Position numbers and translations under genes: made by a program. A model generated the notes under the pieces. That model saw only the letters and a program-made list of their open reading frames with translations. It ran no database searches and was not told the DNA's origin. From Sphaerobacter thermophilus DSM 20745 (GTDB taxonomy: Bacteria; Chloroflexota; Chloroflexia; Thermomicrobiales; Thermomicrobiaceae), in contig NC_013524.1 in the NCBI RefSeq assembly GCF_000024985.1, positions 434,001 to 498,000 of the forward strand: a stretch of 64,000 bases of DNA, in the 5' to 3' direction. This document shows positions 1 through 64,000 of the stretch, in pieces (the first letter of the stretch is position 1; each line of letters starts with the position of its first letter).

Positions 1-1
1 C

Positions 2-535
2 TTCTCCCAGCTCGTCGCCACGCAAGCCCTCCTCAACGTGCAGGCCGGTGAACGCTACGCGAGCGCTCCGGATGAGGTCATCAAGTACGTCCTCGGGCGC
101 TTCGGCGACCCGCCGGCCCCGATCGACCCCGAGGTGCGCGACCGCGTCCTCTCCATGCCCCGCGCGCGGGAGCTCGATGTCCCGCTGGAAGAGCCGACCC
201 TCGAGGATCTGCGCCGACAGATCGGCCCCAACCTGTCCGACGAGGAGCTGCTGCTGCGCTGGGCACTGCCCGGGGAGCAGGTCGACGCCGCCCTCAGCGG
301 CAAGCGCACCCGACCGGCACAACCGGTCGCCGGGCCGTACCACCCGCTCAAGAAGCTGATCGCCGAAGTCTCGAAACGCACCGACATTACCTATTTCTAT
401 CTCCAGAAGGGAGACACACGGGTCATCCTGCGGCGGAACAAGCCCGCCGCGACGGGGAAGGGGATCGTGCCGGATGGACACGCAGAGCCAGCATCGCCTC
501 CAGAACGTGCTGCAGGCGAAGGCGTTCGTGTTTGA
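2..535 (+). CDS. Pyruvate/oxaloacetate carboxylase subunit B-like protein, C-terminal part
   Basis: The reading frame is open from the window edge, so the 5' end lies outside. The visible ~177 residues match the conserved carboxylase domain that follows the TIM barrel of PycB / oxaloacetate decarboxylase alpha: a segment ending YVLGRFGDPPAPIDPEV, then a helical stretch and a short basic tail. No biotinyl-Lys (MKM) domain follows, as in two-subunit pyruvate carboxylases where biotin sits on another chain. The stop lies 62 nt inside the downstream HAD gene, so the two are probably co-transcribed. Known for the family: carboxyl transfer between carboxybiotin and pyruvate. The exact substrate cannot be settled from this fragment. 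Confidence 0.8.
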   Translation, partial: FSQLVATQALLNVQAGERYASAPDEVIKYVLGRFGDPPAPIDPEVRDRVLSMPRARELDVPLEEPTLEDLRRQIGPNLSDEELLLRWALPGEQVDAALSGKRTRPAQPVAGPYHPLKKLIAEVSKRTDITYFYLQKGDTRVILRRNKPAATGKGIVPDGHAEPASPPERAAGEGVRV

Positions 536-1322
536 CGTCGATGGCACGCTGACCGTCTCCGACGGCGCCGACTGGCGCGGGGCGGTCGCGCTCCCCGGCG
601 CCGTCGACCTGCTCACCTGGCTCCGCCAATCGGGCCTCCCCTACGTGCTGTTCACCAACGGCAGCACCGAACCACCGGCCGTGTACGCCGAGCGCCTGCG
701 GGCGGCGGGCCTGCCGATCGACGACTGGCAGATGATCACCCCGGGCGTCACCGCCGCCGAGATCATCGCCCACGAGTATCCCGGCCGTGCCGTGCTAGTG
801 CTGGGCACCGACGGCGTGCGCGCCCCGCTCACCGAGCGTCGAATCCCGATCGTGGACCCGGAGGACGCGGAGCAGGCCGGCGTGGTGCTCGTCGGCTGGG
901 ACACGGTACTCACCTACGAGCAGATCGAGGCCGCCGCCCGTGCGATCTGGTCCGGCGCCGACCTCCTGGTGACGTCCCTGGCGCCCGTCTTCGTGACCAA
1001 GCGCGGCCCGCGGCCCGGCTGGTCCGGGTCGGTGGCAGCGGCAATCACCTGGATCACCGGCAAAGAGGCTCGCGTGACCGGCAAGCCGGCACTGGAAGGG
1101 CTGCGGGCAATCGCCCGCATGCTCGACCTGCAACCGGAGGATCTGACGCTGGTAGGGGACGACCTGGACCTGGAGCTGCGGATGGGACACGAGGCGGGCA
1201 GCGCGACGGTGCTTGTCCGGACCGGCACGAGCGCCGACGCAGCCGTCACCCCCGACGTGCCGGACCTCGCGATCCCCCAGCTCACTGAGCTGCTCACCAT
1301 GCTGCAACAGGAGAGAAACTGA
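474..1322 (+). CDS. HAD-superfamily phosphatase, NagD/HAD-IIA type
   Basis: The 282-residue protein has all four HAD motifs. Motif I is DVDGTL near residue 21, with the nucleophile and acid aspartates. Motif II is FTNGS near residue 62, motif III is the lysine in TGKPALEG, and motif IV is GDDLDLEL near residue 228. The large insert between motifs II and III is a type IIA cap, as in NagD, PNPase and phosphoglycolate phosphatases. The ATG at 474 follows a GGGGAAGGGGA ribosome site and overlaps the end of the carboxylase gene. The product is expected to be a cytosolic phosphomonoesterase with a small substrate. Its neighbours do not reveal which substrate. Confidence 0.85.
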   Translation: MDTQSQHRLQNVLQAKAFVFDVDGTLTVSDGADWRGAVALPGAVDLLTWLRQSGLPYVLFTNGSTEPPAVYAERLRAAGLPIDDWQMITPGVTAAEIIAHEYPGRAVLVLGTDGVRAPLTERRIPIVDPEDAEQAGVVLVGWDTVLTYEQIEAAARAIWSGADLLVTSLAPVFVTKRGPRPGWSGSVAAAITWITGKEARVTGKPALEGLRAIARMLDLQPEDLTLVGDDLDLELRMGHEAGSATVLVRTGTSADAAVTPDVPDLAIPQLTELLTMLQQERN

Positions 1323-1355
1323 ACCACGGCCGACAACAGGGAGGATGGATAACCG

Positions 1356-2687
1356 ATGGCGGAACGGCGCTACTGGAACGAGGCGATGGAGACCATCGAC
1401 CCGAACCGGCTCTGGCGCCTCGAAGACGAACGCTTGCGCTGGCAGTTGCGGTGGATCTGGGAGCGCTCCCCCCTCTACCGCCAGAAGTGGGAGGAGGCTG
1501 GCGTCGATCCCCTGAGCATCGGCAGGGGATCGCTGCACGAGCTGCCCTTCACGGTGAAAGATGAGATCCGCCGCTCGCAGGAGAAGGCCCCGCCCCTCGG
1601 TGAGCACGCCTGCGTCCCGCTGACCGAGGTCGTCAAGATCCACGCCTCGTCGGGCACGACCGGCCGGCCCACTCTGATCGGCGTCTCCGCCGCGGACGCG
1701 GCCATGTGGAACGAGGTGCTGGCGCGCTTCTTCTGGGCCACCGGCGTGCGCCCCGGCACCCGCTCCTGGGTCGCCGTAAGCCTGGGCTGGTACATCGCGG
1801 GGCTGGGCTTCTACGACGCGCTCCAGGCGATGCGGGCGACGGTGCTGCCGTCGAGCAACACCGAGGCGGCGCGCACCTTCTCGGTCCTGCAGGAGACCGG
1901 CGTCGATTACATGGTCTCCAGCCCCTCGTTCGTCAACTACCTCGCCAACTTCGCCCGTGAGCGGCTGAACCTGGATCCGAAGTCGCTCGGGCTCAAGTCG
2001 ATGTCGCTCGGCGGCGAGCCGGGCGCGGGCTTCCCCGAGATCCGGCAGCAGATCGAAGAGACCTGGGGCTGCAAGGTCTACGACGCGATGGGCACGGCCG
2101 ACTTCGTGCCCGTCATCTGGAGCGAGTGCGAAGCCCAGGACGGGATGCACTTCCTCGGGCAGGGCGCAGTGATCGTCGAGTTCATCGACCCCGAAACCGG
2201 GGAACCGGTCGAACCCAAGGAAGGTATGCTGGCGGAGATCGTCTACACTGCGATCCAGCGCGAGTGCGTGCCGCTCGTGCGCTTCCGCATCGGCGACCTG
2301 GTGCGCATCGAAGGCACCGGCGTCTGCTCCTGCGGGCGCACCGGTACCCGTATCCGCTGCGTGGGGCGCGCCGACGACATGTTCATCGTCCAGGGCGTGA
2401 ACGTCTTCCCGAGCGCCGTTGCAGACGTCATCACCTCGTTCCGCCCACGCACGACCGGCGAGTTCCAGATCCACCTGCCGGCCACGGGCACCCGCGTCGA
2501 CCCACCGGTGCCGATCGTCGTCGCCTACGGCCCCGAGGCCGGTGACCTGGACCAGCTCAAGCAGGAGCTTCAAGAGGCGATCCGCATGAAGCTGATCTTC
2601 CGTGCCGACATCCGCCTCGTACCGCATGAAGAACTGGCACCGACCGGGAGCTTGAAGCGCAAGGTCATCGTGCGCGGCGACGCGTGA
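1356..2687 (+). CDS. Phenylacetate-CoA ligase family (PaaK-like) AMP-forming enzyme
   Basis: The 443-residue protein is the usual length for PaaK-type acyl-CoA ligases. The N-terminus has the family pattern WERSPLYRQKWEEAGVDP. The phosphate-binding loop HASSGTTGRP lies at about residues 92-101. YDAMGTADFVP and the hinge motif FRIGDLVRIEG precede the C-terminal AMP-ligase domain, and a CSCGRTGTR segment matches the cysteine motif common in this subfamily. The family activates an aromatic or other carboxylate with ATP and transfers it to CoA. The gene starts 33 nt after the HAD gene and is followed by an amidohydrolase, so it may activate a product of that hydrolase. The substrate is not determinable here. 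Confidence 0.85.
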   Translation: MAERRYWNEAMETIDPNRLWRLEDERLRWQLRWIWERSPLYRQKWEEAGVDPLSIGRGSLHELPFTVKDEIRRSQEKAPPLGEHACVPLTEVVKIHASSGTTGRPTLIGVSAADAAMWNEVLARFFWATGVRPGTRSWVAVSLGWYIAGLGFYDALQAMRATVLPSSNTEAARTFSVLQETGVDYMVSSPSFVNYLANFARERLNLDPKSLGLKSMSLGGEPGAGFPEIRQQIEETWGCKVYDAMGTADFVPVIWSECEAQDGMHFLGQGAVIVEFIDPETGEPVEPKEGMLAEIVYTAIQRECVPLVRFRIGDLVRIEGTGVCSCGRTGTRIRCVGRADDMFIVQGVNVFPSAVADVITSFRPRTTGEFQIHLPATGTRVDPPVPIVVAYGPEAGDLDQLKQELQEAIRMKLIFRADIRLVPHEELAPTGSLKRKVIVRGDA

Positions 2688-2738
2688 CGCGCGTCGCCGC
2701 CGACCCTGGCAACCGACGAGCAGGATAAGGGCGAGACC

Positions 2739-3581
2739 ATGATCGAGTTCATTGATGTGCACGTGCACCTTCGCACCGGCGACAAGGCGCGTCTGGAGGC
2801 CGACCCCTACGTGATCTCCAACCCGGAGGGCCTGAGCGACCACCCCGACGCCATGGCCGAGATGTACCGGGAGCTGAACGGCATGGCGGTCGTCTTCGAC
2901 ATCGACGACGAGACCCGCACCGGGCTCAAGGTCTCCAACGCCGAGATCGCCGAATGGGTGGCGAAGTACCCGGACGTCTTCATCGGCTTCGGCAGCGTCG
3001 ACCCCTGGAAGGGGAAAGCGGCGATCACCGAGGTCGAGCGCTGCGCCGACCTCGGCCTGCGCGGCATCAAGTTCCACCCGTCGGTGCAGGACTTCGCACC
3101 GAACGACCCGCGCTTCGACCCCCTGTGGGAGACCTGCCAGCGCCTGGGCCTCGCCATCCTCCTCCACACCGGGACGACGATGGCCGCCGCCGGCCAGCCG
3201 GGCGGCGGCGGCATCCGCCTCGACTACGGCCGACCCATCCCCTACATCGACGACATCGCCGCCCGCTTCCCCGAGCTGCGGATCATCATGGCGCACCCGG
3301 CCTGGCCCTGGCATGAGGAGCAGCTCGCTATTCTCCGTCACAAGCCCAACGTCTACATGGACCTGTCCGGCTGGGCGCCGAAGTACATCCCGCAGACCGT
3401 CATCCAGTACGCCAACTCGCTCATCCAGGACAAGGTCTTCTTCGGCTCCGACTTTCCCATGCTCACGCCCCATCGCTGGCTCCGCGAGTTCGCCGACCTC
3501 CCCCTCAAGGACACCGTGCGCCCCAAGATCCTCCGCGACAACGCCGCCCGCTTCTTCGGCCTCCAACTTAACGACCAGTAA
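2739..3581 (+). CDS. Amidohydrolase family 2 (ACMSD-like TIM-barrel hydrolase/decarboxylase)
   Basis: The 280-residue protein opens with FIDVHVHLRTGD, the metal-binding HxH after strand 1. It continues with GIKFHPSVQDF, LLHTGTT, IIMAHPAWPWHEEQ and a late FGSDFPMLTPHRW segment that supplies the catalytic aspartate. This order is typical of amidohydrolase-2 enzymes, which include ACMSD-type decarboxylases and lactonases acting on ring-cleavage or carboxylic products. It lies 51 nt after the ligase gene with an AAGG-type ribosome site, and a strong hairpin follows the stop, so it is probably the last gene of the operon. Hydrolase and decarboxylase functions cannot be told apart from sequence alone. 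Confidence 0.82.
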   Translation: MIEFIDVHVHLRTGDKARLEADPYVISNPEGLSDHPDAMAEMYRELNGMAVVFDIDDETRTGLKVSNAEIAEWVAKYPDVFIGFGSVDPWKGKAAITEVERCADLGLRGIKFHPSVQDFAPNDPRFDPLWETCQRLGLAILLHTGTTMAAAGQPGGGGIRLDYGRPIPYIDDIAARFPELRIIMAHPAWPWHEEQLAILRHKPNVYMDLSGWAPKYIPQTVIQYANSLIQDKVFFGSDFPMLTPHRWLREFADLPLKDTVRPKILRDNAARFFGLQLNDQ

Positions 3582-3587
3582 CAACGC

Positions 3588-3610
3588 GGGGCGGGTGAGA
3601 CACCCGCCCC
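3588..3610 (+). terminator. Hairpin terminator after amidohydrolase operon
   Basis: A perfect 10-bp stem (GGGGCGGGTG / CACCCGCCCC) with a 3-nt loop begins 6 nt after the amidohydrolase stop. No long T-run follows, which is common in high-GC genomes. Position and stem strength make it the likely operon end. Confidence 0.6.
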
Positions 3611-3864
3611 TGCTCCATCCCGGTCGTCGGCACTGGCTACTGAAGGAAGCGCCGGTCAGGCACCCGCGGACAGACCTCGGAGCCAGGCTCGCGACGAGGC
3701 ACCCACGAACGGAGACGGTCTTCCCTAAACACGAAATGCGGCGCCTGTTGGTGCCACGCCGCTCCTACGCTTAGGCGAAGTCAATCGCAGGTCGTCTGGC
3801 GGCATTGGACCGAGGTACATGAATGAGGTGCTGGCACCGATTAGGCCCGAATAAGCAGAGGAAC

Positions 3865-4209
3865 TCAGCGACCCGTCTCAAGGACGTCAGCCCATGCGCC
3901 GTCCGTATCAGCGGAGCGCATAGGAGCGTACATGAGCCTCATCGCTTCCCGGCGCGCCCGTGCCGCGATCTCGTGGGACGGCACCCGCCTGCGCTCGAGG
4001 TCGCCGTAGATCCAGGGGATAAACAGGAAGTACTTCGCGCGCGTCTGGATCGTGCTCGTGCCCGGGAAGAGCAGCTCGGCGAAGGCATCCCGCACCGTCC
4101 CGATGCCGAGCTCATCGAGGGTCTGGCGATCCCGAAACAGCTCGACAATGTCGAGGACTTGCCGCCGCTCGTGCTCCGAGTAATCCAGCCAGCTTAACGA
4201 CGACGCCAT
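3865..4209 (-). pseudogene. DUF6361-family protein, N-terminal fragment
   Basis: From the ATG at 4209, preceded by a GAGGTGGG ribosome site, the frame encodes MASSLSWLDYSEHERRQVLD and then ELGIGTVRDAFAELLFPGTS and YFLFIPWIYGDLERRRV. I recognise this as the start of DUF6361 proteins, which usually run several hundred residues and often sit in phage-defence islands. Here the match ends after about 100 residues in a RSADTDGAWADVLETGR tail, and nothing continuing it appears downstream. I therefore call it a truncated gene. It points away from the DUF499/DUF1156/helicase module at 6.5-17 kb and was probably its divergent partner before repeats and an IS came to lie between them. The family assignment is from memory of the N-terminal motif. 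Confidence 0.65.
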
Positions 4210-4360
4210 CGTCCCACCTCGCTCGCCCACCCCAGGCCCAAGGTCGCATCAGTCGGTGACTCACCCTATGATGTTCCTTTTCGAGACATTGTAAGGGAAA
4301 CGGCAAAACGACTGCAGTACCGGGCGACTGGGCTCTCCTCCTCCCTATGCTGATTCAGGG

Positions 4361-4454
4361 TAAGCCCACTGAAGGGGCTGTGATGGCTACATCTCGGCTG
4401 ACCCGTTCCGGCATCCCGCCGGACTCAGCGCCCTGTAGCTCCTTCAGTGGGCTT
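4361..4454 (+). repeat. R2 palindromic repeat, copy 1
   Basis: A ~94-bp unit is bounded by inverted arms (TAAGCCCACTGAAGGGGCTG on the left; the right arm ends CTTCAGTGGGCTT). The same unit recurs at 4657-4749 and 57322-57414. It has no coding capacity. The arms are strong enough to form a long hairpin, and the interior varies between copies. Confidence 0.8.
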
Positions 4455-4465
4455 CGCTTTGTCAT

Positions 4466-4651
4466 CCCGGGGGTTATGGAGTCTTACGAATTACATGGAT
4501 GTACGCGATCGGTCCGTGCCCGGGGCTGAAGCCGCCGGGCTGACAACGGAAGCCCGCTGCAGCGGGCTGGGAACGACGACGAAGTCTAGCGGGCTGGTGA
4601 GCGGAGCGGCATTGCTGGCCCGTGCCCGGGGCTAAAGCCGCCGGGCTGACA
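4466..4651. repeat. Mosaic of R4, R1 and R3 intergenic repeats
   Basis: This stretch holds one R4 unit (4466-4524, inverse orientation to the copies at 6084-6143 and 6136-6188). It also has two R1 palindromes (4516-4545, 4622-4651; GTGCCCGGGGCT-A/G-AAGCCGCCGGGCTGACA type) with an R3 hairpin between them (AAGCCCGCTGCAGCGGGCT, about 4550-4569). R1 copies recur at 6066-6093, 57288-57317, 57422-57448 and 57668-57695. No gene is visible here; short open frames across it are produced by the palindromes. Confidence 0.75.
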
Positions 4652-4656
4652 TTGGG

Positions 4657-4749
4657 TAAGCCCACTGAAGGGGCTGCGATGACTACGCGCGGGCGGAGCC
4701 GACCGGCCTCCCACCGGGCCCAGCGTCCCCAGCCCCTTCAGTGGGCTTT
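4657..4749 (+). repeat. R2 palindromic repeat, copy 2
   Basis: This is the second R2 unit, directly followed by an R1 palindrome (4754 onward) that the IS982 element interrupts. Its arms TAAGCCCACTGAAGGGGCTG and CAGCCCCTTCAGTGGGCTT are perfectly complementary. Confidence 0.8.
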
Positions 4750-4772
4750 GTATTGTCAGCCCGGCGGCTTTA

Positions 4773-5832
4773 ACGCTTGGTGTGAGTTAGCCGGGGCATG
4801 CTGTGCCCTCTTGACACAGGAAGGTGCCCACTTCCATACGGGAGATAGCTCGTATCCGTCTCCCACGAAAGGAGCACCCGATGGATGTGGACACCTTCCT
4901 GATTACAGTCTATGTCCTGGTCGACACCTTCTGCCAGACCCACCTGCCCCCGGAGCCCCACCGCCCCGGCCCCGCGCCGGCCCTGAGCCGCAGCGAGGTC
5001 TTGACCCTGGCCATCTTCGGGCAGTGGATGAGGTTCTCCAGTGAGCAGGACTTCTACCGCTACGCCGAGCGCCACCTGCGCCCCTACTTCCCGACCCTGC
5101 CCCACCGCAGCCAATACAACCGGCTGCTGCGGCGGCATCAGGTCGCCCTGGCCCAGTTCGCCCTCTACCTGGCAGACCAACTTGGCCGGGGGCCAGTGGC
5201 GGTGGATGTGCTCGATGTGGCGCCGGCTCCGGTGCGCAACGCCAAGCGCCGCGGGCGGGGCTGGCTGGCGGGCGAGGCCAACATCGGCTTCAGCTTGCGC
5301 CTGGGCTGGTTTGCCGGCTTCCGCGTGCTGACCGCCGTCAGCCTGGAGGGGGCGATCACCGGCTGGGGCGTGGCCCCGGCCAGCACCAATGAGCGGTCCC
5401 TCGCCGAGACCCTGATTGCCTGTCGGGCCCACCCCGATCCCCGCCTGCCCAGTGTCGGCACGCCGGTGGCGACCTATCTGGCCGACAGTGGCTTTGCCGG
5501 CGAGGACTACAAGGCGCACCTGGCGGCCACCTATGGCGTGACGCTGGTGGCCACCCCGCAGCGGGGCAGTCGGCGGCGCTGGCCCAAGGCGGTCCGCCGC
5601 TGGGTGGCCCGCCATCGCCAGATCGTGGAGACGGTCATCGGGCGGCTGCTGCACACCTTCGGCCTCGAGCGGGAGCGCCCGCACACCCTGGCGGGCTTCC
5701 AGGCGCGACTGGCGGCCAAGGTGGCGCTGCACAACCTCTGTTGCTGGCTGAATCGGCAGCAGGGGCGGCCGCTGCTGGCCGTGGCGAACCTGATCACCTG
5801 GTAGCCACGGCGCCCTAACTCACACCAAGCGT
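4773..5832 (+). mobile_element. Complete IS982-family insertion sequence
   Basis: The 1060-bp element has perfect 18-bp terminal inverted repeats (ACGCTTGGTGTGAGTTAG at 4773-4790 and its complement at 5815-5832). It is flanked by TTTA on both sides (4769-4772, 5833-5836), a 4-bp target duplication. Removing the element and one TTTA restores an uninterrupted R1 palindrome (GGCGGCTTTAGCCCCGGGC), which proves insertion into the repeat. One intact transposase gene fills it. A TTGACA box at 4811-4816 just inside the left end is a likely transposase -35 site. The intact ends and frame suggest recent activity. Confidence 0.92.
4881..5804 (+). CDS. IS982-family transposase
   Basis: The 307-residue DDE transposase starts at the ATG at 4881, preceded by AAAGGAG. 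An upstream in-frame ATG at 4824 lacks such a site. The N-terminal helical region contains LSRSEVLTLAIFGQWMRF and FYRYAERHLRPYFPTLPHRS, typical of IS982. The catalytic core has VAVDVLDVAP (first Asp region), YLADSGFAGEDY (second Asp) and VETVIGRLLHTFGLERER (Glu). It ends LAGFQARLAAKVALHNLCCW, the family C-terminus. The frame is intact, so the enzyme is probably functional. It should move its own element and any derivative sharing the 18-bp ends. Confidence 0.92.
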   Translation: MDVDTFLITVYVLVDTFCQTHLPPEPHRPGPAPALSRSEVLTLAIFGQWMRFSSEQDFYRYAERHLRPYFPTLPHRSQYNRLLRRHQVALAQFALYLADQLGRGPVAVDVLDVAPAPVRNAKRRGRGWLAGEANIGFSLRLGWFAGFRVLTAVSLEGAITGWGVAPASTNERSLAETLIACRAHPDPRLPSVGTPVATYLADSGFAGEDYKAHLAATYGVTLVATPQRGSRRRWPKAVRRWVARHRQIVETVIGRLLHTFGLERERPHTLAGFQARLAAKVALHNLCCWLNRQQGRPLLAVANLITW

Positions 5833-5905
5833 TTTAGCCCCGGGCACATGCCGGGCGGTGGGGCCCCATGCCGCGGCGTGAGGCCTGTCCCACCCCAGCC
5901 CGCTT

Positions 5906-6048
5906 ATGATGTTTCCAAACTAACTCGGACCATACTCGCCTAGGCACATCGATGCCTGCGGAGCGCTCAGAATCGTGCGTGGGTTGTGTCCTGTCGCACC
6001 TCGCAGCGGTCGACGGAGCGATAGTCCGATTCAGTTGTGAAACATCAT
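5906..6048 (+). mobile_element. 143-bp MITE, copy 1
   Basis: The non-coding unit has imperfect terminal inverted repeats of about 28 bp. The outer 10 bp (ATGATGTTTC / GAAACATCAT) are perfect, and the inner parts read CCAAACTAACTCGGAC and its near complement. A second copy in the opposite orientation, nearly identical over its whole length, occupies 57509-57651. Both copies sit between half-sites of an R3-type AGCCGGCTT palindrome. No matching transposase lies in this window; the ends differ from those of the IS982 element. Confidence 0.8.
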
Positions 6049-6065
6049 GAGCCGGCTTCTCATTC

Positions 6066-6190
6066 TCAGCCCGGCGGCTTCAGCCCCGGGCACAGGCCGA
6101 CCGCGTACACCCAAATCACTCGTCAAACTCCATAACCCCCGGGCACGGGCCGACCGCCTACACCTAAATCAATTCGTCAAACCCATACGT
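6066..6190 (+). repeat. R1 palindrome plus two tandem R4 units
   Basis: An R1 palindrome (6066-6093) overlaps a first R4 unit (6084-6143) and a partial second one (6136-6188). The R4 units share GGCCGACCGC-TACACC and TCGTCAAAC blocks and are joined by CCCCGGGCAC. Inverse copies lie at 4466-4524 and 57131-57190. The remainder up to the DUF499 start at 6471 (about 280 bp) shows no gene. Any promoter of the defence module must be in it, but I cannot assign clear hexamers. Confidence 0.7.
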
Positions 6191-6470
6191 GCGTCCGGCC
6201 ACGGCCAGCCTCGTTCGAGGAACGAACGATGGTCCACGATCCCGCATACGTGGACGGCATACACCGTCCCAGCCATCGGTTACCCGGCCTCACCAGAAGT
6301 CCCATCTCGCGACGCGGCATACCCGGCTCCAGGTCAGGGCGTGGTAGGATATTGGCAAATTGCGCGAACCGTCCACGACAGTCACCGGGGTGGTCCGACG
6401 TGTCGGGGCACTGAGGAACGCCCCTGCCGCGAGACGCCGTGGTCGGGATCAAGAACTCGGGAAGAGAGCG

Positions 6471-9400
6471 ATGCTGACGATCTTCGACGCGTGTGAGCCA
6501 CGCCCTGAGGTGCTCCTTGGAGAACTCAAGGAGGAGATCTTCGCCGCCCGCCTCAAGGACGTCATCGATGGCACAGCGGAGGCCGTCTACCAAGATCCTC
6601 AGACGTTCTTCGACAACACCTACCTCACCGCAGGGCTGAAGACGCTCCTTGAGGAAGCGCTCGGCCGGCTGACCGGGCAGCGTCCCGACAGCAACCCAAT
6701 CATCCGGCTCGAAACGTCCTTCGGGGGCGGCAAGACCCACAACCTCATCGCGCTCTACCACGCCGCCCGCGGCAGCGAGGCCGCCAGTCGGGTCGTGGAT
6801 TCCAACCTCATCCCAACCCCGGGCACCGTCCGCATCGCCGGCGTCGTCGGCTCAGACCTCGACCCGTCCAGCGGCATCCTGCATCGGGACGTCACCACCT
6901 ACACCCTCTGGGGTGAGCTGGCCTACCAGCTCGGCGGCCTCGCCGGCTACCAGCTCGTCGCCGAGAGCGACCGCCAGTCGAAGGCCGCCCCCGGCACCGG
7001 TATCTGGCAGCAGATCATCGGGAACGCCCCTGCGCTGATCATGCTCGACGAGGTCGCGCGCCACCTGCGCACCGCCAAGGCGATCACCACTGGGACAGGG
7101 AAAAGCGACCTCGCTGAGCAGACCGTTGCCTTCCTCATGTCGCTCCTTGAGTTCGCCGCGAGCCAGGAGCGGGTCGTGGTGGTGCTCACCCTGGCCGATG
7201 CAAGCGACGCCTTCGGCCGGGAGTCTGACGAGCTGCGCGAGGAGCTGGCCGAGGCCCGCCGCATCAGCGCCCGCCAGGAGCGGGTCATCACCCCGACCGA
7301 TGAGACGGAAATCGCGAAGATCGTCACCCACCGTCTCTTCCGCTCGATCGAGCGCAACGCTGCGCAGGCGGTAGCTGACGACTACCACCAGTACTACCTT
7401 CAACTCCTGGATCAGCAGGCCGACCTCCCCCAGCGGGCGGCGCGCGCGGACTACGCCACCGAGATGGTGTCCGCCTACCCGTTCCACCCGGAACTGCTCA
7501 ACACGCTCAACCGCAAAACCTCAACGATCCCGAACTTTCAGAAGACCCGCGGCGCGCTGCGCCTGCTCGCGCTCGTTGTCAGGCGCCTTTGGGAGACCCG
7601 TCCGCCCCAGACGTACCTGATCCATCCGCATCACCTGGACCTCGCCGTGCCGCAGATCGCCGACGACCTCACCAGCCGGCTCGACCGCCCGGCCTACAAG
7701 CAGGTCATCGAGGCGGACATCGCCAGCGTGCTCCCCGGCACCCGTTCGCACGCACAGACGATCGACAGCGGCTGGGTCGAGGCCGGCAAGCCGCCCTACG
7801 CCCAGCGCGTCGCGACGACAATCTTCCTCCACAGCCTGACCCAGGGTGTCGCCTCCGGCGTCGATCCGGCCGACCTGCTGCTGGCCGTCGTCTCGCCCGG
7901 CGACGACCCCGCCTTGGTGCAGCGCGCCACGGAGCGCCTGGTCGATACCTGTTGGTTCCTCGACTACAACGGGCAGCGCTACCAGTTCAAGACCGAGCCA
8001 TCGCTCAATAAGATCGTGGCCGACGAGATGTCCCTCGTCGGCACGACCCGGGCGAAGCAGCTCCTCGACGAGCGCATCCGCCAGGTCTGGAAGCGCGGCA
8101 TCTTCGAGCCGGTCTACTTCCCGAGCGAGGCGGGGGACGTGGACGACGACGCCCGCGCGCCGAAACTGGTCGTCGTCCACTACGACGCGGCCACGGCGAC
8201 GGCGACCGACCCCGCCCCGCCCGACCTGGTCGTCCGACTCTTCACGCACGCCGGCTCGGCCGAGGGGTACCGAATTTATAAGAACAACCTCGTCTTCCTC
8301 GTCGCCGACCGCGACCAGGTGGACGACCTCGTCGAGAAGGCGCGGCGCTACCTGGCGATCGGCCGGATTGCCGGCGACCCGGACCGCATGCAGCCCTTCA
8401 CCGAGGAGCAGAAGAAGAAGCTGCGCCAGATGCAGGACAGCGCCGAGCTGGAACTGCGGGTCGCGATCACCCGGACCTACCGCTACCTCTACTATCCGAG
8501 CGCCGACGCCCCCCGCGCCGCCGCCGGTCTGGCGCGCGAGGCGCTGCCCGCCCAGGATCAGGGCGACGTACGGTCGGACCAGTCCACCGTCGTACTTCGC
8601 GTTCTGCGGCAGATCGACAAGGTGCGGACCGCCGACGACGCCCAGATGCCGGCACAGTATGTCAAGGCCCGGGCCTGGGACGTCGGCCAGGCACAGATGA
8701 CGACCGAGGACCTGCGGCGGGCCTTCGCCAAGCGGCTCAGCCTACCGATGCTGCTCGACGTCAACCAGCTCAAGCGAGCGATCCGGGACGGCATCCAGCA
8801 GGAACTGTGGGTCTACTTCGACCCCCACGAGGCGGTGGGATACGGGAAAGTGTCGCCCGCTCCGCTTGTCCAGCTCAGCGACGACGCGCTGCTGTACACG
8901 CCCGACGAGGCCCGACGGCTGGGCATCGCGATCAAGGGAGAGCAGGTTGATCCGCCCCCGGAGTCCTGCCCCGTCTGTGGCAATCCGGTGGATCAGTGCA
9001 CCTGCGGCATCGTGATCGACCCGGACAACGGGGGCGAACCTCCGCCACCGCCACCGACGCCACCGCGGATCGCGGCCGAGGGCGCGCCGGCTCAGGTATT
9101 CCAGGCCATCGCGGACCAGTGCGCCGACAACCGAGTCGACACCATCACCAGCCTCACGATACGACTCGACGGTGCCGGAAAGGCGGGCGCCGATGAGGCA
9201 CGCGCGCTCGGTCTGGCCATCCCACAGCTCGGTAAGGGGCAGTTCCGGGTGGAGCAAGAACTGACGATTGAATTCGGTCAAGACGAATACTTCCATCTGA
9301 AGTTCAACGGCACATGGGACCGCTACAAGCGTCTCAAGACCGTCACCGACGAGTTTGGCAAGGAAGCCGCCAAGCTTACCGTCAAGATGACTCTCCAGGT

Positions 9401-9533
9401 GACTTGCCCCGACGGGCTGGCGGTCGATAGCGACCAGTTCGCCCAGATGCGCGATATCTTCGACCAACTCGGCTTCGGCCGGCTCACCGTTGAGGCGAAG
9501 CCGGCGACGGAAGACACGGAGGTGCGCTGGTGA
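6471..9533 (+). CDS. Anti-phage-associated DUF499 P-loop ATPase
   Basis: The 1020-residue protein starts at the ATG at 6471 with a GGGAAGAGAG ribosome site; the longer frame upstream looks unselected. The DUF499 signature is clear: MLTIFDACEPRPEVLLGELK at the N-terminus, the P-loop ETSFGGGKTHNLIALYH at about residues 82-98, and the Walker B ALIMLDEVARHL near residue 190. A CPVCGNPVDQCTCG zinc motif near residue 830 is followed by a proline-rich linker and a C-terminal domain. Proteins of this family occur with DUF1156 methylases and PLD helicases in defence islands. Its role is probably an ATP-driven motor or sensor. The next gene overlaps by 4 nt (GTGA), indicating translational coupling. 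Confidence 0.88.
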   Translation: MLTIFDACEPRPEVLLGELKEEIFAARLKDVIDGTAEAVYQDPQTFFDNTYLTAGLKTLLEEALGRLTGQRPDSNPIIRLETSFGGGKTHNLIALYHAARGSEAASRVVDSNLIPTPGTVRIAGVVGSDLDPSSGILHRDVTTYTLWGELAYQLGGLAGYQLVAESDRQSKAAPGTGIWQQIIGNAPALIMLDEVARHLRTAKAITTGTGKSDLAEQTVAFLMSLLEFAASQERVVVVLTLADASDAFGRESDELREELAEARRISARQERVITPTDETEIAKIVTHRLFRSIERNAAQAVADDYHQYYLQLLDQQADLPQRAARADYATEMVSAYPFHPELLNTLNRKTSTIPNFQKTRGALRLLALVVRRLWETRPPQTYLIHPHHLDLAVPQIADDLTSRLDRPAYKQVIEADIASVLPGTRSHAQTIDSGWVEAGKPPYAQRVATTIFLHSLTQGVASGVDPADLLLAVVSPGDDPALVQRATERLVDTCWFLDYNGQRYQFKTEPSLNKIVADEMSLVGTTRAKQLLDERIRQVWKRGIFEPVYFPSEAGDVDDDARAPKLVVVHYDAATATATDPAPPDLVVRLFTHAGSAEGYRIYKNNLVFLVADRDQVDDLVEKARRYLAIGRIAGDPDRMQPFTEEQKKKLRQMQDSAELELRVAITRTYRYLYYPSADAPRAAAGLAREALPAQDQGDVRSDQSTVVLRVLRQIDKVRTADDAQMPAQYVKARAWDVGQAQMTTEDLRRAFAKRLSLPMLLDVNQLKRAIRDGIQQELWVYFDPHEAVGYGKVSPAPLVQLSDDALLYTPDEARRLGIAIKGEQVDPPPESCPVCGNPVDQCTCGIVIDPDNGGEPPPPPPTPPRIAAEGAPAQVFQAIADQCADNRVDTITSLTIRLDGAGKAGADEARALGLAIPQLGKGQFRVEQELTIEFGQDEYFHLKFNGTWDRYKRLKTVTDEFGKEAAKLTVKMTLQVTCPDGLAVDSDQFAQMRDIFDQLGFGRLTVEAKPATEDTEVRW

Positions 9534-9976
9534 GCGACCGGCAGCCGCTTGCCTTCGAACTCCGTGTGCTGCCCGAGCAAGGCGACCGCTACCGACTTGC
9601 GCTCTGGCAGCAGCGCCTCACGAGCAACGGCAGCAGCCACGCGGAGATGCGCCACCTCGCCACGCTCCGCGGCACGCCGCTCCAGGTCGCGATCGACCAG
9701 ATCCTCGATGTGCTCCGGCGCGAAGGGCACCGGCCAACCACACTGCGGCCAAGCCAGGCGGCCACGCTGCCGGTGAGCGAGGAGACCGGCGTCCGCCTTG
9801 GCCTTCTGTTCCTCGCCCTGCGGCCGCTGACGAAAGTGGTGCGCATGGAGGCAATCGCCGCGGGGATCCGGAACATGCCGGCGGAGGAGGCCTACTACTG
9901 GTTCAGCAAGTGTGTCGCGAGCGGCAACGGACGCCAGGCCCAGCGCGCCCTACGGGTGTTGCTGGCGCGCGACTGA
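9530..9976 (+). CDS. Small conserved protein of the DUF499/DUF1156 module
   Basis: This 148-residue soluble protein has a GTG start within the stop of the DUF499 gene. I do not recognise a named domain with certainty. The N-terminal half reads FELRVLPEQGDRYRLALWQQ and looks like mixed beta strands. A helical C-terminal half carries VRMEAIAAGIRNMPAEEAYYWFSKCV and ends in a basic RQAQRALRVLLARD tail. Short proteins of this size often sit between the ATPase and the methylase in such modules (DUF3780- or DUF7680-type names in databases; not verified). The coupling suggests it acts in a stoichiometric complex with the ATPase. Confidence 0.7.
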   Translation: MSDRQPLAFELRVLPEQGDRYRLALWQQRLTSNGSSHAEMRHLATLRGTPLQVAIDQILDVLRREGHRPTTLRPSQAATLPVSEETGVRLGLLFLALRPLTKVVRMEAIAAGIRNMPAEEAYYWFSKCVASGNGRQAQRALRVLLARD

Positions 9977-10228
9977 GATTGATCTGGCTGGGCATAGGGA
10001 GATGACCCCGAACATCGTTATCCGGCTATGTGACCAACCGCTCCGCCAGCATCAGAGCCATGGCAGCGCGAAAAGGAAGCCGGCATCAAGGCACGATGCC
10101 GGGGACGGGCCAGAGGACACCGGGAGCGACTGAGACTCACGCCGAGGCCCAGGCACTCGATCACCGTGCCAGGTACCTGGCGAACGCTCAGGGCATTGAG
10201 CAGGCAAGGATGAGGGGAAGGAACAATC

Positions 10229-13183
10229 GTGGACGGGGTAACCGAGGCCGGGACGACTGGGCCCGCCCAAAGGACGACGACCGGGGAGCTGCTGATCGAG
10301 CGTTGGCTGCCGATCGCGGAGATCGGGATCGAGTGCCAGCGGGAGAACAGTACGGGTCAGCACCCACCACCCAATCGACTGCATGTCTGGTGGGCCCGCC
10401 GCCCCCTCACCGTGAGCCGGGCCGCGATCCTCGCCAGCATCCTGCCGGCCTGGCGCGCAGATTGGCCGGCGGACTTGCTGGAGCGCTTCCCGTCTGAGGA
10501 GAGCTACCGGGCGTGGTTTATGCGCCTGCTCGGTATCCAGGGAGACCCCGTGGCCGCGCGGAGGATACTGGCCTGGGCCAAAGAGCGAGGCATTACCAAG
10601 CAACTGAACGCCTATGGTTACCGACGAGCATTCACGCATAACCCACCTAGCGAGGATATCGATACGCTCCAATCCCTGCTCGCTTTTCTATGGGGGCCGC
10701 GCGAGGTTCACGTTCTGGATCCAACCGCGGGTGGCGGCTCAATTCCATTCGAGGGTCTCCGATTCGGTCTCGCGACCTTGGCTAATGAACTGAACCCCGT
10801 CGCATCGGTCATTCTCGCCGCGACACTTGATTACCCCGCTCGCTTCGGTGAGGAACTAGCACTTGAGATTCACCGCTGGGGGAAAGAGCTTACCAGCCGC
10901 GTCCGCGAACGTTTGCAAGCGTTCTTCCCGTACCCGAGCGATGGCGTACCAGACGTGTATCTTTGGGCGCGCACGGTCGCCTGCCCGGTGACGGGCAAGC
11001 CGGTGCCGCTCTCCCCCAACTGGTGGCTCCAGAAGGGGTCCGATCCGATCGCGGTCAAGCTTCTCTGCCAGCCGGACTGGCCGGAGTGCCGCTTCGAGAT
11101 CGTGCGGGGAAAGGAAGCCGAGCGCGCCAAGCCTGACCAGGGAACGATCCGCCGCGGCGTCGCCGTCTCGCCCTGGACCGGAGACGTCATCGATGGGGAC
11201 TACATCAAGCGCGAGGCGCAGGCCGGGCGGATGGGCCAGCAACTCTACGCCGTCGGAGTCAAGACCGAACGCGGCACCGAGTTCCGCCCCCCGAGCGCAG
11301 CGGACTTCGCAGCGGTAGCGGCAGCGGAGGAGGAACTGGCCCGAAGGCTGCCCGGCTGGCTCGCCCATGGGATCATACCAGACGAAGAGATTCCGACGGG
11401 CAACAAGACCTCGGAGCCGCAGCGCTACGGCATGACCCGCTGGCGGGATCTCTTCTCGCCGCGCCAGCTCCTGGCACTCGGCATGACCGTGGAGGTACTG
11501 CGCGAGCTAGCTGCCGAGATCCAACGCGAGTTGCCGGCGGACCAGGCCCGGGCTGTCAGGACGTACCTTGCCTTCGCTGTCGATAAGATTCTGAACTACA
11601 ACTCGAGAATGTCAGTCTGGCATCCGCTCCGCGCCACTATTGCCAATACCTTCGACCGCCACGACTTCTCGATGAAGTGGAGCCACGGCGAGATGGCACT
11701 CGTGGTCGCGGGGAAGGGACTCGACTGGGCCATTGTCCAGGTCGTGGATGCCTACAAAGGCATCGCGAAGCTCGCACAGCCCGCGCGCCTTCCGCTCTGG
11801 GACCGGGATGGCGAGTCACCGGTCGAGCGGCTGCACATCACGCAGGGTGATGCCGCCGACCTGAGCACTGTCGCCACCGGCTCCGTCCACCTTGTCTGCA
11901 TCGACCCGCCCTACTACGACAACGTCCAGTACAGCGAGCTGTCCGACTTCTTCTATGTCTGGCTCAAGCGCACCGTCGGCGATCTCTACCCGGACTGGTT
12001 CCGCGCCGAGCTGACCGACAAGGACGACGAGGCGGTCGCCAATCCGGCTCGCTTCGCCGACTTCGGCCGCAAGCGCCGCGACCTGGCCCGTCAGGACTAC
12101 GAGCGGAAGATGGCGGCGATCTTCCGCGAGTGCCACCGTGTCTTGCGGCCGGACGGTGTCCTGACCGTGATGTTCACCCACAAGCAAGTCGAGGCCTGGG
12201 ACACTCTTGCCATGGCGCTTATCGCCGCTGGATTTCGCATCGAAGCCTCGTGGCCGATCCACACCGAGAGCGAGCACAGCCTGCACCAGGCGAAGAAGAA
12301 CGCGGCGGCGAGCACGATCCTCCTCGTCTGTCGCAAACGGCAGGCGGTGGGCGAGCCGGTCTGGTGGGAGGACATCAAGGGCCGGGTGCGCCGGGTGGCG
12401 CGCGAGCGGGCAGCCGAGTTCGCCGCGATGGGTATCGGCGGCGTGGACCTCTACATCAGCGCCTTCGGCCCCGCCCTCTCCGTCATCTCCGAACGGTGGC
12501 CGGTGCTGACCAGCGAGGTCGATCCGAAAACGAACCAGCCCAAGCCGTTGCGGCCGGAGGTGGCGCTCGACCTCGCCCGCGCCGAGGTGATCGGCCTGCG
12601 CAAAGAGGGCCTGCTCCTCGGCCGCCCGGTGCAGTTCGACCCAGCCACCGACTGGTACCTGATGGCCTGGGACGCCTTCAAAGCCGCCGAGTTCCCGGCC
12701 GACGAGGCTCGCAAGCTCGCCCTCGCCCTCGGCCTGGATCTGGAGCAGGACATCGTCCGCCGCGAGCGGCTGGTGGAGAAGAAGGCGAGTACGGTGGTGC
12801 TGCAGACCCCGGCCGAACGGCGACGCCGCGGTGTGGTCGATCCGGACGCCGAGACCTTCCCGAGCCTGATCGACGCCGTGCACACAGCCATGCTCATCTA
12901 TGACGAGGACGGCTCGCGCGCCTGCGAACAGTTCCTCCAGCGCACCGGCCTGCGCAGCGACAGCCGCTTCAGAGCCTGCCTCCAGGCGCTGATCAACGCC
13001 GTCCCGCGCACGAAGGTCAAGGATGCCTTCGTCCGGCCCGAGGCCGAGACGCTGGAGCGGCTGCGACTCGCCTTCTTCGACGACCTGGAGATCCCGGCAG
13101 AGGAGGCCCCGCCCGAGGTCGTGCGGCAGAAGGGCTTCTTCGACGACGCGGAGGGCGACGAGTCCGAGGAGGACGAGGAGTAG
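10229..13183 (+). CDS. DUF1156 DNA methyltransferase (anti-phage-associated)
   Basis: The 984-residue protein has a GTG start after AGGGGAAGGAAC. The DUF1156 N-terminus LIERWLPIAEIGIECQREN is followed by HPPPNRLHVWWARRPL. The SAM-binding loop DPTAGGGSIPFEG lies near residue 165. The catalytic CIDPPYYDNVQYSEL lies near residue 558, a DPPY motif typical of adenine-N6/cytosine-N4 methyltransferases. A VMFTHKQVEAWDTL segment follows. The very acidic tail (DDAEGDESEEDEE) is notable. The helicase gene starts 3 nt after the stop. The likely job is to mark host DNA or act as the modification arm of the defence module. The recognition site is not predictable. Confidence 0.88.
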   Translation: MDGVTEAGTTGPAQRTTTGELLIERWLPIAEIGIECQRENSTGQHPPPNRLHVWWARRPLTVSRAAILASILPAWRADWPADLLERFPSEESYRAWFMRLLGIQGDPVAARRILAWAKERGITKQLNAYGYRRAFTHNPPSEDIDTLQSLLAFLWGPREVHVLDPTAGGGSIPFEGLRFGLATLANELNPVASVILAATLDYPARFGEELALEIHRWGKELTSRVRERLQAFFPYPSDGVPDVYLWARTVACPVTGKPVPLSPNWWLQKGSDPIAVKLLCQPDWPECRFEIVRGKEAERAKPDQGTIRRGVAVSPWTGDVIDGDYIKREAQAGRMGQQLYAVGVKTERGTEFRPPSAADFAAVAAAEEELARRLPGWLAHGIIPDEEIPTGNKTSEPQRYGMTRWRDLFSPRQLLALGMTVEVLRELAAEIQRELPADQARAVRTYLAFAVDKILNYNSRMSVWHPLRATIANTFDRHDFSMKWSHGEMALVVAGKGLDWAIVQVVDAYKGIAKLAQPARLPLWDRDGESPVERLHITQGDAADLSTVATGSVHLVCIDPPYYDNVQYSELSDFFYVWLKRTVGDLYPDWFRAELTDKDDEAVANPARFADFGRKRRDLARQDYERKMAAIFRECHRVLRPDGVLTVMFTHKQVEAWDTLAMALIAAGFRIEASWPIHTESEHSLHQAKKNAAASTILLVCRKRQAVGEPVWWEDIKGRVRRVARERAAEFAAMGIGGVDLYISAFGPALSVISERWPVLTSEVDPKTNQPKPLRPEVALDLARAEVIGLRKEGLLLGRPVQFDPATDWYLMAWDAFKAAEFPADEARKLALALGLDLEQDIVRRERLVEKKASTVVLQTPAERRRRGVVDPDAETFPSLIDAVHTAMLIYDEDGSRACEQFLQRTGLRSDSRFRACLQALINAVPRTKVKDAFVRPEAETLERLRLAFFDDLEIPAEEAPPEVVRQKGFFDDAEGDESEEDEE

Positions 13184-13186
13184 TCT

Positions 13187-16100
13187 GTGCCGAGCCTGCT
13201 CCGCGACTACCCGTTCCAGATCTCCTACGGCCCGGCCGACGACCGGCTGCACGGGTTCTACATCCCGGCGCTGGAGCGGAGCGTGCGCTACGACCGCGCC
13301 GCTGGGTACTTCTCCAGCGCCGCGCTGGCGGTGGCGGCTGCGGGGGTTGCCCGCCTGATCCAGAACGGCGGGCGGATGCGGCTGCTCGTCGGCGCCAGCC
13401 TCGACCCGGACGATATCGCAGCGATCCAACGGGGCTACGACCTGGCCGAGCGGATCGGTCAGAAGTTCCTGGCCCTGCTCCAGGACCCCGAAGACCTCCT
13501 GATGCGCCGGCGCCTCGAGGTGCTCGCCTGGATGGTGGCGGCGGGGACGCTGGAGATCCGGGTCGTCCTCCCGCTGGGGCCGGACGGCGCGCCGCTTCCC
13601 GGAGATACGGCGCGGGACTACTACCACGCCAAGGAGGGGATCTTCACCGACGCCGCCGGGAACCAGATCGCCTTCAGCGGCAGTGTCAACGAGTCGGAGT
13701 TCGGCTGGCGGCACAACTACGAGCAGTTCTCGGTCTACAAGTCGTGGGACGGCTCAGCGCCATACCTGGCCCAGGTGGTCCAGCGCTTCGAGCGACTCTG
13801 GGACGGCACAGAGCGAGATTGGATCGCGCTCCCGGTCCCTCGCGCCGTCCGCGAGCGGCTGATCGACTTCCGCCCGGAGGAGACGCCCACACGTGATCCG
13901 CTCGAGCCGGACCCAGTGCCGGTCGGCATCGAAGAGGAGCGTGTGGTCTACGTCGTCGGCTCGCGGGCGGACGACGATCAGCGGTCGCGGATCCTCGTCC
14001 AGTACCTGCGCGATGCCCCGTTCCTGCCCGGCGCCGAGCGGCTCGGCTCCGCAACGGCGGCCGTCCAGCCCTGGCCGCACCAGTCGCGGGTGAGCGACGC
14101 GATCGTCGCCCGCTTCCCGGAGCGCTTCCTGATCGCCGACGAGGTGGGTCTGGGCAAGACGATCGAGGCGGGGCTGGCGATCCGCCAGCTCCTTCTGTCG
14201 GGGCGGGTGCGCCGCTGCCTGATCCTCACGCCGCGCAGTGTCATGCGCCAGTGGCAGGAGGAGTTGTACGAGAAATTCCTCCTCGACGTCCCCCGCTACG
14301 ACGGCGGCCGCTTCGTCACCGTCTTCGGTGAGGAGCGCGAGCCGACCACACCGAACCCGTTCGACAGCGAGCCGATCCTGCTCGCCTCCAGTCAGCTCGT
14401 CAAGCGGCGCGAGCGGCAATCCCAGGTGCTCGCTGCACTCCCCTGGGATCTGGTCGTCGTGGACGAGGCGCACCACGCCCGGCGGAAGGATTTCCTCTCC
14501 GGGCGTTACCGGCCCAACCGGTTGCTGGAGCTGCTGCGGGCGCTGCGACACCGGACGCAGGGGATGCTCCTGCTGACCGCGACGCCGATGCAGGTGGACC
14601 CGGTCGAGGTGTGGGACCTCCTGATGCTCCTGGGGCTGGGCGGGCGCTGGGGCGCGGACGAACGGAACTTCCTACGCTTCTTCCGCGAGCTGCGCAAGCC
14701 GTTCGACGAGGTCGACTGGGACTTCGTCTTCGAGATGGTGCGCGACGAGCTGGGAAGCGGCGGACAAGAGGATCCGCTGCTGACGGCGACGGCCCTCCGG
14801 AGGATCGGCCCGGTCGATTGGCAGCGCGTGCGGGATGTGGCGACGACATCATCCCGCGCTGCCATCGAGATCAAGCGACTCTCGGACGAAGCACGGGCAG
14901 TCGCTCACCAGTACGCCCAGCGCCACACACCGCTCCGGCGACTGATGTTCCGCAACACCCGCGCACTGCTGCGCGAGTACGCTCGCCGCGGGCTGATCCA
15001 GGCCGTGATCCCCCGGCGTGATCCGCAACCGATCTGGATCGAGATGACGCCCGAGGAGCGCGAGCTCTACGACCGGATCGAGGAGTACATCGCCGAGTTC
15101 TACGCCCGCTACGAGCGAGAGCGACGCGGTCTCGGCTTCATCATGACCGTCTACCGCCGCCGTCTCACCTCCAGCTTCGCCGCGATCGAGCGCAGCCTGG
15201 CGCGGCGACTCGACTTCCTCCGCGGCCAAGCGAGCGACCCGGGGCTGACCGACGACGACCTGGAAGAGGCCGAACTCGACTGGGACATGACGGAGGAGCT
15301 CCCGGAGGCGCTGGCCGAGGGGTACCGGGAAGAGATCCGGTACGTTGAGGATTTCCTCCACGACATTCGCCGGCTCAGCAGCGACTCCAAGCGTGAGCGG
15401 CTGATGACGATGCTGGGGGAGATCTTCCGCGAGCGTGAGACGGTCGTCATCTTCACGCAGTACACCGACACGATGGACGACCTGCGCGAGGCATTGCGCG
15501 AGGTCTACGGTAATCAGGTCGCTTGCTACTCCGGCCGCGGCGGCGAAGAGTGGCGCGACGGCGAGTGGGTACCGACGACCAAGGAGGAGATCAAGAACGC
15601 CTTCCGCGAAGGAGAGCGAATCAAGATCCTCCTCTGCACCGAGGCGGCGAGCGAGGGCCTGAACCTGCAGACCTGCGGCGTGCTGATCAACTACGACATG
15701 CCCTGGAACCCGATGCGGGTGGAGCAGCGGATCGGGCGCGTAGACCGCATCGGCCAGCAGTACCCGGTCGTCTGGGTGCGCAATTTCTTCTACGCGGACA
15801 CCATCGAGGCGCGCGTCTACGAGCGGCTGAGCGACCGAATCGACTGGTTCACCGAAGTGGTGGGCGATCTCCAGCCGATCCTGACGCGGGTGTCGCGCTC
15901 CATCGAGACGCTGGCGATGCTTGGCGCGTCCGAGCGTGAGCAGCGCCTGGAGGCGGAGATCGCTGCGCTCAAGGCCGACATCGACCAGCAGCAGGTCGCG
16001 CTGATGAGTCTGGACGACTACCTCGACCAGGAACCGGGGGCGCCGCCTGGCGGGACGCCTGTGGAACTGGTCGACCTGGAACGGGTGCTGACCCAGGCGC

Positions 16101-16987
16101 CCGCCCTCCGCGGGCGCTTCAAGCCCCATCCGGACCTCCCAAAGGTCTGGCTCCTGGCTCACGGCGACGGCCAGGTGGCCGTCACCTTCGACCGCGAGGT
16201 GTTCGACGCCCACCCGGACACCGTGCGACTCCTCAGCTACGGCGACCGGTTGCTGGACGATCTGCTGTCCCAGGTCGAGCCCCCCGCGCGCTCCGACGGC
16301 GACGTGGGCGTGCTCTGCTGCTCCGCCGACAAGCCGGTGCCCCTTCGGACGTACTACCAACCCGACGGCGAGCGGGCACGCGCGCTCGACCGGCTGGTCG
16401 ATCTCGAACGAGCGCTCGACGGCGACCTGACGTGGTCCCCCGCGGCCCGCGCAGCGGCCGAGGCCGACTTCCGCCGGCAGTTGGAAGATCTCGCTCAGCG
16501 CGAGGCCATGGTCGCCGAGCAGCGACGAGAGGCCGAGCGCCTCTCACTCGAGGAGCGGGCCCGGCAGCTCCTGCTACGGGCGGCACTCATCGAGATCGCA
16601 CGCGGTCGCACCCCCGACCTCTTCGGCGATAACCGGCCCTGGGCCTTTTCCGAGGACGCGGTCCGCGCCCTCGCGCAGCGGGGCTTCCCCTTCGCGCCGC
16701 TCCTGCGGCTTGTGGATGTGACCGGGCTGACGCCTTCGCCCACAGATCCCTACTACCAAGAGATCGCGAATGCATCGCCGGAGTCGCTCACCCGCCGCTT
16801 CGCGCAGTTGAAGGACGATGCCACGACCCTTGTGAAGGCTCTGGCAGAGCTGCGCCAAAGCACCCCCGAGAACGACTCGAAGGAGCCCAGCTCGTCAGCA
16901 ACGGCCACGTTACTCGCCGTGACGGGAGAGCAGCAGTCTCCCCTCGCTGCAACGACACCGATCCATACCCATACCGTGGATCACTGA
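13187..16987 (+). CDS. PLD-domain SNF2/DEAH helicase of the defence module
   Basis: The 1266-residue protein combines an N-terminal phospholipase D-like domain with a superfamily 2 helicase. The PLD-like domain has RYDRAAGYFSSAALAVAA, then HAKEGIFTD and AFSGSVNESEFGW by about residue 180. Helicase motifs include DEVGLGKTIEAGLAI near residue 320, VVVDEAHHARR near 425, LLTATPMQ near 465, TQYTDTMDDL, TEAASEGLNLQTC and RIGRVDRIGQ near 850. A long charged C-terminal region follows. The GTG start lies 3 nt after the methylase stop. The family is expected to move along DNA and may cut it with the PLD domain, as in DISARM-like systems. The pairing with DUF499 and DUF1156 supports a defence role. Confidence 0.9.
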   Translation: MPSLLRDYPFQISYGPADDRLHGFYIPALERSVRYDRAAGYFSSAALAVAAAGVARLIQNGGRMRLLVGASLDPDDIAAIQRGYDLAERIGQKFLALLQDPEDLLMRRRLEVLAWMVAAGTLEIRVVLPLGPDGAPLPGDTARDYYHAKEGIFTDAAGNQIAFSGSVNESEFGWRHNYEQFSVYKSWDGSAPYLAQVVQRFERLWDGTERDWIALPVPRAVRERLIDFRPEETPTRDPLEPDPVPVGIEEERVVYVVGSRADDDQRSRILVQYLRDAPFLPGAERLGSATAAVQPWPHQSRVSDAIVARFPERFLIADEVGLGKTIEAGLAIRQLLLSGRVRRCLILTPRSVMRQWQEELYEKFLLDVPRYDGGRFVTVFGEEREPTTPNPFDSEPILLASSQLVKRRERQSQVLAALPWDLVVVDEAHHARRKDFLSGRYRPNRLLELLRALRHRTQGMLLLTATPMQVDPVEVWDLLMLLGLGGRWGADERNFLRFFRELRKPFDEVDWDFVFEMVRDELGSGGQEDPLLTATALRRIGPVDWQRVRDVATTSSRAAIEIKRLSDEARAVAHQYAQRHTPLRRLMFRNTRALLREYARRGLIQAVIPRRDPQPIWIEMTPEERELYDRIEEYIAEFYARYERERRGLGFIMTVYRRRLTSSFAAIERSLARRLDFLRGQASDPGLTDDDLEEAELDWDMTEELPEALAEGYREEIRYVEDFLHDIRRLSSDSKRERLMTMLGEIFRERETVVIFTQYTDTMDDLREALREVYGNQVACYSGRGGEEWRDGEWVPTTKEEIKNAFREGERIKILLCTEAASEGLNLQTCGVLINYDMPWNPMRVEQRIGRVDRIGQQYPVVWVRNFFYADTIEARVYERLSDRIDWFTEVVGDLQPILTRVSRSIETLAMLGASEREQRLEAEIAALKADIDQQQVALMSLDDYLDQEPGAPPGGTPVELVDLERVLTQAPALRGRFKPHPDLPKVWLLAHGDGQVAVTFDREVFDAHPDTVRLLSYGDRLLDDLLSQVEPPARSDGDVGVLCCSADKPVPLRTYYQPDGERARALDRLVDLERALDGDLTWSPAARAAAEADFRRQLEDLAQREAMVAEQRREAERLSLEERARQLLLRAALIEIARGRTPDLFGDNRPWAFSEDAVRALAQRGFPFAPLLRLVDVTGLTPSPTDPYYQEIANASPESLTRRFAQLKDDATTLVKALAELRQSTPENDSKEPSSSATATLLAVTGEQQSPLAATTPIHTHTVDH

Positions 16988-17334
16988 CGCATACTGTGCC
17001 GCATGTCGCACAGCGTTCGAGCCCCTGGACAGGTCGCACCATCTCGACCCATGACGTCGAACGCATCGGGATAGGGACGTGACACGGTCGATTCACCTGT
17101 CCAAGACAACGGAGGTTCACCACCACCGGATTGGCACCATCCGGGTGGTTCGAGGGCAGGAGTGACTCACGACGAGCTGATCCTGCCTAGACCGTGTCCG
17201 CGTTCGCGGGGTTTCCTGGCATTCCTGCGGGTTTGTGCTATACTTTTGTCGGCGCTCGGAGTTGGGGTGCCTGTTGGGCTTCTGCCTTTGATTCAACACC
17301 AGCAAGGCAGAAAGCCACCAACGTAAGAGCATCT
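16988..17334. other. Intergenic region upstream of tRNA-Lys
   Basis: No open frame with coding character is seen. A TATACT box at 17239-17244, about 90 bp before the tRNA, is a plausible -10 element for tRNA transcription. The matching -35 is weak (CTGGCA region). The rest holds nothing I recognise. Confidence 0.4.
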
Positions 17335-17413
<79 letters not shown>

Positions 17414-17442
17414 GACAACCGCATACAGACAGCGAAAACAGT

Positions 17443-17468
17443 AAGCCCGCTCGTCTCTGAGCGGGCTT
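17443..17468. terminator. Hairpin terminator downstream of tRNA-Lys
   Basis: A 10-bp perfect stem (AAGCCCGCTC / GAGCGGGCTT) with a 6-nt loop is followed by TGCTG. It can serve the tRNA transcript and, in the other direction, the integrase operon whose stop is at 17519. Confidence 0.65.
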
Positions 17469-17480
17469 TGCTGCGCCGTT

Positions 17481-17502
17481 CTACCCCAACTTCTACCCCA
17501 AC
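17481..17502 (+). promoter_or_regulatory. Putative integrase arm-type sites, left
   Basis: Two direct copies of CTACCCCAAC (17481-17490 and 17493-17502) stand 12 bp apart. The same tandem with the same spacing, plus a third copy, occurs just inside attR (26435-26479). Short direct repeats inside both ends are what an integrase N-terminal arm-binding domain recognises. Binding is inferred. Confidence 0.55.
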
Positions 17503-17518
17503 CCGATCAAAAACGGGC

Positions 17519-18649
17519 CTATCCAACGCCCAAAATGCCATCAATCTTATCGGCGGCGTCGCGGGCCAGCGTCGGGGCAACGTGGGAGTAGGTGCCGAGC
17601 GTCAGGGTGATTTGGGAGTGGCCCAGAATCTCCATGACGACGCGCGGATTCACGCCCTGGGCCATCAGCAGCGACGCGCAACCGTGCCGCAGATCGTGGA
17701 AGCGCAGCCAGGGCAGCCCGGCCTCGGCGCGCAGCCGGTGGAACTCGCGGGTCAGGTTGCGCGCGTCAATTGCGGTGCCGATGGTGCTGGTGAACACGAA
17801 CCCCTGATCGTCCCAGTAGGGCGCGGCGATGCGCTCTTCGAGTTGTCGGGTGCGGTGCTCTCGGAGCGCGCGCAGCGCCACGGCGGGCAAGGCGACGGTG
17901 CGGCGGCTGCGCTGCGTCTTGGGTTCCACGAGCACGAGCGCTCCCCCGCTCCGTTGCAGCGCGTAGCGGACGGTGAGCGTCCCGGCTTCGAGATCGACAT
18001 CATCCCAGCGCAGGCCCAAGGCTTCCCCTTGCCGCAGGCCTACAGCGAGCGCCACGGTGAAGAGGGCTTCGAGCCGATGCCCGGCCACGGTATCGAGGAA
18101 GTGGCGGGCTTCCTCTGGTGTCAGGAACCGGGCCGGGGGGCGGTCCTGCTTGGGCGGGGCAGCGAGCGCGGCGGCGTTGCGAGACACCAAGCCCCAGCGC
18201 ATCGCGTCATTGAGCGCCTTGCGCAGTACAGCCCGGTGATAGGTGACGGTGCGCGGGGACAGGCCGGCTGCCTGCTTCTGATTGATGTACCGCTGGACCT
18301 GATCCGGGGAGAGCCGAGCGAGCCGGGTACGGCCCAACGCCGGTGTCAGGTGGCGGGTGATAATGCCCCGATAACTCTCATAGGTGCGTGGTCGCAGCGA
18401 TGGTCGGGCGACGTCTTCGAGCCAGCGTTCGAGATAGTCCTTGACCGTCTCGCGCTCCGAGACGACCGGCAACCCGTACTGCTGCTCAACGAGGGCACGG
18501 GCCAGCTTGTCGGCAACCTCCTGGCGCGTTCGGCCATAGAAGGATTTCCGCCGCCGCGTCCCCTGCTCCCAGAACGTCATACGCGCTTCCCAATAGCCGT
18601 CCGGTCGCTCGCGAATCGACCCCTCATTGTTCCCTCGATGCCTGGCCAT
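17519..18649 (-). CDS. Tyrosine recombinase / integrase
   Basis: The 376-residue phage-type integrase starts MARHRGNNEGSIRERPDGYWEARMTF, an arm-binding AP2-like N-terminus. A SAM-like core-binding domain follows (VKDYLERWLEDVARPSLRPR). The catalytic domain has the first Arg in AVGLRQGEALGLRWDDVDL, HDLRHGCASLLMAQG for the His-x-x-Arg pair, and LGHSQITLTLGTYSHV for the second His and the nucleophilic Tyr. All catalytic residues are present, so it is probably active. It lies beside attL on the strand facing the tRNA and 3 nt after the 219-residue gene, with which it forms an operon. Confidence 0.93.
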   Translation of the reverse strand: MARHRGNNEGSIRERPDGYWEARMTFWEQGTRRRKSFYGRTRQEVADKLARALVEQQYGLPVVSERETVKDYLERWLEDVARPSLRPRTYESYRGIITRHLTPALGRTRLARLSPDQVQRYINQKQAAGLSPRTVTYHRAVLRKALNDAMRWGLVSRNAAALAAPPKQDRPPARFLTPEEARHFLDTVAGHRLEALFTVALAVGLRQGEALGLRWDDVDLEAGTLTVRYALQRSGGALVLVEPKTQRSRRTVALPAVALRALREHRTRQLEERIAAPYWDDQGFVFTSTIGTAIDARNLTREFHRLRAEAGLPWLRFHDLRHGCASLLMAQGVNPRVVMEILGHSQITLTLGTYSHVAPTLARDAADKIDGILGVG

Positions 18650-18652
18650 CGC

Positions 18653-19312
18653 TCACTCTCTCTTGGCGCTGGGATCAACCCAGCGGTTGCCCTGCTTGAC
18701 CCAGCCGGCGCGCTCCAGTGCGCTATCGAGCGCGTCCTGAAACCCGGCGCGACTCACGCACTTGACGGTGCCGTCCGGGTAGCGGACGAACCCGTAAGCG
18801 ATAGGTTGCGCCCACCCCTGCTCTATTGCCTCTGCGTAGGCCTCGGCGGCGTCTGGACCTTGCCAGGGCGCAAAGACGAGGTAGCTATCGAGATCGTCCG
18901 TCGGTTGCTGGTTCGCCCTGCGCGCCAGGTAGTCGCGCGCCAGGATGAAGGCCTCGTAGGCCGGCAGGTCCGGGCGCATCGTCCGCAGGCGAACCACCTG
19001 CTCCGCTTCTGCGTTGGTGAAGCCCTGCGTTCGCCCCTGTGTCTCAATGATCGCAGCCCGGAGCACGTCAAGCACAAGGGCTGCCTCCTGTGGGTCGGCG
19101 GTGGCGGGCGACCACGGGCCGGATGGGTCCGCTGGTCGCATCTCACGCACGATCCGGTAGATCGTGCGCTCTGTCGGCAGCCGGTCCTTGATCGTGGCGT
19201 TCTGCTCCAACGTCCGCCGGATCTCCGGGGCGTTGGCATCATGCAACGCCAGCCGCCGAATCTCCTGCTCCACATCCGCGTCAAGATACGAGCGCCGCCG
19301 TCCTGCTGTCAT
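18653..19312 (-). CDS. Uncharacterised 219-residue protein co-transcribed with integrase
   Basis: I do not recognise the family. The start at 19312 has a strong AAAGGGGGA ribosome site. The N-terminal 70 residues (VEQEIRRLALHDANAPEIRR, LPTERTIYRIVREM) look like a resolvase or Xre-like helix-turn-helix in which a variable number of helices precedes a PTERTIYRI recognition helix. The middle is rich in Ala, Arg and Glu, and the C-terminus has a compact YGFVRYPDGTVKCVSRAGFQ beta segment. Placed just upstream of the integrase and divergent from the excisionase, it may be the element's repressor or a recombination regulator. That role is inference. Confidence 0.65.
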   Translation of the reverse strand: MTAGRRRSYLDADVEQEIRRLALHDANAPEIRRTLEQNATIKDRLPTERTIYRIVREMRPADPSGPWSPATADPQEAALVLDVLRAAIIETQGRTQGFTNAEAEQVVRLRTMRPDLPAYEAFILARDYLARRANQQPTDDLDSYLVFAPWQGPDAAEAYAEAIEQGWAQPIAYGFVRYPDGTVKCVSRAGFQDALDSALERAGWVKQGNRWVDPSAKRE

Positions 19313-19341
19313 GTTGTCCCCCTTTCGCTTCGGTTTGTGCC

Positions 19342-19373
19342 TTGTCGTGTCAGTAGAAGCGGTGTATGCTTCT
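19342..19373 (+). promoter_or_regulatory. Putative excisionase promoter with overlapping operator
   Basis: TTGTCG (19342-19347) and TATGCT (19365-19370) are 17 bp apart, a sigma-70-like arrangement on +. The inverted repeat AGAAGC-N7-GCTTCT (19355-19360, 19368-19373) overlaps the spacer and -10. It lies between the divergent 219-residue gene and the excisionase gene, where a lysogeny-type switch would be expected. Confidence 0.45.
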
Positions 19374-19443
19374 GAACAACAGTGTAGCGTGTATCACGGT
19401 GGATGTCTACGGACACTGCCGAGAAAAGAGAGGGGGGCGGCCG

Positions 19444-19659
19444 ATGACGGCAGCGCAGGTACCGAGTAGCGGGCAACTGCTCTACACGATCAACGACGTC
19501 ACCGCGCTCACGCGGATATCGCGATCAACGATCTATGAGCACATCGCGGCCGGGCGGCTAAAGGTGGTCCGTATCGGCCGGGCGGTGCGCATCACTCGCG
19601 GGGAGTTGGAGCGGTGGATTAGCGATCTGGAGGAGCGCGGCGGTGATGACATCGCGTAG
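19444..19659 (+). CDS. Excisionase-family HTH DNA-binding protein
   Basis: The 71-residue protein starts at ATG 19444 after a GAGGGGGG purine run. The body is a MerR/excisionase winged helix: LLYTINDVTALTRISRSTIY, then EHIAAGRLKVVRIGRAVRIT and ELERWISDLEERG. This is the layout of Xis-like proteins that bend attachment-site DNA for excision and often also regulate early genes. It heads the + operon of the element, divergent from the integrase. Confidence 0.85.
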   Translation: MTAAQVPSSGQLLYTINDVTALTRISRSTIYEHIAAGRLKVVRIGRAVRITRGELERWISDLEERGGDDIA

Positions 19660-19728
19660 GGGACAAGCCAACGCCCCGGCCGGGACTCCGGGGCGACGGC
19701 GGACCTGGACTGAAAGGTTAGTGGCCTC

Positions 19729-20373
19729 ATGATATCACAAAACACCCACGGCGGCACGACGAATCCCTTCCGCGCTCAGGCGCGCCTTGAGACGGATGAT
19801 TGGCTGCGCGCCACCATCCACCAAGTCGATTGGCTGCTCACGGACGGTGACGACCTATCCGACGATGACCGCCAGTTGCTCCGCTGGGAGAAAGAGGCGG
19901 CCGAAGCCGAACTGGCGCGGCGCTGGGCCCGCGGCATATCCTACCCAGCCTGCGACTTCGGCTTCGAGCGGGAGACGATCGAGCGGATCAAGACGGCCTG
20001 GCCGATCGAGGCCGTGATCGGGCTCGACGTGCCGCTGCGGCCCGTCGGCAGGGGCTATCGCGGTAAGTGTCCCTTCCATGACGGCAAGTCCGACAACTCC
20101 CTGAGCGTGAAGCCTGGCGTCGACGGCGCCTTCTACTGCTTCGGCTGCCGGTTCGGCGGGGACGTGCTCGCGTGGATCATGGCGTTCCACCGGTGCGAGT
20201 TCAGTGAGGCCCTTCGCAGGCTCGCCCACATGGCCGGTCTGCCGATTCCAATGCGGCGCCGGCCTCAGCCGCCGTCTAAGGGACCGGTGCGGGAGGTGGA
20301 CGCTTACGTCTGGCAGCCCAAACGCAAGCCGAGCCGGCGCGGCCTCCGCGTGCGGGAGGTGGGTCGTGTCTGA
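19729..20373 (+). CDS. CHC2 zinc-finger primase-like protein
   Basis: In this 214-residue protein the second half is a CHC2 zinc finger of the DnaG type. KCPFHDGKSDNSLSVKPGV supplies Cys and His and AFYCFGCRFGGDVLAWIM supplies Cys-x2-Cys, preceded by the usual hydrophobic VIGLDVPLRPVGRGYRG stretch and followed by EALRRLAHMAGL. No TOPRIM or RNA-polymerase domain follows. Priming catalysis must therefore come from another protein, or this unit may only bind template. It overlaps the ATPase gene by 8 nt. A short tail rich in Arg and Lys ends the protein. Confidence 0.82.
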   Translation: MISQNTHGGTTNPFRAQARLETDDWLRATIHQVDWLLTDGDDLSDDDRQLLRWEKEAAEAELARRWARGISYPACDFGFERETIERIKTAWPIEAVIGLDVPLRPVGRGYRGKCPFHDGKSDNSLSVKPGVDGAFYCFGCRFGGDVLAWIMAFHRCEFSEALRRLAHMAGLPIPMRRRPQPPSKGPVREVDAYVWQPKRKPSRRGLRVREVGRV

Positions 20374-22384
20374 TCGTGAGGCATTGCTCGTTTACCTTGG
20401 CGATGGATGGATGCTGCAAGCCGCTGGCGTGCGGCGGGAGCGCTCCGGTGACCTGGCCGCAGATGTCATGCTCCAGAACGGCGACCAGTTCCACGCCGAC
20501 CGCGTGGCCTTGAACCGTGCCGAGTCACGGGAGGCCTTTGTCGCCACGGTGACGCGCGATGGATGGCCCGAACCGCGCATCGTGGCCGATGGGCTGCACC
20601 GGCTGTTACCCGAAGCACTGGCCCAGGTGCAAGAGCCTGCCGAGCCGCGACAGTCGCAAGCCGACCTGCTTGTGGCGCTCGCAGCTGAGGCTGATCTGTT
20701 CCACGACCCGGCCGGGGACTGCTACGCGACGATTCCGGTTGGGGATCATCGTGAGACGCATCGGCTGCGAACCAAAGGGTTCCGCCAATGGCTTGCCCGG
20801 CGATTCCACGAGGAACACGGCAAGGCGCCCGGCTCGCAGGCCATGCAGGATGCTCTCGTCGTCCTGGAGGGGCAAGCCCTGTTCGATGGTCCGAAGCATC
20901 CGGTATACGTGCGGCTGGCCGAACACGAGGGCACGATCTACCTTGACCTCGCCGATGCCGAATGGCGCGCGGTCGCAATCGACGGCGGCGGCTGGCGCAT
21001 CCTCAACGACCCGCCGGTCAAGTTCCGCCGGGCGGCGGGGATGCTCCCGCTCCCGGTGCCTGAACCGGGCGGCAGCCTGGACGATCTGCGGGCGCTGCTC
21101 AACATCGGGGATGAGGACTGGTACCTCGTCATCTCGTGGCTGGTGCAGGCGCTACGCCCCACCGGGCCCTATCCGGTGCTCGTGGTCAATGGCGAACAAG
21201 GCTCCGCTAAAACGACCCTCACTCGCATACTCAAGGCGCTGGTTGACCCGAACATGGCCCCGGTGCGCTCAGAGCCGCGCGAGGTGCGCGATCTGATGAT
21301 CGCGGCCTCCAATGGCTGGGTGCTCGGCTTCGACAACCTATCGCGCGTCGGCGGCTGGTTCTCTGACGCCCTCTGTCGCCTCTCGACGGGCGGAGGGTTC
21401 TCAACACGCGCGCTCTACGCCAACGACGAGGAACAGCTCTTCGATGCCCAGCGGCCGGTAATCCTGAACGGGATTACCGACCTGGCCACGCGGCCGGACC
21501 TATTGGATCGGGCGCTCCTACTCAATCTACCGAGCATCCCGGAAGCGCGACGCCGGCCTGAAGCCGAGGTATGGGCTGACTTCCAGCGCCGGGCGCCCGG
21601 CATCCTGGGCGCGCTCCTTGACGCGGTGAGCGCCGCGCTGGCGAATATCTCCGTTACCCAACTGGACCGGCTACCCCGTATGGCCGATTTTGCCCTCTGG
21701 GTGGCGGCGGCCGAGGCGGCGCTCGGCTGGGAAATGGGCACCTTCCTGGAGGTCTACAGCGAGAATCGGCAGTTCGCGGACGCCATCGCGCGCGACGCGG
21801 ACCCGGTGGCCGACGCGCTGCTCGGCTACCTCGACGAGGTGGAATTCTGGAGCGGGACCGCAACCGAGTTGCTGGCCGCGTTGAACGAACTTCAGGGCGA
21901 GGAGAAGCGCAAACCACTTGAACGCGCCAAGGTCTGGCCGACGACACCACACGCCCTTTCTGGGGCGCTGCGGCGCCTTGCTCCGGTGCTCCAGCGGTCT
22001 GGAGTGGTGGTGCTCTTCAACCGTGAGGCCGGAAGTGGCCGGCGGATCATCCAGTTAGAACGAGAAGGCAAACCAGCGTCACAGTTGTCACAGTCGTCAC
22101 ACCCCGGCGGAAAACCGCATGCAGATGCGGAAACCGGGTGTGACGCTGGGTGTGACGCTGGTGACGCAGCGACCAACCAGCGTCACAGTGGTCGTCACAC
22201 CCAAAAACCGCATGCCGACGCGGAAAACGAGAGTGGGTGTGACGACCGTGACGACTGTGACGCTGGAATACGGTCTCATTCTAAACGGGGTACGCCGCGC
22301 TGTCGGGGATGCGGTCGCGTAATCTCCGCCATCAACCGGACTGGATTTTGTGGGACGTGCCTGGTTAGGGGGAATGCCGCGTGA
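20366..22384 (+). CDS. Phage/satellite replication ATPase
   Basis: The 672-residue protein uses the GTG at 20366, with GGAGGTGGG just upstream. The frame extends upstream through the CHC2 gene, but only as a shadow. The Walker A is GEQGSAKTTLTRIL near residue 280. A Walker B-like VLGFDNLSRVGGWFSDALCR and an arginine-finger region RPDLLDRALLLNLPSI follow, as in primase-polymerase-associated or D5-like helicases of mobile elements. The C-terminal 90 residues contain repeated HADAENESGCD/CDAGD segments, low-complexity and rich in Cys, Asp and His, then a CRGCGRVISAINRTGFCGTC zinc ribbon. It is probably the element's replicative helicase. The next gene overlaps by 4 nt. Confidence 0.8.
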   Translation: MSDREALLVYLGDGWMLQAAGVRRERSGDLAADVMLQNGDQFHADRVALNRAESREAFVATVTRDGWPEPRIVADGLHRLLPEALAQVQEPAEPRQSQADLLVALAAEADLFHDPAGDCYATIPVGDHRETHRLRTKGFRQWLARRFHEEHGKAPGSQAMQDALVVLEGQALFDGPKHPVYVRLAEHEGTIYLDLADAEWRAVAIDGGGWRILNDPPVKFRRAAGMLPLPVPEPGGSLDDLRALLNIGDEDWYLVISWLVQALRPTGPYPVLVVNGEQGSAKTTLTRILKALVDPNMAPVRSEPREVRDLMIAASNGWVLGFDNLSRVGGWFSDALCRLSTGGGFSTRALYANDEEQLFDAQRPVILNGITDLATRPDLLDRALLLNLPSIPEARRRPEAEVWADFQRRAPGILGALLDAVSAALANISVTQLDRLPRMADFALWVAAAEAALGWEMGTFLEVYSENRQFADAIARDADPVADALLGYLDEVEFWSGTATELLAALNELQGEEKRKPLERAKVWPTTPHALSGALRRLAPVLQRSGVVVLFNREAGSGRRIIQLEREGKPASQLSQSSHPGGKPHADAETGCDAGCDAGDAATNQRHSGRHTQKPHADAENESGCDDRDDCDAGIRSHSKRGTPRCRGCGRVISAINRTGFCGTCLVRGNAA

Positions 22385-22785
22385 CCTGGCTTATCGAGTG
22401 CAGCCGATGCGCCGCGACTTACGAGGTAGACCGGGCGGCGATCATGGGCGGCCGGTGGCTTATCTGTCCACAGTGCAGCGGCCAAGGCCATAAACCCGCT
22501 GTAGGCCCTTCTGCGGCTTCTGGAGGCCAAATACGGCCAAGTCCGGGTCATAAGGGTGATTCCACCTGTAACGGCGAATCGACGCGTGCAGGCGACTCTG
22601 GCAAGCCGGGAACGGAGCCCAGGCGATGCCACGCGCAGACCCCGGCCGGGCGGGGCTGGCTGATCGAGTGCCCGGAGTGCCACCGGTCCTACTTCGTTAG
22701 CCGCGTGGAGATTATGTCCGGCTCCTGGCTCCGGAAGCCGTGCCCGCACTGTGCCGGCGGCGACGGGGAGGAGGCCGGGCGATGA
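22381..22785 (+). CDS. Tandem zinc-ribbon protein
   Basis: The 134-residue protein has a GTG start inside the stop of the ATPase gene. It contains two related modules: WLIECSRCAATYEVDRAAIM then RWLICPQCSG, and WLIECPECHRSYFVSRVEIM then PCPHC. Each has paired CxxC knuckles, so the protein arose by internal duplication. The linker is rich in Gly, Ser and Pro. It may bind nucleic acid or bridge replication proteins. No specific family is recognised. Confidence 0.7.
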   Translation: MTWLIECSRCAATYEVDRAAIMGGRWLICPQCSGQGHKPAVGPSAASGGQIRPSPGHKGDSTCNGESTRAGDSGKPGTEPRRCHAQTPAGRGWLIECPECHRSYFVSRVEIMSGSWLRKPCPHCAGGDGEEAGR

Positions 22786-23087
22786 CACGCGCGCTGACCC
22801 CGGCCGGTGTCATCCACGCCGTGGCCGGCCAGGAGCCGGAGCGGGCGTTGGTCGCGGCGATCGTGCGCCAGGCGGTGGACGACGCCCGCGCCGGCGATGC
22901 CGAGGCGCGCGCGTGGATCGCCTCGGAGTCCTGCGCACGCTGGCTGGCGTGGCTCGTGCCGGACCACGCCGACCCGGCTGCGGTGCAGGCGCAGCTTGTG
23001 GTTGATGTGGACGCGGCGCTCGCACGCCGCCGTACCACGACTGCCGCGCGGCAGACCAGGCGGGCCCAGCGCCGCGCCGTCGCGTGA
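22782..23087 (+). CDS. Small helical hypothetical protein
   Basis: The 101-residue protein is coupled to the zinc-ribbon gene by ATGA overlap. It is rich in Ala and Arg and appears all-helical (GQEPERALVAAIVRQAVDDA, WIASESCARWLAWLVP), with a very basic end (RRRTTTAARQTRRAQRRAVA). Such tails often bind DNA. No family recognised. Confidence 0.6.
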   Translation: MTRALTPAGVIHAVAGQEPERALVAAIVRQAVDDARAGDAEARAWIASESCARWLAWLVPDHADPAAVQAQLVVDVDAALARRRTTTAARQTRRAQRRAVA

Positions 23088-23482
23088 TTCTGGGATATAT
23101 GGGGGTGTCATCATGCAGCGCCGCAGACGCCGCGACACCGCACCGCTCCGCACCGGCCACCGCAGCCAGGCGCTGCCGTACGCACGACGCCACGCGGCCG
23201 CCAGGCGACGCCGCGCACCGCGGCGGCACGACCCGCAGGCCTGCGGGCACGACCGCACCGGCGCGCGACGCACGACGCACACCGCAGGGTGGGGAGTACC
23301 ACGCACAGCGTTGCGCCCGCGCCGCGACCGCGCATCGTGGGCGACGCCGGCCGGAGCTGCGCGGGCATGCGGGCGAGGGGGGAAGGGCGGGGAAAATCTT
23401 CAAACGGTGCCGCCTATAGACCGCGCGCGGGCCTCGATAAATGTACGCCCAATCGTGGGACTTTCGCTGAGGAGGTCAGGGA
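23088..23482. other. 395-bp stretch without a supported gene
   Basis: Open frames exist but are very rich in Arg and Pro and lack domain-like patterns. An ATG at 23113 opens a frame that runs into the terminase gene. I looked for an HNH nuclease, which often precedes terminase small subunits, and found no Cys/His motif. Confidence 0.5.
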
Positions 23483-23944
23483 ATGGCAGGACCGGGACGT
23501 ATCCCAAAGCCGGCGCACCTGGTGCGAGGGCATCGGAAGGTAAAGGTGGTGAAGCTCGCGACGGGCACACCCGCTCGGCAGCGGGCGCCGCGGCTGCCCG
23601 CGATCGACGGGCTGGCGTGGCACACCAAGACGCGGGCCTGGTGGCGCAATGTTTGGCGGTCACCGATGGCCGAGCAGTACACACCAAGTGATGAGGACGG
23701 GCTGCTCCGTCTGGCGATCCTTGTGAATAGCTTCTACCAGACGCACGACCCGAAGTTGATGGCTGAGATTCGTCTGCAAGAGCAGCGATTCGGCCTCGAT
23801 CCGGTGTCTCGCGCTCGGCTGCGCTGGGAACTTGCGCCGCCGGCGTCAGAGCGAGAGCCGGGGATCGTAACCCAGCTTTGGGCTGGGACCGACCCGCGAC
23901 GAACGCTCGATCGCGGCGGGAAGGAGGCAGATAGCGATGGATAA
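23483..23944 (+). CDS. Phage terminase small subunit-like protein
   Basis: The 153-residue protein starts MAGPGRIPKPAHLVRGHRKV, the Pro- and basic-rich start of P27-type small terminases. It continues LAWHTKTRAWWRNVWRSPMA, TPSDEDGLLRLAILVNSFY and LMAEIRLQEQRFGLDPVSRA, a typical helical core that recognises packaging sites. An AGGAGGTCAGGGA ribosome site precedes it. No large subunit follows anywhere in the element, so the protein would have to redirect a helper phage's packaging motor. This is the classic satellite strategy, inferred here. Confidence 0.8.
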   Translation: MAGPGRIPKPAHLVRGHRKVKVVKLATGTPARQRAPRLPAIDGLAWHTKTRAWWRNVWRSPMAEQYTPSDEDGLLRLAILVNSFYQTHDPKLMAEIRLQEQRFGLDPVSRARLRWELAPPASEREPGIVTQLWAGTDPRRTLDRGGKEADSDG

Positions 23945-24164
23945 GGCGCGCGAAGCGGGGACGGGGTGCCCGCCACGCACGGGAGAGCTCGTGCTGAGTG
24001 CGGTGCAAGCGTGCCGGGCGGTGTGTGATGCGTGGGACCTGTATTGCCAGGCGCCGGCGCCGTTGTCTGGCGAGGCAGAGGCGCTGCTTTGGCGCGCATT
24101 GCGACTTGTTCGTGATTGTGCGGATGATGTCTTCACGAACACGTCCGTATCTGATAAAATGTGA
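23937..24164 (+). CDS. Small hypothetical protein next to terS
   Basis: The 75-residue protein overlaps the terminase gene by 8 nt. It is predicted helical with several Cys (TGCPPRTGELVLSAVQACRA, DAWDLYCQAPAP, LRLVRDCADD). No family recognised. Overlap and strand make expression with the terminase likely. Confidence 0.55.
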   Translation: MDKAREAGTGCPPRTGELVLSAVQACRAVCDAWDLYCQAPAPLSGEAEALLWRALRLVRDCADDVFTNTSVSDKM

Positions 24165-24424
24165 TCGGAGCTCCTGTCGGGGCGTGTGAATATCCATGGC
24201 GGCGCGGAGCTGGAGGGCGCCGCGCCGCTCCGCCTCCACAAGCTCCACCGGCGCTGGGGACGCCGGCTACAATCGAAAAGCGTTCGCAACAGGAGTGAAC
24301 GAACCCACGCAGCAGCGTGCGGGTGACACCGGACCGCTCGGTGGCTGGACGGCGCCGAGGGGGAAGGAACTTCACCTAGCAACGCTGTTTTTTGTTTTCT
24401 CTGAGGTAGGCAAGGAGGTGCGTC

Positions 24425-25603
24425 ATGCAAATCATTAGTATGCCGGAGGTGCGTGACATTCACGACGCGCGCGCCAAGCGCCGGGAACTGCTGACGCGGA
24501 TGGCAAATCTGGAACAGCGCATCGCCAACGGTGACAATTCGTGCCGGCCGCTGCTGGAGGCCGATCGGGAGACGGTGGCAGCGCTCGAAGCGTTCATCGA
24601 ACACGAGCAAGAACGGCGCGAGGCGCGTGACCGCGCGGAGGGCGCGGGACGAAGCGATCCGTACGAACCGCCGCCAGCCGACGCGCGGTACGGGCTGACG
24701 GGCGCGGTGGACGCGCCCGAACCGGTGGGGCTGGCGCGGGCGATCCGTGAGGCGGGGTGGCACCTGCGCGAGCGCCCCAGCGTGCGCTTGGAGGCGCGGC
24801 ACGTGTTCCCGGCCGCCGGGGACCTGCGGCCAAGTACTGTCGGCGGGGTGCTGCCGCTCGGGCGGGATGAGCGCTTCCTGTGGCCGCTCCTGCGTCGGCA
24901 GGTTGTCGAGCCGGGGCAGACCGCGGTCCGCGACTTCCGCCAGACGGGACGCACCGTGACCGGCACCGTGGAGCGCGCGCTAGATGCCACGAGCGAGAAG
25001 GCGCGGCTGGAGCTGGATGTTGTGCACGTTGACGAGGCGTTGCGGCAGCTGGCCATCCTGATCCCAGACGTGCCCAACGTCGTATTGGAGTCCCTGGACA
25101 CGGCGGCGGAGTTCTTCCGCACCGAGGCGACGTACCAACTGAACCGGGCGCTTGATGCGCACGTGCACAGCCAGATCGTGGCCGCGAACCCACCCCAGGG
25201 CGCGACGGGCGCCGACTTGGTGGAGCAGGTGCGGCGGGGCATCGCGGCCATGCGGGCGGCCGGCGCCCGGCCGACCATCCTCGTGCTCAACCCGGACGAC
25301 GCGGCCGAGCTCGACCTGCTGAAGCAGCCGGGGACGGCCGACTACATGTTCCCGACGCGACAGGCCGGGGCGGCGTCGCCGTTGTGGGGGCTGGCTGTGG
25401 TCGAACGGGCCGAACCGGCCGACGCGCCGCCGGTACTGATCGACCCGGATCGGCTCGGGCGGCTGCACCTGGGGGACATTGAGTTCCTGGCCGACCCGTA
25501 CACCGGGCTCACGACCAACACGACGAACTTGCGGTTTGAGGTGAACGCGCTGTTCGTCGTGCGGGACGCGACGGCGGCCTACGTCGTGGCCCCCCCGGCC
25601 TAG
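24425..25603 (+). CDS. HK97-fold phage major capsid protein
   Basis: The 392-residue protein has a perfect AAGGAGGTG ribosome site, fitting high expression. Residues ~10-65 form a charged coiled coil (RRELLTRMANLEQRIANGDN, EAFIEHEQERREARDRAEG) like the HK97 scaffolding delta domain. After a linker, the core shows DLRPSTVGGVLPLGRDERFL, VHVDEALRQLAILIPDVPNV, FFRTEATYQLNRALDAHVHS, PTILVLNPDDAAELDLLKQP, LWGLAVVERAEP and LRFEVNALFVVRDATAAYVV, the usual strand order of the family. No protease or portal is encoded nearby. Proteolytic maturation, if any, would need a helper. A long hairpin terminator follows the stop. Confidence 0.85.
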   Translation: MQIISMPEVRDIHDARAKRRELLTRMANLEQRIANGDNSCRPLLEADRETVAALEAFIEHEQERREARDRAEGAGRSDPYEPPPADARYGLTGAVDAPEPVGLARAIREAGWHLRERPSVRLEARHVFPAAGDLRPSTVGGVLPLGRDERFLWPLLRRQVVEPGQTAVRDFRQTGRTVTGTVERALDATSEKARLELDVVHVDEALRQLAILIPDVPNVVLESLDTAAEFFRTEATYQLNRALDAHVHSQIVAANPPQGATGADLVEQVRRGIAAMRAAGARPTILVLNPDDAAELDLLKQPGTADYMFPTRQAGAASPLWGLAVVERAEPADAPPVLIDPDRLGRLHLGDIEFLADPYTGLTTNTTNLRFEVNALFVVRDATAAYVVAPPA

Positions 25604-25673
25604 AACACGCACGGCGGGGACGCCCGCCGGCGGGCAGCTCCTCGCTCCCAACCCCCCAACTTCCAACCTCACC

Positions 25674-25708
25674 GAACACGGCCGCGGTTGATCGCCGCGG
25701 CCGTGTTC
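25674..25708 (+). terminator. Strong hairpin terminator after the capsid gene
   Basis: A 14-bp perfect stem (GAACACGGCCGCGG / CCGCGGCCGTGTTC) with a 7-nt loop lies 70 bp after the capsid stop. No other gene on + follows in the element, so it marks the end of the late operon. Confidence 0.8.
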
Positions 25709-25741
25709 TATGCAAGACCGAGATTGTGTGTCACAATTTGG

Positions 25742-26099
25742 GCATTGTCACATCTGTGACAATGCTCTCGGTATCCCGCACGACCGTCGGCGGTCATCAC
25801 GCGGCTGGGCATTGGTAAATCTTGACCAATGCCCTGGCGAAGGTCGTTAATGACAGTCGGATGGCTCACCCCCACCGCCTTCGCGTTCGGGTATTGATGC
25901 AATTGCATCAATACTCCGGGTGTCCCGGACAACTGTTGAATGATCCACCCCCACCGCCTCTGCGATCCGCCGCGTGCTCCACCCCGTGCGACCACGCGCG
26001 CGGGGGTGCCGGGTTCGAGGAAGGTGGTAAATCTTGACCACCTGACATGCGCCCACGCGCGCGGGGGCAACTTGGCATTGAAACATCTGATTCAATGCC
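25742..26099. repeat. Series of five hairpins with 8-nt loops and variable arms
   Basis: Perfect inverted repeats, each with exactly 8 nt between the arms, lie at 25742-25765, 25807-25834, 25891-25914, 26022-26043 and 26074-26099. Their arms are 8, 10, 8, 7 and 9 bp. Arm sequences differ but stay complementary (GCATTGTC, GGGCATTGGT, GTATTGAT, AGGTGGT, GGCATTGAA). The loops are alike in four of them (ACATCTGT, AAATCTTG, AAATCTTG, ACATCTGA; the third is GCAATTGC). Compensatory arm variation points to selection for structure or for dyad protein sites. No known family is recognised. Confidence 0.7.
25766..26010 (-). pseudogene. Remnant of a helix-turn-helix protein
   Basis: Two minus-strand frames encode clear helix-turn-helix segments: RTGWSTRRIAEAVGVDHSTV (from about 26001 down) and, in another frame, NAKAVGVSHPTVINDLRQG (about 25890-25835) followed by SRVMTADGRAGYR. 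The frame changes and the hairpins lie exactly at the joints. This looks like a Xre/ParB-like regulator of the element disrupted by inserted palindromes, or two diverged copies. No single frame covers it. Confidence 0.45.
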
Positions 26100-26134
26100 C
26101 TCGACACATGCGCCCACGCGCGCGGGGGCAACTT
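25984..26134 (-). repeat. Three 29-bp direct repeats with 61-bp period (CRISPR-like, unproven)
   Basis: Two identical 29-bp repeats (26045-26073 and 26106-26134; core GCGCCCACGCGCGCGGGGGC) are separated by 32 bp. A third, diverged copy (25984-26012, about 21 of 29 matches) keeps the same 61-bp period. Repeat and spacer lengths equal those of type I-E CRISPR arrays, and a degenerate last repeat is usual there. However, both spacers contain hairpins of the series described at 25742-26099, and no cas gene is present. I therefore do not call a CRISPR array. Confidence 0.5.
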
Positions 26135-26434
26135 CTTCAAATGAATAAGTCGCCTGGGCATCACCATGCGGTTGCCTTTGAAATGTTCGCGGCCGTCGCG
26201 GCAACTTGACACGCGTTATTTGGCCCCAGGACGTGCGAAGCGGCCCACGCGAGCAGCTAGAGAGTCCTACGAGCTAACTGCGGCGCTCCTGGGCGATTGT
26301 GGCGCGTTGTGGGCGCCTATTGCCATTCCCGGAGGCTGGCCGTACAATGCGAACGGACATAAGAGACGCCCCGCGCTGCGGACACAGCCGGGGCGATGAC
26401 AGACACCTGACCTGGAGGTGCTGTAGTGAGCAGT

Positions 26435-26479
26435 CTACCCCAACTCCATACGACGATCTACCCCAACTTCTACCCCAAC
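26435..26479 (+). promoter_or_regulatory. Putative integrase arm-type sites, right
   Basis: Three direct copies of CTACCCCAAC lie at 26435-26444, 26458-26467 and 26470-26479, just inside attR. The last two repeat the 12-bp spacing seen at 17481-17502 near attL. Confidence 0.55.
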
Positions 26480-26570
26480 CCCGGCGTACGGCCCCGGCGC
26501 GTGGCGGACGCCTACGGACGAAATGCCTACAGGGACGCGCTCCACGGACGCCCACGGACGGCAGGCTTTG

Positions 26571-26620
26571 GACTCTTAATCAGCGGGTTCGGGGTTCGAG
26601 TCCCTGGCGGCTCACCAAGC
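26571..26620 (+). other. attR core (50-bp direct repeat)
   Basis: It is a perfect copy of the 3' two-thirds of tRNA-Lys (17364-17413). The upstream part of the tRNA is absent here, so this copy is not a gene. It marks the right end of the element. Confidence 0.9.
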
Positions 26621-26683
26621 CGCATCCAGACGCGAAAATCGCGCTCGCCGGCGCGTCGCCCTCCGCTCAGGAGGTTCGAAAAC

Positions 26684-27669
26684 ATGCAGTCGGGGCAGCT
26701 GATTCGCCTGGTTTCGGACGACGATCTGGGCGTCTGGATCAGCGCGTTCCTCGACGACTGCCGCCTCGCGAATCTCACCCCCAAGACGCTCCGGTTCTAG
26801 GAGGCCAACCTTGGCCGGTTCCGCTGGTGGTGTGAGACGTCCGGCGCCCCGCCCCGGCCGGAGGCGCTGACGCCGGAGACTATCCGCCAGTTCCTACGCT
26901 ATGTGCAGGAGGCCGAGGGCCGCTGGGGCAAACCCGATCACCCGATGGCGCGGAAGGCCACCAAGGACTCGACGCAACACGCCTACTTCCGCTGCCTGCG
27001 CCGCTGGTTCAACCGGCTGGTGGAGCAGGAGGTCATCGCGCGCTCGCCGATGGAGAAGCTCTGCGCGCCCCGTGTCCGGCAAGAGCAGCCGGACCCGTTC
27101 TCGCAGGATGAGCTAGAACGCCTGGCCACGGCGCTACGCGGACTGGCGATGGGATGCTGGCCGATCGCAACCGGGCAATCGTGGCGGTGCTACTCGACGT
27201 GGGGCTGCGTGCTGCCGAGCTCGCCGCGATCCAGGTGCCGCACCTCTCGATCGCTACCGGCGACCTCTATGTCGACGCCGGCAAGGGCAACTAGCCGCGG
27301 CGCCTGCGCCTCGGCGCCCGGGCGCGGTGCCAGGTGCGGCGCTACTGGCTCCGTCACCGGGCGGCGCTCGGCACGGAGGGCGCCTTCTTCCTTGCCGATG
27401 ACTACGAGCCGCTGACGGCCGGCGGTGTCCACTTCATCACCACGCGGCTTGGCGAGCGCGCCAGCGCGTTCCCCTGCACCCCGCACCGGTTCCGGCATAC
27501 GTTCGCGGTGAACGCGATCCGCGCCGGGACGGGACTGCTTCAGCTCCAGCAGATGCTCGGACATACCGACCTGACGATGGTGCGGCGGTATGTGAAGCTC
27601 GCCGAGGGCGACATCGCCGAGGCAGCACAGAAGCACAGCCCGTTTGACCACATGCGACTCACGTTGTAG
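26684..27669 (+). pseudogene. Tyrosine recombinase, broken by stops and a frameshift
   Basis: A CAGGAGG site precedes the ATG at 26684. The frame encodes MQSGQLIRLVSDDDLGVWIS and a core-binding domain (FLDDCRLANLTPKTLRF, then an amber stop at 26798-26800, then EANLGRFRWWCETSG and YFRCLRRWFNRLVEQEVIAR). A shift near 27140-27160 moves the catalytic domain to another frame (VAVLLDVGLRAAELAAIQVP). A second amber follows at about 27294, and then HRFRHTFAVNAIRAGTG and LLQLQQMLGHTDLTMVRRYV with the His, Arg and Tyr sites. It is a dead integrase just outside attR, probably the relic of an earlier element at the same site. Confidence 0.85.
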
Positions 27670-27940
27670 GGCGGAGTAGGTGCTTGTCCGGCCTCCAAGC
27701 ACCTCCGTTCAGCGGCACGGCGTGTTCCGCTGCCGGTTTTTGTGTTTCTCGCTTGTGATGATGAATCGGGAGACATTCAACGGCTCGCGAGCTTACATGT
27801 GGATGATGACTGGGCACCAAACGCGCCACATAGGCCTTTCCCACTTTTGTCCCTCATGTGTGGTATGATTTTGGGAAACGGGACGGATGTCCGTCGGCGG
27901 GAGTGCGGAGCACATCAGTGGAGCGGATTGAAAGGGGGAC

Positions 27941-28615
27941 GTGTTGAACCTTGCGCCGAACATGTACCTACCGGCACAGGCGGAAAGCAAGCTCGAGCCC
28001 CTCGGGTTGACCGTGTCCGTACTCACTGAGTCGGCCCTCGAAGGGCTTCACGCAGCGCTAAGCTGCACAGATAATCATCCGAGGAATGCCCACGGGTTCT
28101 ACCAGTGGGCGGAGACCGTACGGGCGCTCCGTGACCGCTTGTTGCCCCTGGGGTGGACTCGCCGGGACGAACAGGGCTTCCCCCTCGTGGTCAGCCCGTC
28201 GGGGGAGACGTCTCTCGCCGTCGCCAAAGGGGATGAGGGCACCGGCCTGCAACATCGAGTGCCCCAGACGACGTCGAAGAAAGGACCGAAGACCAGGAAG
28301 TTGGTGCAACGCAATGTGGTGCAGCTCCAGCTCTTTGCTGAGGAGTCCGTTGATCACTTCGACGAAGGGAGCCTCAAGCATCTAGGCTGGCTGCTCCTGG
28401 TTCATCGGGACTTTCACTGTCAGGAACTTCGTTTAGAGCTTTCCCTTCCGGAGGGCCTGAACGCAGACGGCCGGGTCAGCGAATGGAGAGAGCGCATCAT
28501 CTTGCCCGCCGTCAGCTTCGACGGTGAGATCGGACCGCTGGACCTTGCGGAGATTCCAGCTGCACCAGAGGTGGAGGTGCCGATTGTACGCCGTACGTCG
28601 GGGGGCGGAGTATAA
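27941..28615 (+). CDS. Uncharacterised protein paired with an XRE/ImmA gene
   Basis: The 224-residue protein has a GTG start after AAAGGGGGAC. Its N-terminus includes YQWAETVRALRDRLLPLGWT and FPLVVSPSGETSLAVAKGDE, then a Lys- and Thr-rich loop. The second half has strand-like segments (LLVHRDFHCQELRLELSLPE, ERIILPAVSFDGEIGPLDL). I have no family name. The XRE-ImmA gene starts inside its 3' end (32-nt overlap), so the two should be made together. It may be the substrate or effector controlled by that regulator-protease, as in toxin-antitoxin-like or phage-regulation pairs. Confidence 0.7.
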   Translation: MLNLAPNMYLPAQAESKLEPLGLTVSVLTESALEGLHAALSCTDNHPRNAHGFYQWAETVRALRDRLLPLGWTRRDEQGFPLVVSPSGETSLAVAKGDEGTGLQHRVPQTTSKKGPKTRKLVQRNVVQLQLFAEESVDHFDEGSLKHLGWLLLVHRDFHCQELRLELSLPEGLNADGRVSEWRERIILPAVSFDGEIGPLDLAEIPAAPEVEVPIVRRTSGGGV

Positions 28616-29702
28616 CCCCACGAGGTTGACTCTTGCTCGCAAGCGACGCGGCCTCAGTATCAGCGCGCTGGCGGAACGGGTAGGTCTCAGTCGACGCAGC
28701 ATCTTTAACTACGAACGAGGGCGATCCGTTCCCGGCGATCACACCTTGGCGACCATCGCACAGACGCTGGGCTTTCCGATCACGTTCTTCTTCGGTAACG
28801 ACATTGAGGAGCTGTCGCCCGATGCCGTGAGTTTTCGGGCTATGTCCAAAATGACTGCTGCTCAGCGCGATATGGCGCTGGCCGAGGGGGCGCTCGCACT
28901 CCTCATCGACTCGTGGATCGACGAGCGCTTCGAACTGCCACCAGTGGATCTTCCTGACCTGAGTCATGAGACTGATCCCGAGACCGCGGCGATCGCGCTA
29001 CGTCGGTACTGGGGTTGTGGGGAGTGGCCCATACGAAACATGGTCCATCTCCTTGAGTCGAAAGGAGTGAGGGTTTTTTCCCTGTCCGTTCAGTCAAGAG
29101 AAGTAGATGCATTCTCGATGTGGAAAGACTCTACACCCTACGTTTTCCTGAATACGCAGAAATCGGCCGAGAGGAGCCGCTTCGATGCCGCCCATGAACT
29201 GGGGCATCTGGTCCTCCACCAGCACGCCATCGGGAGAGGACGTTCCTTAGAGCAAGAGGCAAACGCCTTCGCGTCAGCCTTCCTGATGCCTCGAGCCAGC
29301 GTGCTGGCCTATGCCAGACGGACTTACACCGTAGCTACGTTGATCCAGCTTAAGAAGATCTGGGGCGTATCCGTAACGGCCCTCGCTCATCGTCTGCACG
29401 CGTTAGGTCTCTTGAGTGACTGGCAGTACCGCCGACTGTGGATGGACATCGCAGCGAAGCGGTACAACGTGAAGGAACCAGATCCTGCTCCGCGAGAGAC
29501 TTCACAGGTATTCGAGAAGGTCTTCCGGGCTCTGGGTGAAGAGGGTATCACCAAGGCTCACGTCGCCGCAGACCTCGGTATTCCAGAAGAGGAGCTAGAT
29601 CAGCTCGTCTTCGGGCTTGTGTTCACACAGGTTGGTGGTATGGCCCGCGTAATAGACTCAGGTACACGATCGAACAAGCATCATCTACGTGTGGTGAAGT
29701 AA
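28584..29702 (+). CDS. XRE-family regulator with ImmA/IrrE metallopeptidase domain
   Basis: I choose the TTG at 28584 because GGAGGTG ends 5 nt before it and the HTH begins soon after. The 372-residue protein has an XRE helix-turn-helix (LTLARKRRGLSISALAERVG, LSRRSIFNYERGRSVPG) and an ImmA/IrrE (DUF955) domain with the zinc motif FDAAHELGHLVLHQ near residue 205 and EQEANAFASAFLMPRASV. A C-terminal HTH-like segment (EEGITKAHVAADLGIPEEEL) follows. Such proteins cleave a partner repressor or antitoxin after stress or activation. Metal ligands are all present, so activity is likely. Confidence 0.9.
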   Translation: MYAVRRGAEYNPTRLTLARKRRGLSISALAERVGLSRRSIFNYERGRSVPGDHTLATIAQTLGFPITFFFGNDIEELSPDAVSFRAMSKMTAAQRDMALAEGALALLIDSWIDERFELPPVDLPDLSHETDPETAAIALRRYWGCGEWPIRNMVHLLESKGVRVFSLSVQSREVDAFSMWKDSTPYVFLNTQKSAERSRFDAAHELGHLVLHQHAIGRGRSLEQEANAFASAFLMPRASVLAYARRTYTVATLIQLKKIWGVSVTALAHRLHALGLLSDWQYRRLWMDIAAKRYNVKEPDPAPRETSQVFEKVFRALGEEGITKAHVAADLGIPEEELDQLVFGLVFTQVGGMARVIDSGTRSNKHHLRVVK

Positions 29703-30494
29703 GCAGACGGCCGGCCCCTTGGGCCAGCCGCTTCATCACGAACGGAAGGGGATACGCGGCACCGAGCGTCAGTCCGCTCGACTACGTGCGGTTCATGTTG
29801 TAGGAGCACCAGACCGGGTGGACAGCGCTGTCGCCAGGCAATAGACATGCAACGGGGAAACTCCGGTGCCGCGCCAGTGAACGAACTACGATGCGGTTCT
29901 ACGAAGGATCGCGACCGATGGGTCACAGCGGCTCGGCGCTCGCGACGGCCCAGACCACGACCGTGGCGGTCAAGGCAACGAGCAGTGCCTCTCTGCCAAA
30001 GCAGAAGCCGATCAGCACCAGGGCGACCACGCCCGCGGGGATAGAGCTCCGTCGACTCACCTGCGGTACACTCCTTACGCGAGACCTCCCACGCGACGGT
30101 GCATGCTCTCCGCCGGAGGTCCGCCAATCCGTACAGCGGCCGCGGTCCGTTTGCACTGGCGCGGCCGCTGTCTCCATAGTACTCGCGAACGCGCCTGCGG
30201 GAAGCATCACATCCGCTTACAAGCGCTTCGTGGTTAGAGACTAGGTGGGATATCGCGTCGTTGGGGGAAGTTAGAGACGTGCGTCGTTACACTGAAGGGA
30301 TAACGTTCTAGGACCTCGACCTCAGATCGCAGCCCCCCGCCGAATCCTCTGGGAGCGCGGAAAGAGACACCCCCGGCGTGATTGATCACACCGCTGAGTG
30401 TGATCGCTCACATCATCGGCGAACGCGCCGACGTGTTCCCCCGCAATCCCCTCCACTTCCGACATACTTCTGCATCCTGCGCTGGTGGAACGGC
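29703..30494. other. Long intergenic region without a supported gene
   Basis: About 790 bp. A weak hairpin (CGGCCGGCC / GGCCAGCCG, one mismatch) at 29706-29730 may terminate the ImmA transcript. The open frames found on both strands lack protein-like patterns and ribosome sites. The region separates the element-rich segment from the transport genes. Confidence 0.5.
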
Positions 30495-31319
30495 GTGGAC
30501 ACGCTGGGGCGCATCGGATTCGAGATTCTCGCGGGGTTCGTCCTCGTCGCCATCTTCGGCCGGTGGATCGTACCCTACGACCCCTACGCGATTGATGTTA
30601 TGAACCAGTTCCAGGGGCCGTCCTGGGATCACCCGCTCGGCACGGATCGCTACGGGAGAGATCTCCTCAGCCGCGTCCTCTACGGCACGAGGATCTCGCT
30701 CTTCATCGCGCTGGTCTCGTTCGGGGTCGCGTTGGCTATCGGCGCGTCACTGGGCATCATCGCCGGCTACGCGGGTCGGACCACCGACCTTGCCTTGAGC
30801 CGGGTGATGGACATCCTTCTTGGCTTTCCGTCGCTGCTGCTCGCGATCGCCATCGCTGGTACCCTCGGCCCGGGGATTCGGAACGGGATCATCGCGATCA
30901 CCGTCGTGTACATCCCCTTCTTCTTCCGGGTCGCCCGGGCGCCCGTACTAAGTGAGAAGGAGCGCGACTACGTCGAGGCAGCCCGAAGCCTGGGTGCCGC
31001 AGGTCCGCGCATCCTCGTGCGACACGTCGTGCCGAATGTCGTCGGGCCAATCATCGTGCAGGCGACGGTTACCCTGGCCTTCGCGCTGCTGACCGAAGCA
31101 TCGCTCTCGTTCCTGGGGCTCGGTGCGCAGCCGCCGGACCCGGCCTGGGGAGCGATCCTCAACGAGGGCCGGCCGTTCGTCGAGCGCGCCCCGTGGATCT
31201 CGATCTTTCCCGGACTGGCAATCATGCTGGCCGTCTTCGGCTTCAATCTTGTAGGCGACGGGATCAGAGACGCGCTCGCTCCCCGGCATCGTGGCATGCG
31301 GTCCGGCCCCAGAGCGTGA
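30495..31319 (+). CDS. ABC transporter permease, DppC/OppC type
   Basis: From the GTG at 30495 the 274-residue protein begins DTLGRIGFEILAGFVLVAIF (first membrane segment). It has WDHPLGTDRYGRDLLSRVLY, the usual DppC entry motif, several membrane helices, and the EAA loop SEKERDYVEAARSLGAAGPR that docks the ATPase. The frame is open back to 30378 but the added residues look unselected. The family imports peptides, nickel or glycosides. No DppB, ATPase or binding protein lies beside it, so it is an orphan, perhaps left from a deleted operon. The start is uncertain. Confidence 0.8.
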   Translation: MDTLGRIGFEILAGFVLVAIFGRWIVPYDPYAIDVMNQFQGPSWDHPLGTDRYGRDLLSRVLYGTRISLFIALVSFGVALAIGASLGIIAGYAGRTTDLALSRVMDILLGFPSLLLAIAIAGTLGPGIRNGIIAITVVYIPFFFRVARAPVLSEKERDYVEAARSLGAAGPRILVRHVVPNVVGPIIVQATVTLAFALLTEASLSFLGLGAQPPDPAWGAILNEGRPFVERAPWISIFPGLAIMLAVFGFNLVGDGIRDALAPRHRGMRSGPRA

Positions 31320-31486
31320 TGCGGGCGCGGCATGAGCGAGGAGCCTCACAGCGCACCTCCGGGTCGTCAGTTAGCTTCGGCCACGTCGACGGACGGGTAG
31401 AGGGTCAAGACTCTGCCATGACGTGCCGATCACGTTTGACCGGGACGTCCCGCGCTCTACAGGCCAGGTATCGGCCTGTTCATCGT

Positions 31487-32227
31487 TCACATCCGCGCGC
31501 CGCCGTTGATACCGAGCACCTGCCCGGTCATGAACTCTGACTCGTCCGAGGCGAGGTACACGGCGAGCCAGGCGATATCCTCGGGCTGGCCGATGCGCGG
31601 CCAGAGGACGGCCTTTCGGGATTGCTCTTGACCGCGGGCGCGCGACATCTCGGTGTCGATTAGACCCGGCGCGATCGCGTTGACGTTGATCCGATGCTGG
31701 GCGACCTCCTTCGCCAGCGACTTGGTCAGTCCGATGACGCCCGCCTTCGCCGCCGCGTACGGAATGCTGCCGGCCGTCCCCTCGACGCCGGTGATGGACG
31801 AGATATTGATGATGCTCCCTCGCCCTTGCTCGATCATCAAGGGAACGACGGCCTGGCAGCACAGGAAGACGCTCGTGAGGTCGACCTCGATCATCCGGTG
31901 CCACTCATCGAGCGACAGCTCCAGGAGTGTCTTGCCGATGCCACCGATGCCTGCGTTGTTCACCAGCACGTCGACGCCGCCGAAGGCCTCGCGCGCCTGC
32001 GCGACCAACTCGCGCACGGCGACTGGGTCCGACACGTCTGCCGTGACAGTTCGATACTGCTGGGGGTCGGGATCGAGCGCGGCGACCGCTTCTTCGAGCA
32101 GTGACGCGTTGATGTCGTTCAAGACCACCCGCGCACCTTCGCGAAGGAAGGCCGCCGCGATCGCTCGACCAATCCCGCGGCCCGCCCCCGTTACGATCGC
32201 CCGCTTGTTTGCTAACCTTGCTGTCAC
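31487..32227 (-). CDS. SDR-family oxidoreductase (FabG-like)
   Basis: The 246-residue classical short-chain dehydrogenase has GAGRGIGRAIAAAFLREGAR for cofactor binding, NNAGIGG, and catalytic Ser in NISSITGVEGT, with Tyr and Lys in YAAAKAGVIGLTKSL. The ending FMTGQVLGINGGARM is typical. The GTG start at 32227 has a GAGTGAGGAG ribosome site. The Asp after strand 2 (LNDINAS) suggests NAD preference. Substrate unknown. It lies among decaying genes but is itself intact. Confidence 0.85.
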   Translation of the reverse strand: MTARLANKRAIVTGAGRGIGRAIAAAFLREGARVVLNDINASLLEEAVAALDPDPQQYRTVTADVSDPVAVRELVAQAREAFGGVDVLVNNAGIGGIGKTLLELSLDEWHRMIEVDLTSVFLCCQAVVPLMIEQGRGSIINISSITGVEGTAGSIPYAAAKAGVIGLTKSLAKEVAQHRINVNAIAPGLIDTEMSRARGQEQSRKAVLWPRIGQPEDIAWLAVYLASDESEFMTGQVLGINGGARM

Positions 32228-32309
32228 GTTGGCTCCTCACTCCTCTAGCAGGCCGGCCTGACATCACGCCTGCGCTTCTCCCGCCACGGTGCGCAGCGGG
32301 CTGCCTCGG

Positions 32310-32510
32310 CTAATCGCCGGTGGGCCGCAGGTGCGCTCGCCCGGCGCTGCTGCCACCATCAACGACCAGGGTAGTGCCAGTCACGAAGTCAGCCAGCGGG
32401 GATGCCAGCATCACCACCGCGTTGGCGATGTCCCGCGGCTCCCCCGGGCGTCCTCTGAGGATGGCGCTCTTGATCGCGGTCTTGTAGTGCTCGCTCAGAT
32501 GCGCCCCGCC
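32310..32510 (-). pseudogene. SDR C-terminal fragment
   Basis: Sixty-six codons encode the end of a short-chain dehydrogenase: HYKTAIKSAILRGRPGEPRD, then IANAVVMLASPLADFVTGTT and LVVDGGSS. No Rossmann or catalytic part is found upstream, where the frame enters the next pseudogene region. It is a 3' remnant from a larger gene. Confidence 0.7.
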
Positions 32511-32617
32511 ACACCGAAAGAAACGGGGATTTCGGGACGCAGGAGCACCGCAGCGGCGGCGAACGGCGGTCCGGGTATCGGCTGCGCTACTCTCCGTGGC
32601 GCGGACTGCGGACGCGA

Positions 32618-33418
32618 TCACGCAGTGCCGGCGTCGCCGCGGTGCTGCCGCTGGAGCCGCACCTGTGCCCAGAAGAGATCCAGCAGCGTGTCGTGAGGCC
32701 CCGCCGGTCAACGTGGTCCGCAAGGTTGAAGCTGGCGAGCACGCTGGCCGGCCGCGCGGTGAGGAGCACCACCCGGGTGCCGATCCGCAGCGCCTCGTCG
32801 ATGCGGTGGGTGACCAAGAGGATTGTCTTGCGGGTCTCCTTCCCGATCCCGACCAGCTCGTCCAGCGTGATTTGGCGGTTCTCCGGGTCGAGTGCACTGA
32901 AGGGCTCGTCCATCAGCAGGATCTCTGGCTCGACCGCCAGAACCCGCGCGATCGCGGCGCACTGCTGCATCCCACCGGAGAGGCGCGTCGGGTAGTAGTG
33001 CTCAAAGCCGGTGACCCCCACGAGTTGCAGCTAGCGCGCTGCAGTCTGCCGGGCCGCGGCGCGCGGCACGCCGCGCGCTGAGGCCGAGCACCACGTAGTC
33101 GAGGAGGGACTTCCACGGCAAGAGCCGGGGCTCCTGGAACACCACGCTGATGTAGTGGTCGTGGTTGCTGGAGAGCTCGACGGCCTGCCCGTTGAAGCGG
33201 ATGTGTCTCTGGCTCGGGCTCTCGATCCCGGCGAGGACGCGCAGCAGCGTCGTCTTCCCGCAGCCGTTCGGGCCGAGCAGACAAACCAGCCCGGACTGCT
33301 GCACGGCGAGGGTCAGGTCCTGGATCACCGGGATCTGGTACGCCTTCGAGAGGTTCTGGATCTCGAGGGCGTTCGTTGTCGGCCGGGTGATGTCGATCGA
33401 TGACCGTGGGGTAGCCAC
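32618..33418 (-). pseudogene. ABC transporter ATPase (nitrate/sulfonate type) with frameshifts
   Basis: The N-terminal frame (33418 down) encodes NALEIQNLSKAYQIPVIQDL, the Walker A LLGPNGCGKTTLLRVLAG and the Q-loop VVFQEPRLLPWKSLLDYVVL. Near 33030-33050 the frame shifts, and the signature [20 protein letters not shown], Walker [20 protein letters not shown] and H-loop [20 protein letters not shown] continue in another frame. A second shift near 32700 leads to [20 protein letters not shown] and a stop at 32618. All motifs are present but split over three frames, so the gene is dead unless sequencing errors explain it. Its binding-protein gene upstream is also truncated. Confidence 0.8.
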
Positions 33419-33475
33419 GGCTCTCCCCTCTCGTCGTGTGTCTCGGCTGCGGCTCCCCGGTACTCCAAGTGCGGC

Positions 33476-33556
33476 TTAACTCCCCCCGCACGCGGCCAGG
33501 AGGGTGCCGAGACCAGGGGAGGCCATGAGCGTCAGGAAGCTACGGCGCGAGATCAT
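33476..33556 (-). pseudogene. Signal-peptide remnant of a substrate-binding lipoprotein
   Basis: A 26-codon frame with an AAGGAGTCGCA ribosome site encodes MISRRSFLTLMASPGLGTLL followed by AACGGS and a stop. The twin-arginine RRSFL and lipobox LLAAC are those of ABC solute-binding lipoproteins (TauA/SsuA type), but the mature protein is missing. It stands upstream of the broken ATPase, as expected for such an operon. Confidence 0.7.
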
Positions 33557-33699
33557 TGCGACTCCTTCCCCCTCGCACCGTCACCGAGAACGCCCGCACG
33601 TTGAAGTTCGAAACCGCAAGCTTCGAGAAAGAGTAGGGGAGCCGGGGGCGGCCACCGCCCCGGTGCTCCATCTTGCGTTGAACGTGGAGCGGGTGGACT

Positions 33700-34383
33700 C
33701 TACTTCGGCGTGGTCCAGGTCACGCCCTTGTCGGCGAGGTACTGGCGCAGGCCGTGGAGGTCGAGGGACAGCTCCCCGGCCATGATCTTGCCGCGCGTGA
33801 CCTCTTCACGGGCAGTGCGAGCCGCGGCGGCTTCGGCGACCTGCGCGGCCGTCTCCCGCGGGACGACGACCACCCCATCGTCGTCGGCGACGACGATGTC
33901 ACCGGGCCGGATGTGCACGCCGCAGCAGACCACGGGGACATTCACCCAGCCCGGCGTGGCCTTGACCGTGCCGGCCGCGGAGATGGCCGTCGACCAGATG
34001 GGGAGATCGAGCCGCCGCAGGTCTGCTACGTCGCGCACGCCGCCCTCGATGATGATTCCGGCGACACCCCGCACCTTGGCCTGCCGCGCCAGGAGTTCGC
34101 CGACCATGCCGCAGGTGGTCGGAGCGGTCGTCGTGATGACCAGCACGTCGCCCGGCTGGCAGACGTCGAGCGCCGCGTGGATCATCAGGTTGTCGCCGAC
34201 GTGGTTCAGCGACGTGACCGGCGGCCCGCAGATCGACCAGCCCTCCTTGATCGGGCGCATGGCAACGTCGAGCAGGCCCTGCCGCCCCATCGCCTCGTGC
34301 ACGGTGGCGACGCCGTGCCCGGCGAGTGCCTGGACCGCCGCCGGATCCGGCCGTTCGATCGTCGGGATGACACACGGTTTCAT
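33700..34383 (-). CDS. RraA-like / 4-carboxy-4-hydroxy-2-oxoadipate aldolase (LigK-type)
   Basis: The 227-residue protein has the class II HMG/CHA aldolase fold. VATVHEAMGRQGLLDVAMRP precedes the active-site region CGPPVTSLNHVGDNLMIHAA. PGDVLVITTT, CGMVGELLARQAKVRGVAGI and IIEGGVRDVADLRRLDLPIW follow; the last contains the catalytic Arg-Asp. These enzymes split CHA or HMG to pyruvate and oxaloacetate and also decarboxylate oxaloacetate. The divergent neighbour is a GalB-like 4-oxalomesaconate hydratase, the preceding step in protocatechuate/gallate 4,5-cleavage. That makes the LigK-type role likely. The ring-cleaving dioxygenase is not in this window. Confidence 0.85.
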   Translation of the reverse strand: MKPCVIPTIERPDPAAVQALAGHGVATVHEAMGRQGLLDVAMRPIKEGWSICGPPVTSLNHVGDNLMIHAALDVCQPGDVLVITTTAPTTCGMVGELLARQAKVRGVAGIIIEGGVRDVADLRRLDLPIWSTAISAAGTVKATPGWVNVPVVCCGVHIRPGDIVVADDDGVVVVPRETAAQVAEAAAARTAREEVTRGKIMAGELSLDLHGLRQYLADKGVTWTTPK

Positions 34384-34696
34384 CGTTGCTCCACCTCCAC
34401 GTTCCGCTACAGTCCGCCCACGAGCGCGGCAGGCGCGTCGCTCGCCCTGCCCGACCGGACGGTGAGTTCGCTGGACAGATCACGCATCGACATCGGCCAG
34501 TCGGGACAATACCGCCCGGCCCGGGGCGCAGTCAAATGCGCCGATGGTCTGGCTGGTGCGCGCCCGCTTGCCCGGGGCCGTCGAGGTCGCGTAGACTGCC
34601 CACACGACGTAGGTGAAGCGATGCAGGGGCAGCCGGATGCCGGTGGCACCGGTCGAGCACGGCATGGCCCCGGGTCTGGAAAGGAACGGTGAGCAG
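34384..34696. promoter_or_regulatory. Divergent promoter region between aldolase and hydratase genes
   Basis: 313 bp separate the two divergent starts. No clear sigma-70 hexamers or long inverted repeats stand out. Shared control is inferred only from the layout and the linked functions. Confidence 0.35.
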
Positions 34697-35413
34697 ATGG
34701 CTGGATCCATGGCGGTCGTCAGCGCCCACGCGGCGGACTTCGTCTGGCGAGCCGGCGGCACCATCGCCAAGTACGTGCGGCACGGCTGGGACGTCAACGT
34801 GGTCATCATGTCGCTCGGGGTGCGGGGCGAGTCGGCCAGCCTCTGGCGCACCGAGGGCCAGACGTACGAAGAGGTCGCACGGATTCGCCGCGAGGAAGCG
34901 ACGCGCGCCGCGGAGGTGCTCGGCTGCCGTCTCCACTTCTTCGACCTGGTCGACTACCCGATGGAGATCACCCCGGAGGTCATGGACCGCCTGGTCCGCT
35001 TCTTCCGCGAGGTCCGGCCCTCGATCATCCTCACCCACGGGCACAAGGACCCGTTCAACCCGGACCACCCGGTGGTGCACAAGGCGACGGTCGAAGCCCG
35101 GCTGCTGGCCGGAGCCGCCGGGGTCATGCCGGAGATCCCGCCGATCGCCCCGCCGCGCCTGTTCGGCTTCGAGCCACACCAGACCGAGATGAGCGAGTTC
35201 AAGCCGGAGATCCTGGTCGACATCACCGCCGACTTCGAGACCAAGCTCAAGGCCATGCAGTGCGTCCCAACCCAGACCTACCTCATCGAGTTCCACCGGC
35301 AACTCGCAGAGGCACGGGGCTACCACGCACGCCGCAACGGCCAGAGCCGCGACGTCAAGTACGCCGAGGCCTTCCAGAGCTACGTCCCCATCGTCACCGA
35401 CATGCTTCCGTAG
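34697..35413 (+). CDS. 4-oxalomesaconate hydratase-like PIG-L family protein (GalB-type)
   Basis: The 238-residue protein starts at the ATG at 34697 (AAGGAACGGTGAG upstream). The PIG-L/LmbE zinc motif is AVVSAHAADFVWRAGGTIAK, with His and Asp, and a later HPVVHKATVEARLLAG gives the third ligand. The unusual SAHAADFVWR form and the GVRGESASLWRTEGQT stretch match GalB, a hydratase rather than a deacetylase. GalB hydrates 4-oxalomesaconate to CHA, the substrate of the divergent aldolase. The agreement of both neighbours raises confidence. A strong terminator follows. Confidence 0.85.
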   Translation: MAGSMAVVSAHAADFVWRAGGTIAKYVRHGWDVNVVIMSLGVRGESASLWRTEGQTYEEVARIRREEATRAAEVLGCRLHFFDLVDYPMEITPEVMDRLVRFFREVRPSIILTHGHKDPFNPDHPVVHKATVEARLLAGAAGVMPEIPPIAPPRLFGFEPHQTEMSEFKPEILVDITADFETKLKAMQCVPTQTYLIEFHRQLAEARGYHARRNGQSRDVKYAEAFQSYVPIVTDMLP

Positions 35414-35431
35414 AACACGTTCGCCGACACC

Positions 35432-35466
35432 CAGCCGGCCCCGGTTGTTGCACCGGGGCCGGGCTG
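35432..35466 (+). terminator. Terminator after GalB-like gene
   Basis: Arms CAGCCGGCCCCGGT and ACCGGGGCCGGGCTG pair over 14 bp with one bulge around a 6-nt loop, 19 nt after the stop. Confidence 0.7.
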
Positions 35467-35475
35467 GAGCCCAGT

Positions 35476-35727
35476 CTACGCCTGAAGAACCCGCGCGAGC
35501 AGGCGTGCCGCCGCGCCGCGGGAAAGCTCATCATGGCAGAACTAGTTGCGGAACGAGCGCAGGCACTCGTAGCAACTGGTCTCCGCGCCACACGAGCACT
35601 CGCGAACGACCTCCAACGCCTCGACCAGCACCGGCCTCAGCGCCCGCCCGATCCGCCGCACATGCCCCGCCCCACCCGGCACGTCGTCGATATGCTGCGA
35701 CGAGACCTGTGCTACATCGCGAGACAA
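35476..35727 (-). pseudogene. DUF1998 (helicase-associated) C-terminal remnant
   Basis: The minus strand encodes QHIDDVPGGAGHVRRIGRAL, then VLVEALEVVRECSCGAETSC and YECLRSFRN, followed by an amber stop and, in the same frame, FCHDELSRGAAARLLARVLQA. DUF1998 proteins have Q at the stop position (a RNQ-x-CHDxL pattern), so one CAG-to-TAG change is the simplest account. The zinc cysteines C-x-C-x5-C-x2-C are intact. The helicase part expected upstream is absent. DUF1998 occurs in DISARM DrmB and related helicases, so this is a relic of defence or repair DNA. Confidence 0.65.
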
Positions 35728-35823
35728 AGCGCGTCGGGGGAGGCTCCGTATTGACCAGATACGCCGGCTCGGCTATCACCGGAGCGCGTCATCCGGCGAG
35801 CAGCAGGAAAAAGGAGTGGCGGC

Positions 35824-36648
35824 ATGGTGAACCGTGTGCGGTATGAGAAGCGCACCTGGCCGGAGATCCAGGAGTTCGTGCGGCGGGACGCGGTGGTGGT
35901 GATCCCCACGGCGGCGGTGGAGGAGCACGGGCACCACCTGCCGCTCGACACCGATGTCCTGATCGCCTCACACATCGCGACCCAGGCGGCGTTGCGGGCG
36001 TCCCACCCTTGCCTGGTGATGCCCACCATCTGGATCGGCTACGAGGGCCACCACATGGACTTCCCGGGCACGATCGACGCCGACTGGGACCTGTTCATCC
36101 GCTACGGGCTGACGGTCACGCGCAGCCTGGCGCACCACGGGTTCCGCCGCATGATCGTGCTCAACGGGCACGGTAGCAACCGACCGCTGATCGAGGTTAT
36201 CGCCCGGCAGACCGTCATCGAGCGACCCGACACGCTCTGCGCCGCCATTAGCTGGTGGGAGCTGAGCGATGCCCAGCGCGTCTTCAATGAGATGCGGGAG
36301 TCGGAGGTCACCAGCCACGCCTGCGAGCTGGAGACGTCGGCCTACCTCGCCATCGAGCCGGAATCGGTCCAGATGGACAAAGCGGTGCGCGACATGCACT
36401 ACGACATGTCAACCCACGTCTGGAGCGACCTGATGGGCCGCAAACCGGACCCGGCGTTCAAGAACCCGGTGAAGATGATGGAAATTTGGAGCACGATGTC
36501 CGAAACCGGGACGCGCGGCGACCTGACGACGGCGACCGCCGAGAAGGGCCGTCTCGTGCTCGAGGCCGCCATCGCCGAGTTCGCCGCGCTCATCGACGAG
36601 CTCGGGTCCCGCCCGATCAAGGAGCCGCGGGATCACCACGAGCGCTAG
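35824..36648 (+). CDS. Creatininase-family metal hydrolase; possible MftE
   Basis: The 274-residue protein is preceded by AAAAAGGAGTGGCGGC. Metal ligands of the family are visible: VEEHGHHLPLDTDVLIASH (Glu, His, Asp), LNGHGSNRPLIEVIARQ (His) and ACELETSAYLAIEPESV (Glu). MftE, the peptidase that trims the modified MftA tail to its last two residues, belongs to this family. This protein ends with RGDLTTATAEKGRLV, a MftE-like pattern, but is longer than typical MftE and lies 2.6 kb from mftA behind two minus-strand genes. It could equally be another amidohydrolase. It is the only creatininase-type gene in the window. Confidence 0.75.
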   Translation: MVNRVRYEKRTWPEIQEFVRRDAVVVIPTAAVEEHGHHLPLDTDVLIASHIATQAALRASHPCLVMPTIWIGYEGHHMDFPGTIDADWDLFIRYGLTVTRSLAHHGFRRMIVLNGHGSNRPLIEVIARQTVIERPDTLCAAISWWELSDAQRVFNEMRESEVTSHACELETSAYLAIEPESVQMDKAVRDMHYDMSTHVWSDLMGRKPDPAFKNPVKMMEIWSTMSETGTRGDLTTATAEKGRLVLEAAIAEFAALIDELGSRPIKEPRDHHER

Positions 36649-36670
36649 GATGCCAGGTGAGCGTGCCTCC

Positions 36671-37807
36671 TCATGGCCGTACCCGGACGCGGGCGGCGAG
36701 GAAGTCGAGGAGGACGCGGAGTACGGCGAGGATGGGGACGGCGAAGATGGCACCGCGCAGGCCGTCGATCTCGCTGGCGGCGATGACGGAGAGCAGCACG
36801 ATGATCGGGTGCACGCGGACCGCCTGCCCCTGGATCCGGGGCGTCAGCAGGTTACTCTCGACCTGCTGGATGGCGATGTAGAGCACGATGACCAGCACCC
36901 CGGTGGTCGGCGACTGGTAGAAGCCGAGCAATACCGCGGGGATGGCTCCGAGGAAGGCGCCGAGATAGGGGATGATCGCAGTGAGCGACACCCAGGCGCC
37001 GAGCAGCAGCGGGTAGGGGACCCCGAGGATCCAGAGCGCGATCCCGGAGAGTGCCCCCTGCACCAGCAGAGAGATGGTCAGGCCCCCAAGGTAGCGGGAC
37101 AGAGAGGAGCCGAATTCGTCCCACAGCACCATGGCGTCGCGGCGGTAGTGCGACGGGGTCAGGCGCAGGTAGGCGGCCTTGACCCGCCGGCTGTCGATCA
37201 CGAGGTAGATCGCGACGAAGATGATCCCGAACGTCTTCACGCCGAGGTCGAACACGCTGCTGGCCGCTCCGAGGATGTTGGCCAGGAGGCTCTCGGCAAC
37301 CTGCGTGGCGCGTTCCAGCGCGCCCTGGCGCACGTCCTCGATCACGGCCTGGGTGTCGGGCGACACCAACCCTCGCTCCTGCAGCGCCACGATCACGTCG
37401 ACCAGGAGCCGGTCGCCCGCGTCAGCCAGATCCGGGATCGAGTCGATCAGGCCGCTGAGCTGTTCGATCAGGATCGGGACGAGGATGAGCAGCACCAGGA
37501 CCAGGGTCGCCACGAGCGACAGCATGGTCAGCAAGATGGCGACGGCTCGCGGCATCAGCCGCTCGAGGAGGCGCGTGGGGAACGAGAGGATGAGCGCCAG
37601 CAATGCGCCGCCCAGGCTGATGGTGAGGATGGTCGGCGCCGCCCGGACGAGCAGGACAAGGCCGACCATCAGAGACAGGATCAGGATGTTGCGAGTCCGC
37701 GGGGAGATGAAGATCGGCGTTGGCCGCATGGCGGCTTCCGGCCGCGCCGCGTGCTCCGGTTCCTGTGCCGCGACCCGTTCGTCGCCTGACCGCTGATCGT
37801 CATCCAT
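36671..37807 (-). CDS. AI-2E/PerM-family transporter
   Basis: The 378-residue membrane protein has a short charged N-terminus and about eight membrane segments. LILSLMVGLVLLVRAAPTIL is followed by AVAILLTMLSLVATLVLVLL. A soluble helical insert (residues ~130-200) precedes TFGIIFVAIYLVIDSRRVKA. The signature VPYPLLLGAWVSLTAIIPYL, GAFLGAIPAVLLGFYQSP and ESNLLTPRIQGQAVRVHPII is that of AI-2E-family exporters (YdiK, YtvI, PerM). The substrate could be an ion or small molecule. It is convergent with the creatininase gene, 22 bp apart. Confidence 0.88.
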   Translation of the reverse strand: MDDDQRSGDERVAAQEPEHAARPEAAMRPTPIFISPRTRNILILSLMVGLVLLVRAAPTILTISLGGALLALILSFPTRLLERLMPRAVAILLTMLSLVATLVLVLLILVPILIEQLSGLIDSIPDLADAGDRLLVDVIVALQERGLVSPDTQAVIEDVRQGALERATQVAESLLANILGAASSVFDLGVKTFGIIFVAIYLVIDSRRVKAAYLRLTPSHYRRDAMVLWDEFGSSLSRYLGGLTISLLVQGALSGIALWILGVPYPLLLGAWVSLTAIIPYLGAFLGAIPAVLLGFYQSPTTGVLVIVLYIAIQQVESNLLTPRIQGQAVRVHPIIVLLSVIAASEIDGLRGAIFAVPILAVLRVLLDFLAARVRVRP

Positions 37808-37968
37808 CCTGTCGCCGCACCCTCACCTGGATAACCCATTCGGTTCGCCCGAGAAGGATACCCGGTGTTGCCGCTGCAGGCGACGGGCGCCGGGAGCCGA
37901 ATGGCGCGGCGGAATGGCGCAGGGCGCCGCATGGGCTTGGTGTGCCGTCGAGCTGGCGGTCCGCAGCC

Positions 37969-38985
37969 TCACGCCTCGGGCTGCAGTCCCCAGACACGCG
38001 CAAGCTGCTCCACTGCCCGCAGCCGGTCTGCCTGGTTCGGCAGGAAGGTGGTCACCATGATCTCGTCGGCCTGGGACTCCTCCGCCAGCTCGCGCATCCG
38101 CCCGGCTACCGTCTCCGCATCACCGAAGATGACGTTCTGCAGCAGCGGCTGCGCCCGCTGGAGGTCGAGGGGCGACAGTTCGATACGCTGGGCTTCCTCA
38201 AAGGTCGGCATCCGTGAAGGGCGCCCCGCGGCAAGCGCAGCCATCCCGATCTCGACGATCTTGAGCAGTTCGCGGGCATGCTCGTTGGTCTCCCCGACCA
38301 CCACGCCGACGGCCAGGATGGCATGCGGAGACTGCCGATACTCGGAGGGCTGGAAGCGCTCACGGTACATGCGCATGGCCGGGATCGCAGCGCCGAAGTT
38401 GATGTGCGCGGCGAAGGAGTAGGCCAGGCCGACCTCCGCGGCGAGCTGCGCGCTGAAGGCGCTCGACCCCAGGAGCCAGATGGGCGGCAGGCGCACGTCC
38501 GCCGGGGTGACCTCGATAGCGCGGAAAGGATGGTCCTCGGGGAAGCTCCGGCCGTCGAACGCCAGCAACTCGGCCAGGAGTTGGGGATATTGGTCGACCC
38601 GCAGCGCCTCCTCGGAACGGCGCAGCGCGAAGGCGGTCAGGGTGTCCGTGCCGGGTGCACGACCGAGGCCGAGGTCGATGCGTCCCGGATGCAGCGCCTC
38701 CAGGAGACGGAAGGCCTCTGCGACCCGGAGTGGGGCGTGGTTCGGCAGCATCACCCCGCCCGCACCGACGCGGATCGTGCGGGTATGGGCCGCCACGTGG
38801 GCGATCATGATCTCGGGCGAGCCGCTGGCGAGGCCAATCGTGTTGTGGTGCTCGGCGAACCAGTAGCGCGTGTAACCCAGTCGCTCGGCGACCTGCGCCA
38901 GTTCCACGGCGTTGCGCAACGCCGTCGCGGAGGTCGAGCCAGATTCGATCTGACAGAGATCAAGAAAAGACAGCGGTAGTGACAT
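37969..38985 (-). CDS. Luciferase-like (LLM class) flavin-dependent oxidoreductase
   Basis: The 338-residue TIM-barrel protein shows the LLM signature: SLPLSFLDLCQIESGSTSAT, LGYTRYWFAEHHNTIGLASG, IRVGAGGVMLPNHAPLRVAE and LHPGRIDLGLGRAPGTDTLT. This is the single-chain MsnO8/YhbW-like group, usually FMN-dependent, acting on aldehydes or other small organics. F420 use is possible for LLM proteins but no motif proves it. It lies 260 bp from mftA on the opposite strand. A link to the mycofactocin genes is possible but unproven. Confidence 0.85.
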   Translation of the reverse strand: MSLPLSFLDLCQIESGSTSATALRNAVELAQVAERLGYTRYWFAEHHNTIGLASGSPEIMIAHVAAHTRTIRVGAGGVMLPNHAPLRVAEAFRLLEALHPGRIDLGLGRAPGTDTLTAFALRRSEEALRVDQYPQLLAELLAFDGRSFPEDHPFRAIEVTPADVRLPPIWLLGSSAFSAQLAAEVGLAYSFAAHINFGAAIPAMRMYRERFQPSEYRQSPHAILAVGVVVGETNEHARELLKIVEIGMAALAAGRPSRMPTFEEAQRIELSPLDLQRAQPLLQNVIFGDAETVAGRMRELAEESQADEIMVTTFLPNQADRLRAVEQLARVWGLQPEA

Positions 38986-39245
38986 CGGGAATCCCTTGCT
39001 ATGCGGGCGATGGCCGTCCGCGCGGCGCTGTCGCTCCTGAGTCTATCGCCCGCGCACGGGTCCGCCAACGCGCCTGGCCACCGCGAATCGAGAACCGAAT
39101 CTATGCAGAAATGTATTGCTGCCAGTTCGCCTGGGTGCTATCGGTACCCAACGAACAGGACGACAGGATAGAGCTGGCTCGCTTCATGCGGTAATCCGGT
39201 CACCACCGGATCGGAGCCGGTTCAGCGAATCCGAAGGAGGCAGCG

Positions 39246-39431
39246 ATGGTTGAGCGCCCCGACCTTCCTGAGGTCGAAGAGCAGATGGAGATGGCGTCCG
39301 CCGCAGCGGCGAGCGCGCTGGTTGATCCCGCCGCCGTGGAGTTGCTGGACGACGAGGACATCCACGACGAGGAGCTGGAGGAGCTGCTGATCCAGGAGAT
39401 CACGATCGACGGGATGTGCGGCGTCTACTGA
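39246..39431 (+). CDS. mftA: Mycofactocin precursor peptide MftA
   Basis: The 61-residue acidic peptide is preceded by CGAAGGAGGCAGCG, a near-perfect ribosome site. The leader is rich in Glu, Asp and Leu ([22 protein letters not shown] covers the end). The last eight residues IDGMCGVY are the invariant mycofactocin core. MftC decarboxylates the C-terminal Tyr and cross-links it to the Val. The leader is longer than in mycobacterial MftA. mftB and mftC follow directly. This peptide is the strongest evidence that the cluster makes mycofactocin. Confidence 0.97.
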
Positions 39432-39441
39432 GGGTGCTGGC

Positions 39442-39708
39442 ATGAGACGGACGGACCGGATCACGCTCGCGCCGACGGCCGCGCTCCGTCCTGAGCCCTT
39501 CGGCGCACTCGTCTACACCTACCACGAACGCCAACTCTTCTTCATCGAGCCGCGGCTGCTGCCGTTCCTGCAATCGGAAGGAACCGAGAGCGTCGGCGAG
39601 ATCGCCGACCGCCTCGTCGCCGAGGGGAAGCTCGGGGCAGACGCCGTGCCGCGCATGCTGCTCCTGCTCGAGGGGCTGCGCCGCAAAGGAGTCATCGATG
39701 TCGTATGA
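39442..39708 (+). CDS. mftB: Mycofactocin chaperone MftB
   Basis: The 88-residue PqqD-like RiPP recognition element contains [20 protein letters not shown], then [20 protein letters not shown] and [16 protein letters not shown]. MftB binds the MftA leader and presents it to MftC. It begins 11 nt after mftA and overlaps mftC by 11 nt, matching the conserved order. Confidence 0.95.
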
Positions 39709-40792
39709 GCTGCTCCGTCGCGGGCTGAGCGCGCCGATCTGCCTGACCTGGGAGATCACCTACGCCTGCAATCTCCAGTGCGTCCACTGCCTTTCCTCCT
39801 CCGGCCGGCGCGCGCCGGACGAGCTGACGACGGAGGAGGCGAAGCGGCTCATCGACGAGTGGGCGGAGATGAAGGTCTTCTACATCAACGTCGGAGGCGG
39901 GGAGCCCATGACGCGCCCCGACTTCTTCGAGTTGATGGAGTACGCGATCTCCCGCCGCATCGGGGTGAAGTTCAGCACCAACGGCACGCTCATTGACGAC
40001 GCCGCGGCGGACTGGATCGCCCGCACCGACTACCTCGATGTGCAGATCAGTCTCGACGGGGTGACCGCCGAGATCAACGACCCGATCCGGGGCGAAGGGT
40101 CATACGCGCGGGCACGCCGAGCGATGGACCTCCTCGCCGCGCGCGGCTTCCCGTTCAAGATCAACACGGTGGTGACCCGGCGCAGCTTCGCGGACCTCGA
40201 CGCGATGTACGACCTCGCCCAGCACTACGGCGCGCAACTCCGCGTGACCCGCCTGCGCCCCTCCGGCCGCGGCCGCGAGGTGTGGCACGCGCTGCGCTTG
40301 ACTCGCGACCAGAGCCGCGCGCTTTATGACTGGCTCAAGGCGCACCCGGACGTGCTCACCGGCGACTCGTTCTTCCACCTCTCAGCGCTGGGCCAGCCGC
40401 TGGACGGCCTGAACATGTGCGGCGCCGGTCGGATTGTCTGCTGCGTCGACCCGCGCGGGGATGTCTACGCCTGCCCCTTCGCGCTGTCGGAGGAGTTCAA
40501 GGCGGGCAACGTGCGCGAGCGCTCCTTCGCCGAGATCTGGCGTGAGGCGCCGCTGTTCGCGCATCTGCGCGAGTGGGAGGTCGGCGGCACCTGCCAGCAG
40601 TGTGGCGCCTACGGGCGCTGCCACGGCGGCTGCATGGCGGTGAAGTACTTCACCGGCACGCCGCTGGACGATCCGGACCCCGAGTGCGTCTTCGCTCCCG
40701 AGACCGGGCCGACCGACATCGTCCTGCCGCTGACGCTCCAGCCACGCCCGATCCGCGTCCCGCGCGCCGCCCGCGCGGCTGCCGGCGACTAA
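39698..40792 (+). CDS. mftC: Mycofactocin radical SAM maturase MftC
   Basis: The 364-residue radical SAM/SPASM protein has [11 protein letters not shown] at residues 22-31, where Cys24, Cys28 and Cys31 hold the SAM-binding [4Fe-4S] cluster. [13 protein letters not shown] is the SAM-binding glycine motif. The C-terminal SPASM region has [20 protein letters not shown] and [14 protein letters not shown] for auxiliary clusters. MftC performs oxidative decarboxylation and ring closure at the C-terminal Val-Tyr of MftA. Expression is coupled to mftB by overlap. Confidence 0.95.
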
Positions 40793-40862
40793 CTGCGGCA
40801 GTCAACCCTCGGAGACTATCCAGAAGCGCCGTATACCATGTTCGGGTGGGCGCTGGAACAGA

Positions 40863-41011
40863 TGTCAACCTGAGCGGAGCCGTCCGCCGTGGTGCGGCGG
40901 GCAGCGGCTCCATCCGAGTCGAAGGATCTCCCGCTGCTGACCAGATCCGACGTGAGATCCTTCGACTTCGCCGTCGGCGGCTCTCGCCGCCGACGGCTCC
41001 GCCCCGGATGA
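40863..41011. repeat. GAAGGATCTC palindromic repeat, copy 1
   Basis: The interval between mftC and mftF holds GAAGGATCTC (40921) and GAGATCCTTC (40954) as arms about 23 bp apart, within a longer GTCAACCTGAGC...CCGGATGAC frame. A related unit lies at 44772-44881 (GTCATCCTGAGC...CCAGGATGAC). An internal GCCGTCGGCGG/CCGCCGACGGC hairpin follows the first copy. Confidence 0.7.
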
Positions 41012-41063
41012 CATGACCACGAGGGATAACGCCGACATACCCACGCGGAGGACGGAACAGGCG

Positions 41064-42686
41064 GTGAGCACGGAGGAACGGCCAGGCGGCTCAGCGGAGG
41101 CACCAACCGCTCGCGATGCAGCCGCGGCGGTGCTGCGATGCCGGCTCGCGCCGGGAGTGCGCCTGGTCGAGCGCGCCAGCGGGTCGTGGGTCGCCCTGTC
41201 CGACCCGCTCCGGGTCTGGCGCGTCCGGCCGGCGGCCCTGCGGCTGCTGGCCGAGTGCCAGGCCGGGCAGACGGTGGCAGCCGCGGCAGCCGCGGCCGGA
41301 CTGCGTCCCGCGACAGCGCTGCGCCTGCTCGAGCGGCTGGCCGAGCAGGGCGCGGTGTACTTCGAACCGCTCGGCGTGGACCCACCGACCGTCTCCGTGG
41401 TGATCCCGGTCCGGAACCGCCCGAAGGCGATCCTTGCATGCCTCGACGCGCTCGACCCGCTGGTCTATCCGCGCGACCGGCTCGAAGTGATCGTCGTCGA
41501 CGACGCCTCAACCGACGAGACGCCGGACATCGTCGCGCGCTGGACAGGCAGCATCACCGTGCGGCTGATCCGGCTCCCCTCAAGGCAGGGGGCCTCAGCC
41601 TGCCGCAACCAGGGCGCCGCGGCGGCGCGAGGGGAGGTGCTGGCGTTCACCGACAGCGACTGCCTCCCCGCTCCCGGCTGGCTGCGCGATCTGACACCCG
41701 AGCTGGCCATCCCGGGCGTGGTAGCGGCCGGAGGCGCGGTGCTCCCGATCGCCGAGGACGGCTGGCTCCAACGCTACGAGGCAGTGCGCTCGCCGCTCTG
41801 GCAGGGTCCGGCGCGGGCAGTCGTTCGGCCGCGTGCCCCGGTGTCGTACCTGGCGACCTGCAACCTGCTGGTGCGGCGAGAGTGCTTCGAGGCGGCCGGT
41901 GGCTTCGCTGCCATCGAAACCGGGGAGGATGTCGATCTGATCTGGCGGCTGTGTGCCACGGGCGGGCGCGTGCACTATCGTCCCGACGGCGTGGTCCGGC
42001 ACGACCATCGGGACCGGCTCTGGCCGTTCCTGCGGCGCCGCGCGGCTTACGCGGCGTCGGAAGCGGAACTGCTGCGACGACACCCAAACAACGTGCGCTA
42101 CCTTGTGGTGCCGCTGACACTCACGGCCGGGCTGGCCGGAGCGCTAGCTGCGGCCGCGAGTAGAAGGGCGCGGCTGGCGCCGCTCGGAGTCGTGCCTCCT
42201 CTGGTTGACCTGGCACTCGCGGTTCGGCGGACCCGCCGGGAGGGCGTGCCGCTGGCGCCGGCGTCGGTCGCGCGGGCTGTGGTACGGGGCTACGGTGCGG
42301 CGCTCTACTGGGGCTCGGTGAACCTGAACCGCTACTACGCGATCCCGGCGCTGGCGCTTAGCCTCGCGGCAGGGCGCCGTGCTCCCGGACGCGGGCTGCG
42401 AGCGACCGTCGGGCTCGCGCTGATCGGCACGGCGGTGGCGGATTGGGTGAGGCTCCGGCCACGGCTCTCGCTGCCGCGCTTTGCCGCGGCGCATATGCTC
42501 GATGCCCTCGCCTACAACGTGGGGGTGCTGGTCGGTTGCGCGCGGCATCGCACGCTCGCGCCGCTGCGGCTTCAGATCGTCCCCAGTCGATCATCGGGCC
42601 ACATGCCCCAGGAGCACAGCAGCCCGAAGGAATCACCCTCGCCCGGAAAAGCGGGGACGACGACTACGCCGCCAGGCAGGCGTTGA
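41064..42686 (+). CDS. mftF: Mycofactocin glycosyltransferase MftF
   Basis: The 540-residue protein has an N-terminal ~90-residue PqqD-like domain (LRVWRVRPAALRLLAECQAG) followed by a family 2 glycosyltransferase. VSVVIPVRNRPKAILACLDA, VIVVDDASTDETPDIVARW and VLAFTDSDCLPAPGWLRDLT carry the nucleotide-sugar-binding Asp residues. FAAIETGEDVDLIWRLCATG is the acceptor-site motif. C-terminal hydrophobic helices suggest membrane association. MftF adds a beta-1,4-glucan chain to pre-mycofactocin. I prefer the GTG at 41064 (GGAGGA upstream); the frame is also open from an ATG at 41013 that lies at the edge of the repeat. Confidence 0.9.
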   Translation: MSTEERPGGSAEAPTARDAAAAVLRCRLAPGVRLVERASGSWVALSDPLRVWRVRPAALRLLAECQAGQTVAAAAAAAGLRPATALRLLERLAEQGAVYFEPLGVDPPTVSVVIPVRNRPKAILACLDALDPLVYPRDRLEVIVVDDASTDETPDIVARWTGSITVRLIRLPSRQGASACRNQGAAAARGEVLAFTDSDCLPAPGWLRDLTPELAIPGVVAAGGAVLPIAEDGWLQRYEAVRSPLWQGPARAVVRPRAPVSYLATCNLLVRRECFEAAGGFAAIETGEDVDLIWRLCATGGRVHYRPDGVVRHDHRDRLWPFLRRRAAYAASEAELLRRHPNNVRYLVVPLTLTAGLAGALAAAASRRARLAPLGVVPPLVDLALAVRRTRREGVPLAPASVARAVVRGYGAALYWGSVNLNRYYAIPALALSLAAGRRAPGRGLRATVGLALIGTAVADWVRLRPRLSLPRFAAAHMLDALAYNVGVLVGCARHRTLAPLRLQIVPSRSSGHMPQEHSSPKESPSPGKAGTTTTPPGRR

Positions 42687-44616
42687 TGGCGGCCGGAATG
42701 CCGCTGAGATCGGAGACGACGGCGCAGCGTCCGTCGCCGATGGCCGCAAGGCGCTGGCAGGCAGCGATCGACTCCGCACTCCGGCCGGTGGCCACGACGT
42801 GGAGCACCGGGAACGCAGCCGCGATCCGGGCGGCCGGCGGCCCGGCGGTCTGCACGCCGTCGCTGAAGAGGAGCCCAATCCGCTCCTGGGTATCGGCCCG
42901 CTCCAGTTCGTCCAGCCCCGCCTGCAGGCCGAGTCCGAGGTCGGTCAATCCTCGTCCGCCGAGCGAGAGGACCCGGTCGAGCAGGAGGTCGAGCGGGACG
43001 GACTCGTCGAGCCGCTTGAGGACGGCCGCATCGCGCCAGAAGGCGATGACCGCGAAGGGGTCCGAGGCAACTCGAACGGCGACGGCAGCCAACGCCAGGG
43101 CGGCCTGGAAGATCGCGGCGCCCTTCATCGAGCCGGAGATGTCGAGCATCAGGGCGTAGGCCCGGCGCCGTCGCCGCCGCTCGAGGACGAACAGGTCCTC
43201 GTCGGCCGGTCGCGGCGTGGTGAGCAGCCGCTCCAGCGATCGTTCCAGATCCAGATCTCCCGCCTCACCCCGATAGGGGACGCTGGTGAGCCGGCCACGG
43301 GTGCCGCGCCCGCCGATGTCGCGCCGAGCCTGCCGCACGATGACCTCGCGGGCCAGACGGCGGGCAAGGGACCGCAGGTCGGCGCGGTCGGCGAGATCGA
43401 CCAGCTCGGCCAGCACGTCCAGCGGCTCCACCTCCGCGTCGGCCAGCGCCGCCTCCAGCACACCGCGGTCAACCGGATCGCGGAGCCGGTCCGCCAGGTG
43501 TGGGTGCCGCGCGGCGAACCCGTAGAAGGTTCGCTGGCCGGCGCGGCGGCGCGTCGCGGCCTGCTGGGCCTCATCCCCCAGGTAGACCCGACCCGGCTGC
43601 GTGCCGGAAGCCCTCGGGCTGCCGTCTGCCCGATCCGGCGCCACGGCACCGAGCCTGTCGGGGTCCACCTGGGTACCCTCGGGCCCGACGCCCTCATCGT
43701 GATCGGCGGCATCGGGCGCACCGGGCGGTGGGTCGGGGGTCTCCGCTAACGCCGCCAGAACCACCTCCGCGACGACATCGTCAGCGTCCCGCCGCGCCGA
43801 CTCCCGCACCGCGACCTTGATCGCCAGCGCCGCCTGCGCCGCCGCCACTAGAGACCGCCGCGCCTCCGGGTCGTGGCCGGCGGCAGCGAGGCTGACACGC
43901 CGCAGTTCGGCCAGGCGCTCGCCGATCAGCACGAAGTCGATCGCACCGCGGACCGAGGCGCCCATCCGCAGGTCGGGGTGCTGGCGGGTTCGCCGGACGA
44001 CCTCCACGGCGAACGCCACCAGCCACGGATCGCGACTGCCGGTGCGGCGGGCCACGATCTCCCGCTCCTCGGCGGCAGTCTGGTAGTCGAGCCGGACGCG
44101 GCAGAGCCGGTCGGCCACCGCACCGCTGAGCCGGCCGGTCCCGATGTTGTCGAACGGGTTCATGGCCGCTATGACCCGGAAGCCGGGGGCGGCCTGGACG
44201 GTTCCGACGCGCGGGATGGTGATCTCCCGCTCGGCCATGGCCGCCAGCAGGGTGTTCAGCGTGTCCTCCGGCACGCGGTTGAACTCCTCAATATAGAGGA
44301 AGCCACCGTCGCGCATCGCCAGGGGCAGCGGGCCGTGGACAAAGGTGTCGGCGGTGAAGTCGTCCTGGAGGACGCGCGAGGGAGCATGGTGGCCGACCAG
44401 CTTGGCGGGCGTCAGGTCGGCATTCCCCTCGACGAAGTGGAGCGGGATCTGGTCGGCCGCCGTGATCGCGCGGAGGATGGTCGACTTGCTGGTGCCTGGC
44501 GGGCCCTCCAGCAAGAGGTCGCGCCCAGCGGCCAGTGCGGCGAGGATGAGCTGCAGCTCATCCTCGCGCCCGACGATCTCCTGCGCGATCCTGGCATACA
44601 GCCGCTGGATGTCCAT
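42664..44616 (-). CDS. MoxR-type AAA ATPase fused to a VWA domain
   Basis: The 650-residue protein combines two parts usually made separately. Residues ~1-270 are a MoxR AAA+ module: EIVGREDELQLILAALAAGR, Walker A EGPPGTSKSTILRAI, Walker B GGFLYIEEFNRVPEDTLNTL, sensor 1 FRVIAAMNPFDNIGT and sensor 2. A charged middle region leads to a von Willebrand A domain with the MIDAS ALMLDISGSMKGAAIFQ near residue 490 and LGGRGLTDLGLG, LLFSDGVQTAGP. Such pairs act as chaperones that insert metals or cofactors. Lying between mftF and the dehydrogenase, it probably matures an enzyme of the mycofactocin pathway. The end overlaps mftF (convergent) by 23 nt. Confidence 0.88.
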   Translation of the reverse strand: MDIQRLYARIAQEIVGREDELQLILAALAAGRDLLLEGPPGTSKSTILRAITAADQIPLHFVEGNADLTPAKLVGHHAPSRVLQDDFTADTFVHGPLPLAMRDGGFLYIEEFNRVPEDTLNTLLAAMAEREITIPRVGTVQAAPGFRVIAAMNPFDNIGTGRLSGAVADRLCRVRLDYQTAAEEREIVARRTGSRDPWLVAFAVEVVRRTRQHPDLRMGASVRGAIDFVLIGERLAELRRVSLAAAGHDPEARRSLVAAAQAALAIKVAVRESARRDADDVVAEVVLAALAETPDPPPGAPDAADHDEGVGPEGTQVDPDRLGAVAPDRADGSPRASGTQPGRVYLGDEAQQAATRRRAGQRTFYGFAARHPHLADRLRDPVDRGVLEAALADAEVEPLDVLAELVDLADRADLRSLARRLAREVIVRQARRDIGGRGTRGRLTSVPYRGEAGDLDLERSLERLLTTPRPADEDLFVLERRRRRRAYALMLDISGSMKGAAIFQAALALAAVAVRVASDPFAVIAFWRDAAVLKRLDESVPLDLLLDRVLSLGGRGLTDLGLGLQAGLDELERADTQERIGLLFSDGVQTAGPPAARIAAAFPVLHVVATGRSAESIAACQRLAAIGDGRCAVVSDLSGIPAAINACLAA

Positions 44617-45028
44617 GGGGATGCCGATCACTCGACGCAGATCCAGTCGTCGCCCGCTCCACCCACACCGGCCCAGCTCGCACGGAGCCATGCAGAATGC
44701 CATGCCCCCGCGGTGATGGCGCTTGACCCAGTACCGTGCTACACCGCCGCTGTCGCCGCCACCCGTTCGCCGTCATCCTGAGCAGAGCCGGTCGGCGCGC
44801 CCGCGCCGGGCAGCGAAGCGAAGGATCTCTCCGGTGCGTGGCCGATCCGACGCGAGATCCTTCGCTGCGCCCAGGATGACAGGGACAAGACAACGGTGAC
44901 CGTTCCATGTCCCACGGTATGGCGTCAAACGCCATAGCCGCGGCACGCTGCGAGCACAGCACACCAATCCGCGGACGGAGCGCTCCGGTTGTCCAGCGCC
45001 ACCGGTCCGGTGGACCGATGGCGCGCGC
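44617..45028. repeat. Intergenic region with GAAGGATCTC palindromic repeat, copy 2
   Basis: The repeat occupies 44772-44881: GTCATCCTGAGCAGAGCC, then GCGAAGGATCTC and GAGATCCTTCGC arms, ending CCAGGATGAC. It is related to the unit at 40863-41011. The remaining ~300 bp, down to the dehydrogenase stop, show no gene. Confidence 0.65.
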
Positions 45029-46144
45029 CTACTGGTAGCGGATCACGCCACGGATATTGCGACCTTCGAGCATGTCCTGGTACCCCTCGTTGATCTGGTC
45101 GAGGGTATAGGTCTTGGTAATCAACTCATCCACCTTGAGCGTGCCGGTGCGGTAAAGCTCAAGGTAGCGCGGCAGGTCGGCCCGTGGGTTCGAGTTCCCG
45201 TACAGGCTACCGACGATCTCCTTCTGCATCAGAACCAGATCGAGCGGCGGGACGTCCATGCGGTCCACCCCCACCGGCGCCAGGCCGACGACGACGGTTC
45301 GCCCGGCCTTGCGCGTGGCCTTGTATGCCATGCCGATGTGCTCCGGCTGGACCACGTCGATCGTCACGATCGTCTTGTCGGCGCCGATGCCGTTGGTCAA
45401 CTCCAGGATGCGGGCGACGGGATCTTCCCGGCTGTTGTTGATGGTGTGGGTCGCCCCCATTTCCTCGGCCATCTCCAGCTTGAAGTCGACCAGGTCGACC
45501 GCGATGACCTTGGCCGCGCCCTTGACCGCCGCGCCTTGCACCGCGTTGATGCCGACGCCGCCGATGCCGAAGATGGCCACCGTCTCACCCGGCTGGACAT
45601 CGGCCCGGTTGATAGCAGCGCCGAAGCCGGTGGGCACGCCACAGCCGACCAGGCACACCTTGTCGAGCGGCAGATCCTTGGAGATCGGCACCACCGAGGC
45701 CACGGGACAGACGGTCCACTCGCTGAAGGTCGAGATCAGGCACATCTGGCCCAGCCCCTGGCCGTCCTTGTTCCGCATGCGATAGGTGCCGTCCAGTTGC
45801 TGACCCTGGAGGATCCCCGCGCCGAGGTCGCAGAGCATCGTCAGGCCGGAGGAGCACCAGCGGCAGCGGCCGCAACTCGGGATGAAGGTGAGGATCACGT
45901 GGTCGCCGGGTTTGACGGCGGTCACGCCCGGCCCGACCTTCTCGACCACCCCCGCTCCCTCATGCCCGGCGACGATGGGGTAGTTCACCGGGAGATCGCC
46001 GGTGACGAGGTGCCAGTCGGAGTGGCAGAGGCCGGAGGCCACAAGGTGGACCAACACCTCGCCCTCCTTGGGATCGTCGAGCTCGATCTCCTCAATCTGG
46101 AACGGCTGGTTAGTGCCGTACAGGACGGCCGCGCGAGTCTTCAT
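45029..46144 (-). CDS. Zn-dependent alcohol dehydrogenase, NDMA-dependent/mycofactocin-associated type
   Basis: The 371-residue medium-chain dehydrogenase starts at the ATG at 46144 (GGGAGGCTGCC upstream). Catalytic zinc ligands Cys40 (GLCHSDWH) and His61/Glu62 (AGHEGAGVV) and structural zinc cysteines 91, 94, 97 and 105 (CGRCRWC, LC) are present. IFGIGGVGINAVQGA binds a tightly held NAD. The QLDGTYRMRNKDGQGLGQM insertion and overall pattern match enzymes that need an artificial acceptor (NDMA) in vitro because mycofactocin is the in vivo acceptor. The location 250 bp from mftD agrees. Substrates are probably primary alcohols. Confidence 0.88.
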   Translation of the reverse strand: MKTRAAVLYGTNQPFQIEEIELDDPKEGEVLVHLVASGLCHSDWHLVTGDLPVNYPIVAGHEGAGVVEKVGPGVTAVKPGDHVILTFIPSCGRCRWCSSGLTMLCDLGAGILQGQQLDGTYRMRNKDGQGLGQMCLISTFSEWTVCPVASVVPISKDLPLDKVCLVGCGVPTGFGAAINRADVQPGETVAIFGIGGVGINAVQGAAVKGAAKVIAVDLVDFKLEMAEEMGATHTINNSREDPVARILELTNGIGADKTIVTIDVVQPEHIGMAYKATRKAGRTVVVGLAPVGVDRMDVPPLDLVLMQKEIVGSLYGNSNPRADLPRYLELYRTGTLKVDELITKTYTLDQINEGYQDMLEGRNIRGVIRYQ

Positions 46145-46290
46145 GGCAGCCTCCCTCGCCTCCGACCCCATCTCCCGTAGGGGATGGTGGTCCCACTATC
46201 ACGCTGATCGGTATGAGGGCAGTGTAGGAAGAACCTGGAAAAGCGTCAAGCCGCGTCCATCACGCGAAGCAGGCCAGCAGAAACCACACT

Positions 46291-46309
46291 CGGCGTCCTA
46301 CGGACGCCG
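46291..46309 (-). terminator. Hairpin between mftD and the dehydrogenase gene
   Basis: A perfect 8-bp stem (CGGCGTCC / GGACGCCG) with a TAC loop lies between the mftD stop and the dehydrogenase start. It may end the mftD transcript or attenuate read-through. No T-run is present. The other ~250 bp of this gap hold no gene. Confidence 0.4.
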
Positions 46310-46421
46310 GCTTGGTGCCGTGGAAAAGCCGGCATCTCGCCGGTCCCCTCGTCCACGAGTGTGAGGAACGCGAGGCGGCAAGATGCCGGCGCTCATTGAG
46401 AGGTCGTGCGCAGTCAGCCGG

Positions 46422-47651
46422 TCAGGACGGCTCGGGCGCGATCCCGGCACGCTGGGCACGCTGCCGCGCCTGCTCGGGCGACAGGCCCCGGGTGAAATCC
46501 GGCGGGATGTACAACACGTCGGGGTCCAGGTCACGGACCGAAGCCCGCCCGATGCCGATGAGCGTCGTGTCGATCCCGTTGCGCAGGATGTCGAGGACGT
46601 TGCGCACCCCGGCCTCGCCGTTGGCCGCCAACCCCCAGAGGTAAGCACGCCCGATCATGACCGCCCGCGCACCCAGCGCGAGCGCCTTGACCACGTCGCT
46701 GCCGCGCCGGATCCCGCCGTCGAGCAGCACCTCGATCTGGTCGCCGACGGCCTCCACGATGGCAGGCAGCGCGCGGATCGACGCGGGCGTGCCGTCGAGA
46801 GTGTTGCCCCCATGGTTGGAGACGGAGATGGCATCAGCGCCGATCTCGACTGCGCGCCGGGCATCCTCGGGGAGCATGACGCCCTTGATGATGAACGGCC
46901 CGTCCCACTGCTTGCGCAGCCAAGCGATGTCCTCCCAGGTCGGGAGCGGCGTCTGCATCCAGGTCGCGTAGGCACCGAAGAAGGTAGGCGCGGGCTTTCC
47001 GGGCAGGGCGAGGTTCGGGACCGTCAGGTCCGGTAGCCCGCCGCGGCGGAGGAAGGACAGGGTCCAGCGCGGGTGGGTGATGCCCTGCGGGGCGTACCGC
47101 AGCAGCGCCTCCAGGTTGAGCCTCTCCGGAATCCACGGGCTCCCCCAGTCGCGCCGCGTGTCGAACGACCAGTCGAGCGTCACGATCAGACCCTTGGCGC
47201 CGGCCCGCTTGGCTCGGTCGAGGTAGTGGAGCATGTCGTCGCGGCTGCCCAGCCAGTAGATCTGGAAGAAGGTCCGCGGGTTGGCCGCCACGACCTCCTC
47301 GATCGGCTTGCTGGCAAACGAACTGAGGCCCATGATCGTGCCGGCCGCCGCCGACGCGCGTGCCACGGCCACCTCGGCGTCCGGGTGCACCGCCTGGACG
47401 CCGGTGGGCGAGATGATCACCGGGAAGGAGATCTCCTCGCCGAGCACGGTCGTGGTGAGGTCCCGCGTATTGGGGCGATCGGCCAGTTGCGGGCGAAGCC
47501 CCAACTCGGCGAAGGCAGTTACGTTATCGTTGAGCGTGATGCCCTGCTCGGAGCCGGCGATCAGCGCGTAGTAGACGGATCGCGGCAGGCGCTTTTTCGC
47601 GCGGCGCTGCGCCTCCGCGACGGACTCGAACCAACCACCCGTACTAGCCAT
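46422..47651 (-). CDS. mftD: Pre-mycofactocin synthase MftD
   Basis: The 409-residue FMN-dependent alpha-hydroxyacid oxidase-fold protein has an AGGTAGGGAGCC ribosome site. It shows RLPRSVYYALIAGSEQGITL, FPVIISPTGVQAVHPDAEVA, GLIVTLDWSFDTRRDWGSPW and the active-site AISVSNHGGNTLDGTPASI with the catalytic His. The EVLLDGGIRRGSDVVKALAL phosphate loop follows. MftD oxidatively deaminates the AHDP intermediate to form pre-mycofactocin. In actinobacteria mftD follows mftC; here it lies on the opposite strand 4 kb beyond mftF, with a dehydrogenase and a MoxR-VWA gene in between. Confidence 0.92.
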   Translation of the reverse strand: MASTGGWFESVAEAQRRAKKRLPRSVYYALIAGSEQGITLNDNVTAFAELGLRPQLADRPNTRDLTTTVLGEEISFPVIISPTGVQAVHPDAEVAVARASAAAGTIMGLSSFASKPIEEVVAANPRTFFQIYWLGSRDDMLHYLDRAKRAGAKGLIVTLDWSFDTRRDWGSPWIPERLNLEALLRYAPQGITHPRWTLSFLRRGGLPDLTVPNLALPGKPAPTFFGAYATWMQTPLPTWEDIAWLRKQWDGPFIIKGVMLPEDARRAVEIGADAISVSNHGGNTLDGTPASIRALPAIVEAVGDQIEVLLDGGIRRGSDVVKALALGARAVMIGRAYLWGLAANGEAGVRNVLDILRNGIDTTLIGIGRASVRDLDPDVLYIPPDFTRGLSPEQARQRAQRAGIAPEPS

Positions 47652-47690
47652 GGCTCCCTACCTCCACTACCGGCGCGCCCGCCCTGCCGG

Positions 47691-49706
47691 TCACGCCGAC
47701 AGGCAGTAGCTGACAGCAGCCGGGATGTCCTCCATGCGCTCGATGAAGACGCATCGGCCCCGCCCGCGAGCCGCCAGCTCCTGGCAGGCGCGGACGCGGC
47801 TGTCTTCGAGCGAGGTGCCGATCACATGGAGCCGCGGGTACTTCGCTGCCAGCGGCAGTGGGTCGTCGCCGAGATTGTGCATGCCGTCGGTGAAGATGAT
47901 GCCGATCTTCTCCTGGGTCGCCGTCCGCTCCAGCTCACGCAGGCCGACTTCCAGCCCCAGCCGCAGGTTGGTCAGCCCGCGCGCGCGAACCGACAGGATC
48001 TCATCGACCAGCCGGGCCAGGGGCTTCTCCTGCGTGGCGCCCTTGAGCACGGCCGCGTCGCGCCAGAAAAGTGCCACGGCGTAGTCATCGTCCCGGATGT
48101 TGCGCGCCAGCGACGCGGCCGCCAGCGCGGCGTTCATCAACTTGGTGCCGCGCATCGAGCCGCTGACGTCGAGCAGGAGCACGTAGGTGCGCCGGGCGCG
48201 GACCCGCTCCAGCACCCAGAAGTCGTCGTACTCCGGGTACGGCTTGCCGGCGATTTCCTCGATGGTGCGGTCGAGGTCGAGGTCGTCGGAATTGAAGCGG
48301 TAGCGGACGGGCCGCAGCTTCCCCTTGCCGGCGTTGGTGGTCGGGTCGTGCCGCGCCAGCTTGATGACGATCTTGAGCGCCAACCGCCGGGTGAGATCTC
48401 GCAGGTCGTCGTCCGGCGCCTCCGGCCAGAGGTCCCCGAGCAGCGCGAGCGCCGCCCCCTCGTCCTGCTGGTACAGCTCACGGAAGGCCTCGTCGTCGAA
48501 CTGGCCGTCCTCCCGCAGCACCAGCCGAGCGCCGGGATGATCGCGCAGGATATCGGCACGCGAGCGGGGGCTGCGCGCCCCGCGCTCGGCGGTGAGCATC
48601 GCGATCTCGTCCGGCCGGTAGATGCGCGGCGGCTGCTCGACCTTCCCCGCCTTGGGGAGGGAGTCCGGCTCGGGCGCCGGGCGCAGCGGGAGGACGATCG
48701 GCCCCGGACGCCGCGGCGGGCGTCGCTTGCGGCCGGTGGGCGCGACGATCGGGTTGTCGATCTCCAGGACATGCTTGCCCCGGGCGGCCTGCGGGATGAA
48801 GTAGAAGACGTTTTCCCACAGTTCCCGCACGATCGCCTCCGGCGTCCGCTCGGCCGTCTCGGCCAGCAGCATGCGGCCGGAAAGCGCCAGCAGCGCGGCG
48901 TCGAGCACGAGGTCCTTGGCCGCATTATCAGCATGCGTGAGATCCACCCCGCGGAGCGGCGCCAGGCGTTCGGCGACCAGCACCAGGTCGATCGCGCCGC
49001 GCACGGACGAGCCCATGCGGACCTCCGGGTGCGTGCGCGTGGCGCGGGTGAGGGCGACGGCGCCGTTGATGAGCCAGTCGTTGCCGCTCCCGGTCCGCAG
49101 GCGCACGACGGCCCGCTCTTCCTCCTCGCTCTGGTAGCCGATGGCGAGACGGCAGAGCCGGTCGTAGATCGACTGGCTGACTCGCAGGGTGCCCACGTTG
49201 TCGAAGGGATTCATTGCGGCGATGAGCCGGAACCCGGGCGCCGCCCGGACGAGGCCGTAGCGCGGCACGACGAAGCTGCGTTCGGCCAGCGGGCTCAGCA
49301 GGGTGTTCAGGGTGTCCTCCGGCACCCGGTTGAACTCCTCGATGTAGAGGAGCGCACCCCGCAGCATGGCCTCGGTGAGCGGACCGGGAACGAAGTCGTC
49401 CGGCCGGTACCCGTGCGCCAGCACCGCCGCCGGGTTGTGGAACCCGACGAGCTTGGCGGGCGTCAGATCGGCATTCCCCTCGACCATGATGAACGGCGCG
49501 CCGGAGGCGCGGGCGATGGCGCGCAGCAGGGTCGACTTGCTCGTGCCCGGTGGTCCTTCGAGGAGCAGATCGCGCCCCGCGTTGAGCGCCGCGACGATCT
49601 GCTCCAGCTCTCGCTGCCGTCCGACCACGTCCGCGCGCACCAACTCGCGGACCTCTTCGAACGCGACGCGCCCGTTGTCCTCACGGGGCCGTTGCACGCC
49701 TGTCAC
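47691..49706 (-). CDS. Second MoxR AAA-VWA fusion protein
   Basis: This 671-residue protein has the same architecture as the one at 42664-44616. Its AAA module has VGRQRELEQIVAALNAGRDL, EGPPGTSKSTLLRAI, ALLYIEEFNRVPEDTLNTLL and FRLIAAMNPFDNVGTLRVS. The middle is a long Pro- and Arg-rich linker (GRKRRPPRRPGPIVLPLRP). The VWA domain has TYVLLLDVSGSMRGTKLMNA and ARGLTNLRLGLE. The GTG start lies in the stop of the upstream MoxR gene (GTGA), so the two ATPases are translated together and could form mixed hexamers. It ends 40 nt before mftD. A maturation role for mycofactocin-linked enzymes is inference. Confidence 0.88.
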   Translation of the reverse strand: MTGVQRPREDNGRVAFEEVRELVRADVVGRQRELEQIVAALNAGRDLLLEGPPGTSKSTLLRAIARASGAPFIMVEGNADLTPAKLVGFHNPAAVLAHGYRPDDFVPGPLTEAMLRGALLYIEEFNRVPEDTLNTLLSPLAERSFVVPRYGLVRAAPGFRLIAAMNPFDNVGTLRVSQSIYDRLCRLAIGYQSEEEERAVVRLRTGSGNDWLINGAVALTRATRTHPEVRMGSSVRGAIDLVLVAERLAPLRGVDLTHADNAAKDLVLDAALLALSGRMLLAETAERTPEAIVRELWENVFYFIPQAARGKHVLEIDNPIVAPTGRKRRPPRRPGPIVLPLRPAPEPDSLPKAGKVEQPPRIYRPDEIAMLTAERGARSPRSRADILRDHPGARLVLREDGQFDDEAFRELYQQDEGAALALLGDLWPEAPDDDLRDLTRRLALKIVIKLARHDPTTNAGKGKLRPVRYRFNSDDLDLDRTIEEIAGKPYPEYDDFWVLERVRARRTYVLLLDVSGSMRGTKLMNAALAAASLARNIRDDDYAVALFWRDAAVLKGATQEKPLARLVDEILSVRARGLTNLRLGLEVGLRELERTATQEKIGIIFTDGMHNLGDDPLPLAAKYPRLHVIGTSLEDSRVRACQELAARGRGRCVFIERMEDIPAAVSYCLSA

Positions 49707-50608
49707 TCCCCGTCCTTGCTCCCACCGACCGCCTCCGGGACGATGCCGGCGACGATCTCGCGGATCACGTCCTCCGGCGTCCGCTCGGTCGTCTCGTGCA
49801 GGCTGATCTTGCTGGAGAGCGCCAGCGACGCGGCCTCCAGCAGCACGTCTTCAAACCTGGCGCCATCGCCGTTGAGCGGCGTTCCGCGGATCTCCGCCAA
49901 CTGGTGGGCCACCAGCACCAGATCGATCGCGCCGCGGACGGAGGATCCAAGCCGCGCCTCCGGGTGTTCGCGGGTTGCGCGGGTGATCGCCACGGCGGCC
50001 TCGATCAGGCGGGTCGCATCGCTGCCGGTGCGCAGGGCGACGATCTGCCGCTCCTCCTCCTCGCTCTGATAGCCCATCGCGAGGCGGCAGAGCCGGTCGT
50101 AGATCGAGATGCTGATCCGCGCCGTGCCCACGTTGTCGAAGGGGTTCATCGCGGCCACGATCCGGAAGGTGGGGAGCGCCCGCAGCGTGCCGACGCGCGG
50201 GATGGTGATCTCCCGCTCCGCCATGGCGGTCAGCAGGGTGTTGAGCGTATCCTCCGGCACCCGGTTGAATTCCTCGATGTAGAGGAACCCGCCGCGCTGC
50301 ATGGCGTCGGGGAGTGGCCCGGGCACGAAGTCCTCCGGCCGGTAGCCGTGGCGCACCACCTGGGCCGGGTTGTGGTAGCCGATCAGCTTGGCCGGCGTCA
50401 GATCGGCATTGCCCTCCACCAGCACCAGCGGGATATCGTAGTGGCGGGTGATCGTCCGCAGGATCGTGGACTTCCCGATCCCGGGCGGGCCTTCGAGCAG
50501 GAGGTCCCGCCCGGCGCTGATCGCGGCCAGGATGCTGGTGATCTCGCGCTCGCGGCCGACGACCTCCTCGCGCACCGCCTGATAGATCGCCTGCACCGTC
50601 GCTGTCAT
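49703..50608 (-). CDS. MoxR-type AAA ATPase without VWA domain
   Basis: The 301-residue protein starts at the ATG at 50608 (GGGGGAAG upstream; an ATG 21 nt earlier has no site). The AAA core is VVGREREITSILAAISAGRD, EGPPGIGKSTILRTI, GGFLYIEEFNRVPEDTLNTL and FRIVAAMNPFDNVGTARIS. The C-terminal lid has LGSSVRGAIDLVLVAHQLAE. It lacks the VWA extension of its two homologues and is coupled to the second fusion gene. It could be the catalytic partner or a regulator of the fused hexamer. Confidence 0.88.
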   Translation of the reverse strand: MTATVQAIYQAVREEVVGREREITSILAAISAGRDLLLEGPPGIGKSTILRTITRHYDIPLVLVEGNADLTPAKLIGYHNPAQVVRHGYRPEDFVPGPLPDAMQRGGFLYIEEFNRVPEDTLNTLLTAMAEREITIPRVGTLRALPTFRIVAAMNPFDNVGTARISISIYDRLCRLAMGYQSEEEERQIVALRTGSDATRLIEAAVAITRATREHPEARLGSSVRGAIDLVLVAHQLAEIRGTPLNGDGARFEDVLLEAASLALSSKISLHETTERTPEDVIREIVAGIVPEAVGGSKDGE

Positions 50609-50680
50609 GCTCGGGCTTCCCCCGTTCATCGTCGGCGGACGGGACTCGCGCGGGGCACACCCGTGCGAGTCCCGTCCGCG

Positions 50681-51484
50681 CTACTGGATCGTGAAGCCGG
50701 CATCGACCGGCAGTGTGACGCCGGTGACGTAGCGGGCGTCATCCGATACCAGCCACAGGATGGCGTTGCTGATATCGACCGGCTCCAGCATCTCGACCGG
50801 CAGGAGGTTGGAAATCGCCGACGGGTTGTCCGCCAGCAACTGCGCCATGGCCTCGTTGACCACCATCGGGGTGTTGACGCCGGTCGGATGCACGGTGTTG
50901 ACACGGATGTTGTGCGGCGCCAGCTCGATCGCCAGCGTACGCATCAACCCTACCACACCGTGCTTCGCCGCGACATAATGTCCGGTCCCGGCAAAGCCTT
51001 TCAGACCTGCGGTCGAGGACGTGATGACGATGCTCCCGCCGCGACCACCGGCGATCATGTGGGGGATGACCGCCTTGCAGCTCTGCCACACTCCGGTCAG
51101 ATTGGTGTCGATCATGTCCCGCCACTGTTCGTCGGTCAGCTCCCAGGAGCCGCCGCTGGCGAAGCCCGCGATTCCGGCATTGGCGAGCAGGATGTCGATG
51201 CGGCCGAACTCGCTCATCGCGCGGTCGGCGACAGCCTGCATCTGGGCGCCATCCCGCACATCGGCCTGCACTGCCACACAGCGCCGGTCGAGGTCTTCGA
51301 CCAGGCGGACCGTCTCCTCCATGTCCGCCGGGGTGGCCATCGGGTAGGGGACCGTGTCGATCTGCGCCGCGATGTCGCAGATGACGATGTCAGCGCCCTC
51401 GCGCGCCAGGGTTACGGCGTGCGAGCGCCCCTGTCCGCGGGCTCCACCAGTGATAACGGCGACTTTCCCGTCGAGTCTACCCAT
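50681..51484 (-). CDS. Mycofactocin-coupled SDR oxidoreductase 1
   Basis: The 267-residue protein has the coupled-SDR signature: an insertion after the second strand (CDIAAQIDTVPYPMATPADM) in addition to GGARGQGRSHAVTLAREGAD for NAD. The catalytic Ser is in VITSSTAGLKGFAGT and Tyr/Lys are in YVAAKHGVVGLMRTL. Enzymes of this type keep NAD bound and pass electrons to mycofactocin. The N-terminal ~100 codons are almost identical in DNA to the next gene. The AAGGGAGGCGC ribosome site is clear. The alcohol substrate is unknown. Confidence 0.9.
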   Translation of the reverse strand: MGRLDGKVAVITGGARGQGRSHAVTLAREGADIVICDIAAQIDTVPYPMATPADMEETVRLVEDLDRRCVAVQADVRDGAQMQAVADRAMSEFGRIDILLANAGIAGFASGGSWELTDEQWRDMIDTNLTGVWQSCKAVIPHMIAGGRGGSIVITSSTAGLKGFAGTGHYVAAKHGVVGLMRTLAIELAPHNIRVNTVHPTGVNTPMVVNEAMAQLLADNPSAISNLLPVEMLEPVDISNAILWLVSDDARYVTGVTLPVDAGFTIQ

Positions 51485-51514
51485 CGTGCGCCTCCCTTCA
51501 GCGCGGCACGTCGA

Positions 51515-52351
51515 TCACGCAGCGTTGCTGGCGTTCATGCCCGCGGCCACCTCCACGGCAGTGCCGGTGATGTAGCGGGCGTCGTCCGAAATCAGGAAAA
51601 GGATTGCGTTGGAGATGTCCTCCGGCTCAACCCAGGGGATCGGCAGGACGTTCAGGCTGGAGAAGGCAGCCAATGCATCGTCGGCGGTCGGGTTTTCAAG
51701 GTCCGGACGGAACAGCTTGTAGGTCGCGTCGTTGTGGATCATGGGGGTATTGACCGTGGTCGGGCAGACGGCGTTGACCGTGATCCCGTACTGGGCCACC
51801 TCCATCGCCACCGACTTGACCAGCCCGATCACGCCCCACTTGGCGGCGACGTAGTGGGCAATGTTCGGCATCCCCACACGCCCAGCCATGGAGGCGGTCG
51901 CCACGATGCGCCCGGAGCGCCGCTCGATCATGTGCGGCAGCACAGCGCGGATCGAGTTGAACACCCCCGTGAGGTTGGTGTCGATCATGTCCCGCCACTG
52001 CTCGTCGGTCATGTCCACCACCGTGCTGGTGGAGGAGATCCCGGCGTTGGCGAGCAGGATGTCGACCTTGCCAAACTCGGAGAGCACCCGGTCGACAACC
52101 GCCTGCATCTGGGCACCGTCGCGCACGTCGGCCTGCACTGCCACACAGCGCCGGTCCAGATCCTCGACCAGGCGGACCGTCTCCTCCATGTCCGCCGGGG
52201 TGGCCATCGGGTAGGGGACCGTGTCGATCTGCGCCGCGATGTCGCAGATGACGATGTCAGCGCCCTCGCGCGCCAGGGTTACGGCGTGCGAGCGCCCTTG
52301 CCCGCGCGCCCCGCCGGTGATGACCGCGACTTTGCCATCGAGTTTGCCCAT
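51515..52351 (-). CDS. Mycofactocin-coupled SDR oxidoreductase 2
   Basis: The 278-residue enzyme has TAAGGAGTGCAG before the ATG. It has the same insertion (CDIAAQIDTVPYPMATPADM) and NAD motif. Catalytic residues are in VATASMAGRVGMPNI and YVAAKWGVIGLVKSV. It carries an extra ~15-residue loop (YKLFRPDLENPTADDALAAF) in the substrate region, absent from SDR 1 but shared with SDR 3 and 4. The first third matches SDR 1 and the middle matches SDR 4, so the gene is a mosaic. Confidence 0.9.
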   Translation of the reverse strand: MGKLDGKVAVITGGARGQGRSHAVTLAREGADIVICDIAAQIDTVPYPMATPADMEETVRLVEDLDRRCVAVQADVRDGAQMQAVVDRVLSEFGKVDILLANAGISSTSTVVDMTDEQWRDMIDTNLTGVFNSIRAVLPHMIERRSGRIVATASMAGRVGMPNIAHYVAAKWGVIGLVKSVAMEVAQYGITVNAVCPTTVNTPMIHNDATYKLFRPDLENPTADDALAAFSSLNVLPIPWVEPEDISNAILFLISDDARYITGTAVEVAAGMNASNAA

Positions 52352-52362
52352 GACTGCACTCC

Positions 52363-53193
52363 TTACTTCAAGCTGGCACCGGCATCGACCGGGAGAGAGA
52401 TGCCGGTGACGTAGCGCGACGCATCCGACGCCAACCAGAGGACGGCGGCGCTGATATCGTCCGGCTCCAGCCAGGGGACACCGAGCAGGTTCAGCGTCCG
52501 GAAGATCGGCGCGACATCCTCCCGCGTCGGATGCTCCAGGTCAGGTCGGAAGAGCCGGTACGTGGCCTCGTTCTGGATCATCCCGGTATCGACCGAGGTG
52601 GGGTGCACGGCATTAACCCGGATGCGGTACGGCGCCAGCTCCACCGCAAGCGCACGCGCCAGCCCGACGATCCCGTGCTTGGCCGCGACATAGTGCGCCA
52701 TGTGCGCGTAGGGCCGGAGACCGGCGGTGGAACTGACGAGGATCAGCGAGCCGCCTGCGCCGCGCTCGATCATGCTCGGGATGACCGCCCGGCAGGTGAT
52801 CCACGCGCCCTTCAGGTTCGTATCGACCACGGCGTCCCACTCGGCCTCGGTCAGCTCCCAGGCCCGGGCGTAGCTCCCGGCCCCCGCATTCGCGACGACG
52901 ATGTCGATGTGGCCGAACGCCTCCAGGCCGGCGGCGATCGCGGCTTCCATCTGACGCGTGTCGCGCACATCCGCCACCTGGGTCAGGCAGCGCCGCCCAT
53001 GCGACTCGACGAGCGCGGCCGTCTCACGCAGGTCATCCGGCGAGGCCAGGGGCCATGGCACCTCGGGGATCGACGCACAGCGATCCACCGCGATGATGTC
53101 GGCCCCCGCCGCGGCCAGGCGGGCCGCATGGGCCCGCCCCTGCCCGCGGGCAGCGCCGGTGATGAGAGCGACCTTGCCGTCGAGCGTGCCCAT
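52363..53193 (-). CDS. Mycofactocin-coupled SDR oxidoreductase 3
   Basis: The 276-residue protein has the insertion in a diverged form (AVDRCASIPEVPWPLASPDD), NAD loop GAARGQGRAHAARLAAAGAD, Ser in LVSSTAGLRPYAHM and Tyr/Lys in YVAAKHGIVGLARAL. It has the YRLFRPDLEHPTREDVAPIF loop. It is the most diverged of the four coupled SDRs and probably has a different substrate. It starts 14 nt after SDR 4, so both lie in one transcript. Confidence 0.88.
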   Translation of the reverse strand: MGTLDGKVALITGAARGQGRAHAARLAAAGADIIAVDRCASIPEVPWPLASPDDLRETAALVESHGRRCLTQVADVRDTRQMEAAIAAGLEAFGHIDIVVANAGAGSYARAWELTEAEWDAVVDTNLKGAWITCRAVIPSMIERGAGGSLILVSSTAGLRPYAHMAHYVAAKHGIVGLARALAVELAPYRIRVNAVHPTSVDTGMIQNEATYRLFRPDLEHPTREDVAPIFRTLNLLGVPWLEPDDISAAVLWLASDASRYVTGISLPVDAGASLK

Positions 53194-53207
53194 CGTCGCT
53201 CGATCCG

Positions 53208-54044
53208 CTAGACCACGTTGCTCGCGTTCTGGCCGGCGGCCACCGGCATGGCGTTACCGGTGATGTAGCGAGCGTCGTCCGAGACGAGGAACAGGATCGC
53301 GTTGGAGATGTCCTGCGGCTCGACCCACGGGATCGGGAGCGCATTAAGCGCCGCGAACGCCTTGGCCGCATCCTCCCTGGTCGGATTCTCCATATCCGGC
53401 AGGAAGAGCCGGTAGGCATGCTCGTTCTGGATCATGTCGGTGTCGACGCCCGTCGGGCAGACGGCGTTGACGGTGATCCCGTACTGGGCCACCTCCATCG
53501 CCACCGACTTGACCAGTCCGATGACGCCCCACTTGGCCGCGACGTAGTGCCCGATGTTCGGGAACCCCGCGCGCCCGGCCATGGAGGAGGTCGCCACGAT
53601 GCGCCCGGAGCGCCGCTCGATCATGTGCGGCAGCACGGCGCGGATCGAGTTGAACACCCCCGTGAGGTTGGTGTCGATCATGTCGGCCCACATCTGGTCC
53701 GACATCTCGGCGATGGTGCCGAAGGAGAAGATGCCGGCGTTGGCCAGCAGGATGTCGATCTTGCCGAACTCGGAGAGCGCTCGGTCGACGACCGCTTTCA
53801 TCTGAGCACCGTCGCGCACATCGGCCTGCACCGCCACGCAGCGACGGTCAAGATCCTCGACCAGGCTTACTGTCTCGTCGAGCTGCGCCTTCGTGCCCAT
53901 GGGGTAGGGGACCGTGTCGATCTGGGCAGCGATGTCGCAGATCACGATGTCAGCCCCCTCACGCGCCAGGGTCAGAGCATGGGAGCGACCCTGCCCGCGG
54001 GCCCCGCCGGTGATCAACGCAACCCGTCCGTCAAGCTTGCCCAT
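53208..54044 (-). CDS. Mycofactocin-coupled SDR oxidoreductase 4
   Basis: The 278-residue protein has CCAGGAGGGATCCC before the start. The insertion reads CDIAAQIDTVPYPMGTKAQL and the catalytic part VATSSMAGRAGFPNI and YVAAKWGVIGLVKSV, the same as SDR 2. The substrate loop is YRLFLPDMENPTREDAAKAF. High identity to SDR 2 in the middle and C-terminal parts indicates a recent duplication or conversion. Confidence 0.9.
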   Translation of the reverse strand: MGKLDGRVALITGGARGQGRSHALTLAREGADIVICDIAAQIDTVPYPMGTKAQLDETVSLVEDLDRRCVAVQADVRDGAQMKAVVDRALSEFGKIDILLANAGIFSFGTIAEMSDQMWADMIDTNLTGVFNSIRAVLPHMIERRSGRIVATSSMAGRAGFPNIGHYVAAKWGVIGLVKSVAMEVAQYGITVNAVCPTGVDTDMIQNEHAYRLFLPDMENPTREDAAKAFAALNALPIPWVEPQDISNAILFLVSDDARYITGNAMPVAAGQNASNVV

Positions 54045-54175
54045 GGGATCCCTCCTGGTCGCTTAGCTGCCGTGACACATACGCCTCATTCGCCCCGTAC
54101 AACGGCTGCCGGGGCAGTCATCGTGGGTGAGACCAGCGGCACCTCCTTTCCCGAGGTCGGGGGCACCCCCTCACC

Positions 54176-54934
54176 TCACCGCACGGTGTAGCCGCCATCG
54201 ATCACCAAGGTCGCGCCAGTCACGTAGCGCGACTCATCCGAAGCCAGGTAGACCACCAGGTGGCCGATGTCCTCCGGCTCACCGATCGGCAACAGCGTCT
54301 CCTCCTCAAAGCGGCGGAGCGTTTCGTCCGCGATGGGAGCGGTCATCGGCGTTCGCACCAGCCCTGGGCAAATGGCGTTGCAGCGAATGCCGTCGCGTGC
54401 GTAGCCGGCGGCGATCGAGCGGGTCAGCGCCAAGACACCGCCCTTAGAGGCGGTGTAGGCATCGAGATCGGGCTCAGCGACGAGCGCGGCGATTGAGGCG
54501 TTGTTGATGATCGAGCCCCCGCCATTCGCGGTCATCGCCGGTATCGCGTACTTGCAGCAGAGGAACGTGCCCTTGAGGTTGACCGCCAGGACCGCATCCC
54601 AGACCGCCTCGTCGATCTCCGTCACGCGGTTGTCCCGGCCGACGAGGGCAACAGCGGCGTTGTTGAAGAGGACGTCGACGCGCCCGAACCGCTCCACCGT
54701 AGCCCGCACCATGGCTTCGACATCTGCCGCGCGGGAGACGTCGGTGCGGATACCGAGCGCTTCCCCGTCCGCGGCGCTGATCTCCTGGGCGACGGCATGG
54801 GCTGCGGTCTCGTTGTAGTCCGCGATCACGATCTTCGCGCCCTCGCGCGCCAGCGCGAGCGCGGCCGCGCGGCCGATCCCGGACCCACCGCCGGTCACGA
54901 TCGCGACCTTGCCCGTTACGCGCCCGCCAGCCAT
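54176..54934 (-). CDS. Classical SDR oxidoreductase (not the coupled type)
   Basis: The 252-residue protein has GGGSGIGRAAALALAREGAK, ADYNETAAHAVAQEI, NNASIAALVAEPDLD with the Ser region, and YTASKGGVLALTRSIAAGY. It lacks the long insertion after strand 2 found in the neighbouring coupled SDRs, so free NAD(P) is expected. The AGGGAGGGAGCC ribosome site is good. It might re-oxidise or reduce products of the coupled enzymes; the substrate is unknown. Confidence 0.85.
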   Translation of the reverse strand: MAGGRVTGKVAIVTGGGSGIGRAAALALAREGAKIVIADYNETAAHAVAQEISAADGEALGIRTDVSRAADVEAMVRATVERFGRVDVLFNNAAVALVGRDNRVTEIDEAVWDAVLAVNLKGTFLCCKYAIPAMTANGGGSIINNASIAALVAEPDLDAYTASKGGVLALTRSIAAGYARDGIRCNAICPGLVRTPMTAPIADETLRRFEEETLLPIGEPEDIGHLVVYLASDESRYVTGATLVIDGGYTVR

Positions 54935-54962
54935 GGCTCCCTCCCTGTTGACCGCTCCTGGG

Positions 54963-55772
54963 CTACTTCACCAGCCAGCCTCCATCGACCGCCAGACAGT
55001 GCCCGGTGATGTGCCGCGCGGAGTCGCTCACCAGCCAGAGCAGGGCCTCGGTGATCTCGCGCGGTTCCAGAACCTCCTCGAAGAGCTGATGGTGGAGAAA
55101 GACTCGGTGGATATCGGCGGGGGTCACGCCGAGTTCCTCGGCCAGCCCGTCGAGCATCGGCGAGGCGACCGCGCCCGGCAGGATGGCGTTGACCGTCACC
55201 CCGTACGGTGCCAGCTCAACGGCCATGGATCGGGTCAACCCGATGACCCCGTGTTTCGCAGCGCTGTAGTGGGCGAAGTGCGCCAGCCCCCGCGCGCCTG
55301 CCGTCGAGGAGATATTGACGATCCGGCCGCCCGGTCGCTTCAGCAGGTGCGGCGCCGCGTACTTGCTGACCAGCCAGACACTCTTCAAGTCGGTGTCGAC
55401 AACGGCGTCCCATTGCTCCTCGGTCAGCTCCCAGAACGGACCGCTCCCGGCGATGGCGGCGTTGTTGACGACGATATCGAGCCGCCCGAAGGTCGCTACC
55501 GTCTCGGCCACCGCCGCCGCCACCTCGTCCGCCGACCGGACATCGGCGACCAGTCCCAGGGCAGGCCGGTCCAGGTCTTCGACCGCGGCAACGACCGCGT
55601 CAAGCTCGGCGCGCGTGCCTAACGGGTAGGTGGGAACCTCCAGATCGCGGCAGATATCCAGCGCGGCGATGGCGGCTCCCGCACGCGCCAAGGCGAGGCA
55701 GTGCTCGCGCCCCTGCCCCCGTGCCGCGCCTGTCACCAGGGCGACCTTGCCCTCGAGGTTCGGCGTAACCAC
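54963..55772 (-). CDS. Mycofactocin-coupled-type SDR oxidoreductase 5
   Basis: The 269-residue protein uses a GTG at 55772 with GGAGGG ahead. The frame extends to 55823 without support. The insertion is present (LDICRDLEVPTYPLGTRAEL), the NAD loop is GAARGQGREHCLALARAGAA, Ser is in NISSTAGARGLAHF and Tyr/Lys in YSAAKHGVIGLTRSM. It heads the - strand SDR run, divergent from the HTH-GAF regulator at 55968, which probably controls it. Confidence 0.88.
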   Translation of the reverse strand: MVTPNLEGKVALVTGAARGQGREHCLALARAGAAIAALDICRDLEVPTYPLGTRAELDAVVAAVEDLDRPALGLVADVRSADEVAAAVAETVATFGRLDIVVNNAAIAGSGPFWELTEEQWDAVVDTDLKSVWLVSKYAAPHLLKRPGGRIVNISSTAGARGLAHFAHYSAAKHGVIGLTRSMAVELAPYGVTVNAILPGAVASPMLDGLAEELGVTPADIHRVFLHHQLFEEVLEPREITEALLWLVSDSARHITGHCLAVDGGWLVK

Positions 55773-55967
55773 CGGTACCCTCCGGCACTCTGCGGCATCC
55801 GCCGCCATCCCCCGGCGACGCAACTGCGTCTGATCCGTTTCGACGCGCCTCTGGAACTAACAAGAAATCGCTGCTACAGTATCGATAGCACTCATGACAT
55901 GGAGCCGCAAATCGATTTTGTGGAGATCTCGCGTCGTTTGCGGTCAGAGAGAACCAGGAGGGAGCCG

Positions 55968-56705
55968 ATGGCACGACGAGGCCGGCGACTCCTGACCGTA
56001 GGGGAAGCGTGCCAGTACCTCGGGGTCAGCCGCATGACGTTGCTGGCGGCCGAAGAGTCGGGGCTGCTGGCGCCGTCGCGGACACCGGGCGGGCATCGCC
56101 GCTACGACCCGGCGGAGCTCGACCGATTTCTGAACCGGGGACGCCCGTCGCCCGCCAGCGTCACAGTCGCCGATGGTCCGCCATCCAGGCAGAACGGACC
56201 GGTGCCGGTCACCGGGTCGTCACGCCTGCTCCTGCGCGAGGCAATCCGCCGGTTGACCCTCCTGCTCCGAGCGGACGCCGCCGGACTCTACCTCCTGGAC
56301 GAGCGGCAGGAACTGGGGTGGTGCACCTCGTTCGGCATCCCCCAGTGGCGCACCGCGCAACTCGCCCAGAGCGCGCCGCCCCGGGCGGTGGTCCGCGCGC
56401 TGATGAAGCGTCAGTGCGAGCTATTCGAGTCGAGTTCTGAACGGTTCCCGCTGCCCACCGCTCGCGGCAGCGGGGCAGCCGTCCCGCTGGAGACCGGGGA
56501 CGAGCCGCTGGGGGTGGTTGTGGTCACCGTGGGCCAGGACCGGCAACTGCTCCCGAGCGAGATCGAGATCATTGAGACCGCCGCCTTCTACATCGGCGTG
56601 CTGGTCCGTCAGCAGCGGCGCCTCGAGACCCTGGAGACCCGGCTCGCGTCGATCCACGACCTCACAGCCGGCACACACCCACCGGGAGTTCACGGCACGG
56701 TGTGA
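55968..56705 (+). CDS. HTH-GAF transcriptional regulator
   Basis: The 245-residue protein starts at the ATG at 55968 because AGGAGGGAGCCG precedes it; an in-frame ATG at 55899 lacks a site. The N-terminal 60 residues are a MerR/excisionase-type winged helix (LLTVGEACQYLGVSRMTLLA, SRTPGGHRRYDPAELDRFL). A GAF-like sensor domain follows (REAIRRLTLLLRADAAGLYL, GAAVPLETGDEPLGVVVVTV, LLPSEIEIIETAAFYIGVLV). No TetR-type MftR lies in the window, so this is the best candidate for the cluster's regulator, sensing a small molecule through GAF. The control link is inferred from divergent placement. Confidence 0.82.
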   Translation: MARRGRRLLTVGEACQYLGVSRMTLLAAEESGLLAPSRTPGGHRRYDPAELDRFLNRGRPSPASVTVADGPPSRQNGPVPVTGSSRLLLREAIRRLTLLLRADAAGLYLLDERQELGWCTSFGIPQWRTAQLAQSAPPRAVVRALMKRQCELFESSSERFPLPTARGSGAAVPLETGDEPLGVVVVTVGQDRQLLPSEIEIIETAAFYIGVLVRQQRRLETLETRLASIHDLTAGTHPPGVHGTV

Positions 56706-57130
56706 GCTCCCGGCGGGAGACGCCGGGTTCTGCGCAATTGCGTTGTCCTGCACCTGGATCGGCCCGGTCCTGACGCGCCGGTCAGGCCCACCGGCCGCGC
56801 TCCGCACTCAGTTGCTTCGCTCCTGCAAGACCAGGATGCCGATAGCGATGAGAAACGTCAGCGCCACGCCCACGATCGGGTCGATCACGCCCGCCGCTCC
56901 CCCTTCTCACGTCGAGTCCGGCCCACACACGACCTGACCGGCAGCGGGATGCTCCCCATTACCGAGCCATCGCCCGCCATGTCGGTCATCATTGATGGTA
57001 GTCCATCTCACCTGTCCAAATCGAGGCCCCAACCGCGCCAGGAGCCATCGACTGCGGCGCACATAGTGACGCCACGCCTGCACGGCGCAGCGGCAGGTGG
57101 CGGCGAGGCTTCCCGCGCTGTGGTTTGGGT
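56706..57130. other. Intergenic stretch without recognised feature
   Basis: About 425 bp follow the regulator. Open frames here have no domain pattern or ribosome site. I see no gene, and the repeat mosaic begins at 57131. Confidence 0.5.
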
Positions 57131-57317
57131 CCGGGGGTTATTGGAGGTTGGCGAATTGCATGGGTGTCCGCAGTCGGCACGTGCCCGGGGGTTCACCCCC
57201 GGGCTGACAACGGAAGCCGGCTAGAGCCGGCTGGGGTGGCGATCGGCCGGGTCGTGGGTGGTGCGAGGATCCCCGCGCCGCAGCCCGTGCCCGGGGCTAA
57301 AGCCGCCGGGCTGATAT
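57131..57317. repeat. R4 unit, R3 hairpin and R1 palindromes
   Basis: An R4 unit (57131-57190, inverse to 6084-6143) runs into an R1-like palindrome (57181-57209, with a GGGGGTTCACCCCC centre). An R3 hairpin follows (AAGCCGGCTAGAGCCGGCT, 57213-57231), then a standard R1 (57288-57317). The same modules in the same order occur at 4466-4651. Confidence 0.75.
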
Positions 57318-57321
57318 GGGG

Positions 57322-57414
57322 TAAGCCCACTGAAGGGGCTGCGATGGCCACGCCTGGGCGGAGCCGGTCTGGCCTCCCATCGGATACAGCGTCCCCAGCC
57401 CCTTCAGTGGGCTT
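57322..57414 (+). repeat. R2 palindromic repeat, copy 3
   Basis: It has the same arms as the copies at 4361-4454 and 4657-4749 and a similar interior (TGCGATGGCCACGCCTGGGC). It stands between two R1 palindromes (57288-57317 and 57422-57448), as copy 2 does at 4622-4772. Confidence 0.8.
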
Positions 57415-57508
57415 CGCCTCCTAGCCCGGCGGCTTGAGCCCCGGGCACAGGCCGAGACGCTGGACACCGTATCACCGGGATCTGAGCCTTCATCTCCCCA
57501 GCCGGCTT

Positions 57509-57651
57509 ATGGTCTTTCACAACTGAATCGGACTATCGCTCCGTCGACCGCTGCGAGGTGCGACAGGACACAACCCACGCACGATTCTAAGCGCTCCGCA
57601 GGCATCGATGTGCCTAGGCGAGTATGGTCCGAGTTAGTTTGGAAACATCAT
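57509..57651 (-). mobile_element. 143-bp MITE, copy 2 (inverted)
   Basis: It is the reverse complement of 5906-6048 with only scattered differences, the same length, and the same imperfect ~28-bp terminal inverted repeats (right end GGAAACATCAT). The flanks are again AGCCGGCTT half-sites and an R1 palindrome (57668-57695), in the same orientation as at the first locus. Confidence 0.8.
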
Positions 57652-57803
57652 CAGCCGGCTTTCCTTGTCAGCCCGGCGGCTTGAGCCCCGGGCACGCGAC
57701 GAATGGCGGGCCCCCAACGCCGGCATGTGAACGCTTTTCCCCCGGCCGCTCTAGCTGACCATTTTCGGGATGATAGCCGACCGAGTCCCGGGCAGGGTGC
57801 CTG

Positions 57804-58982
57804 TCAATCGAGCTGGTACAACTCGCGCGCGTTGCCGGAGAGGATGAGCCCGGCGGCCTCCTGCGCCTCGGCTTCGGAGAGCATGTTGTCGGTCACAAGA
57901 TCGGACAGGACCTGCCCGAGCGCCTGCTTGCCCAGCTTGGCGCTGGTGTAGTTGATTTCGGGCAGTGCGTAGCCGTCCGACCCGTAGACCACCTTGGAGA
58001 TGGGGGCCATCTCCAGCACCTCGCTCAAGATGCGGCGTGCGGCGTGCCCGGCGAAGGGGATCCCCTCGCTGACGTCGCAGTAGACCCGCGGCAGCACGTT
58101 GGCCATGTAGGCCGCCTCGCCGTGGTAGGGGTAGCCGGTGTGCACCAGCAGCACCCGGCAGGCGCGGTAGGCCGGGAAACGCAGCAGCTCCATCAGGTAG
58201 GCCGGCCGGCAGTAGACGAGGTTGACTTCGAAGTCGCCCATACCGGTGTGAATCTGCATCGGCACGTCGTACTCGATGCACAGCTCCAGGGCCCGGCAGA
58301 GCAGGTGGTCCCGTAGCTTCTTCATGCTGCCGCCCCCCAGCCCCCGGCGGATAGCGTCCAGCGCCTGGTAGCCCTGGTCGGGGGTGCGGCTCAGGGGCGA
58401 GATATCCAGCCCGGTACGGTAGGCGATGATCGACTTGACCCCTTTGTAGCCCTTGTGCTGCAGCGCGTCGGCAATCGTGTCGTCGTAACGCTGGCGGAAC
58501 TCCGCCCATGGCAGGTCCATCGCCAGCAGATCGACGATTAGCGGCTCGATCCGGAAGATGGGCACGACCTCGACCGGCAGCTCGGCCCGCACCGCTTCGA
58601 TGTCGAGCATGGGCAGCGGGAAGCCGAAGTCGGCCACCAGCGTGGTGAGCCCGGCCTCGGCGTAGAGCCGGCGCACGTAGCTGGTGTAGTCCTCCTCCAC
58701 GGCGCGGTTACGGTGGGCCAGGACCGTGTCGAGGTCGGGGGCGCAGCCGAAGAACGCCGCCAGGTCACGCAGCATACGCCGGAAGTAGAGCGTGTAGCGC
58801 TTGACACGTTGCAGCTCGGCATGCACCGCATCGGTGACCGCGACGCCGCCCTCCTCCAGGTACTGGCGCGAACCGCCACCGAAGGCGGTCAGGTCGGTGA
58901 ACTGCTCGGCGTCTACCGGCCCCCGGTTCAGGAAGGGGTGGCAGTGGACGTCGACCACGGGGAGCTGTGTTAGATCCAACAT
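57804..58982 (-). CDS. Amidohydrolase-2 family protein (FluG N-terminal-like)
   Basis: The 392-residue protein starts at the ATG at 58982, two nt after the stop of the ligase gene, with GGAGG inside that gene. LPVVDVHCHPFLNRGP gives the metal His-x-His, MQIHTGMGDFEVNL a later His, RVLLVHTGYPYHGEA the next, and VVYGSDGYALPEINY the catalytic Asp. In fungal FluG and bacterial relatives such a domain is joined to a glutamine-synthetase-like domain. Here the two are separate but coupled. It may hydrolyse a gamma-glutamyl or amide bond formed or handled by the ligase. Confidence 0.85.
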   Translation of the reverse strand: MLDLTQLPVVDVHCHPFLNRGPVDAEQFTDLTAFGGGSRQYLEEGGVAVTDAVHAELQRVKRYTLYFRRMLRDLAAFFGCAPDLDTVLAHRNRAVEEDYTSYVRRLYAEAGLTTLVADFGFPLPMLDIEAVRAELPVEVVPIFRIEPLIVDLLAMDLPWAEFRQRYDDTIADALQHKGYKGVKSIIAYRTGLDISPLSRTPDQGYQALDAIRRGLGGGSMKKLRDHLLCRALELCIEYDVPMQIHTGMGDFEVNLVYCRPAYLMELLRFPAYRACRVLLVHTGYPYHGEAAYMANVLPRVYCDVSEGIPFAGHAARRILSEVLEMAPISKVVYGSDGYALPEINYTSAKLGKQALGQVLSDLVTDNMLSEAEAQEAAGLILSGNARELYQLD

Positions 58983-58984
58983 GT

Positions 58985-60343
58985 CTACACGACCTCCAGA
59001 TAGGTGTCTCGCTCCCACGGGTGGACGTGGACGTCGTACTGCGCCAGCTCGTGACGCTTGACCAGCAGGAAGTGACGCAGCGCCTCCTCGCCCACCGCGC
59101 CCGCGACCACCTCGTCCGCCTCCAGCGCCGCGAGCCCCTCCTCCAGCGAGCGGGGCAGAAAGCCGAGGTTCAAGCGCTCGATCTGCTGCAGCGTCAGGTG
59201 CCCGACGTCGCCATCGAACGGCTCGCCGGGGTCGATCTGATTGCGGATGCCGTCGAGCCCGGCGGCGAGCAGCCCGGCCAGGAACAGGTAGGGCTGGCAG
59301 GAGTTATCGCCGGAGCGGTACTCGATGTGCCGCCGCGTGCCGACGCCCGGGATGCGAATCACCGCCGAGCGGTTCCCGTAGCCCCAGTAGGGGTTGGCCG
59401 GGGCCCAGGAGCCGGGCTGCAGCCGCTTGTAGCTGTTGACAGTCGGGGAGCCGAGCCCGGTCAGAGCCGGGGCATGCCGCAGCAGCCCACCCATGAACCG
59501 GCGGCCCAGGTCGGAGAGCGAGGTATTGTCCGCGCTGGAGGGGGTCAGGTCCGTCTCCCCGGCGGCATCCCACAGGCTCAGGTGGACGTGGAGGCTGGAG
59601 CCGGCCCAGTCGGAATAGATCTTGGGCATGAACGACGCCACGTAGCCGTTGGAACGCGCCGCGTCGCGGATCACGTCTTTGAGCGTCAGGTAGTCGTCGA
59701 CCGCCTTGATCGGCGGGCCGTGGTAGGTCGAGACCTCGTACTGCCCCGGCCCGTACTCCTTGCCGAACTGGGGGATCCGCAGCCCCATCAGCTCCAGGTC
59801 GTGCATGATCCGCTGGACCAGGTTGATCTCGGCCGCCAGCCCGTCCCGCGTCATCATGCGCGTGGGGTTCACCGGGTGGTACTCGCCATCCGGCCCTTTG
59901 TTCAGCAGGTAGAACTCCGGCTCGAAGGCGCACTGGACGCTGAACCCGGCCTGGGCCAGTTCGGCAACGGCCTTGTCCAGCCGTGTCCGCGGACAGCCCT
60001 CCCACACCGAGCCGTCGGTGGCCCGCATCCAGGCGTACATCCGCGCTGTCTTCGGGGCGACCGGCACCACGGCGTAGCTGCGCGGGTCCGGCACGGCCAG
60101 GAAGTCGCCGGTGTTGGCCAGCAGGGTGGCGCGCGGCGGCTGGTGGTCTCCGATGTCCATGTTGAGGTTGGCCAGCGCGAAGACCACGCCCTCGGTGAGC
60201 GCCGTCTCGAACGACGCGCGCGGCACCGTCTTGGCCATGCCCCGCCCGCTGTAGTCGTGGTACACCACCCAGAGGTGCTCGATCCCGTCCTGCTGCAGGC
60301 GCTCGAGCATGGCTGGAACGTCGGTCGTCGCTTCGGTGCTCAC
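58985..60343 (-). CDS. Glutamine synthetase-like gamma-glutamyl ligase
   Basis: The 452-residue protein has a GTG start overlapping the M20 gene by 4 nt. It has the GS beta-grasp start (QQDGIEHLWVVYHDYSGRGM) and catalytic motifs CAFEPEFYLLNKGPDGEYHP, GPGQYEVSTYHGPPIKAVDD, KIYSDWAGSSLHVHLSLWD and NRSAVIRIPGVGTRRHIEYR. The adenylylation Tyr region of true GlnA is not evident. Its neighbours (amidohydrolase, M20 peptidase, aminotransferase) suggest a ligase making gamma-glutamyl amines or amino acids, as PuuA and GlnA3 do, rather than nitrogen assimilation. Confidence 0.85.
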   Translation of the reverse strand: MSTEATTDVPAMLERLQQDGIEHLWVVYHDYSGRGMAKTVPRASFETALTEGVVFALANLNMDIGDHQPPRATLLANTGDFLAVPDPRSYAVVPVAPKTARMYAWMRATDGSVWEGCPRTRLDKAVAELAQAGFSVQCAFEPEFYLLNKGPDGEYHPVNPTRMMTRDGLAAEINLVQRIMHDLELMGLRIPQFGKEYGPGQYEVSTYHGPPIKAVDDYLTLKDVIRDAARSNGYVASFMPKIYSDWAGSSLHVHLSLWDAAGETDLTPSSADNTSLSDLGRRFMGGLLRHAPALTGLGSPTVNSYKRLQPGSWAPANPYWGYGNRSAVIRIPGVGTRRHIEYRSGDNSCQPYLFLAGLLAAGLDGIRNQIDPGEPFDGDVGHLTLQQIERLNLGFLPRSLEEGLAALEADEVVAGAVGEEALRHFLLVKRHELAQYDVHVHPWERDTYLEVV

Positions 60344-61509
60344 ACCAGCCTCCCTCCGCGGTCGCCGATCGCCTGGATCAGCCGGGCGAGCAGCGCCGTG
60401 CGCGGCACAATGCTGCTGAGCAGGATGTACTCGTCCGGGCCGTGGTCCAGGCCGCCGATCGGTCCCAGCCCATCCAACCCCGGCGTGCCCTGGTGGCCCG
60501 CGAAGCTGATGTCCGACCCGCCGCCGGTGGCCGCCCCGCGCAGCGGGAATCCCAACTCCCTGGCGATGGCGATGGCCAGTTCTTCCAGGGCCGCCACCCC
60601 CGGCGTCCGCTCCATCGCCGGGCAGTCCGAGCCCGGCTCAAGCGCCATGGTCATAGTGACGCCGGGAACCCACTCCGTGTCGACCAGCGCCCGCAGCCGC
60701 CCGGCCAGGGCGTCGAGGTCGGCCGTGCTCCAGGCTCGCAGATCGAAGCGGACCGAGGCCCGGTCGACCACCACGCTCGGGTTGCCGCCGCCCCGGATCT
60801 CTCCGGGGTTGACGGTCAGGCCCCGCGCCAGGTCGTTCAACCCATCCGCCTGGACGATCAGGTGCGCCAGCGCGAGGACGGCACTGCGCCCCTTCTCAGG
60901 CTCGACCCCGGCGTGGGACGACTTGCCCCGCGCCTCGACCGTGTACCAGCGCACTGCCTTGCGCGCGGTCACGATGTCGCCGTTCTCCCGCGCCGCCTCC
61001 AGCGTCAGGATCGCGTCGTGCCTGGGCCCCTCCGCCATCAGCAGCGGGATCGAGTGCCGCTCGGCGATCTCTTCATCGGAGACGACGACGTAGCTGAGGG
61101 TGCCTACGTTGTCCCACCCCACGTGGTCAAGTGCCGCCACCGCGTACAGCCCGGTCAACAGCCCGGCCTTCATGTCGCAGGTGCCCGGCCCGAGGATCCG
61201 GTCGCCATCGATCGTCATCGGCCGCTCGGCGGTCGTGCCGCGGGGAAAGACGGTGTCGGCGTGGCCCAGCAGCATGATCCGGGCGCTTCCCTGGCCGTGG
61301 CGGCGGGCGACCAGGTCGTCCCCATGCCGCTCCTGCCGGTGGCGAGTCACAGTGAAGCCCAGCGACGCCAGCCGGTGCGCGAGCCAGTCATTGACCGCAT
61401 CGACCCCCGCCTTGTCGTAGCTACCGGAGTCCTGATTGACGAGTAACTCCAGGTCGCGCAGGTAGTCCGGGAGGTGCTCGTGCAGGTAGGCGACGATCGG
61501 ATCGCTCAC
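60340..61509 (-). CDS. M20-family metallopeptidase (carboxypeptidase G2-like)
   Basis: The 389-residue protein has the M20 zinc ligands: IMLLGHADTVFPRGT (His, Asp), GPGTCDMKAGLLTGL (bridging Asp), VVSDEEIAERHSIPL (Glu-Glu) and GPIGGLDHGPDEYILL (His). A dimerisation domain lies between (KAVRWYTVEARGKSSHAGVE). No signal peptide is seen, so it is cytosolic. CPG2-type enzymes remove C-terminal glutamate from amides, which fits a gamma-glutamyl or N-acyl-glutamate cycle with the ligase translated just after it. Confidence 0.87.
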   Translation of the reverse strand: MSDPIVAYLHEHLPDYLRDLELLVNQDSGSYDKAGVDAVNDWLAHRLASLGFTVTRHRQERHGDDLVARRHGQGSARIMLLGHADTVFPRGTTAERPMTIDGDRILGPGTCDMKAGLLTGLYAVAALDHVGWDNVGTLSYVVVSDEEIAERHSIPLLMAEGPRHDAILTLEAARENGDIVTARKAVRWYTVEARGKSSHAGVEPEKGRSAVLALAHLIVQADGLNDLARGLTVNPGEIRGGGNPSVVVDRASVRFDLRAWSTADLDALAGRLRALVDTEWVPGVTMTMALEPGSDCPAMERTPGVAALEELAIAIARELGFPLRGAATGGGSDISFAGHQGTPGLDGLGPIGGLDHGPDEYILLSSIVPRTALLARLIQAIGDRGGRLV

Positions 61510-61518
61510 CCCGGCCTC

Positions 61519-62880
61519 CTACCAGCCCGCAAAGCGGGCGACGGCCGCATCGCTGACCCGACCGGCCAGCACGTCGGCGAACGCCTGGTCGAGCAGCGCG
61601 ACCCCCTCGTCAATCTCCTCCCGGCTGAGGATGAGCGGGGGTGTGATCTCCAGCACGTTCGACCAGTTGCCGGCGTAGTAGAGGATCAGGCCCAGTTCCC
61701 AGGCCCGGTAGACGATCTTGGCCGCGGCCGGCTGGTTCGGCGCCTTGCTGGCCCGGTCGGTAACCAGCTCGACCCCCTGGATCATGCCCAGGCCGCGGAT
61801 GTCGCCAACGATGTCGTGCCGCCCGAGGGTCTCGACCAGCCGCTGGTGGAGGTACGCGCCGTTGGCGGCTGCCTGCGCGACGATCCCCTCACGCTCGATC
61901 ACCTCCAGCGTGGCGAGCCCCGCGGCGCAGCACGTGGCGTTGCCCGACACCGTGAAGAGCGCCACCCCGGTACCGGCATCCAGAATCTCCTGCCGCCCGA
62001 CGATGGCGCTGAGCGGCAGCCCACCACCCAGCGACTTGCCGAGCAGCACCAGATCGGCCGCGATGCCCCCGTGCTCGTAGGAGAACATCGTGCCGGTCCG
62101 CCCCAGCCCGACCTTGATGTCGTCGACCACCAGCAGGATGCCGTGGCGGTCGCACAGGGCGCGCAGCTTCGGCAGGAAGTCCGGCGGCGGGACGATGTCG
62201 CCCCCGTCGCTCTGCACCGTCTCGACGAAGATTGCACCGACATCGCCCGGCGGGCAGATCGTGGCGAAGAGATAGTCCTCCAGGAACCCGAGGCACTGGT
62301 CCGTCACCCGGCTGGCATCCCCGCCGAACGGATTGCGGTAGGGGTTCGGGTAGGGCACCTTGGTGACGTGGGCGCCGCCGACCACGTCGGCGAAGGCAGT
62401 GTGCCCCGAGAGCGCCATGGTGGCGTCGGTGGTGCCATGCCAGCTCCCGACGAACGAGATCAGGCGCGGCTTGCCGGTTGCCAGCCGGATCAGGCGCTGC
62501 GCCGCCTCGCTGGCATCCGACCCCGACAGGCCGAACCAGGCCTTCTTCGGGAAGTCGCCCGGCACAAGCCCCACGAGCTTCTCCGCCAGATCGAGCGCCG
62601 GCTGGTTGATGGCGGAGACCAGCCCAGCGAACATCGTCTTCTCGAGCTGAGCCGCGACCGCGCGGCGCACGTGCGGGTTGCTGTAGCCCAGGTGCGCCAG
62701 CGACCAGCTCGCGCCGAAGTCGAGGTAGGCGCGGCCCTCGATATCGTAGATGCGGGAGCCCTCGGCGCGGTCGATCACCAGCGGGTTGTAGCGGATCTTG
62801 ATCGCGTCCGCGATCAGCCGCGCGTCGCGCTCGAACGCCGCCTGCACCGCGGTGCCGATCGCCTGCGGTTCCATGGTCAT
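61519..62880 (-). CDS. Class III (omega-type) aminotransferase
   Basis: The 453-residue PLP enzyme shows YDIEGRAYLDFGASWSLAHL, LSGSDASEAAQRLIRLATGK, FVGSWHGTTDATMALSGHT (phosphate and ring contact) and VVDDIKVGLGRTGTMFSYEH (Asp of the PLP nitrogen). LVLLGKSLGGGLPLSAIVG carries the Schiff-base Lys. It probably moves an amino group from an amine or omega-amino acid to 2-oxoglutarate or pyruvate. It sits between the LivM-like permease and the peptidase, all on one strand with gaps under 10 nt. Confidence 0.9.
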   Translation of the reverse strand: MTMEPQAIGTAVQAAFERDARLIADAIKIRYNPLVIDRAEGSRIYDIEGRAYLDFGASWSLAHLGYSNPHVRRAVAAQLEKTMFAGLVSAINQPALDLAEKLVGLVPGDFPKKAWFGLSGSDASEAAQRLIRLATGKPRLISFVGSWHGTTDATMALSGHTAFADVVGGAHVTKVPYPNPYRNPFGGDASRVTDQCLGFLEDYLFATICPPGDVGAIFVETVQSDGGDIVPPPDFLPKLRALCDRHGILLVVDDIKVGLGRTGTMFSYEHGGIAADLVLLGKSLGGGLPLSAIVGRQEILDAGTGVALFTVSGNATCCAAGLATLEVIEREGIVAQAAANGAYLHQRLVETLGRHDIVGDIRGLGMIQGVELVTDRASKAPNQPAAAKIVYRAWELGLILYYAGNWSNVLEITPPLILSREEIDEGVALLDQAFADVLAGRVSDAAVARFAGW

Positions 62881-62883
62881 CCC

Positions 62884-63996
62884 TCACCACCCGGCACGTT
62901 CGGGCGTCGGCTCGACGGCGGCGGGGCGGTCGAGCTTCGGTCCGAACGGCCAGCGAATCTCCCTGCCCCGCGTCAGGCCGGACGGGCGCAGGATCAGCAC
63001 CGCGATCATCGCCAGGGCGATGACAATCTCGGTGAAGCCGACAAGCTGGAACGGGATCACCTGGCCCAGCGCCGTCTGCGCCGCCCGCTGGAGGTTGAGC
63101 CAGTTCTCGACACTGCGCAGCGCCTCGGAGGTCAGGGAGACGGCCACGGCGCCGATGACCGCGCCGCTCACGCTGCCGCTCCCCCCGATGATGAGCATCG
63201 CCACGATGAGGAAGGTCTGGCGCAGGTAGAAGGAGTTGGGTGAGAAGGTAGTGATGAAGTGCGCCCACAAGCCCCCGGCCACGGCAGCGACGAAGACGCT
63301 GAAGACCCAGGCGACCCAGCGCACCCAGGCGCTGCTGATGCCGATGCTCCAGGCGGCCGCCTCGTCGTCGCGTGCCGCGCGCAGCTTCAGGCCGAGCGGC
63401 ATCTCGCGGAACAGGAACGCCAGCGCCACGAAGAGAAGCATCCAGCCTGTGGCCGTCCAGAGACCCGTGTACTGGGGGATGCCGAAGACGGTGCGCGAGC
63501 CGCGGGTCAGTGCGTCCCACTGCAGCGCGACGCTGTGGACGATGATCAGCCAGGCAAACGAAGCGATAGTAAAGGAAGCATCACGCAGGCGGAGTAACGG
63601 CACTCCCAGCACCGCGCCCACCGCCGCGGCGACCAGCCCGGCGGCGATCAGCGCCGGGATGAAGGGCAGGTGCACCTGGTGCAGGAACCAGCTCTCGGGC
63701 ATGTCGGGCAGCGTCAGCCGCTTCTCCTGCGAGCTCAGCGAGAACCAGATCGAGCCGTAGGCGCCAATGGCCATGAAGGCCACGTGGGCGAACGACATCA
63801 GGCCGGAGTTCCCGGTGAAGATCTGCAGCGCCACGACCAGGATCACGTTGATGAACATCACGGTGACGACGCGCTGGAACACGCGCCCGGCGAGGAGGTC
63901 TGTACCGGCCGCGATGGCGAGCAGCCCAACGACGAGCACGATGAGCGGAAATGCGCGTTCAACCCAGCGCGGTACGTGCAGCGCCCTGGCGTTCAC
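62884..63996 (-). CDS. Branched-chain amino-acid-type ABC permease (LivM-like)
   Basis: The 370-residue membrane protein has about ten hydrophobic segments. LQIFTGNSGLMSFAHVAFMA is the conserved LivM motif, and LFREMPLGLKLRAARDDEAA matches the EAA loop. FLIVAMLIIGGSGSVSGAVI is another typical piece. The C-terminus ends in a Pro-rich cytosolic tail. The GTG at 63996 lies 4 nt from the window edge and may overlap the stop of a LivH gene (GGTGA). The N-terminus could therefore begin further out. The operon suggests import of the amine or amino acid that the next genes degrade. Confidence 0.87.
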   Translation of the reverse strand: MNARALHVPRWVERAFPLIVLVVGLLAIAAGTDLLAGRVFQRVVTVMFINVILVVALQIFTGNSGLMSFAHVAFMAIGAYGSIWFSLSSQEKRLTLPDMPESWFLHQVHLPFIPALIAAGLVAAAVGAVLGVPLLRLRDASFTIASFAWLIIVHSVALQWDALTRGSRTVFGIPQYTGLWTATGWMLLFVALAFLFREMPLGLKLRAARDDEAAAWSIGISSAWVRWVAWVFSVFVAAVAGGLWAHFITTFSPNSFYLRQTFLIVAMLIIGGSGSVSGAVIGAVAVSLTSEALRSVENWLNLQRAAQTALGQVIPFQLVGFTEIVIALAMIAVLILRPSGLTRGREIRWPFGPKLDRPAAVEPTPERAGW

Positions 63997-64000
63997 CGGG

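Follow-up and report, generated by a model that had tools for sequence, protein, structure and literature searches.

Results

The window analyzed here, a 64,000-nt stretch of the Sphaerobacter thermophilus DSM 20745 genome, carries a satellite in which 19729-20373 is a primase-like gene and 24425-25603 gives a weak capsid match. A tRNA-Lys gene (17335-17410) next to an integrase gene (17519-18649) is the likely attachment site of this satellite. Further along lies an array of palindromic sequences, and the adjoining tyrosine recombinase gene (26684-27669) is disrupted by frame changes and a stop codon in frame.

Positions 25700-26199 contain five dyads whose arms reach 7 nt or more and whose centre is exactly 8 nt, whereas 2000 dinucleotide shuffles averaged 0.056 and never gave more than 2; for the family pattern of the array, 0 matches are expected in the window. 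All five inverted repeats listed in the initial annotation are present. Read on the minus strand, dyad 1 (25741-25766; GGCATTGTCACATCTGTGACAATGCT) has the half-site CATT-GTCAC-AT, dyad 2 (25808-25833; GGCATTGGTAAATCTTGACCAATGCC) CATT-GGTAA-AT, and dyad 3 (25890-25915; GGTATTGATGCAATTGCATCAATACT), a perfect 24-nt palindrome, TATT-GATGC-AA. Dyad 4 (26022-26043; AGGTGGTAAATCTTGACCACCT) and dyad 5 (26074-26099; GGCATTGAAACATCTGATTCAATGCC), also on the minus strand, have the half-sites AGGT-GGTAA-AT and CATT-GAAAC-AT, respectively. The arms vary in concert on both sides (GGT/ACC, GTC/GAC, GAA/TTC, and GAT/ATC), with four different variable parts among the five dyads. This bears out the earlier observation that the arms change together, and that the dyad is conserved rather than its sequence. 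The 8-nt loop that had been described stands as a constant centre and falls as a loop: in dyad 1 the centre pairs on (ACA/TGT), leaving 2 nt unpaired, and dyad 3 has no loop at all. The 8-nt element is a fixed central spacer, at the middle of a site of protein-binding type. Because it pairs in two of the five units, the register is better given as a 22-bp dyad, in which the outer tetrad (CATT, TATT, or AGGT) lies 11 nt from the centre.

On the minus strand, the dyads fall within fragments of HTH genes; wherever HTH codons remain, the dyad sits shortly 3′ of them. Dyad 1 follows the fragment PTVVRDTES, of which the recognition-helix part PTVVRDT spans 25770-25790 (minus strand). Dyad 2 is paired with the HTH fragment NAKAVGVSHPTVINDLR (25837-25887, minus strand), which has an SHPT helix and has lost the N-terminus of helix 2, and dyad 3 with GWSTRRIAEAVGVDHSTVVRDT (25920-25982, minus strand), in which the helix is complete and which belongs to an ORF of 121 aa (25847-26212, minus strand). 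Dyads 4 and 5 occur in 61-bp units stripped of the HTH (PRARGRM-SGGQDLPPSSN in the unit of dyad 4). Two copies of a 29-nt stub, a remnant of the pre-HTH region, recur with the 61-bp period at 26045-26073 and 26106-26134 (both minus strand); they are 100% identical to each other, while the dyads beside them differ. A CRISPR-like array, which 29-nt repeats at a 61-bp period could suggest, was rejected, as there are just two identical copies and the "spacers" are palindromes. The window holds what is best read as the decayed remains of tandem modules within a satellite prophage: all five dyads are still intact, but of the HTHs only one is complete, a second is truncated, and a third is down to a helix fragment, and two units have none.

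The other replicon of this genome carries a further satellite (L021) with the same arrangement of HTH and dyad. There, a coherent 96-aa ORF (GWSTRRIAKAVGVHKDTVRNDLMSIGEISPPAATITGRDGKQYPARRP) carries the dyad in the linker between the HTH and the sequence GRDGKQYPA, and a second HTH (SQRT) is followed by its own dyad. Dyads of the form CATTG-N12-CAATG occur four times in the whole 3.99-Mb genome, three of them in the window array and one in the L021 array, and the well-paired AGGTG dyads likewise fall in the two satellite arrays. Outside these two loci, no dispersed copy in the whole ~4-Mb genome is well paired, and a dispersed repeat of the REP, RPE, or MITE type was rejected on this basis. 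Within the class or phylum, relatives came from the same genome and one distant genome only. The two satellites also have about 35 bp that are nearly identical (CTTGACACGCGTTATTTGGCCCCAGGACG; window 26205-26240, L021 3868-3901). In L021 this segment is the 3′-terminal stretch of the HTH gene; in the window it lies on the opposite side of the array, which suggests rearrangement.

We selected further modules using a PSSM of the HTH only together with a downstream GxDG motif (GxDGKxYPA), ignoring linker and palindromes (cutoff 12; top score of shuffled sequences 10.7). The module layout is an HTH, a linker that is a 21-23-bp palindrome at the DNA level, and GxDGKxYPA. Perfect dyad arms of at least 7 nt were present in the linker of 56 of the 75 modules selected, and in 53 of 75 the linker dyad was significant (p < 0.05) relative to synonymous recoding with an unchanged protein, a conservative test because the dyad itself shapes the protein sequence. 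Such arms were absent in the other 19, which include a group of verrucomicrobial genes (L378, L381, L382, L293, L359, and L301) that have the same HTH and GxDGKxYPA and no dyad. These genes form a natural negative group, and because of them the dyad cannot be an automatic result of coding this linker. Comparable dyads were also rare at scanned DGKxYP loci without an HTH.

Viral and genomic contigs were scanned with the patterns DGKxYPA, TGxDGKxYP, VGxDGKxYP, and TGxDGKxRPA, which returned modules as well as unrelated proteins; TGxDGRxYPA returned unrelated proteins only, and a first search of viral sequences with the Sphaerobacter protein as query gave no matches. In the MT-A70 methyltransferase gene of a Mesorhizobium phage the dyad occupies exactly the linker position, as do the dyads of eleven related viral contigs, several of them with different arms. 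A lack of further units in any genome would have counted against the initial annotation; dozens of units exist. No comparable dyad was found for the HTH protein gp82 of Gordonia phage BearBQ. A Chloroflexota ABC-transporter gene (L030) matches exactly over 22 nt, which was put down to chance since the gene is unrelated, as was a match in an unrelated methylase of Arthrobacter phage Leona. Two PLSDB entries listed as E. coli plasmids (NZ_CP134663.1 and NZ_CP141089.1) are 4.9 Mb in size and probably are chromosomes labelled as plasmids.

Arrays or duplicates occur in L057, L192, L206, and L356 as well. In the phage contig L192, a module gene is accompanied by further palindromes of other specificity (4200-5050), and adjacent 31-bp units are one symmetric base change apart (AGGTGGAAGA vs. 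AGGTGGGAGA). L206 (3200-6000) holds three modules with different dyads plus HTH-less hairpin fossils sharing a leader, and one of these modules (3274-3816, minus strand) is apparently fused to a repressor-like C-terminal domain. In L383, the module is spanned by a mirrored copy whose arms reach 30 bp or more, possibly an assembly artefact or a true inverted duplication. In the DNA analyzed around the modules, second copies of a module's own dyad did not exceed chance (2 in total compared with 3.0 expected), and the complete genome of Mesorhizobium phage P1 has the in-gene copy only; the sequence examined offers no second cognate site.

Across 68 dyads the half-site reads AGGT(G/T)NNNNA(A/T), with total lengths of 21, 22, or 23 bp and a constant 10.5-11.5 nt between centre and outer tetrad; in the Sphaerobacter genome the half-site ends include CATT and TATT variants. 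The procedure that chose the dyads prefers AGGT ends, which introduces bias at positions 1-4 and none at positions 5-9. In an independent count, 4.46 Mb of sequence contained 63 distinct AGGT-ended dyads vs. 1-18 for ten control tetrads. Mismatched pairs were G.T in 3 and A.C in 8 cases at positions 1-9 (9 vs. 16 overall). Duplex DNA is favoured as the selected form because G.T mismatches, which RNA tolerates, are not commoner than their A.C mirror images. Searches of Rfam families returned no match for the array, and we rejected the structured RNA that had been proposed initially on these two grounds.

Site bases covary with the recognition helix. Among 55 non-redundant modules, half-site identity at bases 5-9 was 0.35, 0.37, 0.40, 0.56, and 0.91 for module pairs sharing 0, 1, 2, 3, and 4 of the 4 residues of the recognition tetrad, respectively, and the remaining HTH was mostly just 21-50% identical in these pairs. 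The partial Mantel correlation of tetrad and half-site was modest (0.18, p = 0.0002) and involves modules that are not phylogenetically independent; similarity of the rest of the HTH was correlated with the half-site as well (0.149). Counting residues from the first position of the scored HTH window in helix 2 (idx0), and counting half-sites except at base 5, where modules were counted, Arg at idx0 occurs with G5 in 49/49 cases and other residues with T5 in 11/15 (Fisher 3e-11). At idx10, Asp or Glu goes with C6 (33/34), Asn with T6 (8/8), and Val with T6 (12/14). At idx15, Arg goes with C9 (31/34), Lys with A9 (19/20), Asp or Glu with G9 (15/16), and Asn with A9 (8/8). The relation holds across phyla. 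In a profile alignment, idx9, 10, and 15 align with residues 172, 173, and 178 of Caulobacter ParB, which touch parS in the crystal structure, 173 being a specificity residue (PMC7383237).

Dyads and residue code derive from one data set. Modules outside the code derivation, drawn from records of phages and plasmids and from scans made later, agreed in this small held-out set at base 5 (8/8), base 9 (5/6), and base 6 (4/6), where chance would give about one quarter. The Arg at idx15 of the helix fragment beside dyad 1 fits C at base 9, and the SHPT unit of the window and the SQRT unit of L021 fit sites from other phyla: the SHPT helix accompanies a GGTAA site in the window, and GGTAC and TGTAA in two unrelated viral contigs (L247 and L206), while the L021 SQRT unit has GAGCA/GAGAA and a viral SQRY helix GAGAA. 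For the DHST unit, bases 5 and 9 agree with the code and base 6 does not.

A profile of 48 module proteins matches the structures of ParB, Spo0J, and Noc with E values of 1e-15 to 1e-10. Pfam ParB_N was detected in 11 of the 48, and the methyltransferase families MT-A70, Dam, and N6_N4 in 8, 4, and 3, respectively. Intact modules are mostly phage ParB-like proteins with a ParB-type N-terminal domain, the HTH, and often a C-terminal DNA methyltransferase. The ParB-CTPase N-terminal domain is absent from the ORFs of the window and from the 96-aa ORF of L021. Counting rightward from the immunity repressor or Cro/C1-type regulator, the module gene comes second in four annotated actinobacterial phage records; in Mesorhizobium phage P1 it belongs to the early region, past the repressor genes and upstream of replication genes. 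No ParA annotation appeared among the neighbours listed for a few phages.

Discussion

The most probable explanation, to which we assign a likelihood of roughly 85%, is that each dyad serves as cognate site for the HTH whose codons directly precede it within one gene. The operators considered in the initial annotation, and the association with a regulator gene, were right leads; that annotation missed the position of the dyads in minus-strand HTH modules, the way their variable bases follow the residues of the recognition helix, and the nature of the 8-nt element as the centre of a 22-bp site. A satellite-specific signal for packaging or replication, which it also considered, is not supported, as the arrangement is found in many unrelated phages and genes. 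The protein, as a dimer, would bind the palindrome in its gene in the manner of ParB on parS. With the site no more than ~60 bp from the codons of the recognition helix, specificity and site could move together in one recombination event. What such binding would achieve is a matter of speculation. Likely uses would be a parS-like role, with the protein nucleating on the genome of the phage that encodes it, and autorepression through a roadblock in the early operon. We rank loading site and roadblock about equally and consider an origin function or a self-recognition tag less likely.

The palindromes lie inside coding sequence and would fold, so that hairpins selected in the mRNA, acting in translational control, stability, or pausing, could be envisaged. 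Such a role seems highly improbable given the lack of G.T enrichment and of an Rfam family, a spacing fixed at two helical turns, the several dyads without a loop, and bases that covary with DNA-contacting residues. Equally improbable is the spread of REP-, RPE-, or MITE-like mobile palindromes into regulator genes without any role in binding. Tandem copies, some of them without an HTH, as seen in the window, L192, and L206, would be expected of such elements, as would identical 29-nt stubs beside different dyads; against this, only two loci exist in a 4-Mb genome, the dyad has a fixed place after the HTH codons across phyla, and the site sequence depends on the recognition helix.

Symmetry could alternatively have been made by mutation, with template switching perfecting imperfect palindromes, rather than by selection for binding. 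The perfect dyads of HTH-less units are in keeping with this, and palindrome-correcting mutation may help to keep symmetry in these units because adjacent 31-bp units of L192 differ by one symmetric change. For dyads 4 and 5, which lack an HTH, retained symmetry requires recent decay, palindrome repair by template switching, or use in trans. As the sole cause, mutation has hardly a better chance than RNA hairpins, for it leaves the residue-dependent choice of bases, the conserved AGGT ends, and the fixed length unexplained; it may well act in addition to selection. A further candidate is an origin of replication recognized by an initiator, for which lambda O and the iterons in its gene set a precedent (PMC4488673); the module gene of phage P1 lies upstream of replication genes. 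This, too, is unlikely, if somewhat less so than the preceding explanations: sites are usually single rather than iterons, units of one array differ in sequence, inspection reveals no evident A+T-rich block beside the window array, and the host proteins are ParB-like proteins and methyltransferases.

Sites within genes have been encountered in other systems. In B. subtilis, parS is located inside spo0J, and the palindromic elements of Rickettsia lie inside reading frames as dispersed repeats unrelated to DNA-binding domains. The latter resemble the module dyads in being in-frame palindromes and differ in that module dyads are tied to HTH codons. Among the systems close to the modules, ParB-parS and Noc-NBS share with them a ParB-type N-terminal domain plus HTH, a palindromic site, predicted in the case of the modules, and the HTH positions 172, 173, and 178, which are contacts in ParB (PMC7383237) and putative ones in the modules. 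Unlike the canonical 16-bp parS (TGTTTCACGTGAAACA type), however, the putative site of the modules is a 21-23-bp AGGT(G/T)NNNNA dyad located in the linker codons right after the HTH, its specificity is highly diverse, and many of the proteins are methyltransferase fusions. Phage fusions of ParB-CTPase and methyltransferase with the same architecture as the module proteins appear in a December 2025 survey of the ParB-CTPase fold, where their function is described as unknown; in its main text, palindromes, inverted repeats, and a protein's own gene go unmentioned (PMC12704722).

Lambda O likewise is a DNA-binding protein with binding sites in its own gene, but these are four near-identical iterons with an A+T-rich block, serving a replication initiator, whereas modules usually have a single dyad and a ParB-like protein (PMC4488673). 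The modules, which mostly have single dyads, do not match an in-gene origin of this type, and neither does the window array, where the five dyads have four variable parts. In the BstA/aba system, the locus of a prophage protein includes the DNA element, specific to that protein, which is its cognate and which gives self-immunity from abortive infection; unlike the module dyads, aba comprises 63 bp at the 5′ end of the gene, with terminal CCCGCC direct repeats and no reported palindrome (PMC8585504). Module dyads, which follow the HTH codons and are inverted rather than direct repeats, do not match an element of this type either. To our knowledge, no clan has been known whose linker codons, following the HTH, themselves make up the site, with site and HTH covarying. 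The initial annotation knew of no described family with this pattern, and we found none; a description of a cognate site within the linker did not turn up in the main texts of the open-licence literature, an absence that is not proof.

On balance, we favour the view that the modules constitute a large phage-borne clan of ParB-like proteins, each carrying its own predicted site in the gene, a "reader plus target" cassette that would be a natural protein-site library for the ParB HTH code. Arrays such as that of the window may represent retired or decoy specificities. If binding occurs as predicted, each module gene would record both halves of a protein-DNA recognition pair, making specificity readable from sequence across phyla, and the phage ParB-methyltransferase fusions would gain a defined target, i.e., their own gene. 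Phages would then keep a fast-evolving specificity linked to its target, following a logic comparable to that of lambda O/ori and BstA/aba.
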